A DNA stretch of 64,000 nucleotides from Mayamaea pseudoterrestris (Eukaryota; Bacillariophyta; Bacillariophyceae; Sellaphorales; Sellaphoraceae): positions 1,334,501-1,398,500 of the forward strand of contig BROI01000001.1 in assembly GCA_027923505.1 (NCBI GenBank), given 5' to 3'. Shown here one piece after another: positions 1 through 64,000 of this stretch. The position numbers and the translations under genes were made by a program. How positions within the stretch are numbered: position 1 is the stretch's first letter; every line of letters begins with the position of its first letter. Under the pieces are notes generated by a model that made no database searches, was not told where the DNA came from, and was given only the letters and a program-made list of their open reading frames with translations.

Positions 1-374
1 GTCACGCCGTCTTTTTCCTTGGCATGTCGGAAGTGAGTAGCATGTGGCTCGTGTTGCTCGACATGAGCAAGTACTTTTCGCCGTCGCAACATTCTTTGGC
101 GCATGTTGTTGTGGAACACGTTGCGGGGCCACTCTTTGTCGTCACGTTCATATACTACCGCGTCATTTTATGGTGGCGCGTGAGCTACCAGTTTTGGAAC
201 GATGTGCAGAGTGTGAAAACTACCGGACAATCCGAACGGCTGCGACCAGGCCGCACCTGGGTGTTGCATCTACTGCTCTCGCTAATGATTCCCATGGGAA
301 TATTGCAGCTTTACTGGTTGACAATCATTGCGCAGGAAGTGCAGGGAGTGCTCTCAAAAGAAGACATGGCGTAA
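1..374 (+). CDS. TLC-domain membrane protein, left copy, 5' end outside window
   Basis: This is the last 123 codons (reading frame from base 3, stop TAA at 372-374) of a multi-pass membrane protein. It is nearly identical to the C-terminal part of the complete copy at 28565-29479. Hydrophobic segments can be seen around the GPLFVVTFIYYRVILWW stretch and near the C-terminus. The family resemblance to TRAM/LAG1/CLN8 (TLC) proteins rests on the complete copy, which has the HH motif. The gene is cut only by the window edge and there is no internal lesion in what is visible. It is followed 272 bp downstream by carbamate kinase on the same strand, the same order as in the right copy. Confidence 0.75.
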   Translation, partial: HAVFFLGMSEVSSMWLVLLDMSKYFSPSQHSLAHVVVEHVAGPLFVVTFIYYRVILWWRVSYQFWNDVQSVKTTGQSERLRPGRTWVLHLLLSLMIPMGILQLYWLTIIAQEVQGVLSKEDMA

Positions 375-646
375 GGGTATGTCGGAAGCATTTTATCGCC
401 ATTCATGGGTATCAGCTACTTCAGGCTCATCTGCAAGACTAGACATCTGTTCGACCGTTTATTAGATGTATATTTGGTGCTACGACTATTCACCTACGGT
501 AGCCGCTACCGCAAGAAGCAGCAGGTTAACAAGTTTGCGTCGATACTTTTCAGAAACGGTGTGACGCAGTTGGCGAGGTTGCCGATCCTCCGCGCCATCG
601 ACTTGTGTTCTTCCGCAGACAAAAGCAGCATCAAATCATCGAAAAC

Positions 647-1955
647 ATGATGCTTGCCAATCGTTCCTTCGCTCGTTACGTTGAAAAACTCTTCCAAAAT
701 CGATCATATACAGCAACGAGTGTACATCATGACCGCATTGTGGTAGCTGTAGGCGGCAATGCCCTTCAGCGCCGCGGCGAGCGCCTGACGATTGAAAACA
801 TGCTCAAGGCGGCTGCCGAAATGGCACCCACCATTGCCGCACTCGCCGCGGAGCATGAGGTGGTCTTGACGCATGGAAACGGACCGCAAGTGGGAGAGTT
901 GGCGCTGGAGCGATCGGCGGCATCGTACGTATATGCGTCGTGTGTGTCGTTGAATTCCGTGTGATGATTTTATGACCCTGCTTATATCGCACTCAATGAT
1001 GTAATGTCTCTTCTTTATAAACTGCTGTATCTTATCAGATTCGACGTCCTCGGCGCAGAAAGCATGGGCCAGATTGGCTACGTTTTGGCGCAGGCGCTGG
1101 CGAGCGTCGGTTGCCAAACCGTTCCAATCTTGACGCAGGTGGTTGTGGATCAATACTCCGAAGCCTTTCGCAATCCAACCAAATACGTTGGTCCCGTCTA
1201 CGGCGCCAAGGAGGCAATGGCTTTATCCGAGTCACTGGGATGGACGGTTCGAGCCGATGGTGAGTACTGGAGACGAGTGGTTCCTTCGCCTCCGCCGCTG
1301 GAAATCTTGCAGGTGCAGGCCGTCACGTGCCTACTGGAGCATGCGCCGAATTTGCTTCCCATTGCCTGCGGCGGAGGCGGTGTGCCGGTCATGCGAGTGC
1401 CGTCGCGACCGGAAACCTTGCTGGGAGTGGAAGCTGTCATTGATAAAGACATGTGTGGAAGCAAACTGGCGATTGAGATTGAAGCGGATGGCTACATTAT
1501 TTTGACGGATGGAGGAGGTATATTCAAGGTAAGTGCTGTAACGTACAGGTTCCACTCGCTGTTGTCTACTATTTCGAAAACCGGTTCTTAACGCTCTCTT
1601 TGTTCTCATCGTTGGTTTCTCATCGCAGAACTTTGGCAAACCAGACGCTGCTGAAATGAAGGAGGTGACTCCGGAATACTTGCTTGGTACCAAGGCTGGC
1701 AAGGGCTTTCCAGGAAGCATGGGACCAAAGATTGAAGCGGCAATCATGTTTGTTGAGCAATCCAGGAATCCTGACAAGGTATGGGCAGCCATTGGTGACT
1801 TGAAGGATGCCGCAAAGATTATCAAGCGCGAAAAAGGAACAATTATCAAACGAGACGTCAAGGACAATGTGATTTGGTGGGACAAACCACTTGCGTCGTC
1901 AACGTCACCTCCAATGCCTCCCAAGCTGTCCAAGGAGCCGCCAAAGTATGGATAG
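647..1955 (+). CDS. Carbamate kinase, probably mitochondrial, left copy
   Basis: Exons 647-924, 1039-1528 and 1629-1955 give 364 residues. The introns (114 and 100 nt) are GT-AG, and the first donor is fixed by frame (GTACGT after base 924). Carbamate kinase reversibly phosphorylates ADP with carbamoyl phosphate. Amino-acid-kinase motifs are visible: VVAVGGNAL near residue 32, THGNGPQVGE near 75, a glycine loop ACGGGGVPV, and DKDMCGSKLA. The family is usually about 310 residues. The first 30 residues here are extra, rich in Arg/Ser/Phe and poor in acids, which suggests a mitochondrial presequence (inference). The ATG at 647 is immediately followed by a second ATG at 650. A sequence like a 3' splice site (ttccgcag) sits just upstream, so a 5' UTR intron is possible. 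Bases 1181-1723 are identical to the right copy. Confidence 0.88.
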
Positions 1956-2084
1956 TTGCGTTAATTATTTGGTCTGGGTTTGCTACATGGTTTTTTTTGC
2001 GGACAAGTCGCAATGATATATTGGTACATCATTTTGAATGCGATACATCAATTATATAAATCGCCTGCATGTTTACAATTCTCG

Positions 2085-3668
2085 CTAGTAGTCGTACTCG
2101 TCATCGTCGTCAAGATTGCTGCTGCCATTACCAAACAAGCCAGCGACGCAGTCGCCATTGTCCTCCGCCAGCTCCGTCGTTTTGACGGCGCACTCTCGAT
2201 CGCGTCGAGACACCACAACCACATTGGCGCTTTCGTTTTCGTCGTTGCCGTTGCTACCAACTTCGTTGATTGGTTTTTGATGTCGATAGTACCACGAAAG
2301 TTGTTCCGACTCGACCACGTGCTGTTGCTCCACGTGTATCTCCTGCAGCGCCGTCAGCATTGCCCGCAGCTCCAATATATTCTTGGCCTTGCAAAGATTT
2401 TCACGAACATGTGAATGCGACTGCAAGTCGTCGTGCAGTATGCGATGCAAATGCATGCGAATGCACTTGAATCCACTTCCTTGGCCACCAAGTTGTGGTG
2501 GATGAATTTCGCACAGGTCGAGATACTCGCGCGCCAGTGACACGCGGGAGCGGCGAGGTGCTGCCGCAACGTCTGGTGTGAGCGGCGCTTCAAAGAGCGC
2601 CGGATACTCTAAAATGGCTTCGCTCGACATGACGGCGTCGCAATTTGTATACGCGAGACAATCAATGGCATTCTGTCTCGACGCAATGGATCCATTCGCA
2701 ACGATTGGAACGTAGTCACCCAACTCTTGGACGACGGTTCTAATTGCCTCCATGTCGCATGGTCCAACGTGGTGACCCTTGTGATGCCGCGTCCGTCCGT
2801 GAATAATAAGCATGTGCGCCTTTCCCTCGTGGACCAAACGTCGATAGAGCGCGAGACTGGCGGGTAAATCACTCTGCGGTGCGTCGTCGTCTGTCACAGT
2901 AACAGTAGCAGGATTGTCATTGACTGACTCGTCATCGTCAGTGTCTTCATGTGGCTCGTTGCTGACAGTCGTTGCGGCAATTACCTTTCGCTTCCTATGC
3001 CGCGGCAGCAACCGCACCTTTACCGATACTGGAATTTGCAAACGATCCGTCAGCAGTTTAACGAGTCGCACCAAATCATCCGGCTGCTCGAGCAAAAAGG
3101 CGCCATATTTTCCTCGCTTGGCAATGTTCTGCGGACATCCGCAGTTCAAGTCAATGCCGTGCACGAGTCCAGTGTCTTGCAGTAAGAGTGCGGCCTGCAA
3201 GACAAACTGCGGCGCGTGACCTGATCCACACAGTTGCGCAATCAAGGGGCGATCGTAGCAGTCTGGTTGCTGTTGCTGATTTTTACTATTGTCGCTACTT
3301 TCACTATCATTTCCTTGAATTACTGCTTCAAGTTGCTGTATTTTCCGTGGCAAGAATTTGCTTCGATAGTCGGCCGACTCGACGAGTAGCCTCGAGTGAA
3401 TCATTGGCGTGACGGCAATCTGACAGCCGTACTTGCGACAAAGCAGTCGAAAGGGCAAATCGGACTGATCCACCATGGGGGCGAGCATGAATATTGGTGG
3501 TAAAAGATTTGATTGTAGTAATGACGAAGAAGTACATGATGTTTCGGTGCTGCCGCCGTTGCATTCGTATTTTTGGACAAGCTTCCGAAGCCATTGCCGA
3601 TCCACCGGTAATCGAGTAGCTGCCCCTGCGCTTAAAGCTTCATCGCTAGTAGTAGCCGGAGCAGTCAT
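2085..3668 (-). CDS. DUS1: tRNA-dihydrouridine synthase (DUS1-like), left copy
   Basis: This is a single-exon FMN enzyme of the Dus family, which reduces uridine to dihydrouridine in tRNA. The motifs fit the eukaryotic Dus1 (positions 16/17) branch: FMLAPMVDQSDLPFR at the start of the barrel, LNCGCPQNIAKRGKYGAFL around the catalytic Cys, the HGRTRHHKG segment, and VPIVANGSI with a nearby ..DAVMSSEAI FMN-phosphate site. An acidic/Ser insert (EDTDDDESVNDN) splits the barrel. I chose the ATG at 3668 because it aligns with the start of the right copy; an in-frame ATG at 3725 would add 19 residues (546 in total). The C-terminal tail is acidic and of unknown function. It is divergent from the DHHC gene and shares about 300 bp of upstream sequence with it. 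Confidence 0.88.
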   Translation of the reverse strand: MTAPATTSDEALSAGAATRLPVDRQWLRKLVQKYECNGGSTETSCTSSSLLQSNLLPPIFMLAPMVDQSDLPFRLLCRKYGCQIAVTPMIHSRLLVESADYRSKFLPRKIQQLEAVIQGNDSESSDNSKNQQQQPDCYDRPLIAQLCGSGHAPQFVLQAALLLQDTGLVHGIDLNCGCPQNIAKRGKYGAFLLEQPDDLVRLVKLLTDRLQIPVSVKVRLLPRHRKRKVIAATTVSNEPHEDTDDDESVNDNPATVTVTDDDAPQSDLPASLALYRRLVHEGKAHMLIIHGRTRHHKGHHVGPCDMEAIRTVVQELGDYVPIVANGSIASRQNAIDCLAYTNCDAVMSSEAILEYPALFEAPLTPDVAAAPRRSRVSLAREYLDLCEIHPPQLGGQGSGFKCIRMHLHRILHDDLQSHSHVRENLCKAKNILELRAMLTALQEIHVEQQHVVESEQLSWYYRHQKPINEVGSNGNDENESANVVVVSRRDRECAVKTTELAEDNGDCVAGLFGNGSSNLDDDDEYDY

Positions 3669-4003
3669 GTTGATCATGCCGATCGAATGTGGAAAGTAGC
3701 CTTCGTCGAAGAGCTGCAATGGCATGTTGATGAATGGCTGTCACGCTTCAAAGTGTCGCATTAATGTCGTACCATCACTGAAAGAATCGTTACGGTCGGC
3801 CGGCGTGCGCGCTCGCCAATGCGAGGACGTGCCTCGACAAACCACGCATCGTCACCGTGGGTGGAGGCGACAAGCAAGCGTATTTGACCATGGCTACTGC
3901 TGCGAGCGACAAGAGTCTCGTCTATTGAATCGTACATAGCGACGGACTATATATATAGACAGACTGCCGCTGCTGGTGGTGCCGCTAATACTACAATCTC
4001 CTC
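3669..4003. promoter_or_regulatory. Shared divergent promoter region, Dus/DHHC, left copy
   Basis: The 335 bp between the two divergent starts contain a TATA-like run (TATATATATA, 3948-3957) about 50 nt before the DHHC start. A block from about 3726 to 3835 is strongly conserved with the right copy, while short stretches on both sides have insertions and deletions. This placement suggests a bidirectional promoter, which is inferred from position and conservation only. Confidence 0.45.
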
Positions 4004-5509
4004 ATGTCGTCCTCCAATAGCAAGGGCCTCTCGCGAAGATCAGCCGCATCATCGCAGGCGGCATCGGCCAGCAAAAGGTCGTCATTGAGCGACAATATCA
4101 GCTACAATAACAATCATCAAAATTCGAATACGCTCTGCTGCTTGAACTGCTACAATTATCGATCCGAGGTCTTGGAGTACGATTACTCGCGAGTGAATGA
4201 CGCTACATCGTCGTCGCAACCCTTTCCGCGGATTCGCAGTCGCGGCGAGTACTACATTGACTCGTACAATGACCAGCCATGGAGCTGGACCTTTGGGACT
4301 CATGAAAGTGTACGTTTAGTGAATTTTACAGCGAATGGATGGAGCAAGAGTGTCACTCTCTTTGGCGTGTAGAGGCGAGGCAATTGCTGCGTTTGCAGGA
4401 GGTGCTGCCGCTGCATTGCCGTCGCAGCGCTGCTTTTAGCTTTTCTCATTTACCTTTCCAAACTCTACATACTTACCAAAAATCCTCTTCTTCATCTATT
4501 TTCAGAACGGAATTTGGTGCAACTCATCCGACCAAGCTGGCAGCATTATGAGCGCCATGGTTTGGTTGCTCATGATGTACTCGGCCATGACGGTCACCTC
4601 CCTGACCGTCACGGAAGGCATTCCCGTTCCACTCGGCCTAATGTACAATTGCCTCGTGACCATGTCACTCGCTTGTCACGCCAAGACTTCCTTAACGGAC
4701 CCTGGTTCCGTGCCGCACCAAGCCATTCCCAGTGAGCGGCAACGCATGGCGCGCGACTCACACAGCATGTGCGGACAGTGCCAAACCTTTAAACCACCAG
4801 GCTCGCATCACTGCCGCATTTGCAATCGATGTATTGGACGCATGGATCATCACTGTCCGTGGATGAACAACTGCGTCGGTGTCGCCAACTTGAAACACTT
4901 TTTACTATTCTTGAGCTACACGTGGACGTGCGCCACCTACTCGCTGGTGCTGTTTGGATGGAACTACTTTTTCTGCGCCGACGAGGATTGCACCTTTCAT
5001 CCGTTGGTGGTGCACTTGGTGCGCATCATGACGCTGCTGGCGCTCGGGGCGTTTCTGTTCACGAGCAGCATGCTGATGAACGTGTTGTATGGCGTACTGA
5101 CTGGCATTGGAACGATTGATCGACTCAAGAAAAAGGCGACCAATACAATGAGTCAAAGTGAGGAGGAGCCGATTCAGTTGATTGATGTGAGTATATGTTG
5201 TAGTAGCAGTGAGAATGAATGATTCTAACAAAGTGTCTGCGTCGTCACATCTTGCTGAGACTCACCTCATTTACACCTGTATTTTGCTAAATTACGCAGA
5301 TTTTTGGAATTGCACCAATATATACATGGTTTCTTCCAATCGATCCAATATTCGAAGACTTTGATCGAGTCATGGGTTACACCATGCCGCAACGATTGGA
5401 TCGGGAGCGACAGTTTTGCGAAGGACAACGGTCCATGCCGCCGGATCTTGACCACTCGCCGTCGCTGGATCACATGCCAAAGTGCGTCAATGACTTACTG
5501 CCAGTGTAG
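4004..5509 (+). CDS. DHHC-type protein S-palmitoyltransferase, left copy
   Basis: Exons 4004-4309, 4506-5186 and 5300-5509 give 398 residues; all junctions are GT-AG and in phase 0. The enzyme transfers palmitate to Cys of membrane-associated proteins. The zinc-binding Cys-rich domain is complete (CGQCQTFKPPGSHHC then CNRCIGRMDHHCPWMNNCVG), with the catalytic DHHC at about residues 216-219 and an upstream DPG motif (TDPGSVP). Two hydrophobic segments precede it and two follow it, the usual four-TM topology. The N-terminus is Ser-rich with a CCLNC motif. Exon 1 ends in GTACGT and the intron-2 donor is GTGAGT. Right copy: 33102-34603. Confidence 0.9.
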
Positions 5510-6459
5510 CGAGCGCTGTAAGGAACGTGACGGCTGACGCAATTATAGGCTACAAGGCGACTTGTCGCGATGCATGGAGCAGGGTCTGCATGGTTCGCAG
5601 GCCTTTTCGATATGGATATACAGTAAATGTACTAGACACGACAAGTTATCGTCTGCTTCACTACGCACTTTAATCTTGCACCAGCCATGCGTACGTTGTA
5701 AACATTACTGCTGCAATGAAAGTCAAGGTGGAGTCGTTATTTACTCCTCACCGACCCTCTTCACATGCATCGCACCTTGCTCAAGCAGTTGCATACACCA
5801 GTTACCCCGTTGGATTATTCATCGATGCATGTAGTTGACAGTCATGATGCGTTGCTTGCTTGCTTGTTGACATTATTTAGCAACGAAACGCAACACCTTC
5901 TTGTTGCTTCCCAATCAAAATGTAGTTTTTTGCTCATCAGCAACCTACTGGTCGCTCTCACGCGTTGTCTGTTATCAACAAAAAGGCCGTAAGGCTAGAC
6001 AGCAATGGTTAACTTTAAGGAATAACGCAAGTTGGTCCAGCGACGGCAAGTTTCTCGTGCAAGTCGACGACCATAATTGAAAAATCTTCGTATGCTACAG
6101 TTTCTGCAATGCGCTCTACAGGCCACGTCGGTCGCTCGATTGCGAAATTGAGGGGAAGTCATTGTTCACGCAGAATGCGTGTTGCTTTTTCTATTGCTCG
6201 AAAGTGAATCCTGTTCATCAAGATTTCCAACGACCGACGAAAAGGCGACCGGCGACCGACGACCGACGAAAGCAACTTGAAGAACAAGCGATGTCAAGCT
6301 TCAAACGCCGCATGCGATATGCGATCCAAGAGACCAGCCGGAACTAGCAGATCCTTGGTGACATGAGATAGTGACATGAAAGACGAGTTGCCAACCCTCA
6401 AAGATTCAATGTGTACATGTGTATCGACGAATGTAATGTAACTATTGGCTATTTGGAGA
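5510..6459. other. Intergenic stretch, no gene seen, left copy
   Basis: No convincing coding potential. It contains short imperfect repeats of a CGACCGACGA-type motif around 6226-6270. It matches the equivalent stretch downstream of the right DHHC gene only patchily, so it has diverged much more than the genes on either side. Confidence 0.5.
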
Positions 6460-6891
6460 ACAGCTCTTGCATTTGCATTTGGCTTGAGCAGTCGCAAAAA
6501 CCAAATCTTGCAAATAAAGGAAGCAATGCCATGCGTATCAAACAGTTTTTAAGTCCTCACCACCATTCACCGAGTGTCTGAATATTAATGTCGATTGGTT
6601 TTGTCGTTTTGTCATGGTCTATTGTCGAACGTCGAAATTCGAAATTCGAAATTGCAACCGGTGCGATTCGAAAGAGCCACATAAATAGGCCCAACTCGAG
6701 ACGATGACTCATCAAGACATTTATTGTCATTATGAATCATTGCCCTATGTCAGTTTGCGTTCGCAGAAAAGCCCTTCAACGTTTCAAAGTGACTGGCCTC
6801 GTTCCATGCGCGATTCCACGATTAGCCCCTCGACGACAGCTTCACATATTATTCCCATCCAACCAGATACTGCGCTGCTCAATTAACCATC
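6460..6891 (+). promoter_or_regulatory. Conserved promoter region of the small secreted Cys protein, left copy
   Basis: This upstream stretch is far better conserved with the right copy than the rest of the intergenic region. It holds an identical 54-bp block (6502-6555), phased TTCGAAA repeats (about 6632-6653) and a TATA-like ATAAATAG at 6681-6688, about 200 nt before the ATG. The function is inferred from position and conservation. Confidence 0.45.
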
Positions 6892-7245
6892 ATGCGCGTC
6901 CTCATCACATCTCTTCTACTGCTACTTGCCTCCAGCGCATCGGCGCAATATACTTGCAAAAAGATTGTCGAGCCAGTCGTTTTGAGCAAGGTGCAACTCA
7001 CTGCTTCCTACGTGGCCAAGCCACTCGATCCACCCAACTTTGTCTGTCAAACCTCCAAGGGAGTCTGCATGAAGGACAAGGTCGTACTATGTCACATGCA
7101 GGGTGAACCCGTCACTCTATGCATTCCGGAAACGGCAGTGGAGGCACACATGAAGCAGCACAAGGATGACTTTTGCGGGTGCTGCGGACCGACGGAAAAG
7201 ACCATTCCGTCCTACTGCAAGGGCAAGGCCAAGTCGGCCTTTTAA
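6892..7245 (+). CDS. Small secreted cysteine-rich protein, left copy
   Basis: 117 residues in a single exon. The start is supported by a clear signal peptide (MRVLITSLLLLLASSASAQ) with likely cleavage after ASA. The mature part of about 100 residues has ten or so Cys, including CGCCGP near the C-terminus and C-x6-C spacings, consistent with a disulfide-stabilised extracellular or secretory-pathway protein. I do not recognise a family. The mature region is nearly invariant between the two copies; only the signal peptide and a few residues differ, suggesting selection on the secreted part. The gene lies between the DHHC enzyme (same strand) and the bZIP gene (convergent). Confidence 0.75.
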   Translation: MRVLITSLLLLLASSASAQYTCKKIVEPVVLSKVQLTASYVAKPLDPPNFVCQTSKGVCMKDKVVLCHMQGEPVTLCIPETAVEAHMKQHKDDFCGCCGPTEKTIPSYCKGKAKSAF

Positions 7246-7702
7246 TAGCATTGGCAACGACTAGTATTTACATGTAACAAGGAGCTTTACTTTAGGAGGA
7301 TTCGATTATATATACAACACTTTAAGTGTACTTCCGTCAGTAGCTTGTAGTTCCCGAAAGAGATTCCAACGACTATGCGAGTGAATGGTACTTGAACGAC
7401 CTGCATTGTCATCACAAATAGTAGCGTCCCTTGTATAGAAAACCTTTCGAGAATCGATGGAGGTTGCTGCTGCAAGTCGGCGGAAAGTTGTCGGTGGGCT
7501 ACATTGATTCGCCTGCCTGCAGCCGCGCTTGAATTAGTAGATGATCAAGAGCATTTAAACGGATGCAAAGGACAGTATTTACAAATAAAAGACATGATAC
7601 GAACGATGAGTTAACCGACTCGAGCAGGTTGCGCGACGGTAACTGGTCGAGCGCTTGCTTGCTTGACGTGGTTGAGTGGTTTATTGATACTCGTTCGCTC
7701 TC

Positions 7703-8692
7703 TCATCCTTCATCCTGTCCGTCGCGAGACGACAGTATTTCACTATCGGATTGGAGTGAGTCTGGCAAGTCTGCCGCATTTGCGTCTGCTTGCTGCTGCT
7801 GCTGCTGCTGCAATGGACGCGACAGTGATTGCTGCTGCTGGTGTTGTTGCAGCAGTTGTTGATGCTGCTGCAAGCTTTGCTGCTGCAGCTGAGCCTGTTG
7901 CTGCAGCTGCGCTTGCACAAGGGCGAGTGCATTGGCGTCGAAATGAAAACTTTGCGGCATGAATTGACCAAAGCTGCCTGGCATTCCGGTATTGTAGGCT
8001 GCAGCGGCAAAAAGTTGCTGCTGCGGAAGGCTGCTACTCAACACATGGTGCTGCTGTCCGTTAAAGTGCGAGTCCATGTTCAATGGACTGTGCTGCAGCA
8101 GCAGCTGCTGCTGTTGCTGAAGTAATTGTTGCTGCTGCTCCAGCTGCGCATGGGATTGTCGCGCGGAATGAGTTGCAAGCGAATTGCGCTCGTCTGCTTG
8201 CTGCTGCTGCTCCGGTTGGCTACCATTCATATCCGGCTGCACTGACTGCTGCTGTTGCGGTGAAGCCGGGCCATGACTCGAAGACGTCTCATGCTGCTGC
8301 TGCTGCTGCTGTAACAAAAGTCGATTCTGCTGCGTCAATACATCTACTTGCGCACGCAGTAGGGCAACCTGTCGTTCCAATTCCGCCTTGTCTTGCACAA
8401 GCGCCGCATTCTGCGTCTGCAAATCTTTCAGTAGCGCCTTGCCTCGCTGTCGCGACTTTAACGCATGCATGCGATTGGCCTCGCGGCGGGCGGCGACGCG
8501 ATCCTCCACGGATGAAAGGTCCGCGTCGGAGGAGGAACGCTTGCGATCGTTGGTGGCAATGGAGCTAGTCGTGGTGCCTTCGTCGGGCGGCTTGGGGAGA
8601 ATGTCAGCGTTGATTAACAACTCATCCTTTGCTTCGTCAGCTCTTTCGCTGGTACTTCCAAGAGCTAATGACATGCTCAATTCTAAGGTCAT
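7703..8692 (-). CDS. Poly-Q bZIP transcription factor, left copy
   Basis: Up to 329 residues in a single exon. The basic region (residues about 68-90) has the bZIP signature N-x7-R in ANRMHALKSRQRGK. A leucine zipper of about five heptads follows (LKDLQTQNAALVQDKAELER). The remainder is mostly Gln-rich, encoded by long runs of CAG/CAA, typical of activation domains. Two ATGs are possible: 8692, and 8674 (MSLALGS), the only one shared with the right copy. Compared with the right copy, several Gln tracts differ in length, as expected of slipping triplet repeats. The short basic region with Met/His/Ala between the conserved Asn and Arg is a stramenopile-like variant. Confidence 0.85.
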   Translation of the reverse strand: MTLELSMSLALGSTSERADEAKDELLINADILPKPPDEGTTTSSIATNDRKRSSSDADLSSVEDRVAARREANRMHALKSRQRGKALLKDLQTQNAALVQDKAELERQVALLRAQVDVLTQQNRLLLQQQQQQHETSSSHGPASPQQQQSVQPDMNGSQPEQQQQADERNSLATHSARQSHAQLEQQQQLLQQQQQLLLQHSPLNMDSHFNGQQHHVLSSSLPQQQLFAAAAYNTGMPGSFGQFMPQSFHFDANALALVQAQLQQQAQLQQQSLQQHQQLLQQHQQQQSLSRPLQQQQQQQADANAADLPDSLQSDSEILSSRDGQDEG

Positions 8693-9019
8693 AATAGAGA
8701 GCGACGGATTGTGTAAGAGGATATTGTAGAAGAAGGAAAACTAAAAGAGTCAAAAAAGTCCATTCATGCCAAGGCAAGCAACATTCGTACTTTGACTTCT
8801 TCAGTGCAAATTGTTTCAAGCACAGCAATAGATCTAAAACTCTTTTGATGCTGCTCTCGTTAGCCTCTGTCGACTTGGAAGATACGTTTCGTCGCAGCGG
8901 CCAAGGTGCGAGAGCATCAGCGGTCGTGTTTCGTCATGGTGGGTTCGCCGCAACGTTGCGCAGCGCTCCGATGACATCCGGCTCGTCGTAGCGGTTATCA
9001 TTATGCGGTCCCATCAGTA
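8693..9019. other. Intergenic stretch upstream of bZIP, left copy
   Basis: Probable 5' region of the bZIP gene, conserved in patches with 37760-38105. No gene is seen. Confidence 0.4.
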
Positions 9020-11011
9020 CCGGTAGTAGAACTGGAGACTAGAGGGGCTAGTGATAAATGCTTTGCACTTTCTACATCATATAGCAATGCCTGTCAACTG
9101 CCAGCTATCAATTTATACCTCTCTAACCATTGAAGTTGGTTATGGCAGCTAGCTACCGTGGACAAGCCTGGGGCCACGAAATTCTGGCAGTCCCTGTCAC
9201 AGAACTTGGAGACTAGATGGCTTAGCGAGGAATGCATTGCACTTTCTACAACATGAAACAATGCCTGTCAACTGCCAGCTATCAATTGAAACCTCTCTAG
9301 CTAGTGAAGTGGGTTATGGCAGCCAGCTACTGTGGACTAGCCTGGGGCCACAAAATTCTGGCAGTCCCTGTCATAGATCTTGGAGACATTATGGGCTAGT
9401 GATGAATGCATTGCACTTTCTACATCATGAGACAATGACTGTGCACTGCCAGCTATCAATTGATACCTCTTTGGCCGCTGGAGTGGGTTATGGCAGCCAG
9501 CAACTGTGGACAAGCCTGGGGCCACAAAATTCTGGCAGTCCCTGTCGCAGAACTTGAGGCCTAGATGGCCTAGTGAGGAATGCATTGCACTTTCTACATC
9601 ATGAAACAATGCCCATCAACTGCCAGCTATCAATTGATACCTCTCTGGCTGCTGGAGTGGGTTATGGCAGCCAGCTACTGAGGCACGGGCCCATGGAAAA
9701 ACAAATCAACTGCCAGCTATCAATTGATACCTCTCATGCCACTGGAGTGGGTGATGGCAGCCAGCTACTATGGACAAGTCTGGGGCCACGAAATTCTGGC
9801 AGTCCCTGTCACAGAACTTGAGGACTAGATGGCCTATTGAGGAATGCATTGCACTTTCTACATCACCAAACAATGCCTGTTAACTGCCAACTATCAATTG
9901 ACACCTCTCTGGCCATTGGAGTGGTTATGGCAGCCAGCTACTGTGGACAAGCCTGGGGCCACGAAATTCTGGCAGTCCCTGTTCCAGAACTTGAGGACTA
10001 GATGGCCTAGTGAGGAATGCATAGCACTTTCTACATCATGAAACAATGCCTTTTAACCGCCAGCTACCAATTTATACCTCTTTGGCCGCTGGAGTGGGAA
10101 ATGGCAGCCAGCTACAGTGGACAAGCCTGGGGCCGCAAATTTCAGGTAGTCCCTGTCACAAAACTTGGAGACTACATGGGCTAGTGATGATTGCATTACA
10201 CTTTTGACATCATGGAACAATGCCTGTCAACTGCCAGCTATCAATTCATACCTATCTGGCTGTTGGAGTGGGTTATGGCAACCAGCTACTGTGGACAAGC
10301 CTGGGGACAACAATATTCTGGCAGCTCCTGTCACAGAACTTGGAGACTACATGGGCTGGTGATAAATGCATTACACAATTGACATCATGAAACAATGCCT
10401 GTCAACTGTTAGCTATCAATTCATACCTATCTGGCTGTCGGAGTGGTTCATGGCAGCCAGCAACTGTGGACAAGCGTTGGGCCACAAAATTTTGGCAGTC
10501 CCTGTCACAGAACTTGGAGACAAGATGGGCTAGTGATGAATGCAATGCACTTTTTACATCATGAAACAATGTCTGTCAACTGCCAGCTATCACTTTATAC
10601 CTCTCTTGCTGGTAAAGTGGGTTATGGCAGCCAGCTACTGTGGACAAGCCGCACCCACTGGGGCCACGAATTTTGGGCAGTCCCTGTTGCAGAACTTGGA
10701 AACTAGATGGGCTAGTGAGGAATGCATTGCACTTTTTACATCATGAAACAAAACCTGTCAACTGCCAGCTATCAATTGATTGCTCTCTAGCTAGCGGAGT
10801 GGGTTATGGCAGCCAGCTACTGTGAACAAGCCTGGGGCCACGAAATTCTGGCAGTCCCTGGAGACTAGATGGGCTAGTGAGGAATGCATTGCACTTTCTA
10901 CATCATGACACAAGTCCTGTCAACTGCCAGCTATCAATTGATTGCTCTCTAGCTAGCGGAGTGGGTTATGGCAGCCAGCTACTGTGGACAAGCCTGGGGC
11001 CACAAAGTTCA
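9020..11011. repeat. Tandem satellite, about 12 units of about 170 bp, left copy
   Basis: The array carries recurrent landmarks in every unit: TGCATTGCACTTTCTACATC, CAACTGCCAGCTATCAATT, GTTATGGCAGCCAGCTACTG, and CTGGGGCCAC followed by TTCTGGCAGTCCCTGTC. The spacing is about 165-180 bp; one unit near 9690 is shortened to about 92 bp and one near 10650 has a short insertion. Units are roughly 85-95 percent alike by eye. Open frames run through one or two units and then hit a stop, and they are not conserved as protein, so I read the array as non-coding. The right copy has only about eight units. Confidence 0.9.
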
Positions 11012-11220
11012 GTCTTGTTCCAAGAGTCGTAACAACCTCGGCCATGGCACATGTTGAAATTTGAATAAGCTCAAACCACATCCAATGCTGCGATACATTC
11101 ACTTTTGCATCCATACTGTACGCTAATAACAGATTGAGAGATAGATCATTCAAAACATGTATATCTATAATAACGTTGTGCGACTACTAGCCACCGTCTC
11201 GCACATGAGGTAGAAAGTGG

Positions 11221-12652
11221 CTAATAAAACTGCCACCAGTTTGTCGTCCATTGCTGCGACAATGAGCATTTCCATACATACATCATTTCTCCGTACTTAG
11301 GATTATGCTGGACACCGGCACATCCGTCTTGTATTGTCACGGGATGCAGCTCAAAGCGGTCATTCCAAGATGGACTGCCATTCTCCGCGGAATATTGCTG
11401 GCGATGATTGCTAGAGTCACAAAGGTCAACATACAGTGGTTCCTCCAAAATGTTTTCCGGAATGGTCAAGCAAAGATTTGAGTTGGTGTCTCTCACTTGA
11501 AAGACACTGTCCGACATGTAGTTGAACTTCCACTGCGTCACCATGCCGTCAACGGCGCAATTGGTCATGTAGACGCGGTGACCAGCCGTGCAAGCCACGC
11601 CGCTTGAATCGCAACGCATGCACCTGATTGTAAAGCGTAATTGGAAGGAATTGATAAGCGCTGGTCAATGCCACCCGGGGAAACGCTCAACGACTCCTAG
11701 TCAAAAAATATCACTCCACTTACCATTGGCGTTCAATTTCTTCACCCTGCCACTTGTATCCATCCTCCCAAAAGATTTTCAAGCCAAACTCATCGCCTCC
11801 ACTTCTTCCATCCTGATCATTGTTGTTTTCGGGGGGAATGCTTCTTAACATGTACGGATCAATGCAGTAGTCAGTGTCCGCCGCCGTGTCAATGCCGTCG
11901 CAACCAGGCACCGACTCGCCGGCGTTGCGAAAGTAGCAGGCCAATCCGGATTCGCAGTCGCCACTATCATCGCAGTCACCTTGGCAGATACCGAGTGGAA
12001 ATGCGGAACTTGGGTTGTTGTTATTGCCAATGTACTCAATGTCAGGAGCAGAAATTGGAATGCAGTAGTCACTCTCGGTAAGTTCGTCTCCTCCACTGCA
12101 GCCAGGAACAGCCTCGCCCACATTGCGCTGGTAGCAGAACAAACCAGAGGCACAGTCGGAATCATCATCACAGTCACCTTGGCAATTGCCAAGGGGAAAG
12201 ACGTTGGCAGGACTTCCATTGTCGCCCATGATTTGCAGCCGAGGCATGGTTGTCCTCGTGCCCGAGGTAGTCGAGGATGATACATCTGCAGCTGCGGCAT
12301 AAGCTCCCGACGATGAGTCATCGTGGCAAGAATCTGGATTACATGCTCCACAAGCATCCGGATAAGCGTTGGCTACCTCGCGACAAGCATTTTTGTTGGA
12401 CATTGTCTGCGCTAGTGTATCTCGGTGCTTTCCACAAGTGGAGCTGCCGGCTTGTGCGTTCCAAACGTCAGTGTCGCAGCTGGGGCAAGTGCAGTAGGTT
12501 CGTGACTGTAAATGGCGCTGTCTGGATGCAATGTTACTCGGCGCTTGGTCGGCTGTCTTCGAATTCGACGACGAAAGAAAAGCCATTGTGCAAAGGACTG
12601 CCGAGGCGATTAATAGGACGGCCACAGCAAGAGACGTAGGCTTCTTCATCAT
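11221..12652 (-). CDS. Secreted two-module Cys protein with beta-trefoil-like C-terminus, left copy
   Basis: Exon 1 is 11724-12652 and exon 2 is 11221-11623 (intron 100 nt, GTAAGT...CAG), giving 443 residues. An N-terminal hydrophobic segment (AVAVLLIASAVLCTMAFL) acts as signal peptide or anchor. A Cys-containing region (CTCPSCDTD...) follows. Then come two copies of a module of about 60 residues of the form NGSP..FPLG.CQGDCD.DSDC..GLFCYQR....VPGC, a stramenopile dickkopf-like motif. The C-terminal 160 residues (KWQGEEIERQWCMRC to the end) look like a ricin-B/lectin-type beta-trefoil. Carbohydrate or cell-surface binding is inferred, not shown. Exon 1 read without splicing stops at once (TGG TAA). 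The ATG at 12649 is equivalent to the right-copy start. Confidence 0.82.
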
Positions 12653-13300
12653 GATAAAACAGTGGGAGAGTAGAAGATTTTTGCTTGATCCTTGGCCAAC
12701 CGAATGGAAGACTTGCAACGAATGAAGGGATGAGTTTGTGACAATGAGCAAGGTGCAGCGGAAGCGGCGAAAGAAAATGTGCGACTAATTCGTGAGTGCC
12801 GTACCTCGACGCCGAAAAGCCGGGCGAGGCAAATTGTGGCAGAGCCGAGCTATTTCGTTAAGTAATCTTGTTGCCGAACCTTCCGTTGCATCGGCCGGCT
12901 CGACATGTTCCTATCTCACCGACTTTGAACGGGTATCGCGACAAGTCAGCCAAAGATTCGAAATCTTGCCTGGCGCAACGTGAGTCGGCGGTCCAACTTG
13001 TTTAAGTAGTTGAACGCAAGCTTTTGCTTAGGAAGCTCGCCGAAGCTGCGTAGACCCATTTGCGCGGCGAGAAGGCGACAGATGGAATGGCTTCCTCCGC
13101 GAAAGAGTTAGCTATGGATGCACAGGCACTCGCTGTGGCGCTGTGGCCTGGCCGCAGCCACAGTGGCCATGATTTGACCGGCAAGAGACATCGATAAAAA
13201 ACGTTGCCAAGATCATTTCATAAATCTAGGTTGGTAGTACAGCAGTGACTTTACTATGGCCTTATTAGAATAGGCGTACGACATACTGACACGCGTAACA
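12653..13300. other. 5' region of the Cys-module gene and 3' region of the truncated next gene, left copy
   Basis: No gene is seen. Conservation with the right copy is strong in patches, for example about 12880-13010. A hairpin-capable element lies at 13141-13163 (CTGTGGC stem, 9-nt loop, GCCACAG stem), which is also present in the right copy. Confidence 0.45.
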
Positions 13301-13453
13301 TTAGTAAAAGTTCCAAGCATTCGTCGTCCATTTGCGCGACGTTTCGCACTTCCAAACGTAGACTGTTTCGCCATATTTGGGGTGATGAGTATCTCCAACA
13401 CATCCGTCGCTGGCCCAGACGGGGTTGAGTTCAAAGTGGCTGCCCCAAGCGGC
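13301..13453 (-). pseudogene. Truncated 3' end of the three-module Cys protein gene
   Basis: The last 51 codons, including the stop at 13301-13303, match the end of the intact gene at 41823-43202. At base 13453 the match ends abruptly inside codons for the beta-trefoil-like domain. From 13454 the sequence is an unrelated CWC24-like relic. There is no start codon or upstream part, so this is a fragment left at the edge of the segmental duplication and not a gene. It is the best evidence for where the duplicated block ends. Confidence 0.85.
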
Positions 13454-14460
13454 CGAAACGAACCGCCAAGACGGCTCTTCGTCGCAAGGACGATGATGAC
13501 GTCAATGAAGCGGACAAACGAATTCGCTTCAAGCAGAGGTACATCGATGACGACGATGGGATCCGATACGACTGAGTTACTAGCCGAAGTCCGTCTGAAT
13601 AGTAGCAGCAATAACAACAAGAAGCCCGGAGTCGACTGCATCGTCATCCGCTTCAACGAGCGGAAGAAAGGTCTCCATACCTTTGACTCAGCAGCACACG
13701 GCAACCATCGCGAAGCCATCGAAAAGGACTGGCCGTCAGTACAACATCTCACCATTCTGTAGCTGCACTATCCAATCCTGCTCCCGAATCAGTTACTTGG
13801 TCATCAAGACGGTATACCTTGCAATCTGACGCGCAACAAGTTCCACGTCGGTCCATTGAGGGCGGTCGCCAGTACGTGTTGCGGCGCGTCACGGCCCGCT
13901 TCGACTATCAGCCGGACGTTTTGCAAGGACTACAAGCAGACGGGGTTTGCGGGCCACGGCTTGATACCTGCATCTACTTGCACGATCGGGGTGATTCACT
14001 GTCGGGGTGGCAGTTGGAGGAGCAGTGGCAGTTGCAGCAAAAGCGAAACAGCAGCTGCAGCAACAGGAACTGGATGACTACATGAAGCAGCAGCATGTGG
14101 AATAGTAAAACGAATACTACTACTCCCGCAGCAGCGACTTACAACTTGACGATGGATTGCCCTTTGCCTGTCACTTGTGTCGAAGTGCCTTTGACGAACC
14201 TGGTTGTTACCAATTGCGCACACTACTTTTGTCGAGGCATTTTGCATTTTGAGACATGTTCAAGAAACCTCGGAAGCTTGTCCGATTTGCAGCGCGATAC
14301 GCATGGCGTGTTCAACGAGCCGGACCAAGATAATTGGCGAGAAGAAGCGCAAGCTACTGGGTGCTCAAAAGGCAAAGGAGAATGGTTCATGGAAGGCCTT
14401 TACCAGTTGTTTCCTGCGGACGAGACGGAGAACGACAATGACGAGTAGGAGTATAATGAG
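13454..14460 (+). pseudogene. CWC24: CWC24/RNF113-like splicing factor relic (CCCH + RING), frameshifted
   Basis: Pieces of the CWC24/RNF113 spliceosomal protein can be read in order but in changing frames. First comes a basic/acidic N-terminal stretch (TALRRKDDDDVNEADKRIRF). Around 13890-14020 lies the CCCH zinc-finger region with VTARFDYQPDV, then CKDYKQTGF in another frame, then CIYLHDRGDSLSGWQLEEQW. Around 14150-14330 lies the RING region: FACHLCRSAFDEP, VVTNCAHYFC, HVQETSEACPICSA and THGVFNEPDQ, each needing a frame change from the last. I count at least five frame breaks plus an early stop (TGA near 13573). At least one zinc-finger Cys is lost. As no introns are visible it could be a decayed or retroposed copy. 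CWC24 is normally essential, so an intact copy is expected elsewhere. Confidence 0.75.
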
Positions 14461-16603
14461 AATGGGAGCAAGCGGTGCTTGGAAGAAGAAGTGGTCGCGA
14501 TGGACCACGATAATTGTCAACAACGACGTGCGACCTTTTTGCTTTGGACGACACCTCGGATCATCTTCAGTACTACACGCGACTATCTTCCTCCTTTGCA
14601 TTGAAAAAGGCCAACGCACGACCCAAGTTAAGGTTGGGAAATGTTTCCACCCAGTCAATGAAAAAAGCCTTTTGGAAGCAATTCGTCCCTTGTCAGGGAT
14701 CACATGTATATACTTGAGACTGGTGATATCTGGATGACGGCACATTCTGCATCCTTTTCCCTGATCCGGTTAATGCTGGTGCCTTTACTAGACGCGACGA
14801 TATACGCTTCGCGAGCCATTGCCAGCGGCGACAACTTGTTGGTGTCTCCGATGATCCATCGTCAGTTAATGCAATGCCCAATAGATTTACATTCCGACTA
14901 ACAGTAAACAGAATTACGAAAACTGTATGTAACTTCCAAAATTAAAAAAACTACGCTATAGCCTGCTCTCATCCGTATTCACATCACAATATAAAAAGAG
15001 CAAGCTGCTTTCGAGAAGTATTCAGCCGCCCAACTGATGCGGCGCATTCATCGTCGACAAGATGCTTGTAAACGGTTCGTGAGCGCAATGTCAAAGTCAC
15101 AGAAATGCAAAAGGGTGCGCTGTAATAGCAAAAATTGCAGTAGACCATACTTGTCCAGAACGAGACAAGCAAGACGCAAAAAATTCAACACCAACAACCA
15201 TCGCTGATGTGACATGAACTTTGTTGTGCGGCTCGTGCCTTGCGTCTCAGTCCAACTGTAGTAGCATTATCGCATGCGAAGGCAACGCGAATGCGATGCT
15301 CGCAATGGGCTAGCAACTGCAGAGTCGCCAACTGTTGATAAGCCGAGCCAAACCGTTAAACGCTTGTCGTTCGCTTGCCATCGCTCTTGGGACACAAAAG
15401 TTTGAATGTAATTGAGCTAGCAAGAGTAGGAGCAAGCCCTGGATGATTCGGATAGAATAGGGTACTTAATGTGGGCCGCCTCGCTACCTTGTCCAATGAG
15501 CTACGTGGGTAGCCACATGGTGGGCTTGCATCTTGAGTATAGTGCTCGGACGAGCCCTGCAAAACCTTGCATGAAATGTATCTAGCCTGAGAGGACTTCA
15601 TGATACTTGTCTTGAGCATGTAAGCTGGCCACGGGCGAGTGGTGAGCAGTAAGCTCGGCTTGCTTGCTTAATGGGCCTTGCATGGTCAAAGAAATATCAT
15701 TGGTTTCCACTATTCCATTCAGAATGAACGTGCCGGTCGTTGTCAGAGCAACACCTTGTTGAGTCTCAAGGGAGGCCTCTGCAACGAAAACCGACTATCG
15801 GTGTTCCTTTCTCGTTTCTGGTATCAGAAGTGCCAATGGACAGGCTGCTGCGTTCCAGTTCCGGCCGACTGGTAACGACAGACGCGCTGGATGGACACTT
15901 GCCGAAGTCTCCTTCTGGTTAACGATTTTGACCACGCCTGAGAGCTGTACATGCACAATCGCAAGTAAAGTAAAGACCCTTGAGAATGCTGATTGCCGAA
16001 TGCTGATTGCTAATAATGTCGACTCAAAGCTCATCGGTTGACGCTGCCTGACCGCGGAAAGGATGAATGGTCATCACCTTAAAAACGACAGCAAACGTCT
16101 TCCTTGACAATTGCCGACACCAGCAGGCGCTCGTCTAAGCTTGCTTGCAAGCAGGCGACAGTCGACATGTAAATTCAGTGGTCAGTGAGAGCCTTTATTC
16201 ATCCTATCAGTCGCAGTCTTCCGTTTGGCGCGCCACTTCCTTATAAAAAATCCCCCGCAGATACATTAAAAACGCAGTTCAAACGTGCCCAGCCCATCAT
16301 ATAGTCTGTGATTGGATCAAAATGGTCACGTGAGCGAGCGAATAGGCGTTTCTCGTGTATTCGCGCCAATGACGAGACTCACCGAGCAAGATTCACAGTG
16401 GGAACGTTCACGCACGAAAGCAAGGTAATCGCGCGACGCGACAAAATGTTGAAGCAATCTCATTATCTTGGCTCTACGGATGACCGCTTGCTGCAACTTG
16501 GTTTGGATCATGTTGTACGCAAAAGACGTGACTTTCCAGAGAGTCGCGGCCATGAAAGCCATTGACTTGAAGAGAAAAAGATCATCGCTTGCGAGCCAAA
16601 AAA
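14461..16603. other. Gene-free stretch
   Basis: About 2.1 kb with no ORF that resembles a protein. It includes AT-rich segments (around 14930-14995) and several GCTTGCTTGC-type short repeats (around 15650-15670 and 16138-16150). I see no mobile element or RNA gene in it. Confidence 0.45.
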
Positions 16604-17928
16604 TCAGCATTTAGCATGCACTAGCAGCCGTAGCAGCAGCAGCCACTCTTGCTGTTGTCCATCTTGACCGACGCAATCATCTTGCTCTTTCAACTGTTGA
16701 TACAACGCCAGCGCCTGACTCGCCATGGACAAGGCAACGGTTGGAATGGACTCTCGCTCCGCCCTTGTCGTGACGGAATATTGATACAAGACTGGATTTC
16801 CACCAGCAAACGGCGAATGCACCAGTCGACGTTTCTTCTGGCGCAATGGATCATGGTTTTCACTGTCCGGCCGCTTGACGGCGGCGGAAACCCACGGACT
16901 TTGACGCCATGATGAATTCAATGTGCTGCAGCTGCTGCAATCTGGTTTGGCAACAATTTTGGCTCGTGGTTGCGCAGAAGCAATTGGCATATAGGCATCG
17001 CTGATTGTGCGCCCAGCTGGCGAGGTTGCGACCGTCGTGCGTCACGTGCGGATCAATGACAAAAGTTGCCGTGTGTTTGAAAGTGCAACGGTAAGCCGTG
17101 CAGCATGACGTTGAAGCGCTCCCTCGTCGCTTCTAATGTCAATCAGCGAGACTATTTGGATCAAGATTGACACCAATGGATTGTAACCTATCGATTCTTG
17201 CTTCGGAAAGCATGGAGGAAACATATCTTTGACGCTGATGTTTCAACCAATCCTGCAGACTGTGATTCTCGCAAATGTAGCCCGTCGGCACATTGAAGGA
17301 ACCGTAGCGCCTACGAAAGTCTACTAGTCCATTGAACATGCTGCACCATTGCACATCATCAATGGCATCGTTCTGTCCCTGCGCTCCCCGTCGGATCCAG
17401 TTCGAAACCAATCTCCTGCAGCTTTTGGATGCGACACGGCAGCAACGCGGGCGACCGGCCGCGAATGCCGCAAATAATGCTTGCGGTTGTTGCGGACCCA
17501 CTCGTACAAGTTCTTGTTGTTCCAGCGGTAGCCGCGTGGAACGTTGAGCGAGCCGTGGTGGCGTTGTTGAAGAGTCGAGCAAGCCCAGCAGCATGCCCAT
17601 CCAGCGCGCGTCAGAGTCTGTCGTGTCTTCGGGTAGTTGCTGTTTGTGCAGCTGCAGTTGCTGTTGCAGCTGCTGGTCGGGGAAGGATTTGCAAAGTATT
17701 TGAAAGTGATTTTTCCTTTATCTCAATGTTAGAAGGACTTCTCGATTTCAGTGCTTGACTGTCTGTAACGTTTGTCTCTGTTGCTTCGCCATTCAATTGC
17801 TCGTCGTGATCTAACGCTGCAGCTACAGCTACTACTGGAGGTGCGTTCCCTTCACCATTGACAGCAGCAGTAGGCTCTGCTTCCGTCGAGCTAGTAGACA
17901 TACTCCTGGCCGATGCTCTGCTTATCAA
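16604..17928 (-). pseudogene. Helicase-associated (HA) repeat protein relic, frameshifted
   Basis: Reading right to left there is an ATG at 17928 with an Ala/Thr-rich N-terminal stretch. Three HA repeats follow, recognised by their W..M...L..F...G..NVP.GY..N..L..W...QR..Y pattern. Repeat 1 (about 17600-17390) runs from WMGMLLGLLD to NNKNLYEWVRNNRKHYLR across two frames. Repeat 2 (about 17370-17140) reads WCSMFNGLVDFRRRYGSFNV onward and is intact. Repeat 3 (about 17125-16990) runs from RFNVMLHGLPLHFQTHGNF to THDGRNLASWAHNQR, again across frames. A tail continues to 16604. At least four frame changes are needed, so this is a decayed gene unless the assembly has many small errors. HA proteins of this kind are numerous in diatoms; their role is largely unknown. 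Confidence 0.65.
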
Positions 17929-20412
17929 GCTAAAAGAAATTCGGCTTGAACGTTGTGAATGGTAGGCAAGTTACTCTACGGAAGGATGGCGACGCGACGG
18001 TCATGTGGTCGCTGACCGCATCAAATGTCTGGGCGGGAACGCTGCGCCCTTTCTGGTGCGATTCCAATATTGCCCTTCGGGGAATTGACACTTTTGAAAG
18101 GCAACAAGGACGCTCAATCTTGCATTGCCCGCCCATGTCGTTCGACTCCGACTCCCCGTCATTGACACTTACCTCGAGTGACACGATCGAACATCCGCGA
18201 GACGCAAAAAAGGTTCAACATGATGTGAGAATGGCTTCACAGTACAAATATCCGAATAAGCATGCTCGCACCAAGCATTAGAGCTAATGTAAACTAATAC
18301 TGTGTAGAACGAGGGTATTGCTGGCCGAGACTACCGCAAGGCGTGGCTGTTTCGACGAAGGCTACTGCAAACTACCGCAGGAGAGAGCCTTGCGCTTGTG
18401 GGGAACCACGCAGTAGCTAGCGCTTGGTTTGCCTGCGAGCTACTCTATATAAGTGTAGATAGAGCAAAACATATATGTATGTAATAGGCATGATGCGGTA
18501 AGACACTCGTGCAGCTGTTGTATTGCACGAATCTCAAACTCGACTTACAGTTAGTGCCTCGCATTTGATCAAAGCAGGCAACCAAAACAGCTGGTAAAAC
18601 CTGCGTTGCCATGCACTGGTTTATTGACATCGATGCCAGCACTCATTGCATCATATGACTCATCAGCAGGTACGCATTGGCAAGAAGAATTTCGGAGCAT
18701 TGAGCAAAGCGGTGTTTCTCTCCGTCTCATGCCCGATCTGCCATGACTCGACACTACTGTATTATTCAACGTCAATTAACTTCTTGGCTACTGCTCTATT
18801 CTAGAAAGAGGCGAAACAAACCTGCCGCGCAAAGAATGAGCAGGCGGCGGCGTTTAATGTTTCATTTGGAACAAAAATGAAGCTCCCTCACTGGTAGTAG
18901 TGGAGATCTATTGCCGGCAGTTGAAGTTGGCACCAAGTTCCGGTTACACTTTCCGAGATCGAATATTGCTTCACGACCATTGACGTTTCTAGAATATCAA
19001 AATGAGTCAATTTAGGAATATAAACGTAGATGATAAAATTAAAAACCCTATGTAAATGAAGATGACTGCTATCATGGTTCGGCTTTGCAGTTTGCTTCCC
19101 CGCCGATGCAGGGAGGTTTGCCAATAATGAAGGCAGGCTGAGTAAGCGCACACATCACATATTGGCAAGCTGCACTAAATGCAAAGCAACGACACAAAAA
19201 CTGCTTTATACCATCTACATACTCTGACAAGTCACTCACTCTGATGCTCAGAAACTCCTGTTCAATCGGCTCGCACTTGGACCTTCTCGTCGTCACTCGC
19301 GACTACGCACCTCGCAAGCCGATGAGGTCCAACGAATGTGCACCTAGCCCGCCAAGACGGAAAGAATCGATTACACAAAGACCGCGAGCCCTTTCGTATC
19401 CAGAAGACAAACCTCCTCGACGACCTCAACGTTCCTTTCATGGATTGCATCAGATTGCGCAGGATGGTGTCGGGCGCGGGCAAAATGATAACGGCGACAA
19501 GGATACAGAGCCGACCGATACGAGCGACAGGAGTGACGGCCTTCAAGATTCCACTAGCTCATTCATTGCATCCACCTGCGTCGGCCACGTGCCATGACAT
19601 GTAACGCCACATATCATGTCATGACACGACACTGCGTCGAGTTTTAAGTTTTGAAGTTTTGAATACTTTAAAAATTCTTAAAGCATTTTGCTCAGCTAAA
19701 GCTAGTGGATGGACATGACTACAATAGCTTTATCTGTTGCTAGATCGACCGCCCCTATGTTGCTGCGTACTTAGTCGAACTTTTAGGAATATGAGCCCCA
19801 ACATTCTCAAGCGACAAGCGGCCATCCTTCGCCACATCGCCGCTCGCCACCCTTACGTTATGATGACTGCCAACACCTCTGCATCAGCTTCCAGCCTTGA
19901 ATATTGCGCTATTGCAGTGCTGTTAGACTTTGACACTTGGATGCTGTACAGAATAATTAATCTTTTTCATATTGCAGGTTGCAGGCTTGCAGGCAGTCAC
20001 GCTCCGTTCCAACATTGAAAATTGGCGTGGACCTTGACGCCATGCCATGCGCATGGGCGTGTATATGTCGAGGATCTAGAAAGAAACAACAAAGGTACAA
20101 ACAAAGTTGGCTAGTTGTGATGCATGGCGGTGGCGGTGGCAGCGCTGCTGTCTGCCGTCTGCTAATGCGAATGAGCTTTTCACAATATGAGCTCGCCCGG
20201 CTCGACAAGGCCAAAAACACAGAAAACGTCTAATTACCAAACGTCACTCAGTCTGATCGGTACCAAAATTCTGTCGCGCCTCCAAAATTTAAACGCAGCA
20301 CTCATCTCACAAGACTGCCGATTGCACATACACCTCCAAGCCTTCGGAGTCGTTGCATGTCGAGGGTTTCAAGTATTGAAATAATCCACGGTGCATCTGC
20401 GATTACGTAACC
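17929..20412. other. Gene-free stretch with weak ORFs
   Basis: About 2.5 kb upstream of the BTB gene. Short ORFs at 17946-18281 and 19338-19604 have no recognisable family or start context, and overlapping antisense ORFs are equally long. A CACGTG palindrome lies near 19589. I support no gene here. Confidence 0.4.
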
Positions 20413-23400
20413 ATGGGTCGAAGCAATCAATCGAACGAAACAGCAGCAGCCGCTCTGGATCAATCATTCACTGCGCAGCAGCAGCCGAGAAAGAAAATGA
20501 TGAAGTCGGTCGAGTGCAAGCTCGAGCATGGCAACCATGTCGTTGTAGGATCATTGGACGACGAAGACGACGAAACGGAACTGACTTGGCGATTAGACGC
20601 CAACAAGAGTCTCAGTGATTGGGCAGTGATTGTCACCACCAAGGAGACTGGAGCAGTCCAAGTCTACAATGTTCACAAAAACTACTTGGCCGTCGGACCA
20701 CGCAAGTCATTGTACTTTGCGCGCGAGTTTGGCGCGCATGCCAAGAGACTACAGGAGCAGCAAGAGTTGATCAGACAGCAGGAACAACAAAAGTTGCAGC
20801 AACAACAGAAGAAACTGAATGGAATTGCTAATGACAAGAAGGGGATTCTGCCAAAACAATTTGCCTTTCACTCGGGCATTGAACCTTGCGAAATGATTAC
20901 ACGGACGCTTCGAAACGATCGCAAAGTGGTTGATGCTGTCGCGCCGCTGAGTCATCAGATGGTTACCAAGCTTGAGCTTGCGCAACTGGCCGCCGAAGCG
21001 TTTCCGCAAGTGCTCGACTATATTTACTCGGGAGGCACGAAACTGGAAGTCAATACACACAATGCGACTGCGCTGCATTACTTGGCTGATTTGTTTGAAA
21101 TTAAACCGCTCCGGCGATTCATTCGCAGCTTTTGGCAGCAAGATTTGTGCGTCGAGAACCTTTGCTTGTACTACAAACACGCCAGCGTCATAGGTGACGT
21201 TCCAGTGTTGCGGCAGGCGCAGGAGTTTTGCGCCCGGCATATATTTGAAATTCCCGAGGACTATGTGGTGCAAGTCTTGACGGCGATTGATGCAACGTTT
21301 TTCTTTCACGTCATTTCGCATCACGCAGCCATTGGTGGGTCGGACCAAAAGGACGACGACGAGCATGATGTCGCTGGCGAGGAGAAGTCAAGCAAGGCGT
21401 TGCCACAAAAGGATACACGCGCCATTTCGTCCAAGCGACTTAGTCTCATTGTTGCCGTCTACTGCAACATTCATCGGCAGGACTTGAATGGTGCGTCGTT
21501 TCTTCGATTGGTCGGTCCGGACATTTTGCCAGAGATTGACTTGAAGGCGGCCAAAGTATTGCTCGAACTCGAATACTACATTTGTCGTGACAAGGATAAG
21601 CTTACGTCGCTCAAGAAGCGATGCATCAAGGTCATGAGCAAAAAGTGGGACCATGTGTGCGTCGATACGAAAGACTTTGACGTTGTTACGCTGCCAAGGT
21701 TGGGCGGTGAAGCACTTGAACGATTTGTTGCAATGAGCTTTACAAATGCCAAGGAGCGCTTATCAACGTTGGACCAAATCTTTCTCGAGTGGGACAAGGT
21801 GCAGGCAGAGCTGCAGCGACTGCGTTCCGAAGTGAGACAACTGCGCGAGGAAAAGAAGAATTTTTACGGTGAAAATATTTTCGAAACGTACGGCGGTGCC
21901 TTGCCGAAGTCAACGAAACTAAACGAAACGTCTTCGTTCATGCCGACGCATCTTTCAATGAAGGGTCGAGCATTTACGGACGTGACTGGAACGTCAACTG
22001 CGTCAATGCAATCCAAAGCTTCTGCTGCAAAACAGGGTCCCGGATCGATGAACGGTATGACGAATGGCTCATCGAGTGGAACCATCAAGCAAACACCATC
22101 TTTTATTCACGAAAAAGAGGCGCAACATTCTGAGCAAGCCCGAGCAGCGCATTCAAAGCTGCCTCTCAATGAAGATGAAGATACAACGAGTCGGTTTAAA
22201 GGGAGCTCTGTGTTCAGCGGCCATCCGCCAAGCGCAGCCTCATTGTCTGAATATGCCGACTTTGTTTTGAAAAGTATGCCAGCGCGCGTAGAAGCGATTG
22301 AAATGGCAAGAAATCGCCAAAAGGTTGCACTTTCTGCGTATGAGGAGGCGGTGGCAAAATTGAAGCAGTCTTCGGATGCTCGCGCAGCCATTGAAGCCCA
22401 TTCGAGCATGGCAGAATCATACGCCCAAGCGTCAGTCGATAGTCAAGCCATTCCTGAGTGGACGGCGAGCTTCTCCATGGCAGACTCTGGAGTCCATGCG
22501 CCGATTGCGAGTCAAGCCTCGCCAGAACGTTCGACAAAGGTAAAGATGCTTGCTTCGCTAAACGCAGCGCGCTTGGCAACACCTGAGCGCTCAACATCCC
22601 GCTCGATGCCGTCAGTGTCGGAGTCCCATCCTCATTCGGATCGAGCTCCGAAAGATCCACTGCTAGAATCACCAATCGCATCTGATTTTACGTCTTATAA
22701 TGGTTCCATGCCTTCGAATTGCTCGGAAAGAAGAGCCAACAATGTGGATAGCTTTAGATTTGATAAAACGAACGATGAACTCGCTCCGCCAATCGCATCG
22801 CTTGATGCAGTTTCGGAACAACGAATGTCAAGCCGACAGCAATCAGATAGTTTCGAAAGAGCTAGCTCTGCACTCCATGACTACGAAGCCAACAGCTTTT
22901 CGCACGAGAACAAATACGATTCGGGCAACAAACCTAATCGTAATCTGGTGGTGCCCAAGGCTGCTTTGGACAGCCCTCACAGTAGTCGAACAACTCGAGT
23001 CAAAAACACGCAAAAGACGGCAGAACGCATGACGCCACCACCCCAAGCTTGTCTTGTCACGCCGCCATCTCGTCCTGTGTCCACAGGACGCATGCCGACG
23101 GAATCATTCTCACAAGATTATACAATGGCGGGCGCACAAAATGTCGTGGAGACACCCTCGCGAACGGCTACCCCATCGAGGCCGCAGGAGATTCTCAAGG
23201 ATGCTGCTACTACCGCCAAATCTCTGTTTTCATTCACCAAGAACTACATTAAAACGTCGGCGTCGCACTTTACAAACACTCCGTACGACGACGATGACCA
23301 TGTCGAGACGGACCAAACTACAGACAGCTACCTTGGTGGTAGCAATGGCCCCATTCATGCGAGCCAGCAACGGTCCACGCAAGGCCCACATCCTGCAACC

Positions 23401-23616
23401 GATACGGATACCGATGACTTTTCGTCATCACCAGTGTCGGTGGCAGTGTTTGACGCGGCTCCCTCCGATGAGGCAATGACGTTTGACGTTGGCTCACTGG
23501 TGCAGGCAGCCTACAAGTCTGGTCCAGACCGTCGGAAACTACCAGCCTCCAAGTATCAAATGTCAATGGTATCGGCAACGACGGCGTCGTCCGTGGCATC
23601 CACGTCGAGTTGGTGA
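20413..23616 (+). CDS. Large BTB/POZ-domain protein with Gln-rich insertion
   Basis: 1067 residues in a single exon; the start ATG sits in a good context (ACCATGG). A BTB/POZ domain begins near residue 60 (LSDWAVIV...VYNVHKNYLAVGPRKSLYF). It is interrupted by an insert of about 75 residues containing a Gln/Lys-rich helix (about 110-140), then resumes at about 190 (LAAEAFPQVLDYIYSGG..LEVNTHNATALHYLADLF). A BACK-like helical region follows to about 430, then a coiled coil (about 455-485). The last 550 residues are Ser/Ala-rich and low in complexity, with recurring SMADS/SQA motifs and an acidic patch near the C-terminus. BTB proteins often act as Cullin-3 adaptors; that role is inference here because no motif proves it. 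Confidence 0.85.
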   Translation: MGRSNQSNETAAAALDQSFTAQQQPRKKMMKSVECKLEHGNHVVVGSLDDEDDETELTWRLDANKSLSDWAVIVTTKETGAVQVYNVHKNYLAVGPRKSLYFAREFGAHAKRLQEQQELIRQQEQQKLQQQQKKLNGIANDKKGILPKQFAFHSGIEPCEMITRTLRNDRKVVDAVAPLSHQMVTKLELAQLAAEAFPQVLDYIYSGGTKLEVNTHNATALHYLADLFEIKPLRRFIRSFWQQDLCVENLCLYYKHASVIGDVPVLRQAQEFCARHIFEIPEDYVVQVLTAIDATFFFHVISHHAAIGGSDQKDDDEHDVAGEEKSSKALPQKDTRAISSKRLSLIVAVYCNIHRQDLNGASFLRLVGPDILPEIDLKAAKVLLELEYYICRDKDKLTSLKKRCIKVMSKKWDHVCVDTKDFDVVTLPRLGGEALERFVAMSFTNAKERLSTLDQIFLEWDKVQAELQRLRSEVRQLREEKKNFYGENIFETYGGALPKSTKLNETSSFMPTHLSMKGRAFTDVTGTSTASMQSKASAAKQGPGSMNGMTNGSSSGTIKQTPSFIHEKEAQHSEQARAAHSKLPLNEDEDTTSRFKGSSVFSGHPPSAASLSEYADFVLKSMPARVEAIEMARNRQKVALSAYEEAVAKLKQSSDARAAIEAHSSMAESYAQASVDSQAIPEWTASFSMADSGVHAPIASQASPERSTKVKMLASLNAARLATPERSTSRSMPSVSESHPHSDRAPKDPLLESPIASDFTSYNGSMPSNCSERRANNVDSFRFDKTNDELAPPIASLDAVSEQRMSSRQQSDSFERASSALHDYEANSFSHENKYDSGNKPNRNLVVPKAALDSPHSSRTTRVKNTQKTAERMTPPPQACLVTPPSRPVSTGRMPTESFSQDYTMAGAQNVVETPSRTATPSRPQEILKDAATTAKSLFSFTKNYIKTSASHFTNTPYDDDDHVETDQTTDSYLGGSNGPIHASQQRSTQGPHPATDTDTDDFSSSPVSVAVFDAAPSDEAMTFDVGSLVQAAYKSGPDRRKLPASKYQMSMVSATTASSVASTSSW

Positions 23617-23640
23617 TTGTGCGAATGAATGTAGATGTAT

Positions 23641-23784
23641 AGCTTAATGTTGCACTATCGAGCAATCGTCTCTCAATATAGCATGATGTATGGAAGATAC
23701 AAGGTTTGGTATAGCGTAAGGTTGCATTATTGAGCATTCGTCTCTCAATCTAGCATGATATATGGAAGATACAAGGTTTGGTTT
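23641..23784. repeat. Two-copy 72-bp tandem repeat
   Basis: Units 23641-23712 and 23713-23784 share CGTCTCTCAAT, TAGCATGAT and TATGGAAGATACAAGGTTTGG with about ten differences. It lies in the 3' flank of the BTB gene, possibly in its 3' UTR. No coding role is seen. Confidence 0.85.
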
Positions 23785-24024
23785 AACAACATGAATACTT
23801 TGGACGCATTCGGAACTGGCGCCGCATGAGTTCAATGCCTCTTGCTCGCATGACGGAGAAGCTACAAAGACCGTCACAGTAATCAATTAATAGGGCAACA
23901 GTCTGCCATGAACTACATTAACTTGAGTTTAATCTACGCGTATGCGCTTGTTTTTGCAGACGGTTGCTCACCCATGTTGCGCTCATGGCTAGCGTTTTTC
24001 CTTCCCCGTCAATGGACACTTCGG

Positions 24025-24759
24025 TTAACATTCCTCAACATCATTGCATTCGTCCGTCATGACCTTGTAACAAGTACTCTTACTGCTGTCGCTTCCCGGT
24101 GCAAGTACTTGATGCGCCGCTGACACATTGCCTTGATTCGTCTTGGCCGTCCAAAGAAGCACCAACCCAATGCACAACAAGGCTGCCATGAGCACGCGAT
24201 TGAATCCGGGCGAATGGCCATATTCCATCAGCCAGTCGACAAAGAGGGACGCCAAGGAGACGCCGCAGAAGCTTCCAATTCCGAAGCGACACTCCAGCTG
24301 CCAAATCAATGAGTCGAATTGACACATACTGTTGTTGCTTCCATCGTTGTTGCCGGCCGGTGCCATCAATCTCATGAAACTGCGCAAAAGCTTCTTGAGA
24401 AGAATGAGAACCGTGCACGGCACCAAGGAGGTGGTCAAGGCCCACGCGAAGCTCGTTGCAATCATGAACGACAAGGTCGGAACGTTTGCATCGCTTTCGT
24501 CGTTCGCCTCGTCAGACACTTTTCGCTGCATGGTCCACGCATGAGCCGTCAGGACGATGCACTCGACCAAGAATCCAATCAAGACGCCGAGAAGTAACGA
24601 GACGGTGCAAAAGCTTGAATGCAGCTTCATGGCGTCTTGAGCGTTGCGTCGTTCCTGCGAGTTTGCAGCGGTCGATGCCTGCGACAATGTTGGCTTCAAA
24701 AGGGGTTCCTCCATCATGGTGGTGCGATTGTAATGGAGCGTCCGAGTAAATCTTTGCAT
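24025..24759 (-). CDS. Hypothetical four-TM membrane protein
   Basis: 244 residues in a single exon. Hydrophobic segments lie at about residues 48-72 (VSLLLGVLIGFLVECIVLTA), 97-122 (FMIATSFAWALTTSLVPCTVLILL), 160-182 and 187-207 (VLMAALLCIGLVLLW). A polar loop of about 35 residues lies between the second and third. The tail is Cys-containing and acidic. I do not recognise a family. The ATG at 24759 is the longest option; MMEEPLLKP at 24717 (or 24714) is an alternative start with a more usual acidic/dileucine-like N-terminus (EEPLL), which in other eukaryotes can direct vacuolar or lysosomal sorting (inference). The gene is convergent with the BTB gene. Confidence 0.6.
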   Translation of the reverse strand: MQRFTRTLHYNRTTMMEEPLLKPTLSQASTAANSQERRNAQDAMKLHSSFCTVSLLLGVLIGFLVECIVLTAHAWTMQRKVSDEANDESDANVPTLSFMIATSFAWALTTSLVPCTVLILLKKLLRSFMRLMAPAGNNDGSNNSMCQFDSLIWQLECRFGIGSFCGVSLASLFVDWLMEYGHSPGFNRVLMAALLCIGLVLLWTAKTNQGNVSAAHQVLAPGSDSSKSTCYKVMTDECNDVEEC

Positions 24760-25631
24760 AAAATGAGTGTGAAGCAGGATGCATGTTTGCTTTTGACAAT
24801 GCCTTTTTCGTCCACGAAAAGTCTTGTAAGGAGGCGCGTTCGTCCATGATGATGTTCAAATTCGTCGAAAGAAAAATCTCATAGTGTCGTAGCGGTGTTC
24901 ACCACATTCGATGTTTTGCTACCCTAGTGTACCGGTAGCTACAGGCTTGTCCGCCGAGCTCTTTCTTTAACATAGCAGCAGGGACATGAAACGTAAGCGG
25001 CATCCAATGGCAATTGGAACAAGCCGGCGTCTTAAAGCGAATCCATCGATGCTACATGGATTGCTGCAGCCAAGGCGACACATGTTCAAAAGCTACATGA
25101 CCTTGCTGCAGCGTACATGGGCGAGCTCGGACCCCTTCTCGACACGAAGACTGGTATACCGTCATTGATCTCTATTGGTCTACACTAGGGCGATGCAATG
25201 GTTGGTTCGCAGTTCGTACGGCCGTACGACAAGATGGATGACGATGCATATTTGAAGCGCCACATTATAATCAACGCTGGGCAGACGGAGCCTTGCGAGT
25301 TGTAGAGGGAATCAGTTATTGAGCTTGATAGAGTCAGTGTAATTGAGCGAAGCAAGCTGGTGCTGGATGCGAAGCGAGAAATTGCAGTATCTAGAAGGTT
25401 TACTCGCTCAATTTACGAAGCATCAGTTACGAATTACGACGCCACGTACAATGTTTCTTTTTCATACTTACTTTCTAAGTCTACTGAGTGATCCGGCACA
25501 AGTCAAATCAGCTTTAGTCGACGGATATTTTTCTGCAAGCATGATTGTGGTTTCTTCCATTGTCGTTTTGTCGTTTCTCCCATGCCTTTAACAGAGCAAC
25601 GGATCGTTCATTCAACACAATCTCTAGTCAG
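24760..25631. other. Gene-free stretch
   Basis: About 870 bp between two minus-strand genes. No supported ORF, repeat or RNA gene; the first part is presumably the promoter of the four-TM gene. Confidence 0.4.
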
Positions 25632-26033
25632 CTAATCAGTCTTCTTCTCGGTCGGCAGCCCCAGCATGAGCTGCTCCTTGTTGACGGCACACTGCCTTTT
25701 GCATTCCGGCAAGCATTCCATTCTCGACTTTTGTTCCACGCCCTTTGGCTTGGTGCATTCGTACATGCACTGTGAAAGACAGCCTTCAAACTTGGGGTCC
25801 TTCTTTGTGCCTGCCAGTTTGGCATCCACCGACTTGGCGGAAACTGGTAGCGAAAGAAGCAGTAGGGATGATGCAGATGCAATAGTGGATGTGAAGAATG
25901 CTGCACGTGATTGGGGTCGCTGCTGCTGTAAAGCGGGCTTTCCGTAATGTCGTGACGAAGACGATGATGGAGTCAAGGCGTCCGACGAAAGGATTGTCAA
26001 GCATGCGAGGAGAAGCAACTTAAAAGTCTTCAT
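25632..26033 (-). CDS. Thylakoid-lumen-type small Cys protein (CX3CX3C twin motif)
   Basis: 133 residues in a single exon. The N-terminus is a tripartite targeting sequence: a signal peptide (MKTFKLLLLACLTILSSDA), an ASAFAP-like junction (SSDA-LTP), a Ser/Arg/Gln-rich transit segment, then a second hydrophobic segment (SASSLLLLSLPVSA) ending in an AxA-like site. That layout is what secondary plastids use for thylakoid lumen proteins. The mature part of about 70 residues carries two CX3CX3C triplets, C-LSQ-C-MYE-C and C-LPE-C-KRQ-C, spaced by about 15 residues. This resembles a small conserved chloroplast protein of plants of unknown function; that family link is from memory and is tentative. 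Confidence 0.72.
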   Translation of the reverse strand: MKTFKLLLLACLTILSSDALTPSSSSSRHYGKPALQQQRPQSRAAFFTSTIASASSLLLLSLPVSAKSVDAKLAGTKKDPKFEGCLSQCMYECTKPKGVEQKSRMECLPECKRQCAVNKEQLMLGLPTEKKTD

Positions 26034-27004
26034 TTCGTAACTTGTATATGAATGGATATTGCTATTGGACAGTTGCTTGTAGAGTCACGTTGATTGGAAG
26101 GCGAGAGACGACGACCGGATTTGGCAACTGTCATGGTGATATGCGGCGCGCCATGCGACCACTGACGTTTCTGAATGTCGCAGTGGCTATTTTGTTGTAA
26201 CGCTGCGACTTTCACCCACCAACGTCTCGCACCTTGTTTCGGCCTTCACGCTCGTCGATCTTTCAAGCTGCCGACCAGCTTTTCAAGCATAAGAATCGAC
26301 TCTATAACGGAACGGGCAGTACGCTATAAAGCTTGCCTTTTCGACGGATGTTTTTGTGGGAGTGCTGCACCGAAAGGGATGCAGAAATACCGTCGCTTAT
26401 CGAAACCCAAGAGGAGGCAGTCGAAAAATGATTGGGTCGTGTATACTCCAGGAAGAGCCACGCGAAAGGCGCTCCATGGAGCGTGCCGTGATGCCAGCGT
26501 ACATAAGTAGACACAGCTTCCATTCACTGGTTCGGCAAAAATTGTTTGCTATCGACCACCTCATTGGCCGATGCAATGCTTCATTGGTAATCATGCATTC
26601 TGCGGCTGATGGTTGTTATATCGACCCATTGGACATCATCTGACAAGCATATATCGGTCTTCATAATAGCCTTGCTCATTATAGTCTGCGCCCAGTACCG
26701 ACTTTCTTGTTGGCTGTAGTTTCGTTGGAGTATTGCTTCGCCATTCTTTAAATATTCAGAAGAGCGCGTCGATTGTTCCAGGCGTCATCATCGGGCGTCA
26801 CTGTTCACGATTCCCGGACGGAAGCGGGAATCTACAGAACTCACTGGATGCTTTCGTGAAACAGATTCGGTACTATAGATTTTTGAGTAGTACGTGGCGA
26901 GCAAGTGTGACTCACATGAGCTCGGAGAAGATATCGGCAGCTTTTCGATATCAAATCATTGAGTTTTTCGTTGCCGGTTGAGAAATAGCACGAGGGAGAA
27001 GAAC
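26034..27004. other. Gene-free stretch, divergent upstream region
   Basis: Nearly 1 kb between the lumen-type protein gene (minus strand) and the HSF gene (plus strand). It probably contains both promoters. No ORF with protein-like composition is supported. Confidence 0.4.
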
Positions 27005-28120
27005 ATGACGCGCCTTGCTCCACTATACCCATGGTCTGATGCGTCGATTGACACATACATTGCCCAATTACATCTTCCGGCTTCCAGCGCGCCTATGGTA
27101 GGAAGTTCGGCATATTCGGCGTCCTCGAAGGAGGAGTCATATTTCACTCTTGTTTCCATTTCTCGTCCGCAAACGATCCTTCACTTTCAAACGACGCGAA
27201 GAACCATGCGCACCTCAGCTTCGAAACGAGGCAGCAAACGCATTAAGCGAGTCAAGAGGCGCACTACGCACCTGGAGAAGGTCCATCATGACTACAAGGA
27301 TTGGTCTGACGCAAAGACGCCCAAAAGACACGCCAAGAATGCGCCCAAGACGAAGATTTCTGCGAGAAACACCTTTCCAATCGCCTTGTATCGCATGCTC
27401 GAATCGGCGGAGAAGAAAGGACAAGAGGATGCTATATCCTGGCAGCCTCATGGGCGAGCCTTTGTCATTCACGATCGCGACAAGTTCACTAAGGTTTTGG
27501 CCAAACACTTTAAGACAAGCAGGCTGCAGTCATTCATCCGCAATTTGAACCTTTGGAACTGGACTAGAATCTCGTCCGGTCGGGACAAGGGCGCCTACTA
27601 CCACCCACAGTTTCTTCGCGGCAAGCGGGAGCTACTCGAGCTGATTCGTCGGGTGCCCAAAAAGGGAGTCGGGGTTCGACTCCAGCCAAACCCTGAGGAC
27701 GAGCCAGACTTTTGGCAGGGACTTCCTTGGGTCATTGACGGCGAAACTAAATGCAAGGCCAACCGATCCAAGCGTCTTGCTGCGGCATCGCCTGTCGTGT
27801 CTACAGAAGCTACTCCAAGCGAGGACGAAGTCGAGGAAGAGGATACTGTCCAAGACGTTGAGATTGACGAGATTCCAAGCGCGGCAGCCATTGCAGCCGA
27901 TGACGTACCTGTCGATGTCGACGACGAACCTCCCGTCGTACCTTCCTCCTGCTCTTGGATATTTGGTGGGTCCTTCTTTGAGACGACAGTCACGGAGACG
28001 CCCTCCGGGCCAAGTCTTTTGGATTCGATTATTCCAGCGGATGTCAGCGTCGACAGTAGTGCCGACATTGATGACATCGACTTTGACCAGGAGCTGTCCG
28101 AGTTATTCATGGACATTTAA
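27005..28120 (+). CDS. Heat-shock-factor-type DNA-binding protein
   Basis: 371 residues from the ATG at 27005; an in-frame ATG at 27206 (MRTSASKRGSK) would give 304 and is a reasonable alternative. The HSF DNA-binding domain is at about residues 124-215: FPIALYRMLES, ISWQPHGRAFVIHDRDKF, LAKHFKTSRLQSFIRNLNLWNW, then YYHPQFLRGKRELL. This is the winged helix with the F-x-R-x-L-N recognition-helix pattern. A strongly basic segment precedes it (nuclear localisation likely). The C-terminal 130 residues are acidic and end in DDIDFDQELSELFMDI, which looks like an activation domain. No long hydrophobic heptad array for trimerisation is obvious. HSF genes are expanded in diatoms. Confidence 0.85.
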   Translation: MTRLAPLYPWSDASIDTYIAQLHLPASSAPMVGSSAYSASSKEESYFTLVSISRPQTILHFQTTRRTMRTSASKRGSKRIKRVKRRTTHLEKVHHDYKDWSDAKTPKRHAKNAPKTKISARNTFPIALYRMLESAEKKGQEDAISWQPHGRAFVIHDRDKFTKVLAKHFKTSRLQSFIRNLNLWNWTRISSGRDKGAYYHPQFLRGKRELLELIRRVPKKGVGVRLQPNPEDEPDFWQGLPWVIDGETKCKANRSKRLAAASPVVSTEATPSEDEVEEEDTVQDVEIDEIPSAAAIAADDVPVDVDDEPPVVPSSCSWIFGGSFFETTVTETPSGPSLLDSIIPADVSVDSSADIDDIDFDQELSELFMDI

Positions 28121-28564
28121 TCCAGCGCGCAAACTGGAATGCAGCAGCTATACAAGCTACGGAAGCTAAATAGCAAGATCAACTATGGGAAATTTTGAAA
28201 ATCGCTGGGCTAGTTTAAGTAATAAGCGCAGGCGAATAGTCTACATCATCTTTTACGTTTCGTGCAGCAGCTGCAGTCGGCGTGCGCGCTAGAAGTAAGT
28301 AGCAGCTAAGCGTAGGTTTTCATGCATGAAGATTCCATGTGCAGTTAAAAGTCCGTCGTACGACGAAGTTGCTGCTGGAGTAACAAAACGTCGTTGTTGC
28401 TTGCAGGAAGTGGATGTCGCACTGATAACCGTTGCGATGATCAAAATTTCTGTTTCACCATCGAATCGTCGGCAAATTTTTTGACAACCAGCATCAATCA
28501 TCAATAAGCTACCCTCGTCGCTGGAACCATTGACTGCTAACTTTCGAAAGCATCGAGCGCAAGC
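28121..28564. other. Intergenic stretch before the right copy
   Basis: 444 bp containing the presumed promoter of the right TLC gene. No gene is seen. The left end of the duplicated block cannot be placed because the left copy runs off the window. Confidence 0.4.
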
Positions 28565-29479
28565 ATGGTGACTGTATCAATACCGAAGAATATGAATAGC
28601 CATGCAGCAAACGACTGGATGTCGCCGAAACCACTCGGCTTGTTTCCTCAATCGAATCCATTCGTCATGACAGGCATATTCTTGATGCATTCCGTGTATC
28701 GAATACTCTACTATAGCTACGAGAATCCCAGCATTGCTGCGTATCTCTCCATACCGTCTCCGTCTTCCGATTACTGCAACAATTCCGAAAAGTGCGGACG
28801 ACCCGATCTCTTTGCCTTTCAGTGCGTCAGCGCCACGACGTTTTGGACGATTGGAATACTTTCGCTACGTACTTGGTACGCGAGAAATGGTGCGCGCAGC
28901 AAGATGCAAGTGTCGACGCCGGAGCGCCGCATCTACTCTGGACTGCCCGTGACGGAAACCATTGCCTCCATCAACTTGAGCTACCAAATATGGGACTTTT
29001 ACGTGTCGCTCTCCATCCCCGAGCACTGCACGTTCATCATGATGACGCACCACTTTGTGGCTGCCATTGTTTGCTGGAGTGTTTTGATTTCGCGGACGCT
29101 TGGTTGTCACGCCGTCTTTTTCCTGGGCATGTCGGAAGTGAGTAGCATGTGGTTGGTGCTGCTCGATATGAGCAAGTACTTTGCGCCGTCGCAACATTCC
29201 GTGGCGCACATGGTTGTGGAACACTTGGCGGGGCCACTCTTTGTCGTCACGTTTATCTACTACCGCGTCATTTTATGGTGGCGCGTGAGCTACCAGTTTT
29301 GGAACGATGTGCAGAGTGTGAAACGTACCGGCCAAGCCGAACGGCTACGACCAGGCCGGACCTGGGTGTTGCATCTGCTGCTCTCGCTAATGATTCCCAT
29401 GGGAATATTGCAGCTTTACTGGTTGACAATCATTGCGCAGGAAGTGCAGGGCGTGCTTTCAAAGGAGGAAATGGCGTAA
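28565..29479 (+). CDS. TLC-domain membrane protein, right copy, complete
   Basis: 304 residues in a single exon. Six or so hydrophobic segments lie at about residues 32-50, 85-102, 137-150, 157-178, 183-200 and 220-240, with a last one near 275-295. The motif MMTHHFVAAIVCW at about 159-171 contains the two adjacent His of the TLC (TRAM/LAG1/CLN8) domain. GMSEVSSMWLVLLDMSKYF at about 188-206 matches the conserved acidic helix that follows. TLC proteins include ceramide synthases and lipid-homeostasis proteins of the ER; the exact substrate cannot be told. The left copy (1-374) begins inside this gene at the equivalent of 29106. Confidence 0.8.
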   Translation: MVTVSIPKNMNSHAANDWMSPKPLGLFPQSNPFVMTGIFLMHSVYRILYYSYENPSIAAYLSIPSPSSDYCNNSEKCGRPDLFAFQCVSATTFWTIGILSLRTWYARNGARSKMQVSTPERRIYSGLPVTETIASINLSYQIWDFYVSLSIPEHCTFIMMTHHFVAAIVCWSVLISRTLGCHAVFFLGMSEVSSMWLVLLDMSKYFAPSQHSVAHMVVEHLAGPLFVVTFIYYRVILWWRVSYQFWNDVQSVKRTGQAERLRPGRTWVLHLLLSLMIPMGILQLYWLTIIAQEVQGVLSKEEMA

Positions 29480-29763
29480 GAGTATGCTGCAGCAGCATTT
29501 TATTGCCATTCGTGTGAGGCCAACCAGCTACTTTAGGCTCATCTGCACGACCAGATTCTGATCGATAGGATACTACTGTATACATAGTTGTATGTTTGGT
29601 GCCATTCACTAAGCAGCTACCGCAAAAGGCAGCATCAGTTAGCAAAGTTCATTTTTTAGATCTTTTTGAGAAACGGTGTGACGCAGTTGGCGAGGCTGCC
29701 GATCCTCGTCCGCCATCAACTTGTTCTTCCGCAGACAAAAGCAGCATCAAATCCTCGAAAAAC

Positions 29764-31075
29764 ATGATGCTTGCCAGTCATTCCTTCACTCGTCACGCTC
29801 GAAACCTCTTATTACATCGATCATATACAGCAACGAGTATATATCATGACCGCATTGTGGTTGCCGTCGGCGGCAATGCTTTGCAACGTCGCGGCGAGCG
29901 TTTGACGATTGAAAACATGCTCAAGGCGGCGGCCGAAATGGCTCCCACCATTGCGTCACTCGCATCCGAGCATGAGGTTGTCTTGACGCATGGAAATGGA
30001 CCGCAAGTGGGAGAGTTGGCGCTGGAGCGGTCGGCGGCATCGTACGTATGTGTCATGTCGTTGATTCGATGAGTGTATGTTCTGTGTAACGATATTATGT
30101 CACTGCTATCGCACTCAACGATGTAACGGCATCTTATGTATATACTCTATAATATCAGATTCGACGTCCTCGGAGCCGAAAGCATGGGACAGATTGGCTA
30201 CGTGCTTGCGCAGGCGCTGGCGAGCGTCGGTTGCCAAACCGTTCCAATCTTGACGCAGGTGGTCGTGGATCAATACTCGGACGCCTTTCGCAATCCAACG
30301 AAATACGTTGGTCCCGTCTACGGCGCCAAGGAGGCAATGGCTTTATCCGAGTCACTGGGATGGACGGTTCGAGCCGATGGTGAGTACTGGAGACGAGTGG
30401 TTCCTTCGCCTCCGCCGCTGGAAATCTTGCAGGTGCAGGCCGTCACGTGCCTACTGGAGCATGCGCCGAATTTGCTTCCCATTGCCTGCGGCGGAGGCGG
30501 TGTGCCGGTCATGCGAGTGCCGTCGCGACCGGAAACCTTGCTGGGAGTGGAAGCTGTCATTGATAAAGACATGTGTGGAAGCAAACTGGCGATTGAGATT
30601 GAAGCGGATGGCTACATTATTTTGACGGATGGAGGAGGTATATTCAAGGTAAGTGCTGTAACGTACAGGTTCCACTCGCTGTTGTCTACTATTTCGAAAA
30701 CCGGTTCTTAACGCTCTCTTTGTTCTCATCGTTGGTTTCTCATCGCAGAACTTTGGCAAACCAGACGCTGCTGAAATGAAGGAGGTGACTCCGGAATACT
30801 TGCTTGGTACCAAGGCTGGCAAGGGCTTTCCAGGAAGCATGGGGCCAAAGATTGAAGCGGCAATCATGTTTGTTGAGCAATCCAGGAATCCTGACAAGGT
30901 ATGGGCGGCCATTGGTGACTTGAAGGATGCCGCAAAGATTATCAAGCGCGAAGAAGGTACAGTCATCAAGCGAGACGTCAAGGACAATGTGATTTGGTGG
31001 GACAAACCACTGGCGTCGTCAACGTCACCTCCAATGCCTCCCAAGCTGTCCAAGGAGCCACCAAAGTATGGATAG
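29764..31075 (+). CDS. Carbamate kinase, probably mitochondrial, right copy
   Basis: Exons 29764-30041, 30159-30648 and 30749-31075 give 364 residues, the same exon structure as the left copy. Intron 1 (117 nt) has diverged from its counterpart; intron 2 (100 nt) is identical. The presequence differs (MMLASHSFTRHARNLLLHRS) but keeps the Arg-rich, acid-free composition expected of mitochondrial import. All amino-acid-kinase motifs are present, so both copies look functional. In diatoms carbamoyl phosphate metabolism connects to a mitochondrial urea-cycle-like pathway; a role in ATP recovery or carbamoyl phosphate balance is inference. Bases 30301-30843 are identical to the left copy. Confidence 0.88.
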
Positions 31076-31207
31076 TTGCGACTGAACTCTTGGTCTGGGC
31101 TTGCTACAAGGGTTTTGGTTGCGGACACATGTCGCAAAATGCTGGCACATAATTTTGAGCTATTCAACAATGTAAAGTTAACAGCGCCTGCAGTTTTTAA
31201 TGTATCG

Positions 31208-32764
31208 CTAGTAGTCATACTCATCGTCGTCACCAAGATTGTTGCTGCCGTTACCAAACAAGCCAGCGACGCAGTCGCCATTGTCCTCTGCCAGCTCCGT
31301 TGTTTTGACGGCACACTCTCGATCACGTCGAGACACCACGATTACATTAGCGCTGTCAATTTCATCGTTGCTGCCAACTTCACTGATTGGCTTTTGATGT
31401 CGATAGTACCACGAAAGTTGTTCCGACTCGACAGTGTGCTGTTGCGCCACGTGTATCTTTTGCAGCGCCGCTAGCATTGCCCGCAGCTCCATTATATTCC
31501 TGGCCTTGCAAAGATTTTCTCGTACATGTGAATGCGACTGCAAGTCGTCATGCAGTATGCGATGCAAATGCATGCGAATGCACTTGAATCCACTGCCTTG
31601 GCCGCCAAGTTGTGGTGGATGTGTTTCGCACAAGTCGAGATACTCGCGCGCCAGTGACACGCGGGAGCGGCGAGGTGCTGCAACAGCATCCAAAGTGAGC
31701 GGCGCTTCAAAGAGCGCCGGATACTCCAAAATGGCTTCACTCGACATGACGGCGTCGCATTTCGTATATGCGAGACAATCAATGGCATCTTGCCGCGACG
31801 CAATGGATCCATTGGCAACAATTGGAACGTATTCACCCAACTCTTTTACGACGGTTTTGATTGCCTCCATGTCGCATGGTCCAACGTGGTGACCCTTGTG
31901 GTGCCGCGTCCGTCCGTGAATGGTAAGCATGTGGGCCTTTCCCTCATGGACCAAGCGTCGATAGAGCGCGAGGCTGGCAGGTAAATCACTCTGCGGTGCG
32001 TCGTCGTCTGTAATTGTAGCAGGATTGTCATTGACTGACTCGTCATCGTCGTCACTCTCTTCATGTGGCTCGTTGCTGACAGTCGTCGTTGCAATTACCT
32101 TTCGTTTTCTATGCCGCGGCAGCAACCGCACCTTGACTGAAACGGGAATCTGCAAACGATCCGTCAGCAGTTTGACTAGTTGCACCAAATCATCCGGCTG
32201 CTCGAGTAAAAATGCGCCATACTTTCCTCGCTTGGCAATGTTTTGCGGACACCCGCAGTTCAAGTCAATGCCGTGCACAAGTCCCGTGTCTTGCAGCATG
32301 AGGGCCGCCTGCAAGACAAACTGCGGCGCGTGACCTGATCCACACAGTTGCGCAATCAAGGGGCGATCGTAGCAGTCTGGTTGCTGTTGCTGATTTTTAC
32401 TATTGTCGCTACTTTCACTATCATTTCCTTGAATTACTGCTTCAAGTTGCTGTATTTTCCGTGGCAAGAATTTGCTTCGATAGTCGGCCGACTCGACGAG
32501 TAGCCTCGAGTGAATCATTGGCGTGACGGCAATCTGACAGCCGTACTTGCGACAAAGCAGTCGAAAGGGCAAATCGGACTGATCCACCATGGGGGCGAGC
32601 ATGAATATTGGTGGTAAAAGATTTGATTGTAGTAATGACGAAGAAGATGATGAAGAGGCTGTGCTACCGTTACATTCGTACTTTTGCACAAGTTTTCGAA
32701 GCCACTGCCGGTCAACCGGCAGAGGTTCATTACTAGTAGTAGATGTAGCCGTAATGCTGGTCAT
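31208..32764 (-). CDS. DUS1: tRNA-dihydrouridine synthase (DUS1-like), right copy
   Basis: 518 residues in a single exon. The catalytic segment LNCGCPQNIAKRG lies at about residues 168-180. FMLAPMVDQSDLPFR, HGRTRHHKGHHVGPCDMEAI and the Gly/Ser-rich FMN-binding segments are all intact. Differences from the left copy are mostly silent or lie in the acidic insert and C-terminal tail. The N-terminus is shorter because the left copy has extra Thr/Ala codons. A tract at 32307-32646 is identical to the left copy and is treated in the findings. It is divergently transcribed from the DHHC gene. Confidence 0.88.
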   Translation of the reverse strand: MTSITATSTTSNEPLPVDRQWLRKLVQKYECNGSTASSSSSSSLLQSNLLPPIFMLAPMVDQSDLPFRLLCRKYGCQIAVTPMIHSRLLVESADYRSKFLPRKIQQLEAVIQGNDSESSDNSKNQQQQPDCYDRPLIAQLCGSGHAPQFVLQAALMLQDTGLVHGIDLNCGCPQNIAKRGKYGAFLLEQPDDLVQLVKLLTDRLQIPVSVKVRLLPRHRKRKVIATTTVSNEPHEESDDDDESVNDNPATITDDDAPQSDLPASLALYRRLVHEGKAHMLTIHGRTRHHKGHHVGPCDMEAIKTVVKELGEYVPIVANGSIASRQDAIDCLAYTKCDAVMSSEAILEYPALFEAPLTLDAVAAPRRSRVSLAREYLDLCETHPPQLGGQGSGFKCIRMHLHRILHDDLQSHSHVRENLCKARNIMELRAMLAALQKIHVAQQHTVESEQLSWYYRHQKPISEVGSNDEIDSANVIVVSRRDRECAVKTTELAEDNGDCVAGLFGNGSNNLGDDDEYDY

Positions 32765-33101
32765 GCCGATTGTTTAACGTAGCCTCGTCGTCGAGTAATG
32801 TTGTTGTAGTGATGGAATTGATGAATGGCTGTCACGCTTCAAAGTGTCGCACCACCACATAATGTCACACCATCACTGAAAGAATCGTTACGGTCGGCCG
32901 GCGTGCGCGCTCGCCAATGCGAGGACGTGCCTCGACAATCGCGCATCGTCACCGTGGGTGGAGGCGACAAGCGTTATTGACCATGGTTATAGCTGCGAGC
33001 GACAAGAGTCTCGTCGAGTGAATCATACGTAGTGACGGAATATATAATTATAGACAGACTGCTGCTGCTTCTGCTGGTGCCGCTCATACTGCAATCTGCT
33101 C
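32765..33101. promoter_or_regulatory. Shared divergent promoter region, Dus/DHHC, right copy
   Basis: Counterpart of 3669-4003. It contains the conserved core from about 32815 to 32935 and a TATA-like run near 33042-33055. The role is inferred from position and conservation. Confidence 0.45.
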
Positions 33102-34603
33102 ATGTCGTCCTCCAATAGCAAGGGCCTCTCGCGAAGGTCCGCTGCATCATCGCAGGCTGCATCGGCCAGCAAAAGGTCGTCACTGAGCGACAGTCTCAGC
33201 TACAATAATAACAATCATCAAAATTCCAATACACTCTGCTGCTTGAACTGCTACAATTATCGATCCGAAGTCTTGGAGTACGACTACTCGCGAGTTACTG
33301 ACAATGCATCGTCGCAGCAACCCTTTCCGCGGATTCGCAGTCGAGGCGAGTACTACATTGACTCGTACAATGATCAGCCATGGAGCTGGACCTTTGGGAC
33401 TCATGAAAGTGTACGTTAAAATTTGACAGTGAATTGATGGAGCAAGAGTGTCGTTCTGGGTGAAGAGGCGAGGGGATTGCTGCGTTTGCAGGAGGTGCTG
33501 CCGCTGCTTCTGCATTGCGATCGCTACATTCAGCTCTTTTCGTCCATCTTTCCATATCTTTAAACTTACAAAATGATCCTCCTCTTCATCTTTTATCAGA
33601 ACGGGATCTGGTGCAACTCATCCGACCAAGCTGGCAGCATTATGAGCGCCATGGTTTGGTTGCTCATGATGTACTCGGCCATGACGGTCACCTCCCTGAC
33701 TGTCACGGAGGGCATTCCCGTTCCACTCGGCCTAATGTACAATTGTCTCGTGACCATGTCACTTGCTTGTCACGCCAAGACTTCCTTGACGGACCCCGGT
33801 TCCGTGCCGCACCAAGCCATTCCCAGTGAGCGGCAACGCATGGCAAGAGACTCGCACAGCATGTGCGGACAGTGCCAAACCTTCAAGCCACCAGGCTCGC
33901 ATCACTGCAGAATCTGCAATCGATGTATTGGACGCATGGATCATCATTGTCCGTGGATGAATAACTGCGTTGGTGTCGCCAACTTGAAACACTTTTTACT
34001 ATTCTTGAGCTACACGTGGACGTGCGCCACCTACTCGCTGGTGCTGTTTGGATGGAACTACTTTTTCTGCGCCGACGAGGACTGCACCTTTCACCCGTTG
34101 GTGGTGCACTTGGTGCGCATCATGACGCTGCTGGCGCTCGGGGCATTCTTGTTCACGAGCAGCATGCTGATGAATGTATTATATGGCGTACTGACTGGCA
34201 TTGGAACGATTGATCGGCTCAAGAAAAAGGCGACGAATACAATGAGTCAGAGTGAGGAGGAGCCGATTCAGTTGATTGATGTGAGTGTACTGTTGTAGTT
34301 GAAATGAATGATTCTATCAACCTGTTTGCGTCGTTTCACCTTGCTGACTCACCTTATTTCTCGCTTCGCACATGCCTCTTGTTAATGACGCAGATTTTTG
34401 GAATCGCACCAATATATACATGGTTTCTCCCAATTGATCCAATATTCGAAGACTTTGATCGAGTCATGGGTTACACCATGCCGCAACGATTGGATCGGGA
34501 GCGGCAGTTTTGCGAGGGACAACGGTCCATGCCGCCGGATCTTGACCACTCGCCGTCGCTGGATCACATGCCAAAGTGCGTCAATGACTTACTGCCAGTG
34601 TAG
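33102..34603 (+). CDS. DHHC-type protein S-palmitoyltransferase, right copy
   Basis: Exons 33102-33410, 33600-34280 and 34394-34603 give 399 residues; introns are 189 and 113 nt with phase 0 GT-AG junctions. The Cys-rich domain and DHHC catalytic tetrad are intact and exons 2 and 3 encode almost the same protein as the left copy. Exon 1 differs by one extra Asn codon and a few substitutions in the Ser-rich cytosolic N-terminus. Intron 1 has diverged strongly while most exon changes are silent, which indicates that both copies have been under purifying selection. Confidence 0.9.
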
Positions 34604-35600
34604 CGAGCTCGCTCTGGAAGCAATGTGGCAGCCGACGTAATTATAGGCTACAAGGCGACTTGCCGCGTCGATGCAAGTAGCAGGGTTTGCACGGATCGTA
34701 GGCCCTTGCGATATTGATTTATAGTAATACGTACTAGACATGACAAGTTATCGTCGACGTTACTACACAATTTACTGCTACCACTAGCCTTTGTACGTTG
34801 GCTACTTATCATTACTGGTGCAAGTGATGTACGTCGACAGTAGACTCGTTTTATACTCCTCGTAGGCTATTTCCACATGCATTGTACCTTGCTAAAGCAG
34901 TTGCGAGCACCTCATTACCCAGTCAGACGATTTATCGATGCATCTGATAGAGGCATACATTTCTCTGCTTGCTTGTAGTCTTTTTGCAGCAAAACATAAC
35001 TCCTCTCTGTTGCTTCTCAATCGGAGTGTAGATTTACGCTCATCAACAACCCACTGGTCGCTCTCACACGTTGTGTTATCTCGCGCGAGCCAAATGTATC
35101 AACAAGTAGGCCGTATGTCTTTGAAGCAACGGTTGACTTTAACAAATGAGCGCAAGTAGGTCCAACGATGGCAAATTTCTCGTGCAACTCGATTACCGAG
35201 CTTATAGCATATTCGAGTGCCAGAGTTTCTGCGATGCGCTCAACAGGCCACGTCAGTCGGTTGACTGCGAGTTGTGAATGAAATCATTGTGAGCGCAGTC
35301 TGTGCTTTGTTTCGTCTATGGTTTGATTGTTCGACAAGGGGATCCAACGACCGACGCGACGACGAGAGTCCGAGAGTGAGTTGAGAGTGAGCAACTCAAA
35401 AAACAAGCGCTGTCAATCTTCAAGCGGCTCTAGAGCCTAGCCGATACTAGCAGAGCCATGGCGGCATGTCAAACTGACATGTAAGACGACTTGCCAACCT
35501 CAAAGATTCAAAAGTTTATCGACGAATGTAACTATAGGATAGGAGATGGGAGATAGGAGGAGATGGGAGTAATGGCTATCCGGAAAACAGCTCTTGCATT
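34604..35600. other. Intergenic stretch, no gene seen, right copy
   Basis: Diverged counterpart of 5510-6459. No supported ORF or RNA gene. A short GATGGGAG/GATAGGAG tandem lies at about 35545-35575. Confidence 0.45.
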
Positions 35601-36008
35601 TGCAATTTGCTTTGAGCAGCCGAAAAAACTCAAATCTTGCAAATAAAGGAAGCAATGCCATGCGTATCAAACAGTTTTTAAGTCTTCACCCTTCACCGAG
35701 TGTCTGAATGTTAAAGTCGATTGGTTGTCATGGTCGATTGTCGAACGTCGAAATTCGAAATTCGAAATTGCGACCGCTGCGATATCAAAGAGTCATAAAT
35801 AGGCCCAAACTTACGATTATGACTCATCAAGACCTTTTCACTTCGCAAGGAATTATTGCCCTATGTCAGTTTGCGTTCGCAAGAAAAGCCCTTCAATGTT
35901 TCAAAGTGACTGGCCTCGTTCCATGCGCGATTCCACGATTAGCCCCTTGACGACAGCTTCGCTTACTATTCCCATCCAACCAGATCCTGCGCTGCTCAAC
36001 AACTCACC
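35601..36008 (+). promoter_or_regulatory. Conserved promoter region of the small secreted Cys protein, right copy
   Basis: Counterpart of 6460-6891. It holds the same 54-bp block (35631-35684), the TTCGAAA repeats (about 35750-35770) and ATAAATAG (35795-35802). Conservation against a diverged upstream background marks it as the likely promoter. Confidence 0.45.
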
Positions 36009-36362
36009 ATGCGCGTCCTCACCAACTCTCTTCTACTGTTACTTGCAACCACCGCATCCGCGCAATATGTTTGCAAAAAGATTGTCGAGCCAGTCGTCTT
36101 GAGCAAGGTGCAACTCACTGCTTCCTACGTGGCCAAGCCACTCGATCCACCCAACTTTGTCTGTCAAACCTCCAAGGGAGTCTGCATGAAGGACAAGGTT
36201 GTACTATGCCACATGCAGGGTGAACCGGTCACTCTATGCATTCCGGAAACGGCAGTGGAGGCTCACATGAAGCAGCACAAGGATGACTTTTGCGGATGCT
36301 GCGGACCGACGGAAAAGACCATTCCGTCGTATTGCAAGGGCAAGGCCAAGTCGGCCTTTTAA
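36009..36362 (+). CDS. Small secreted cysteine-rich protein, right copy
   Basis: 117 residues in a single exon, differing from the left copy (6892-7245) almost only within the signal peptide (MRVLTNSLLLLLATTASAQ). All Cys positions are kept, including the CGCCGP motif and the tail GKAKSAF. No recognised family. The uneven pattern, a variable leader and fixed mature region, suggests a constrained extracellular function. Confidence 0.75.
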   Translation: MRVLTNSLLLLLATTASAQYVCKKIVEPVVLSKVQLTASYVAKPLDPPNFVCQTSKGVCMKDKVVLCHMQGEPVTLCIPETAVEAHMKQHKDDFCGCCGPTEKTIPSYCKGKAKSAF

Positions 36363-36817
36363 TAGCATTGGCAACGACTATTATTTACATGTAACAAGGA
36401 ACTTTACTTAAGGAAAAAATGATTATATATGATACTTGAGGTATACTTTCGTCAGTAGCTTTTAGTTCGTAAAAGATATTTACAAGTATGCAAGTGAATG
36501 GCACTTGAACAAGAACCTGCATTGTCATCAACTATAGTAGCATCCTTGAAAGAAAACGTTACAAGAACCTTTGGAGGTTGCTGCTGCTGCTGCAAGTCGG
36601 CGAAACGTTGTCGCTGGGCTACGATTGACTCGTCCGCCTGTAGCCGCCCTTGCAATCGAAGACGATCAAGAGCATTTATAACGTATGCAAATTACAGTAT
36701 TTACAAAAACGACATGATACGAACGATAACTTTACCACCCGAGTAGTTTGCGCGTCGGTAACAGGACGAGCGCTTGCTTGACGTGCTTGAGCGGCATGTT
36801 GATATTCGTTCACACTC

Positions 36818-37759
36818 TCATCCTTCATCCTGTCCGTCGCGAGACGACAGTATTTCACAGTCGGATTGGAGCGAATCCGGCAAGTCTGCCACGTTTGCTT
36901 CTGCTTGCTGCAATGGACGCGACAGTGATTGTTGCTGTAGCAGTTGCTGATGCTGCTGCAAGCTTTGTTGCTGCAGCTGAGCCTGTTGCTGCAATTGCGC
37001 TTGCACAAGGGCGAGCGCATTGACGTCGAAATGAAAATTCTGCGGCATGAATTGACCAAAGTTGCCGGTATTGTAGGCAGCAGCGGCAAAGAGTTGCTGC
37101 TGCGGAAGGCTGCTACTCAACACATGATGCTGCTGTCCGTTAAAGTGCGACTCCATGTTCAGTGGACTATGCTGCAGCAGTAGCTGCTGCTGCTGAAGTA
37201 GTTGCTGCTGCTGCTGCTGCTCCAATTGCGCATGAGACTGGCGCGCGGAATGAGTTGCAAGCGAATTGCGCTCGTCTGATTGCTGCTGCTGCTCCGGTTG
37301 ACTCCCATTCATATCCGGCTGCACTGACTGCTGCTGTTGCGGTGAAGCCGGGCCATGACTCGAAGACGTTTCATACTGTTGTTGCTGCTGCTGCTGCAAC
37401 AATAGCCGATTCTGCTGCGTCAATACATCTACTTGCGCACGCAAAACGGCAACCTGTCGTTCCAATTCCGCCTTGTCTTGCACAAGCGCTGCATTCTGCG
37501 TCTGCAAGTCTTTCAGCAGCGCCTTGCCTCGCTGTCGCGACTTTAACGCGTGCATGCGATTGGCCTCGCGGCGGGCGGCGACGCGATCCTCCACGGATGA
37601 AAGGTCCGCGTCGGAGGAGGAACGCTTGCGATCGTTGGTGGCAATGGAGCTGGTTGTTGTGCTTTCGTCGGGCGGCTTGGGGAGAATGTCAGCGTTGATT
37701 AGTAACTCATCCTTTGCTGCGTCAGCTTTTTCGCTGGTACTACCAAGAGCTAATGACAT
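36818..37759 (-). CDS. Poly-Q bZIP transcription factor, right copy
   Basis: 313 residues from the ATG at 37759 (MSLALGSTSEKAD). There is no ATG further upstream in frame, which argues that the equivalent ATG (8674) is the true start in the left copy. The basic region and leucine zipper are identical to the left copy over about 60 residues. Gln tracts in the C-terminal two thirds differ in length and several are shorter. A TATATAA sequence lies only about 15 nt before the ATG, so either the transcript leader is very short or this run is not the TATA box. Confidence 0.85.
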   Translation of the reverse strand: MSLALGSTSEKADAAKDELLINADILPKPPDESTTTSSIATNDRKRSSSDADLSSVEDRVAARREANRMHALKSRQRGKALLKDLQTQNAALVQDKAELERQVAVLRAQVDVLTQQNRLLLQQQQQQQYETSSSHGPASPQQQQSVQPDMNGSQPEQQQQSDERNSLATHSARQSHAQLEQQQQQQLLQQQQLLLQHSPLNMESHFNGQQHHVLSSSLPQQQLFAAAAYNTGNFGQFMPQNFHFDVNALALVQAQLQQQAQLQQQSLQQHQQLLQQQSLSRPLQQAEANVADLPDSLQSDCEILSSRDGQDEG

Positions 37760-38105
37760 GCTCAATTCTTATATAAATTAGAGAGCGACTGAGTGTGTAA
37801 GAGGACGCTTGACAAGAGGGAAACTAAAAGAGTCAAAAAAGTCCATTCACGCCAAGGCAAGCAACATTCGTACTTTGACTTCTTCAGTGCAAATTGCTTT
37901 GAGCGCAGCAATAAAATTTGGTTTCTTTTAATGCTGCACTGCTCGTCGGCCTTTCTGTCGACTCGAAAGATTCGTTTCTCGCAGCGGCCAAGGTGCGAGA
38001 GCATCAGCGGTCGTGTTTCCTCATGGTGGGTTCGCAGCAACGTTGCGCAACACGCCGATGATATCAGGCTCGTCGTAGCGGTTATCATGTCGCAGTCAGT
38101 CACAG
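37760..38105. other. Intergenic stretch upstream of bZIP, right copy
   Basis: Counterpart of 8693-9019, conserved in patches. No gene is seen. Confidence 0.4.
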
Positions 38106-39490
38106 TAGCAGAACAGAACTTAAAGTCTAAATGGCCTAGTGAAGAATTGTATTGCACGTTCTATATCTTGAATCAGACCCTAACGTAACTACTAGCTATC
38201 AATTGATACCTATTTGAAGTGGGTTTATGGCAGCCAGCTACTGCAGACAAGCATGGGGCCACAAAATTTTGACAGTCCCTGTTACAGAACTTGAGGACCA
38301 GATGGCCTAGTGAGGAATGCATTGCACTTTCTACATCATGAAACAATGCCCATCAACTGCCAGCAAACAATTGATTCATCTCTAGCTGCTAAAGCGGGTT
38401 ATGGCAGCCAGCTACTATGGACAAACCTGGGGCCAGAAAATTCTGGCAGTCCCTATCACTGAACTTGGAGACTAAAGGGCCTATTGAGGAATGCATTGCA
38501 CTTACTACATCATGAAACAGTGCCTGTCAACTGCCAGCTATCAATTGATACCTCTCTGGCTGCTGGAGTGGGTAATGGCAACAAGCTACTGTGGACAAGC
38601 CTGGGGCCACAAAATTCTGGCAGTCCCTGTCGCAGAACTTGGAGACAAGATGGCCTAGTGAGAAATGCATTGCACTTTCTACATCATGAAACAATGCCTG
38701 TCAACTGCCAGCTATCATTTGTTACCTCTCTAGCTAGTGAAGTGGATTATGGCAGCCAGCTACTGTGGACAAGCCTGGGGCCTTGGAATTCTGGTGGTCC
38801 CTGTCGCAGAACTTGGAGACTAGATGGCCTAGTGAAAAATGCATTGCAGTTTCTGCATCATGAAACAATGCCTATCAACTGCCAGCTATCAATTTTTTAC
38901 CTCTCTAGCTGCTAAAGTGGGTTATGGCAGCCAGCTACTGTGGACAAGCCTGGGGCCACGAAATTCTGGCAGTCCCTGTCACAGAACTTGGAGACTAATA
39001 GACCTGATGATGAATGCATTGCACATTCTACATTATGAAACAATGCATGTCAACTGCCAGCTATCAGATGATACCTCTCTGGCCCCTGGAGTGGCTTATG
39101 GCAGCCAGCTACTGTAAACAAGCCTTGGGCCACGAAATTCTGGCAGTCCCTGTCATAGAACTTGGAGACTAGATAGCCTAGTGAGGAATGCATTGCACTG
39201 TCTACAACATGTTACAATGCCCATCAACTGCCAGCTATCAATTGATACCTCTCTGCCTGCTGGAGTGGGTTATGGCAGCCAGCTACTGTGGACAAGCCTG
39301 GGGACACAAAATTCTGGCAGTCCCTGTTGCAGAACTTGGAGACTAGATGGCCTAGTAATGACTGCATTGCACGTTTGACATCATGAAACAATGCCTGTCA
39401 ACTGCCAGCTGTCTATTGATACCTCTGTAGCTAGTGGAGTGGGTTATGGCAGCCAGCTACTGTGGCCAAGCCTGGGGCCATCAAATTCAG
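38106..39490. repeat. Tandem satellite, about 8 units of about 173 bp, right copy
   Basis: Same unit and landmarks as 9020-11011 (TGCATTGCACTT, CAACTGCCAGC, TTATGGCAGCCAGCTACTG, TTCTGGCAGTCCCTGT). There are about eight units here against about twelve in the left copy, so the array has changed in size since the duplication. Both arrays are flanked by the same unique sequences. Confidence 0.9.
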
Positions 39491-39753
39491 TCAGCTGTCA
39501 GAGAGAGGCGCAACTGGCGATGGTTGTTCCAACGGACTCGTAACTACCTCGGACATGGCACATGTTAAAATTAGAAAAAGCTCAATCTCATCCAAAGCTG
39601 CGATACATTCACTATTATAAAGTTGTGCTTTTGTAACATCCATTCTTTTAGCTATTGACAGATTGAGAGATAGATCATTTTTTCAAAACATGTATATCTA
39701 TAATAACGTTGTGCGACTACTAGCCACCGTCTCGCACATTAGGTTGAAAGTGG

Positions 39754-41173
39754 CTAATAAAACTGCCACCAGTTTGTCGTCCATTGTTGCGACAATGAGC
39801 ATTTCCATACATACATCATTTCTCCGTACTTCGGATTATGCTGGACTCCGGCACATCCGTCTTGTATTGTCACGGGATGCAGCTCAAAGCGGTCGTTCCA
39901 AGATGGACTGCCATTCTCCGCGGAATATTGCTGGCGATGATTGCTAGAGTCACAAAGGTCAACATACAGTGGTTCCTCCAAAATGTTTTCCGGAATGGTC
40001 AAGCAAAGATTCGAGTTGGTGTCTTTCACTTGAAAGACACTGTCCGACATGTAGTTGAATTTCCACTGCGTCACCATGCCATCAACGGCACAATTGGTCA
40101 TGTAGACGCGGTGACCAGCTGTGCAAGCCACACCACTCGAGTCGCAACGCATGCACCTGTTTGTAAAACGTGAAAGTGATAAGCGCTGGTCAGTGCCACC
40201 CGGGGAAACCCCAACAACTCCTATTCAAACAACATCACTCCGCTTACCATTGGCGTTCAATTTCTTCACCCTGCCACTTGTATCCATCCTCCCAAAAGAT
40301 TTTCAAGCCAAACTCATCGCCTCCACTTCTTCCATCCTGATCATTGTTGTTTTCGGGGGGAATGCTTCTCAACATGTACGGATCAATGCAGTAGTCAGTG
40401 TCCGCCGCAGTGTCGATGCCGTCGCAACCAGGCACCGACTCGCCGGCGTTGCGAAAGTAGCAGGCCAATCCGGATTCGCAGTCGCCACTATCATCGCAGT
40501 CCCCTTGGCAGATACCAAGCGGAAAGGCGGAACTTGGATTGTTGTTATTGCCAATGTACTCAATGTCAGGAGCAGAAATTGGAATGCAGTAGTCACTCTC
40601 GGTAAGTTCGTCTCCTCCACTGCAGCCAGGAACAGCCTCGCCCACATTCCGCTGGTAGCAGAACAACCCAGAGGCACAGTCGGAATCATCATCACAGTCA
40701 CCTTGGCAATTTCCAAGGGGAAAGACGTCGGCAGGACTTCCATTGTCCCCCATGATTTGCAGCCGAGGCATGGTTGTCCTCGTGCCCGAGGTAGATGATG
40801 ATGATACATCTGCAGCTGCGGCATACGCTCCCGACGATGAGTCATCGTGGCAAGTATCAGGATTGCATGCTCCACAAGCATCCGGATAAGCGTTGGCTAC
40901 CTCGCGACAAGCATTTTTGTTGGACATTGTCTGCGCCAGTGTATTTCGGTGCTTTCCACAAGTGGAGCTGCCGGCTTGTGCGTTCCATACGTCAGTGTCG
41001 CAGCTGGGGCAAGTGCAGTAGGATCGTGACTGTAAATGTCGCTGTCTGGATGCAATGTTACTCTGCGCTTGGTCGGCTGTCTTCGAATTCGACGACGAAA
41101 GAAATGCCATGGTGCAAAGGACTGCCGAGGCGATTAATAGGACGGCAACAGCAAGAGAAGTAGGCTTCTTCAT
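39754..41173 (-). CDS. Secreted two-module Cys protein with beta-trefoil-like C-terminus, right copy
   Basis: Exon 1 is 40248-41173 and exon 2 is 39754-40156 (intron 91 nt, GTAAGC...CAG), giving 442 residues. Domain order matches the left copy: signal peptide (MKKPTSLAVAVLLIASAVLC), Cys-rich region, two GDCD/FPLG modules, and a ricin-B-like domain that keeps QW near its end (TTNWWQFY). The intron lies exactly between ERQ-W and CMRC, where the neighbouring three-module paralogue has no intron. The donor has changed from GTAAGT (left copy) to GTAAGC. Confidence 0.82.
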
Positions 41174-41822
41174 CGTGGCAAATTAGTGTGCGAGTAGAAG
41201 AGTCTTGCTTGTCCTTGCCCGACCGAATGGAAGACTTGCAACAAATGAAGGGATGAGTTTGTGACAAATGAGCAAGGTGCAGCGGAAGCGACGAAAGAAA
41301 ATGTGCGACTAATTCGTGAGTGTTGTACCTCGACGCCGAAAAGCCGGGCGAGGCAAAATGTGGCCGAGCCGAGCTCTTTTATTAAGTATTCTTGTTGCCG
41401 GACCTTCCGTTGCATCGGCCGGCTCGACATGTTTTCTATCAAACCGACTTTGAACGGGTATCGCACACAAGTCGGCCAAAGATTCGAAATCTTGCCTGGC
41501 GCAACGTGAGTCGGCAGTCCAACTTGTTTATCTTCAAGTAGTTGAACACAACCTTTTTACTTAAGAAGCTCGCCGAAGCTGCGTAGACCCATTAGCGCGG
41601 CGAGAAGGTGACAGATGTAATGGCTTTCTCCGCGAGAGATAGCTCAACGGATGCACAGGCACTCGCTGTGGCCTGGCCGCAGCCACAGTGGCCATGATTT
41701 GACCGGCAAGAGACATCGATAAAACGTTGCTAAGATCATTTTATAATGCTAGGTTGGTAGTACAGCAGTAACATTACTAAAGATTATTTAGAAAGGCATA
41801 CGACATACCGACACGCGTAACA
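41174..41822. other. Spacer between the two Cys-module genes, right copy
   Basis: It carries the 5' region of the two-module gene and the 3' region of the three-module gene. The hairpin-capable element (41666-41672 with 41682-41688) matches that of the left copy. No gene is seen. Confidence 0.45.
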
Positions 41823-43202
41823 TTAGTAAAAGTTCCAAGCATTTGTCGTCCACTTGCGCGACGTTTCGCACTTCCAAACGTAGACCGTTTCTCCGTATTT
41901 GGGGTGGTGAGTATCTCCAACACATCCGTCGCTGGCCCAGACGGGGTTGAGTTCAAAGTGGCTGCCCCAAGCGGCTTGACCATTTTGGGCGCGAAAGAGC
42001 TGGTGGTCATTGCTCGAGTCGCAAGTGTCGACAATAATGGGTTCCTTGTCGTCATCAGGGACCGTTAAACAATTGTTTGATGTGCTAACTTTGACCTGAA
42101 ACACATCTCCTGAAACATAGTTAAATATCCACTCGGTCGTCAATGTATCAATGTCGCAGTTTGTAATGTAGATGCGGTTGCCTGCGCTGCAGCTGGGATT
42201 GTCATTGTTGCATCGCATGCACCACTTGCGTTCAAACGTTTCACCCTGCCACTTGTATCCCGGTTGCCAGTAAATCTTGAGCGCAAAGACGCTTCCGCTG
42301 TGGCCTCTGTTGTCACTGTTTTGCGGCGGAATGGACTGGAGCTCGTATGGATCAATGCAGTAGTCAGTGTCCGTATTGTCCATCGCGCCGCCAAGGCAGC
42401 CCGGGACAGATTCGCCCGCGCTTCGCTGGTAGCAAAACAAACCCTTTTCGCAGTCAGAGTTGGAGTCACAATCACCTTGACACTGGCCAAGAGGAAAGGC
42501 TGAGCCTGGACTGCCGTTTTCGCCCTTCATGGAGACTGTCGGAAGGTTTCCGGAGGAGGTGCCACCCGTTCCGCTCGTCGTCGTGTTGCTGCTGGTGGTG
42601 CCGCTTGGGTCAATGCAAAAGTCTTTGCCGCTGTATTTCGATGCACCAGAGCAGCCAGGAACACTTTCGGTGTTCAAGCGCTGGTAGCAAACGAGACCCG
42701 GCTGGCAGTCTGAGTCAGAGTCGCAATCGCCTTGACATTTTCCGAGCGGAAAGGCTGAAAGTGGACTTTTATTGTCACCCGTGATGACAATGGCTGATCC
42801 GCTGTTCGTAGTGCCGCCGCCTGTCGAAGTGCCTCCATTGCCGCTGCTGCTGCTGCTGCTGCTGCTGTTCGGGTCGACGCAAAAGTCAAGCCCTGAGTAC
42901 TTCGAAGCTGCGGAACATCCAGGAACTGCTTCAGTGCCGGAACGCTGAAAGCAAACCAAACCGGTGGCGCACTCGCTGTCCGAGTCGCAGTCACCTTGGC
43001 ATTTACCGAGCGGAAAAACAGTTTTCGGACTTCCATTGTTGCCCTTGACAGTCAGACTCGTAGAAGACAAGAGACGACTTCGAGTGAAGGATGAGTTCGT
43101 CACATTTCCTTCTTTGATAGACGTCGTCCCGATGAGAACAATGGCGCCAATGACAGCGGTGGCGATTGCGATGTTGAAGGCAGCGCGCGATGGAGTCTTC
43201 AT
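41823..43202 (-). CDS. Secreted three-module Cys protein with beta-trefoil-like C-terminus
   Basis: 459 residues from the ATG at 43202 (MKTPSRAAFN, matching the paralogues' MKKPTS start); a further in-frame ATG lies at 43226. A hydrophobic segment (IAIATAVIGAIVLIG) is a signal peptide or anchor. Three modules follow (NGSP..VFPLGKCQGDCDSDSECATGL.CFQR type), separated by Ser/Gly/Thr-rich linkers. The C-terminal beta-trefoil-like region starts at about residue 300 (KWQGETFERKWCMRC). It is a paralogue of the two-module genes but has one more module and no intron. In the left block only its last 51 codons survive (13301-13453). Confidence 0.82.
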   Translation of the reverse strand: MKTPSRAAFNIAIATAVIGAIVLIGTTSIKEGNVTNSSFTRSRLLSSTSLTVKGNNGSPKTVFPLGKCQGDCDSDSECATGLVCFQRSGTEAVPGCSAASKYSGLDFCVDPNSSSSSSSSGNGGTSTGGGTTNSGSAIVITGDNKSPLSAFPLGKCQGDCDSDSDCQPGLVCYQRLNTESVPGCSGASKYSGKDFCIDPSGTTSSNTTTSGTGGTSSGNLPTVSMKGENGSPGSAFPLGQCQGDCDSNSDCEKGLFCYQRSAGESVPGCLGGAMDNTDTDYCIDPYELQSIPPQNSDNRGHSGSVFALKIYWQPGYKWQGETFERKWCMRCNNDNPSCSAGNRIYITNCDIDTLTTEWIFNYVSGDVFQVKVSTSNNCLTVPDDDKEPIIVDTCDSSNDHQLFRAQNGQAAWGSHFELNPVWASDGCVGDTHHPKYGETVYVWKCETSRKWTTNAWNFY

Positions 43203-44271
43203 GGTGCTTGCTGCTGCAGTAGGCAAGTGAAAGTTATGTATGGATGCGTCTTCCTCTGGCTTTTAAGTGCAGTGCGCACTTCCTTTCGCTGCTTGTTAAC
43301 AATAGAAACATGAGGTCCAGCGTGAGAGGATACCTCGAACTAGCTCGCGAGTCTGGCGACTATTTCAACTCGGCTCGAGTTTTAAGAACGGTCACGACTG
43401 CTAAATCGCTAACGCGCCGGTGCAGTATTTTGCTCGGTATGCTTGATTTCAGTCACATTGAATGAAGCAACGGACAAGAAACGGCTACTTTCACGGACTT
43501 CTACCACGCAACGAGCAAAATCGTAGCTAATGTTCTGGTAGTTCGCAATAGCCTATTGCGAGTAAGAAGCTTGTCGAAGCGACGCCATCACCGCAATTCC
43601 TGCAAATCCGCTTTTGCATAGCGTTGAAACAACAGCGTGCGTGTACCTTTCGCTACGTAGCTTGCGATGTTTCATCCGTACCGTATCACTTTCACACTAC
43701 GCGTTTAAACCTGAATCATAGACCGGCAAGTTACCGGTATTGGAAGGTCATGCAATAACTTCATGCTGATGGAAAAACTACCGGTAGCATGTCGTGTTCG
43801 TGGTCTTGCGCCATGCTGGCGACGTTTCATGTCTGCCATGCGTCGCCACGCGTCAGCTCGCATTCTTGCTCACTCGGAGCAAATGATTCCATGTGACGGC
43901 TAATTTACGGCCGGCCTTAGGATAACTTCAATGAGACTGCGCAATTGCCTACCGGTAGTTTGATTGGCGAGTTCATGCGGATAAATGCCTTTGTATCATC
44001 ACAGCAAACTCTCCTGCCGTCTTAGCTAAAGAAGACGCGGGCGTTCATTCTTATCGACGAGCGAAATGCTCTTGTTTTGTGCCAGTGATCCATCAAATTT
44101 TGCGAAATATGAAGTCAATCTATCGCTGCACGATAGTAGTCTTTCACGTTATAATAGCAAACATAAATTTGTGCGTTTATTGCGTTAATTAACATAGTTG
44201 ACGCAATCCAGTAATCGGGCGACGCGTGCAACTTGATGTCAGCTTGCAGCACCAAGACATCGCGTTTACTG
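43203..44271. other. Gene-free stretch
   Basis: Just over 1 kb upstream of the three-module gene and downstream of the next. Several ACCGGTA motifs occur (around 43730-43790 and 43951). No gene, repeat array or RNA is supported. Confidence 0.4.
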
Positions 44272-45882
44272 TCAGCGTGCGACACTCAGCCATTCGTTTT
44301 TCAATCGCAAAACCTTTACCGTCCGCTTCATTGAGTCAATCTGATCTCTTTGAACACGGTTTTCATAGCGAAGCATAGCCATCGCTTCTCGGAGCTCATC
44401 CCGCGATTGTGTGACTTTCAGGAGGCGGTCCTCCGTCGTCATGGCCGTCAGCGCCGTAGGATGGTTACATAGCAGGTTGCGGAGCTTGCTTGGGTGGGAG
44501 CGCACGTACATTAACTCATCATGCACCGCCGAAAGGCAGTTGTCAGCTGGGGCGAGCTTAACATGATGAAAGCGGTTCAGCTTCAAACGGCGATCAACAT
44601 GTTTTCGCCAAAATCGGGACATGCCAGCAAGTTCCAGCAAGCGAGTAGGGAGCCTAATAGTGTGGATGAATCGATTCTTTTCCAAGCACTCTCCCATAAT
44701 TTCAATCGCATGTTTCATGCTACTCCAAGGCATGTCACGCAAGTCGCCCGGATCACTGACGTCAAAATGATATTGGATACAGAGGGACCGTAGGACGCAG
44801 TTACTCTGCATAACAGACGAGAGCCAAAGATGTGCCCAAGCGCTGCGACTTGTAAACATTCCAGCCACTGACAAGTGTTCCACGCGGCAGAGTATGTCGC
44901 GAAAGGCAATCGCTTCTTCATTTGAGCGTAGTATAATGTCTCCGTCTATTGATACTTTCTTGATCGGTGTTTGACGCATCCGCAGCCCCGATAGAGCCAC
45001 GTCAATTGCATCCTTTCTCCAGGGAGGCGCGTTTAATCCCTCATAACAATCAAATGTGACATGTCGCGCACGGGTGTTTCGCCAAAACATTTCGGGAACA
45101 AAAACATTCATGAACTCGATTGCTTTGCAGGGCAGAGTCTGAAGAATTAACCAATGCTCTTCGTCCAATCCAATCCGGTCCAGCACGAGCTCCATATGAG
45201 CCCATGCGATTAAACTCAAAATGTCGCAAAAACTTGAGGTGTTCAGGAAATCGCTTGCATTAAATAATGGCTCTCGGGAAGAGATGATTCTGATGGTGGA
45301 ACTCACGCGCTCAAGCTTTGCTGCGCTTGTTATAAAGCTAAACATACAGTCACAATCCATTTTCCGGCGCGCTACGTCAAGGTCATCAGGTGGAAGAAAC
45401 AGTGTAGCTCGCACCGTTCCATGCGAAACGTCAAACTCAAGTCCAGTTTCAATGTAAGTCTCGTCATTAATGACAATGTCATGAACGCTAAAGCCAACGT
45501 CGTCCCAAGTAACCAAAAACAGTGCACCGCCATTGAGTCGAAGCATGACAAACAAATCCGAGTCTTCGTGGTACTCGTACTCGCGATTATGTGACCGAAA
45601 CATGACGAGACTCTTCGTCGCCATGGCCAAGCTGTCATCCTCGTCTTTGAGCTGGTAAACCACTTCCATGTCATTAGTTTCGGGATCATCTAAAGTCACA
45701 ATGTCTCCAGCCGTATCTTGGACGCGCAAAGTACTATTTGGAATTGGCTCGAAATACTCGTCGCGCCAGGAGCGAAACTGCGTAAAGAATGCTTCACGCT
45801 CGGCCCGGGCCCGAAAAAGTTCCTCAATATCCGCAATAGGTAAAATGTCGTCTTCTTCGTCTAGTTGTTCGATGATGTCCAT
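44272..45882 (-). CDS. Hypothetical 536-residue protein with C-terminal coiled coil
   Basis: The start ATG is at 45882 (MDIIEQLDEEDD); upstream in-frame codons lack an ATG. The N-terminus is acidic. The middle (about residues 290-440) has leucine-spaced stretches such as KKVSIDGDIILRS, VEHLSVAGMF and LRSLCIQYHF that resemble degenerate leucine-rich repeats found in diatom proteins. The last 45 residues (RLLKVTQSRDELREAMAML to VKVLRLKNEWL) form a likely coiled coil. I do not recognise the family and assign no function. It is divergent from the CENP-S gene with a 445-bp spacer. Confidence 0.65.
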   Translation of the reverse strand: MDIIEQLDEEDDILPIADIEELFRARAEREAFFTQFRSWRDEYFEPIPNSTLRVQDTAGDIVTLDDPETNDMEVVYQLKDEDDSLAMATKSLVMFRSHNREYEYHEDSDLFVMLRLNGGALFLVTWDDVGFSVHDIVINDETYIETGLEFDVSHGTVRATLFLPPDDLDVARRKMDCDCMFSFITSAAKLERVSSTIRIISSREPLFNASDFLNTSSFCDILSLIAWAHMELVLDRIGLDEEHWLILQTLPCKAIEFMNVFVPEMFWRNTRARHVTFDCYEGLNAPPWRKDAIDVALSGLRMRQTPIKKVSIDGDIILRSNEEAIAFRDILCRVEHLSVAGMFTSRSAWAHLWLSSVMQSNCVLRSLCIQYHFDVSDPGDLRDMPWSSMKHAIEIMGECLEKNRFIHTIRLPTRLLELAGMSRFWRKHVDRRLKLNRFHHVKLAPADNCLSAVHDELMYVRSHPSKLRNLLCNHPTALTAMTTEDRLLKVTQSRDELREAMAMLRYENRVQRDQIDSMKRTVKVLRLKNEWLSVAR

Positions 45883-46327
45883 GGTGCTAGTGTACAATGA
45901 GCGGTGTTCTTGTTGAGAGTCGAGCTTTTGTGGAACGGAGAATGTGCGCGCTTTGCGGATTGCGGATGCGAATCGTTCCGTCGCAAGTCATAACCACTGC
46001 GATGCGCCGTTTCCCGTCGAAACCTGTACCGACAATTGACTGTTCATTCATTATATAAACAGTGTACGGTCGCTTGCAAAAAGTAGTGTCTCTATTGCTG
46101 ATAAACATAGTTACTGTATTGAAGCGAATCGTTAGAGATGCGTGATTACCACGATGAAAAAGGAAGAAATTGGGAGGTGCAAAGATGACGTCCGTCCGGT
46201 ACTGATTAGAACTGGTGCGACAATCGATGAGCTTCTGCTCGACGACCATGATGGCCTCGCAACTTCCATCCACGCGCTGCTGATTTTTCGTTTCACTCGC
46301 TACATTCGATACACGAATATATAAAAC

Positions 46328-47302
46328 ATGTCAGACTCATCAGAACTCAAGGCTGCCGTCCAATTCTCCGTGATTCGTTGCTGCCTGGAGCAGCAGCAGC
46401 AACAACAACAAGATGGTGACAGCCGCAACAATGCAGTGGAGCTTTCGCCTCGCGCCATTGCGTCCCTGTCGGAACTAACGTTTCTATTCGCCACGACACT
46501 CCTTGGTCCCGACTTGGACGACTTTCGCAAGCATGCCAATCGCACAAAAATTACAGTTGACGATGTCAAGCTCTTTGTCCGACGAAATCCAATGCTCTTG
46601 GCGCAGCTGCAAGCCTTTCAAGAAAGGAACAGTCATGCAAGTACTACCGGTAGTCATACGAATACAAAAATGACAAAATCAACAGCAGCAGCAGCCGCAA
46701 TTACGGAACGTCGAGTCAAACCAAAGCCAACGGCGCGAAAGACGGCACCAAAAAAGCAAAAGCAAGTGCCACTTGCTCGCTACGAAAATGCACTCGACTC
46801 CGACTCGGACAGTTCCGTGTCACTGGCGGCGCGCATCAAACGAAAGGATGCGTTGCCAGGCAATGCCGGCGAGAAGAAGACGCCGCACGAAACGATTGAA
46901 CTGCAAGACTCATCTGATTCCGAGTCTAACGATGCGCCAGCTTCCAAGAAGCAACCTGGCCACCCCAAAAACACGCTTTCATCGAGTAGTGGTAGTAGCA
47001 GTGACGGCAGTCGTGACGGCGACATGCCAACCAGGGCAGCAGCTGGATTGAAACGTAGCAAGCCGACGCTACTGAAACGGCGGTTTCGCTTGTCAATGTT
47101 GGACAAGGCAGATGGTGATGGTGGTTCCAGCAGCGAACAATACTCGGACGCGTCAAATGATAATACCAATAGTAGAAGTGACTCGGACGAACTCGCGTCA
47201 AATCGTCACTTGCCGCCGCATCGTTCGCAGGGCGTTTCCTGGCGCGTGCAGCAAACGCTGGATGCCCAAGGTGACAATAGTGCGCCGTCGGACGATGATT
47301 GA
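46328..47302 (+). CDS. MHF1: CENP-S/MHF1 histone-fold protein with long C-terminal tail
   Basis: 324 residues in a single exon. Residues about 5-100 match CENP-S (MHF1/FAAP16): LKAAVQFSVIRCCLEQ, then LSPRAIASLSELTFLFATTLLGPDLDDFRKHA and NRTKITVDDVKLFVRRNPMLL, the three helices of the histone fold. The protein pairs with CENP-X/MHF2 at kinetochores and with FANCM-type helicases at stalled forks. A poly-Gln run is inserted in the first loop. Known CENP-S proteins are about 100-140 residues; here about 220 extra residues follow, rich in Ser/Asp/Lys with several acidic-Ser clusters (LDSDSDSSVS, QDSSDSESND) that look like casein-kinase-2-type sites. TATATAAAACATG places a TATA-like run right before the start. 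Confidence 0.82.
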   Translation: MSDSSELKAAVQFSVIRCCLEQQQQQQQDGDSRNNAVELSPRAIASLSELTFLFATTLLGPDLDDFRKHANRTKITVDDVKLFVRRNPMLLAQLQAFQERNSHASTTGSHTNTKMTKSTAAAAAITERRVKPKPTARKTAPKKQKQVPLARYENALDSDSDSSVSLAARIKRKDALPGNAGEKKTPHETIELQDSSDSESNDAPASKKQPGHPKNTLSSSSGSSSDGSRDGDMPTRAAAGLKRSKPTLLKRRFRLSMLDKADGDGGSSSEQYSDASNDNTNSRSDSDELASNRHLPPHRSQGVSWRVQQTLDAQGDNSAPSDDD

Positions 47303-47729
47303 ATAGCGCGAGTAACATTGAAATCTTTAGCATTATTACATCGTAGCTATGAAAATGTATGTTCTATACACTACTACGGTAGAATTGCTGAGTGGACTGC
47401 CCTCGCAAGCATCATTGGCGCAACTACTACCGTAGGTAGCTCCGTTGATCGTTTAGCTATAAGCTGTGCACTTTCTTGTTAGCATCGCACCATTACTCAC
47501 CTGAGTGACGTCAACGGATAGTTTTCATCGTCCGTCCGTCCGTCGCTTGCGAGCCAATGACCGGGTCCACCATGATGAGAGCACGCGTTGCGGCCCAAGT
47601 CGTGGATCGCACGCAGCGTTATTTTGTACTTCTCGGTACCGTATATTGCTTGAATCGAGCTGCTGCTGCAAGTCTTTTCTTCTGAACCATATTATCAGAA
47701 GAAGAGAATAGTTTATTCGTGACAAGAGA
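47303..47729. other. Intergenic stretch upstream of the sulfate-activation gene
   Basis: 427 bp with a GTCC repeat (about 47530-47541) and TACGGTA/TACCGTA palindromic motifs near 47378-47437. No gene is seen. Confidence 0.4.
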
Positions 47730-50700
47730 ATGGCAAAGTACGCGTATGCGCCATTGTCAGTGGTGAGTGCTTGATCTTGCATGGATGTAGCCGATGCATG
47801 GCAGAGGGCGAGCAAATTACAAGCAATCATGAATCAAATGCGTCAGTACCTCATGAAGCAAGTCCAACTCTCACAAATATCATTTAATATCATTTATATT
47901 ATTTTTACAGGACGACCGCCGAGGCCGCAGCAGTGGCGGAGCAGCCGCAAACGCTTCCTCATCGCACCACCATCATCATCATTCCGACGTTCAGCAGGAC
48001 CACTTGGTGCAGGAGCGCATGCCCATGTGCATTGGGCTATGCGTCTTGCTGGCCATTGTCTACGTCTTGAGCAAGACGGGAGATGGCGCCACGGCGCTGC
48101 ATCAAAATGTTCGGACTTCCAATGAGCAACTGCAGCAGCACGGTTATCCCAATCAGCAGCAAGCAGGAGCATATGAATCCGTTCCAGCGACCAGTACGGG
48201 AGGAGGAACGACTCTAGCATCTCCAACGACGATTGCAACTACTAGCAGTAAAACTCCTCTTACAGACTGCCCCGTGTGTCCAGCCAATCCCCAGTCTGGC
48301 GATAATCACGCCGACTTGCTCGGCCAGCTGCGCGCCGCGGCATTGGCGAAAACGCCGCCGCACATTATCGAATGCTCCGCCGCTTCCGCCGGTGAATCGC
48401 AAGCCGCCTGCCACTTGCCAGCCGCCACTAGATTCGCTGCATTGAAACAAAAGGGCGCCGTCTTGTGGATGACTGGTTGCAGCGGCGCCGGCAAGACGAC
48501 ACTGGCCACGGCGCTGGAGGAGAAACTAGTCAAACTCTACGGCAAGCACGTGTATCGCTTGGACGGTGACAATCTGCGAACGGGTTTGAACCGTGACTTG
48601 GGCTTCAGCGAAGCGGATCGCGCCGAAAGTGTGCGGCGGACGGGAGAGTTGGCCACGCTCTTTGCCGACGCCGGTGTGGTGACGCTGGTGGGTTTGATTT
48701 CGCCGTATCGAGCGGATCGTGACGCCGTGCGTAAGCGACATGAGGATCAAGGAATTCCGTTTTACGAAGTCTTTTTGGATGTGCCAGTGGAGGAACTCAA
48801 GAAGCGAGACCCCAAGGGACAGTATGCGCGCGTGGAGGCGGGGGAGTTGAAACACTTTACCTGCATTGACGATCCATACGAAGAGCCACTACATCCGGAG
48901 ATTGTATTGAAAACGCACGAGTTGGCGATTGAAGAGTCGGTGGAAATATTGTTTCGGACATTGGAGCGAGATGGAATTTTGATTGGAGCGCCAAAGGTTT
49001 CGCCGCCGGGGTTGCCCAATCCGGACGGTGACGAGATTGTCGACTTGCACGTTCCGGATGCGCTCAAAGAGGAGCGAAGATTGGAAGCTGCCACACTTCC
49101 CAAGGTACTCATTTCCGACATTGAATTGAATTGGTTGCAAACAATTGGAGAAGGCTGGGCGAGTCCGCTCAAGGGTTTCATGCGCGAAGGAACGTTGCTG
49201 GAAACGCTTCACTTTAATTCGATTTTGGTGGATCCGTTCAACTTGACTGGAAACGCTGGCCGCCACACGAGACAGTCCGACTTGACGCACTTTACGCCAC
49301 GCCCGGCACCCGATCGAGTGAGCATGTCGGTGCCAATCACATTGTCGTGCACGTCATACACCAAGGATGCGATTGAATCGTCTGGCAAGCGGGCAGTGGC
49401 GCTGGTGACGCAAATGGGTCAGACGGTGGCCATACTGCGCGATCCGGAGATTTACGCGCACCGCAAGGAGGAGATTGTCACACGCATGTTTGGTGTTATC
49501 GATCCTGGCCATCCCTATATTAAACACATTTACGCTGGAGGCGACTGGTTGATTGGTGGTGAGGTGGAGTTGCTGGATCGTATTCGCTACAATGATGGAC
49601 TCGATCAGTGGCGCAAGTCTGTGACGGAGCTCATGCAGGAGTTTCAGCAAAAGGGAGCCGATACAGTGTACGCCTTTCAGACGCGCAATCCGACTCATGC
49701 TGGCCATGCCTACCTTATGCGATCGGCTGGTGAGGACTTGCGCAAGCAAGGCTACAAAAAGCCAGTGCTCTGGCTCAGTCCACTTGGTGGCTGGACCAAG
49801 GAAGATGACGTTCCACTCGACGTTCGAGTAAGGCAACATGAGCAAGTCTTGGCGGCTGGTACGACGCATCCTGGTGGATTGGATCCAGAGACGACCGTCA
49901 TGGCTATTTGGCCGGCACCAATGGTTTACGCTGGGCCGACGGAAGTGGAGTTTCATGCCAAGTCGCGTCGAGTGGGAGGAGCATCCTACTTTGTCGTTGG
50001 CCGCGATCCAGCAGGCATGAAGGGATCGTTGGAAGCGTGGGCGCATCGCGATGAAGACTTGTACGACGGTGATCACGGACGATACGTGCTACAAAACTCG
50101 CCGGGCATTGGCGACATGCAAATGCTCAGTTTCACCAAGGTCATGTACGATATTACGGACAATGTCATGAAGGAACCCGACGAAAGTAGGCCAGACGACT
50201 TTATTAGTATTTCGGGTACCAAGATGCGAGCGCTGGCTCGACAAGGTGCGACGCCATGCAGCGCCACAAACATTCCGACTGATCTCTTGGGGGCCAACTG
50301 TGTTCCAAGTGGGTTCATGGTTCCCGATGGATGGGGCACTGTCGTGGATTACTACAGTCACATTGAGGATTCAACGCGCTGGATTCCGTGGAGTCGTCCG
50401 CAGATTGAACCTTTGCTCGATGCAGGAGTGACGTACGATGGAAAGTTTGGCACGCAAACGTTCCAGCTAAGGAGCAGCCAGTATGCTAGCTGGTGGCACG
50501 ACCCACCCTTGCGGCCGTCCAAAGCGGATGAGACCATTATCTCGTATGTGTCTGAAATACCAATGTTTTACACGCCCAAGTTGGAAGTGCGAAAGAATTG
50601 GCCCAACAATCCGATTGTTCAAGACATCAACAAGGATGGTTCCAACCGTTATTACACGTATGGTACACCTTTTTTCAATTACGGTCTGATTCCTCAGACA

Positions 50701-51174
50701 TGGGAGGACCCCAACGTTAAGTCGAGTACAGGTTATGGCGGCGACAATGATCCTTTGGACGTCATCGAGCTTGGATCAGCTCAGCTCGCCATTGGAAGTA
50801 TAACGCCTTGTCGCGTCTTGGGTTCACTCGAGCTAATCGATGAGGGCGAGACGGATCACAAGATTCTATGCATAGCGCTAACCGACAAGGATGCATCGTC
50901 AATCAAGTCGATGGATGACCTTGAGCGCGTCAAGCCGGGCCACATGGATAGACTGAGAGATTGGTTGAAGCGATACAAGACTAGCGACGGCAAATTGGAG
51001 AATTCGCTAGCGTCGGAAACTCCCAAGACCGTGGGCGAAGCTCTGGCTGTGATTAACGAAACCCACTTGCGTTGGAGAGCCCTCTGTGGGCATGATGGCA
51101 CCTCGCTCTATTCGCTGACGAGCACGGCGTCCGAATTTTGGCTGGACAGCCCAAACTGCCGAGGGAAGAAGTAA
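47730..51174 (+). CDS. Membrane-anchored APS kinase / ATP sulfurylase / inorganic pyrophosphatase fusion
   Basis: A tiny first exon (47730-47762, MAKYAYAPLSV) is spliced over a 148-nt GT-AG intron to 47911-51174, giving 1098 residues. There is a His/Gln-rich N-terminus, one TM segment (about 50-65, CIGLCVLLAIVYVLS) and a low-complexity linker. APS kinase follows (about 190-380; Walker A GCSGAGKTT at about 200-208; DGDNLRTGLNRDLGFS). Next is ATP sulfurylase (about 400-770; QTRNPTHAGH at about 601, LGGWTKEDDVP, ISGTKMRAL). Last is a family I soluble pyrophosphatase (about 830-1098; NYGLIPQTWEDPN and GYGGDNDPLDVIELG). Together they make PAPS from sulfate and ATP, and hydrolysing the released PPi pulls the unfavourable sulfurylase step forward. 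Fusions of PPase to sulfate-activation enzymes are known in stramenopiles. All three active-site motifs look intact. Confidence 0.9.
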
Positions 51175-51856
51175 TTATATAAGTGAAAAAATACTTGAAG
51201 ATTGTCCGAATGTCCTTTGCGTTATAGTACAGTTAGAATTTGCAATCGCTACGAAGTTTTTGCATCAAATGAGGTCCCAAATATACTAAGCATTATACCT
51301 GCTTTAGTTTACACTTACAAAAGAATGTGTACAGTATATAAGGATTACGTACTAGCAAAGCGGATGCGCTCATTAGCCATGGCGCGAAATAGCATCAATA
51401 GCAACTACGCGAGTCGATTGCCTGCGTTAATTGTACCAAGATGTATCTTCGTCAGCCAACGATTGGGTGTTTGGTTTGGGTTTAGCTCGCATGTCTATAG
51501 GAGCGCCCGATGGCGACAAGTATTGGATGCTAAGACGTGCGTCACCATAGTATTCTCGTCCGTTCATCTGCATCGCCCGAGCGGCAGATTCGGCATTACC
51601 AAACTCAATAGTTGCACTACCAGAACTTCTGCCATCTCCTTGAACTTGCAAGTTACATGAATTAATTGGTCCAAAAGTGGAAAAGTAGTCCATCAAGTCT
51701 TGCTTTTGCGTTCGCCATGGAAGCCCGCCAATCTGTATCTTTCTGTAAGGTGGTACGACGCGGTCACTCGCTGCTGCTGCACCGCCAGTCGGCGCGGCAT
51801 GATGAGAACCATATCGCTCGTTGCCACTTCGTGAACTAACAACGCTTTGTCTCGGG
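51037..51856. repeat. 820-bp exact tandem duplication, unit 1
   Basis: Unit 1 is followed head-to-tail by unit 2 (51857-52676). Every stretch I compared is identical. Unit 1 holds the last 46 codons of the sulfate-activation gene, the convergent 3' intergenic sequence and, on the minus strand, the last part of the RRM gene. The junction has only 2-4 bp of shared sequence (GA/GGA), as in replication-slip or end-joining duplications. Confidence 0.9.
51427..51856 (-). pseudogene. Orphan C-terminal fragment of the bilin reductase-RRM gene (RRM4)
   Basis: This is the duplicated tail of the gene at 52247-56482, including all of RRM4 (RKIQIGGLPWRTQKQDLMDY...) and the stop. It lacks everything upstream. 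The frame runs on to 51921 through the antisense of the duplicated pyrophosphatase tail, which explains a 164-residue ORF with a chimeric N-terminus. I regard it as a by-product of the duplication, though an RRM-only transcript cannot be excluded. Confidence 0.8.
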
Positions 51857-51994
51857 GAAGCTCTGGCTGTGATTAACGAAACCCACTTGCGTTGGAGAGC
51901 CCTCTGTGGGCATGATGGCACCTCGCTCTATTCGCTGACGAGCACGGCGTCCGAATTTTGGCTGGACAGCCCAAACTGCCGAGGGAAGAAGTAA
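51857..51994 (+). pseudogene. Orphan C-terminal fragment of the sulfate-activation/pyrophosphatase gene
   Basis: Bases 51857-51994 repeat the final codons (EALAVINETHLRWRALCGHD... to the stop) of the gene ending at 51174. No start codon or active-site motif is present. It is a remnant of the 820-bp tandem duplication. Confidence 0.85.
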
Positions 51995-52676
51995 TTATAT
52001 AAGTGAAAAAATACTTGAAGATTGTCCGAATGTCCTTTGCGTTATAGTACAGTTAGAATTTGCAATCGCTACGAAGTTTTTGCATCAAATGAGGTCCCAA
52101 ATATACTAAGCATTATACCTGCTTTAGTTTACACTTACAAAAGAATGTGTACAGTATATAAGGATTACGTACTAGCAAAGCGGATGCGCTCATTAGCCAT
52201 GGCGCGAAATAGCATCAATAGCAACTACGCGAGTCGATTGCCTGCGTTAATTGTACCAAGATGTATCTTCGTCAGCCAACGATTGGGTGTTTGGTTTGGG
52301 TTTAGCTCGCATGTCTATAGGAGCGCCCGATGGCGACAAGTATTGGATGCTAAGACGTGCGTCACCATAGTATTCTCGTCCGTTCATCTGCATCGCCCGA
52401 GCGGCAGATTCGGCATTACCAAACTCAATAGTTGCACTACCAGAACTTCTGCCATCTCCTTGAACTTGCAAGTTACATGAATTAATTGGTCCAAAAGTGG
52501 AAAAGTAGTCCATCAAGTCTTGCTTTTGCGTTCGCCATGGAAGCCCGCCAATCTGTATCTTTCTGTAAGGTGGTACGACGCGGTCACTCGCTGCTGCTGC
52601 ACCGCCAGTCGGCGCGGCATGATGAGAACCATATCGCTCGTTGCCACTTCGTGAACTAACAACGCTTTGTCTCGGG
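51857..52676. repeat. 820-bp exact tandem duplication, unit 2
   Basis: Second unit. On the plus strand, 51857-51994 repeats the last 46 codons of the pyrophosphatase domain without any upstream coding sequence. On the minus strand the unit supplies the real C-terminus of the RRM gene. Confidence 0.9.
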
Positions 52677-55600
52677 GATGCAGGTCGATTCGATGGCTTT
52701 GCCGAGGAAGTGTCGAACTGGATGCTCAGCGTGCCCGGTCCGAATATGTCGCCGTTCATCATCATTGCGCGCTGTGCTGATTCTGGATCAGCAAATTCCA
52801 GAAGAGCTTTCCCTACTGGTTGGCCATCAGCATGCAGTGGCAGTTCGCAACTGACCAATTCTCCAAAGGTTGAGAATTGCTGATAAACTTCTTCTCGCGA
52901 CATTCTCCAATTCAATCCTGTAACGACAAGTTTAACCGATCCGCCACGTGACGATGCCCGACCTTGTTCAGGTGGCGGTCTGTCGCCAGCTCTCTCTTGC
53001 ATACGGCGCTCTTCTCGTGCAATCTTTTCCTCCAAGAACCTTATCTTTGCCTCCATCTCGGCTTCGAGTTCGGCCTCTTCGCGGGGTTGCGCTTCGGAAC
53101 GTTGATTGTTACGGGCAGGTGTTTCTCTTTCATCTGGTCGCCCTTGCGAAACGAAAAAATCGTCTCTCGTGCTGCCTTTTGACGAAGAAGATGTGGACTG
53201 TCCTTCCGCTGACGGAAGACTGGCTATATACTCTTCTCGTTCTTTCTCCAGTGCCATGTATTTTTCTTTCCACAAGGAGACTTCCTCACTCGTCAACTTT
53301 ACCTTCTCTTCAAGACCTTTATTTTCGCTTTCCTGCTGGTCAATCAAAGCTAGCATATTCTTTCTCTCTTCAAATAAATCCTTTACATCTTCATCGGACT
53401 GGGATGCTTTGGCGGATATACTAGTCAACTCTCGTTTGATATTCGTGTTTTCCTTTTCGAGTGCATCGGCCCGCTTTTGCAGCTTTCTGCGCGCTTCTTC
53501 GAGACCGATGGACTTTTGAAATTCATTCGACGCCACTTCGCTTGAAGACGCCAGCTCAGTCTTTAGTTCTGTATTCTCCTTTCCCAAGGTATCAACACGC
53601 TCTAAAAGTTTTGTCTGATTGTACTGTAACAACTTGAGCTTGTCGTCGATTTCTGATTGTGCTTCTGATGCTGATACGTTAGCAGTCTTTAGTTTACCAT
53701 TCTCGTTCTCAAGCGTCTCGACGCGCTGAAGCAGCTCGTCCCTCTCCGACTCTACCTTTTTGTACTTCTCATCCGATATTACCGTAGCATTCTTGCTGAT
53801 AGACATGCGGTTCTGTAGCTCAGCATTTTTTTTCTCCAGCATCTCCAATCTCGCATCGGCATCCTTTTGCTTCGCAACAATCTCGTTGTATTTCTGATCC
53901 GCAATGGCGGCTGTTTCGTTTGCTTTATCTAGCAAAGATTGCAGATTGAGGTTTTCCTTTTCGAGCGATTCAACTCGTGCGTTCATTTTCTCGCGTAGCG
54001 CCTCTAGTTCCTTGCTTGTAACGCCAGACTGAGAAACAACATCGTTAACTGAAGAAAGTTCTTTGCGAAGGCCTTCGTTTTCCTTTTGCAACGTCTCGGA
54101 TCGACTTGAAAAGCTGTCGCGGTCAACGCTCATCTTATTGTACTTATCCTCCCACTGCGATACCACCACGCTTGTAGCAGATAGTTCTTGGTGTAACGCT
54201 TTATTCTCCTGCTCCAATGTATCCAATCGCGAGCGAAGAGTAACAAGTTCCTGCTTGTCTCCTTCCAAAGCCTTGTAGATTTCGTCCCATTGTGTCACAA
54301 CGTCGTACGCCTCCGATAGTTCCGCCTTTGGTGGCTCTGAATGGGACTCGCTTTCATCGTTTAGTGACACGGAGACAGCCTCCAATTCCTCCGGAACGTC
54401 AGGCTCGGTGGAATTACGAAACTCAATATTATCGCCAGCTAACTCCCCTTGTACCATGCTAGCCGCATCCACGGACGATTCTCGGAGCTGCTGTGGCTCT
54501 TCAACTTTATCAACTACATCCTTGTCGACGTTGGTGGTAATGGTCGATTCCGCACTCTTCAACGGCGCCATATCTGCTGTTTGATCCTTGTCGAAACTAG
54601 ACGAGGACGTTTGCTTCGTGTCTGGCGGCGGCAATTCATACTGCACACTGAGTCGACCGTATCCATAGTAGTCGGATCCATCCATTTTTAATGCCGCGGC
54701 CGCTCCATCGGCGTGCGCAAACTCCATGGACGCTTCGCCCTTGGCCAAACCGTCGCCACCAAGCGTCAATTTGCAGGCGAAAATCTCGCCGCACGAAGCA
54801 AAATGCTGAATCACTTCTTGGTTCGAAAGCTTCCAGGGCAGTCCACGAATATAGATTTTGGTGTCTGACGACGTCTCTGGTTGACGTTTCGATGCAGTGC
54901 GGCTGGAGCGAAAGACTGGCGACGCTTGGTTCAGCCGCGTGACGGTTGGCTTTTCTTTTGCAATATAGTGACCATACTTGATACTTAGTATACCTTCACC
55001 AAAGTAGTCCATGCCATTCGTCTTGACGGCTTGTATTGCCGCTCCAACGTCCCGAAACTCTAATAGCGCCGTGCCCGTCGTTTGTCCGTCGTTTCCTGCC
55101 AAGACTTTGCAAAAGACCAATTGTCCAAAGGAGGAAAAGTGCTGCACAATCTCCTGCTGACTCGCCTTCCACGGCAGTCCGCTGACTTGAATCTTGGTGC
55201 TGATGGTGCTTGTTTCGTCGACTTTGTTTTCGTCATCGTCATGATCGACTGAATCGTTGTTGTTGACCGAGTCGACAAAGAACTTGCTAGGCAATGGGGG
55301 CGGTGGCACAGTGGACGAGTTGTCGTCCACAGACGCGACAGAAGAAAAGTTACTTTCACCAGCACCACTACTACTAGTAACATTCGTCTTGCTTTCTTGT
55401 TGCGGAAACAATACTTGATGCAGCATGTAGTCGGTCCACTCTTGGCCAAAGAGCGACTTGAGCATGGGCTTGGCCGGGTCATTGTTGACGCGATATGTGA
55501 TATAGTCGGCTTGATGGTTGATTGAGTTGGCGCCACCTTCGGCAGCTGTAGCAACCACTATATTATCCTTTTGCTCACTGAGCAGTTGCAAGTAAATGTG

Positions 55601-56482
55601 TAAATGTTCCTCAAAGGCTTGCAGCAGTGGTCCTTGTATGGTTGGCAGTGGATTGTCGTCCTTGTCGCCGTCCTTGCCGCCAAAGCGCGTCCACAAGGCA
55701 TGCTTGGAAACATACGGCAGCACCGCCTCCGGCATGGTGCCACCCCACGGAAACTGCTGATTGACGTGAGTCTCGTGCCAAGATTGAAACTTTCGCGCAT
55801 ACACTTCGTTAGCATCAACATCCAACGCCATTGGCTGCGCGTCCAGTAGAATGAGGTGCTTGTTTCCCGGCAGACTGACAAAGTCGGCGCCCCAGACTGG
55901 TAGATTGGAGTTGGTGTTTGGAAAAATGACCAAGTTGAGCACTTGAATGCCGGCAGTGCTAACGTTAGTTGATAGTGACGTTGACTCTGCAGTTGCAGTT
56001 GTTGTGGAAAAGGGTATCGTTTCAAGCAGCACCATGCGCGCGTAGCGAATTGGAATACTGCTGCTGCCACTACTGCTACTCGACGACGCCTGCAACGCCC
56101 GCGCCGTCATGCGCACCACGTAGTCTTCCTTGGGTGTCTTGGCGGGAACGAGCCGACTGGTGTAGTCGGGATCCAAATCGACGGGTTCCAATCCGGGCGT
56201 TTGCTCCAGCTGCTTCCAAGCGGTTTCGGCAAAGGCAGAGTATGTTCCTGAATAGTAGTTGTTGCTTGATGATGACTTCAATGACGACGATTTTGATGAT
56301 TCAAATGCTGCTCCTTCCGTATTGTGACTCGCAAGAGCCGTTAGCTCTGCTGCACCTTTGCTGGTCCGCCTCCATCCGGTCGAAACATGGAGGCAGCTGC
56401 TGCGACGAGGTGCGACAAAGGCATGCGCCACTTGGGTCCATGGTAGCAGCAGCGCAATTTTCATGGCGTCTACTACTTTCAT
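52247..56482 (-). CDS. Plastid-targeted ferredoxin-dependent bilin reductase fused to four RRMs and a long coiled coil
   Basis: 1411 residues from the ATG at 56482 (alternatives 56464 and 56614) in one uninterrupted frame. The N-terminus reads as a signal peptide ending in AHAFVAP, an ASAFAP-type plastid motif (about residues 19-25). Residues about 85-360 match the HY2/PebA/PebB/PcyA bilin reductase family: LPVWGADFVSLPG..HLILLDAQPM (about 194-218), a KHALWTRF segment (about 260-267), and YRVNNDPAKPMLKSLFGQEWTDYMLHQVLFP (two adjacent blocks, about 330-360). Both acidic positions often used for bilin protonation (Asp200 and Asp335 by my count) are present. RRM1 (about 429-505) and RRM2 (about 541-617) follow, then an acidic linker, a coiled coil of about 430 residues, RRM3 and RRM4. 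All RRMs share a GLPW/GLNW RNP2 variant and appear to be products of internal duplication. Such a fusion is unknown to me. Confidence 0.8.
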   Translation of the reverse strand: MKVVDAMKIALLLPWTQVAHAFVAPRRSSCLHVSTGWRRTSKGAAELTALASHNTEGAAFESSKSSSLKSSSSNNYYSGTYSAFAETAWKQLEQTPGLEPVDLDPDYTSRLVPAKTPKEDYVVRMTARALQASSSSSSGSSSIPIRYARMVLLETIPFSTTTATAESTSLSTNVSTAGIQVLNLVIFPNTNSNLPVWGADFVSLPGNKHLILLDAQPMALDVDANEVYARKFQSWHETHVNQQFPWGGTMPEAVLPYVSKHALWTRFGGKDGDKDDNPLPTIQGPLLQAFEEHLHIYLQLLSEQKDNIVVATAAEGGANSINHQADYITYRVNNDPAKPMLKSLFGQEWTDYMLHQVLFPQQESKTNVTSSSGAGESNFSSVASVDDNSSTVPPPPLPSKFFVDSVNNNDSVDHDDDENKVDETSTISTKIQVSGLPWKASQQEIVQHFSSFGQLVFCKVLAGNDGQTTGTALLEFRDVGAAIQAVKTNGMDYFGEGILSIKYGHYIAKEKPTVTRLNQASPVFRSSRTASKRQPETSSDTKIYIRGLPWKLSNQEVIQHFASCGEIFACKLTLGGDGLAKGEASMEFAHADGAAAALKMDGSDYYGYGRLSVQYELPPPDTKQTSSSSFDKDQTADMAPLKSAESTITTNVDKDVVDKVEEPQQLRESSVDAASMVQGELAGDNIEFRNSTEPDVPEELEAVSVSLNDESESHSEPPKAELSEAYDVVTQWDEIYKALEGDKQELVTLRSRLDTLEQENKALHQELSATSVVVSQWEDKYNKMSVDRDSFSSRSETLQKENEGLRKELSSVNDVVSQSGVTSKELEALREKMNARVESLEKENLNLQSLLDKANETAAIADQKYNEIVAKQKDADARLEMLEKKNAELQNRMSISKNATVISDEKYKKVESERDELLQRVETLENENGKLKTANVSASEAQSEIDDKLKLLQYNQTKLLERVDTLGKENTELKTELASSSEVASNEFQKSIGLEEARRKLQKRADALEKENTNIKRELTSISAKASQSDEDVKDLFEERKNMLALIDQQESENKGLEEKVKLTSEEVSLWKEKYMALEKEREEYIASLPSAEGQSTSSSSKGSTRDDFFVSQGRPDERETPARNNQRSEAQPREEAELEAEMEAKIRFLEEKIAREERRMQERAGDRPPPEQGRASSRGGSVKLVVTGLNWRMSREEVYQQFSTFGELVSCELPLHADGQPVGKALLEFADPESAQRAMMMNGDIFGPGTLSIQFDTSSAKPSNRPASPRQSVVSSRSGNERYGSHHAAPTGGAAAASDRVVPPYRKIQIGGLPWRTQKQDLMDYFSTFGPINSCNLQVQGDGRSSGSATIEFGNAESAARAMQMNGREYYGDARLSIQYLSPSGAPIDMRAKPKPNTQSLADEDTSWYN

Positions 56483-57166
56483 CTTCCTTGCTGTCTTGTC
56501 AAGAAGCAAGCAGAGTATAGTATAATATGCAAGCGTACCGGTATCTCTCTGTTGATTGAATTTTGCGAGTGATGGATGGATCATGGATCCTCGTCGGCGA
56601 GGCATGCGTGTCACACTTCATGTCGTACTGCGATCGACTGACGATGTCATACCGTTACTAACTGTAAACACGGTTCGACGCTAGCAACTCGCTCAAGAGA
56701 TACCGTATATGTGCAAGGCCCTGTACACTCATTGTCGCGACGATGGCTGCGGTAGGTATTTGTGTATAGTGTTGGACTCGACCGTCATTGCTCTAATGAA
56801 TATCCAATTGATCCCGTTGCCTTGTACTAGCGCTGGAGTGCAACGAGTTGTATCAAGACTGATGATTTGAGTAACGCACGAATGGAGGCTATAATCGAAA
56901 AACTGATCCACATGGTTTTGTTGAGTCATGACTTATCTTACTCGCAAAGCACATGGGCTCATCATCACAGCCCCTTGCCAATGCGAAGAATTCGACAGTT
57001 AACCACGGGATTAGTTCTTGTCTTGTTTATGGATGCCATCCTTTATTCCTTCGTACGTTGTTCCTAATCTTCCATGCAGAATTCGCCTCGCCAATAACAA
57101 AGCGCCGGTTCCACTTGCTCTCATAAAATCAGTTTCCCACTTGCACACAATCACATTAAGATCACC
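56483..57166. other. Divergent intergenic region
   Basis: Upstream region of both the bilin reductase-RRM gene (minus strand) and the small Cys protein gene (plus strand). A TATAGTATAATAT run at about 56515-56527 lies some 35-45 nt before the ATG at 56482. No other feature is seen. Confidence 0.4.
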
Positions 57167-57613
57167 ATGAAGACCATCATCTGCAACTTCCTCTTCGCCT
57201 TGACGCTCGCCGCTTCCACAAACGCCGCGCCGGCGCTCCGTGGTCTCGCCCGGAGCTGCAACTCTGAATGCTCCGCCGTCTTTACCACGTGCATTCGCGC
57301 ACCGGGAGCTGACAAGTCCGTTTGCAGGACTGCCAAAAAGGCGTGCCAGCTTGTCTGCAAGACGACGACTGACGTGAGTGTTCCATTGGAGGACGTTGAT
57401 CAAGTCGTCGATGATACCGAGAAGGACGTTGACGAAATCGTCGATGAGGTTGAGGATGTTGTTGATGAGGTCGTCGATGTTCCAAAGGTCGAATCCAAGG
57501 GCAAGTGCGTCAGCACGTGCGCCAAAGTCAAGAACGCTTGCATGAAGGCGGCTACTAGTAAGGAGAAGAAGGAGTGCATGCCAATCTTCAAGACCTGCAA
57601 GGAGGCATGTTAA
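57167..57613 (+). CDS. Secreted protein with two Cys modules joined by an acidic Val/Asp linker
   Basis: 148 residues in a single exon. Signal peptide MKTIICNFLFALTLAASTNA. Module 1 (about residues 31-64) and module 2 (about 115-148) share the spacing C-x3-C-x6-C-x9/10-C-x6-C-x3-C, so the protein is an internal duplication. Between them lies an acidic linker of about 45 residues, built from repeated (D/E)(V/I)VD(D/E)V units, that could be helical or bind cations. CX3C...CX3C hairpins of this type are disulfide-bonded in other proteins. No family is recognised. A cell-wall or extracellular role is only a guess. Confidence 0.7.
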   Translation: MKTIICNFLFALTLAASTNAAPALRGLARSCNSECSAVFTTCIRAPGADKSVCRTAKKACQLVCKTTTDVSVPLEDVDQVVDDTEKDVDEIVDEVEDVVDEVVDVPKVESKGKCVSTCAKVKNACMKAATSKEKKECMPIFKTCKEAC

Positions 57614-58146
57614 GCGGTGGATTTGTTTGAGTGGACACGCGAGAACTATACAATCATAACCTTCTACTTTATAACGAGTATACAAAATAACTAGACTTAA
57701 TGTACATGAACAATATATATCATCTGATAGCTCGGACTTGTGACAGTATAATCCTACCGGTACCGGTAGTACAGCATTTGCTAACAATAGTCCGCGCAAC
57801 AAAGTTCTGTGGAACAAAAGTAAGACATCATGACGAGTGAGTGCTGGACAGTTGTCAATAGGTTACAATCTTTGCATGTCTCTTTGCGGCGGCGTTGACA
57901 GCTGTGGCTGGCAGCTACGTAGGTATCGAGATGCAATATTAGCTACCGTAGCTTGTCGACGCCGCGGAATTGTCGCAGCGTCGCTAAAAGTCGCACCATT
58001 ACTGCTGCGACATCTTCCATCGAGATCTTCGAAATCCATTCGAGAGAACGTCACCATGGTAATTCTCCGTTCATATCCTTTCAGTGCTCCTGCTATCGAG
58101 CTAAGCTACTCCAGTCGTAATTCAATTAATTTGCTTGCTATTAAGG
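57614..58146. other. Intergenic stretch
   Basis: 533 bp between two plus-strand genes. It contains a CTACCGGTACCGGTAG palindrome (about 57754-57769) and an AATAAC/AT-rich probable 3' end region near 57685-57720. No gene is seen. Confidence 0.4.
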
Positions 58147-61100
58147 ATGCGGCGAAACGATTACCACGATGAGCATGATGCTGCGGAAGGCACGCCTCTT
58201 CTCCTGCAATCAATATCCGTTTCAAAGCTTCCCCTTCATTTCCACCAAAAGCATGCAACGATGAAACGGCCGTCGCATTCTTGTCGTTCAGCAGCAGGAC
58301 TGACTGCTAGCCTGATACTCGTTGTTGCCATGTTGCTCATGGTGGTTCCATTCTTGACGCAACATGGTAACTCCATGTCGGCATCCGCAGTCATGGATAT
58401 TGTACAACCTGGAATTTATCATTTAGAACCAATCGAAACAAAAGATACGACCAATCAAACAAACAATGAACAGCCGCAGCAGAAGCCACGAGAAGCGAAT
58501 GTGACAGTCGAGGAAGAGAAAACTCCAGTCGCGAATGCTTCAGCTGCAGCCGATATTCCAAACGATCAAGCAGACAACGACGGAGGCGATGAGCAAGAGC
58601 AGCAAACCAAAGATACTACAGTACCCAAGACGAGCCTCAAGTTTCCAGTACCCCTTTCACCGCTCGTGAGACCTAACAATTTGCCGCCGACGTTCATGAA
58701 TGAAACTGTGGACGTTGCGGAGGATTCTGGAGCAGACGAACATGTTACGGTGATTGCCACTCCCACCGTTACGCAGGCTCCTACCGCCGCTCCGAGTAAG
58801 TCCATAGCACCAGTTCCTACTTCAAACCAAGACGAGTCTAAAAATATTGGCCAGGAAGAACAAGATGAGGTAACCGATGATGAGGAGGAAGAAACATTCG
58901 CCGAGCTAGCAGTTCGACTCCTTCCGCTCTACTACCAGCGAATGCTTGCCACGCTTGACGCGCTCACACCCACGGTCCAGCCAGGCCAAGTCTACGTTTC
59001 GCGCAAGGCAATACTCAAGGTTCGAGACTTGTTGGACGTATTTGCTCCCATTTATCCGAATCGCAAGATGGAAGTGCATGATGACGTTGCTGTAGCGCAG
59101 ACGCAGCGCCAGCAAACGTCATTTGACCATGCTGCGATTCACGAGGAGCAAGAGAATGCGAGATACGATCATCGCCGGCATCATCATCACCACCACCACA
59201 ATGCTCGACGTCACGACGGGGAAAGCAAACATCCCCATCACCACCATGATCATCATCGCGTCCTTTCATCCAAGCACAAGCATGACAAGAACAAGCACCA
59301 TCATCATCACTCCGACAGTAGCAAGACAGACTCACGCCATGCGGACAAGACTGACCCTTGGTGGGAACTCCGGCGTTTGCTCGACGGTGGATACGAAACG
59401 ATTGGTACATTTTTGGATCTGGACCACTCGCGCGTCAAATACACGACCAAAATGGAAACCAAGCATCGCGACAAAGTCTTGGATTGGCTCGAAGAGTTTC
59501 GCAAGTACGCCTTTACGCACGACGTGTTGAGCATGTTTCAGCCACCCCCAAGTCACTTTGGAACCTACGAACACTACAAGGAGTCGCACTTGTTTTGGGG
59601 CAGCGCCAAGGAAACCAAGCGTCCCAGTCCCGACGAACCGGCAGCAGCGGTGCTGCGACGACTTTTGAAACATCAAGCCAAGGCTGCTGCAAAGTACTTG
59701 GATGTGTCGCTTGACTTTCGTACCGTCATGGAAAAGAAGCGACACGAGGAATATCACAATCTGCGCAAGGTGCTGCGATCCATGGTGGATGAGTTTGAAA
59801 TTATGGGCGACGTCATTGATCCGTATGGAATATTGTCAGAGGAAGTAAGCGTGCTAAAGAGGGCGAGGAGCAGTCTCGGAGATTTGAACGACGATTACAC
59901 GGCGTTTAGCATTTACGACGGCGGTGATGGACATCGACGCAGGAAACATGGACGAGAGGATAGCATCCACGATAAGTGGCTTGACTTTAAGAAGTGGGCG
60001 GTCCAAAAGGGAGGGCTCAAGGACACACTGAAAAGCTTGGAAGAAAAACTTGACGAAGCCAAGTAAGTGCGGAATCCATCTACATCACAATAGTTATTCA
60101 ACAACGCAACGCACGTACTAACGATAATCAACACTTCATTACAATCATTATTTCGTTTTTGTAGTGAAATGTCTACTCTTTCGTTGACAGGTTTTCTCGA
60201 ATCTGTAAAGCGCCGACCTACTCATCACATTGTGATCGGAAACGGAGCTGGAGATGCCGACTCCATCGTTAGCGCCGTAACACTGGCTTATATTGAATCG
60301 TTGGGAAAGAATTCGGTCGTCAAGACTCCCATTGTATCCGTTTCAAGACGGGCGCTTGAAAGACAACGACCTGAGGTGAAGCTGCTCTTTCAGCTTGCTG
60401 AAGTTTCGGTCGACTCTTTGATATGCACCGACGATTACTTGATGCAGCAGAGGGATATGAGCGACTACGATGTCACGCTTGTGGACCACAACGCCATTGA
60501 ATCAACATTCCAAGACAGAGGCTGGACAGTGCGGGAGATTGTTGATCACCACAAAGATCAAGGCTTGTACCGCACAACAACCTGCTGCGGCTCGAACCGC
60601 ACCATCGCCTTTGCCCATGGCAAGCCCACCGCCGTGTCAACGTGCGTTCTGGTCTTTGAGCGCATGCAAAAACTAGCGAAGGAGCCGTATCCATCCTCGG
60701 TGGGGCTCTTGCTCCTTGGAGTCATATTGCTGGACTCGCTCAACTTGTCGACTGACACCCGGCAAGTTTCGCGCCGCGACAAGGATGCAGTTAGCAATTT
60801 ACAAAAGAGCGTTGACTGGGAGAGCTTGCCAGAGTCGACGAAGCGAAGGCTGGTCATGATAAATTCTACCCAGCCTGACCTGACGACTCTTTTTCGCGTG
60901 TTGCAATCGGCCCGATATGACCCAGAGTTTTGGGATGCATTGTCCGTCAACGAGGCGCTCGACTACGATTTCAAAGAGTACTCGTACGGCAGCGGCTCCT
61001 TTGGAGTATCAACCATTCTCGTGCCATTGAACCGGTTTTTGACCAAGCCTTATCTGGAGGAAAACATTCTTGCATTCATGGCGGCAGTCAACACTGACTT

Positions 61101-61377
61101 CTTGGCGATTATGCTCGCAAACGAATCGGGAACGGGCAGCGAGCAGCGACGCCAGCTCATGCTATGTGGTACAAACTACTTTCCCATGCACGATCTTGTC
61201 AATTTCTTGACGAGCGATCAGTACAAGGGCGAGCCATTGCAACTAAAAGAGATCCCTCACACCCGCTACAGTTCCATCCTGACGATGCGATTCTTTGACC
61301 AAGGCAATGTACTGAGCAGTCGCAAGCAAATTGGTCCCATTTTGGTGCAGTTCTTTGAGGAGTTTTGGCAGGCGTAA
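58147..61377 (+). CDS. Type II membrane protein: His-rich, CHAD-like region spliced to DHH exopolyphosphatase
   Basis: Exons 58147-60062 and 60165-61377 give 1042 residues. The 102-nt intron has GTAAGT, TTTTGTAG and a perfect TACTAAC branch point (60116-60122), and joins the frames as ..EA-N-E-MSTLSLTG. Exon 1 encodes a cytosolic N-terminus, one TM (about 48-66, SLILVVAMLLMVVPFL), an acidic linker, a His-rich stretch (about 338-390, runs of 4-7 His) and a helical region. That region has VYVSRKAILKVRDLLDVF and EEYHNLRKVLRSMVDEFE, each aligning with the H-x3-R-x3-(R/K)-x-x-R helices of CHAD domains, and ends with LKRARSSLGDLNDDYTAF. Exon 2 is a DHH-family exopolyphosphatase (PPX1/prune type): NGAGDADSIVSA, VDHN, IVDHHKDQG. 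Without splicing, exon 1 stops at once (AAG TAA) and 60169 could start a separate PPX protein of 402 residues. Confidence 0.72.
60063..60164 (+). other. Spliceosomal intron joining the two halves of the exopolyphosphatase fusion gene
   Basis: 102 nt, GTAAGT donor at 60063, TACTAAC at 60116-60122 and a pyrimidine-rich TTTCGTTTTTGTAG acceptor ending at 60164. Phase 2. Splicing restores frame exactly, which would be unlikely by chance together with all three signals. Confidence 0.75.
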
Positions 61378-61752
61378 TGTAACATTGTTACTTGGTTCCG
61401 CGCGAATTAGAGATACTACTGCCGACTCATACACTACCTCCTTTCGAATATTCCTTAATGCTGATCCGTTCGTCTTACTTATCGGCTGGTAACTTGGTGC
61501 CGCAACGCTCTTGTCAGACTGCTGGTTGCCAAGTGGATCGAGGACGCGACAAATGTCGTCCCGATGACTACGTTAGGCCGTCTCGCCGACGAGGATATAT
61601 CGTCTATTGCAATACATAATATACAATTGCTAATTATAGCTCCTATTCAAGATTGACAAAGCTGCACGCTTCGCCAGGTAGGAAAGCTTGTCGATCAACT
61701 GTCATCAATCTCCATTCCGTCGACCTTCCTCCACGAACCATCTACCGGTATA

Positions 61753-62340
61753 CTATATGAGACCACTCATTCTCCTCCTCATGAATCCCGAAGCAACATC
61801 TCGCGCAAATGGAATATAGCTGAGCGTATACCATGTAATGGCAACATACTGACAAAGCACCAAGACGATCAGCAAGAATGCTCCACCCGTCGTGACTGTC
61901 ACCAGCAGCGTCAAAAACAACGACCCCAAGTACAAGCACGTCGCCACGCGACGCACACTATGCAACATTTTCTGAAACTGCGTCCTCGGACCCGACAAAA
62001 AGAAGCTTCCCGCCAATGCAATCAAATTGCCAACCGTTGTGTTTAGCACAAAGGGAACGGCGTCGCCCTGCACCAAACTCTTGATGCGCCAAAAGGACCC
62101 CATGCTCAAAATGTAGCCGGCAATCATGCACGTGGCGCATCCAATCAAGCGCTCGCGCCACGATAGTTCGGGAAAGTATGTACATAGAAAGCATTCGTCA
62201 TCCTCGGCGTCGCTGAAGGAATCACTCGCGCTGCTGCTGCGCGTCGGAAGAAGACTTCGATAGTCAAAGTCAAGCATGGAGTTGCCGCCGGCTGCTGCTG
62301 TTGTGCTGCCGTCGGTACTAAAGGCTGTCGAGTGCATCAT
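61753..62340 (-). CDS. SFT2-family vesicle transport membrane protein
   Basis: 195 residues from the ATG at 62340 (MMHSTAF); an upstream in-frame ATG at 62448 would give 231. SFT2 proteins are Golgi/endosome four-TM proteins that help vesicle fusion. The match is clear: LSWRERLIGCATCMIAGYIL, PFVLNTTVGNLIALAGSFFLSGPRTQFQKM, then RRVATCLYLGSLFLTLL and QYVAITWYTLSYIPFARD. The N-terminal 70 residues are Ser/Asp-rich, as usual for this family. A sequence like a 3' splice site (TTTTACAG) lies just before the 62340 ATG, so the 5' UTR may be spliced. It is divergent from the next gene with 269 bp between. Confidence 0.88.
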   Translation of the reverse strand: MMHSTAFSTDGSTTAAAGGNSMLDFDYRSLLPTRSSSASDSFSDAEDDECFLCTYFPELSWRERLIGCATCMIAGYILSMGSFWRIKSLVQGDAVPFVLNTTVGNLIALAGSFFLSGPRTQFQKMLHSVRRVATCLYLGSLFLTLLVTVTTGGAFLLIVLVLCQYVAITWYTLSYIPFARDVASGFMRRRMSGLI

Positions 62341-62609
62341 GCTTGCTGTAAAATAAGAGTACTTATAGAACTGCGATATGGATTGGAAGGAAGAAAAAGG
62401 AGTTGGTAGAACCGTTGCGCTGAATGGGATCGGGCCAAGTCGTTCCATCCGTTTTGTTCTTCGGCGAAACCGCCGCGCCTCGCCACGCGCCGATTGGAAA
62501 TATCTTACCGGTTATGCCTCAATCGTACCGGCACTCATTCTGACTGCCACGTGGCGTCCCCAATGGCATCGCTTCCTCATCGCCTTCACAGTTTCGTCAC
62601 GTCGTCACC

Positions 62610-63134
62610 ATGGCAGTCTTCCCTCGCGGCGCAGCAATACTCATCGCCCTGTTGCTCTCCATGACTTCGAATAGCTTGTCCGCCGACGCTTTTGTAGCTG
62701 CTGTTCCTGGTAATGCTGCTAAAACATCTCGGGCGACTGCAGTAAACGGTGCATCGACGGCTGCTAGTCCAGCAACAGAAACAGAGGCTGCCGCTGCTGC
62801 ATCGTCCAACGACCAGCTACAAGTCCCTCTACTACCTGCATCCACTAGCAATGATCCAAGTATACCTCGCATTCAATTGGGAGGCGAAGGAATTTCCTTT
62901 GACCATATCGGTCCCATCATTATCAACGCGGACGGAACCACCAAGACGATTGACAACTGGAAGGACTTGTCATTGCAGGAGCAGCAAACCGCCTGGCGAC
63001 GCATCGCAAAACGCAACGAGGAACGACGAGCGGCACTACTGATAAAGCAGCAAGAGCAGACTGAAACTGATCAAGTGCTTGAACGTGAAATTGCAGAAGC
63101 AGAAGCAGCAGTAAAGGCGGATCAGGAGCTATAG
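62610..63134 (+). CDS. Putative plastid-targeted small protein
   Basis: 174 residues in a single exon; the ATG is in a good context (CACCATGG). Signal peptide (GAAILIALLLSMTSNSLS) followed by ADAFVAAVP, an ASAFAP-like motif, then an Ala/Thr-rich transit-like stretch, suggesting import into a secondary plastid. The conserved-looking core is at about residues 95-150: GISFDHIGPIIINADGT, then NWKDLSLQEQQTAWRRIAKRNEERRAAL. The G-P-x-x-x-N-x-D-G-T..I..W..L..QE....R.I.KRN..R pattern recurs in small proteins of fungi and algae (from memory, tentative). The C-terminus is a charged helix. Confidence 0.68.
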   Translation: MAVFPRGAAILIALLLSMTSNSLSADAFVAAVPGNAAKTSRATAVNGASTAASPATETEAAAAASSNDQLQVPLLPASTSNDPSIPRIQLGGEGISFDHIGPIIINADGTTKTIDNWKDLSLQEQQTAWRRIAKRNEERRAALLIKQQEQTETDQVLEREIAEAEAAVKADQEL

Positions 63135-63488
63135 CATGGCATATGTCATGTGCCATGCCATCGCTTGATACTCATGCTGCTTTTTTCAAGCAAACAGTCT
63201 TGCTGCATTCCGTATTTAGTTATTGTTTGGCATTGGAAGTGTCAAGCTCTCCAATCTGCGAACATGAAGAAAGTACAGTAGGTGCGCAGACTTGTATCAG
63301 CCTCTACTTGTTCCCTTTAAAAGTGCTTCTAATGTAAATGACGCAAAAGATACATAACATAAAACTCTTTGTCTCTATTATATGACTCGAGTAGCTAGCA
63401 AAGTGCTATTGACTACTCTGACAAAGCCCAATCCTTTATACAATTCGGACCTCAATCTCTTTGTACATGCAGCACCATCGCCGCTAAT
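63135..63488. other. Convergent intergenic stretch
   Basis: 354 bp between convergent genes; no feature seen beyond AT-rich 3' flank sequence. Confidence 0.4.
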
Positions 63489-63929
63489 TCAACAAGTAGT
63501 CTTGTCGGATATACTTGGCATGCGCGGCAAATTCAATGTTCGCGACACTGACGATTGCGGGCTCCGTCGCAAACCAGCAAAAGGTCGGCCGAGTGGAGGC
63601 TTGCTTCGTTTGGCCTCCATGAAGAAGCCCCATCCGTTCGAGTCAACATGGTCCTCCATCTGACGCAATCGAGAGTGATTGTCACTGTCATCGACTTGAA
63701 CCAAATCTTGCAGACACATGATGGACTCTCGCTTGCGCAGCTGCTGCCGACTGATGGATCGACTTTGTTGATGCACGGGCGACTTGCGCAGCTGCTCGAG
63801 CGTTTCCAAGGCTTGCTGATACTCAAAGTCCTCCACGTCGCTCATGCTCGAGCTGCTGGAGAGTGAAGTTGTACTTCCAAAGTCGGTAACGTTGCCGTCT
63901 TCGTTGCAGCTACTCATGTGAAAGCTCAT
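63489..63929 (-). CDS. Hypothetical Ser-rich protein or 3' exon
   Basis: 146 codons from the ATG at 63929 to the stop at 63489. The N-terminus is Ser/Asp-rich; a short helix (FEYQQALETLEQLRKSP) is followed by a Gln/Arg-rich segment and a basic C-terminus. No family is recognised. A good 3' splice site (CCTTTTACAG) ends one base before this ATG on the minus strand, so this could be the last exon of a gene whose 5' part lies beyond the window end. Antisense ORFs are shorter but overlap. Confidence 0.5.
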   Translation of the reverse strand: MSFHMSSCNEDGNVTDFGSTTSLSSSSSMSDVEDFEYQQALETLEQLRKSPVHQQSRSISRQQLRKRESIMCLQDLVQVDDSDNHSRLRQMEDHVDSNGWGFFMEAKRSKPPLGRPFAGLRRSPQSSVSRTLNLPRMPSISDKTTC

Positions 63930-64000
63930 GCTGTAAAAGGAATCTGATGTGATTCTTGATGGAAGGAGGCTTTGTATGATTGTATGACGAGGGAGGAATC

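Follow-up and report, generated by a model that had tools for sequence, protein, structure and literature searches.

A computationally supported fusion of a membrane-anchored, divergent CHAD domain with a PPX1-type phosphatase in the diatom Mayamaea pseudoterrestris

In yeast, the VTC complex feeds polyphosphate into the vacuole and the lumenal enzymes Ppn1 and Ppn2 free phosphate from it (excerpt of PMC12668673). The CHAD domain is a second element that has been connected with polyphosphate; in ygiF it stimulates the enzyme to which it is fused, processivity has been speculated for fused polyphosphate enzymes, and His253, Arg256 and Arg260 are the CHAD residues that were mutated in the Chlorobium protein (excerpt of PMC6537752). 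The same excerpt gives a 2019 count of only 10 eukaryotic CHAD proteins, of which the plant one that was studied looked bacterially transferred. The recovery of phosphate from stored polyphosphate seems little worked out in diatoms, and exopolyphosphatase has 0 occurrences in the available part of a paper on phosphate in Phaeodactylum (PMC7283521).

Here we analyze a gene of Mayamaea pseudoterrestris that would be a named candidate for this step. It lies in a stretch of 64,000 nucleotides (contig BROI01000001.1, positions 1,334,501 to 1,398,500), referred to as the window, and comprises two exons with the ATG at 58147 that together encode 1042 residues (Table 1). A membrane anchor, CHAD and DHH/DHHA2 are known parts, though their combination is apparently undescribed. 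No CHAD-DHH fusion in diatoms was described in the open literature searched, and the database names of such proteins, among them exopolyphosphatase, CHAD domain-containing protein and hypothetical protein, seem to have been assigned automatically.

Table 1. Positions of the gene's features in the window, with the basis of each assignment.
Feature	Position	Strand	Basis or remark
Exon 1: predicted cytosolic tail, TM helix, linker, predicted CHAD	58147..60062	+	covers residues 1-638 and two bases of codon 639
Acidic di-leucine motif EGTPLL, residues 14-19	58186..58203	+	motif match
Single TM helix, about residues 49-71, predicted type II signal anchor	58291..58359	+	hydropathy, flanking charge
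Acidic low-complexity linker, four N-glycosylation sequons (residues 103, 118, 130, 185)	58360..58887	+	
Predicted CHAD bundle 1, residues 251-457, with the His-rich loop inserted	58897..59517	+	AlphaFold, Foldseek
His-rich loop, mostly disordered, residues 308-399, pLDDT mostly <50	59068..59343	+	AlphaFold model
Predicted CHAD bundle 2, residues 499-637, invariant H537, R540, K541, R544	59641..60057	+	AlphaFold, Foldseek, alignment
Putative intron, 102 nt, phase 2, in-frame TAA directly past the donor	60063..60164	+	splice-signal reading
Exon 2: PPX1-type exopolyphosphatase (predicted), stop included	60165..61377	+	ORF and domain matches
DHH domain PF01368	60229..60720	+	Pfam, 28.7 bits over 28.1
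GNGAGDADS	60238-60264	+	DHH motif
VDHN	60481-60492	+	DHH motif
VDHH	60541-60552	+	DHH motif
ILLDS	60724-60738	+	DHH motif just beyond the Pfam edge
DHHA2 domain PF02833	60934..61350	+	Pfam, 48.9 bits over 27
SSRKQIGP motif	61315-61338	+	within DHHA2

The two halves of the protein

The sequence-only reading had recognized CHAD-like helices in the exon 1 product, and both relatives and the predicted fold bear this out. The proposed HMM comparison gave a divided answer: the window protein has no match to the Pfam CHAD model (PF05235) at E values up to 5 and does not reach its gathering score, whereas the relatives P0002 (50% identity over residues 405-638; 32.0 bits over the 25.6-bit cut-off), P0006 and P0010 pass. 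In a set of 21 proteins, seven reach E 1e-3 for CHAD. The AlphaFold model of residues 240-638, made with 28 relatives, has a pLDDT of 79.6 (at least 90 in 216 of the 399 residues) and predicts eight long helices (alignment numbering 12-31, 40-59, 165-188 and 195-218, then 260-282, 291-318, 325-350 and 355-380) arranged as two four-helix bundles, the architecture for which a structure prediction had been suggested, rather than a first half lacking a CHAD-like fold. When this model was compared with the PDB by Foldseek, the top five matches were all CHAD chains (6qva, 3e0s_A, 3e0s_B, 6qv5, 6qv7), with probabilities of 0.97-1.00 and target TM scores of 0.49-0.54 at weak E values (0.033-0.38). The model of the relative P0039 (pLDDT 78.5) matched CHAD 6qva at E 4.5e-4, and the five CHAD chains took ranks 23-27; its pTM of 0.53 makes the placement of its domains uncertain.

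Searches of PDB sequences gave no match at E up to 1 with a 21-sequence profile of the CHAD half, and a best E of 0.069, taken as chance, with exon 1. Comparison with a profile of 13 bacterial CHADs (ygiF and the 12 of 14 loci that were long enough) was weak, at 52% probability, and aligned YHNLRK to the second-bundle HxxR; a plasmid search for diverse bacterial CHADs yielded nine records, all enterobacterial by name, which were left out of the profile. Residues H537, R540, K541 and R544 of bundle 2 are invariant in 29/29 aligned sequences. From residue spacing, we take the HxxRxxxR pattern as the probable equivalent of His253/Arg256/Arg260 in the Chlorobium CHAD. Opposite the HxxRxxxR polyphosphate contacts, bundle 1 presents Tyr, Arg and Leu in a low-confidence extension of the alignment. 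A divergent CHAD fold is well supported for the exon 1 half by these models, and we predict that it likely binds polyphosphate. Elsewhere in the genome, the one six-frame CHAD match, on contig C14 at 23.1 bits (below the 25.6 cut-off), was judged spurious; the ORF beneath it resembles a CDC5-type Myb protein.

The runs of His to which attention had been drawn are present, with 25 His within residues 330-410, and the His-rich loop lies between helices of bundle 1, but a role for them in polyphosphate binding is unsupported because the runs are not conserved. Among the 39 of 44 proteins that could be parsed, the window protein included, it alone has a run of at least four His in this loop; P0018 has a run of three, and in 11 fused relatives the loop is 10-16 residues long and has no His. 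The unparsed P0002, the nearest relative found for the CHAD half, also has a run of three. We rejected the stretch as a conserved polyphosphate-binding part on the basis of the 39 parsed proteins, and the His-rich loop is a lineage feature.

The identification of the exon 2 product as a DHH/PPX1 enzyme holds, as both of its domains exceed the Pfam cut-offs. The DxD, DHN, DHH, late D and RK motifs of the active site are all in the window protein and the same residues are invariant in 17/17 fused relatives, which points to a PPX1-type DHH/DHHA2 phosphatase with its active-site motifs intact. Pfam matched neither a TTM (CYTH) catalytic domain in either half nor, in the window protein, a metallophosphatase domain, the domain that defines Ppn1. 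Yeast PPX1 is the sole PDB sequence matched at E 1e-3 (E 1e-5), and the GN..DxDS motif follows PPX1; by Foldseek, the P0039 model has PPX1 2qb7 first (E 5e-20, TM 0.76), nearer than the best pyrophosphatase (1.5e-12). These matches make it unlikely that pyrophosphate, short chains or nucleotides are the enzyme's main substrates while the CHAD is only a tether to polyphosphate granules, an alternative suggested by the family II pyrophosphatases among DHH/DHHA2 enzymes and by the location of bacterial CHAD proteins on granules (excerpt of PMC6537752). The NCBIfam models of those pyrophosphatases do match, but weakly and far from their cut-offs, the best reaching 43.9 of the 283 bits set for the family II equivalog.

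Membrane anchor and predicted location

The transmembrane segment claimed in the upstream half is found by hydropathy. In the window protein the net charge is +3 over the 15 residues before the helix and -1 over the 15 after it, and no sequon precedes the helix; because the pre-helix side is the more positive and the sequons all lie beyond the helix, the enzyme is predicted to be lumenal. A survey of 33 of 44 CHAD proteins, the window protein among them (the other 11, without a Met start or a TM helix, were left out), found the pre-helix side more positive in 30, equal in two and less positive in one. A di-leucine motif of the form [DE]xxxL[LIM] stands before the TM helix in 27 of the 33, against 3.69 expected from shuffled tails, and within the first 60 residues in 23, against 2.29 expected, both expectations coming from shuffling that ignores kinship. 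The form E-x-[ST]-x-L-L accounts for 17 of the 27 motif-bearing proteins, and six of the 33 lack the di-leucine motif.

Sorting motifs of this class have the form [D/E]XXXL[L/I] (excerpt of PMC9964374), which the window protein shows as EGTPLL together with its TM helix, on a tail predicted to be cytosolic from charge only. Its letters are identical to those of a motif reported to send a diatom protein to the vacuole, C-terminal there and N-terminal here (PMC11085791), and the EASPLL of P0025 corresponds to the one noted for diatom TPCL. Of the acidocalcisome, the vacuole and the cell surface, which had all been offered as locations, the motif points to the vacuole membrane as the candidate. 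The identity of EGTPLL and the EASPLL match render doubtful a fused polyphosphatase in the endoplasmic reticulum, the plasma membrane, the cell surface or acidocalcisome-like vesicles, even though di-leucine motifs can also serve endocytosis or endosomes. Support for such a location elsewhere also comes from Phaeodactylum, where PtVtc1 and PtVtc4 gave endomembrane rather than vacuolar signals (excerpt of PMC7283521). We acknowledge a gap in the vacuolar reading, since the phosphate store in the Phaeodactylum vacuole could not be confirmed and only PtVtc2 of the four Vtc subunits was at the vacuole membrane (same excerpt).

Gene structure and fused relatives

The claim that a putative 102-nt intron would join two long ORFs exactly in frame is confirmed from the sequence, since its removal gives a phase 2 junction and a product of 1042 residues. 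The predicted intron starts with GTAAGT, has TACTAAC inside and ends in TTTTGTAG; without splicing, the frame reads AAG-TAA at 60061-60066 and stops immediately, with a second ORF from 60169. Over both strands of the window, a GTAAGT with TACTAAC 20-120 nt after it is seen a single time, where 100 dinucleotide shuffles gave 0.02 on average, and a looser intron pattern shows no excess in the window (1 observed against a mean of 1.9 in 60 shuffles). In the genome (30.6 Mb, 41 contigs) the gene appears to be single copy, because two protein pieces of exon 1 were each found at one place.

A protein search with residues 405-638 returned 27 proteins, the window protein itself among them, and a search with the DHH half restricted to fused length returned 25; the DHH half alone gave 184 matches, 120 of them listed. 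The 17 fused relatives that were aligned all carry DHH and DHHA2, and 10 of them have CHAD at E 1e-3; P0042 and P0044 among these chains look N-terminally cut. Both halves are also present in P0040, a transcript-derived ORF, and the 609 residues of P0030 include CHAD bundle 2 as well as the enzyme; its contig, which may be genomic or RNA-derived, has 1890 bases, and the 60 spare ones are too few for an intron of about 100 bases. Named sources of the CHAD half are Thalassiosira profunda, Cyclotella atomus, Thalassiosira sp. AJA248-18, Stephanodiscus triporus and Amphora coffeaeformis, together with a CCRYP entry that we take to be Cyclotella cryptica; the four named source species that were looked up are all Bacillariophyta.

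Many automatic predictions list the halves apart. Among 24 CHAD-only predictions the last residue is E in 17, Q in four, R in two and L in one, and the window's own would be K; endings in E, Q or K are as expected for frames that run into an xA/GTAAGT donor, which would mostly give GAG, CAG or AAG and then TAA. CHAD-only and DHH-only predictions pair by equal-sized contigs and source (3840 ena, 4268 jgi, 82949 jgi), which suggests shared contigs. P0023 and P0024 have no DHH half as annotated, which counts against the fusion. The intron seems common to the relatives.

DHHA2 is matched at two loci of the genome: one is the window gene, the other a stand-alone ORF of 477 residues (locus L003 on contig C13). 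This ORF, at 511-1944 of L003, is PPX1-like, and its N-terminal extension may be a targeting signal. Of 146 DHH sequences, 137 entered a tree (nine without the motif used for trimming were dropped) that was rooted by midpoint only and divides into a window-gene clade of 83 sequences, of which 22 are visibly fused, and a clade of 54 with the stand-alone copy, of which none is, with branch supports of 0.86 and 0.935. Many unfused members of the window-gene clade may be exon fragments of split genes, since 47 of these 61 have fewer than 45 residues ahead of the DHH motif; in the other clade this holds for 18 of the 53 measured.

By computation through its relatives, 58147-61377 is strongly supported as one fused gene, in agreement with the initial view of a single gene misread as two. 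The intron might also act as a switch, in which the spliced mRNA gives a membrane-bound processive polyphosphatase, the mRNA that retains the intron a CHAD-only membrane tether without cutting, while a soluble phosphatase is read from the ATG of exon 2 in a short transcript; we regard this as improbable, though if true it would mean that one diatom gene sets polyphosphate storage against release. Very improbable is a pair of separate genes side by side, one for a membrane CHAD protein and the other for a soluble exopolyphosphatase from the ATG at 60169, to which the stop in the unspliced frame, the separately listed halves and the start at the DHH half of P0114, a transcript ORF within the fused clade, would lend themselves, but against which stand the fused relatives, P0030 and the transcript ORF P0040 included, the exact and in-phase intron signals, and the E or Q endings of 21 of the 24 CHAD-only predictions, as expected for a frame running into a GTAA donor.

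Elsewhere in the window, a Cys-rich ORF of 148 residues with a hydrophobic N-terminus (57167-57613, +) lies directly upstream of the fusion gene. An ORF of 1455 residues at 52247-56614 (-) pairs a ferredoxin-dependent bilin reductase (PF05996, residues 222-404, E 9.9e-35) with four RNA-recognition motif stretches and coiled-coil-like parts, an odd combination of pigment enzyme and RNA binding. The 1056-residue ORF at 48004-51174 (+) consists of APS kinase, ATP sulfurylase and inorganic pyrophosphatase, a triple fusion known in algae, and there are two dihydrouridine synthase genes, at 2085-3722 (-) and 31211-32764 (-).

Proposed function and comparison with known systems

Computation places in this apparently single-copy diatom gene the two domains, intact active-site motifs and a recurrent sorting motif, and we consider it probable that its product is a type II protein of the tonoplast, with a lumenal CHAD that would bind polyphosphate and deliver it to the fused phosphatase. 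The short cytosolic tail, with its di-leucine sorting signal, would direct the protein to the vacuole membrane, and the TM helix and long flexible linker would lead to the CHAD and the PPX1-type DHH/DHHA2 exopolyphosphatase on the lumenal side. Polyphosphate made by the VTC complex would be bound by the CHAD, which would hold the chain near the membrane and pass its end to the phosphatase for hydrolysis, and the phosphate freed in the lumen would be available for export. VTC domain matches occur in the genome at two loci, both across stop codons that may be introns. These VTC polyphosphate polymerase matches (L005 and L006; C31 125816-126697, +, and 177785-178666, -) have near-equal scores; they are separated by about 51 kb and point in opposite directions, an arrangement like that of an inverted duplication. 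The relatives of the window gene would constitute a recurrent eukaryotic CHAD family, and the CHAD-DHH fusion would be an independent case for the idea that CHAD gives processivity (excerpt of PMC6537752).

The enzyme half resembles yeast PPX1 (2qb6, 2qb7) in its DHH/DHHA2 fold and active-site motifs, though PPX1 is cytosolic according to its PDB entry whereas the window protein combines its enzyme with a CHAD and, at the other end, with a di-leucine motif and a membrane anchor. With the CHADs of Chlorobium (6qva, 3e0s) and Ricinus (6qv5) the other half shares two predicted four-helix bundles and the retained basic residues of bundle 2, but its sequence is divergent, its bundle 1 contacts are apparently partly replaced and it is fused, in a eukaryote, to a DHH enzyme. 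The ygiF-type TTM-CHAD proteins likewise fuse a polyphosphate-cutting enzyme to a CHAD (excerpt of PMC6537752); here, in contrast, the enzyme is DHH and not TTM, the domain order is opposite and a membrane anchor is present. The likeness to the yeast vacuolar Ppn1 and Ppn2 lies in the proposed job, that of a polyphosphatase in the vacuole lumen (excerpt of PMC12668673), which would here be carried out by a protein of a different family, one without the metallophosphatase domain.
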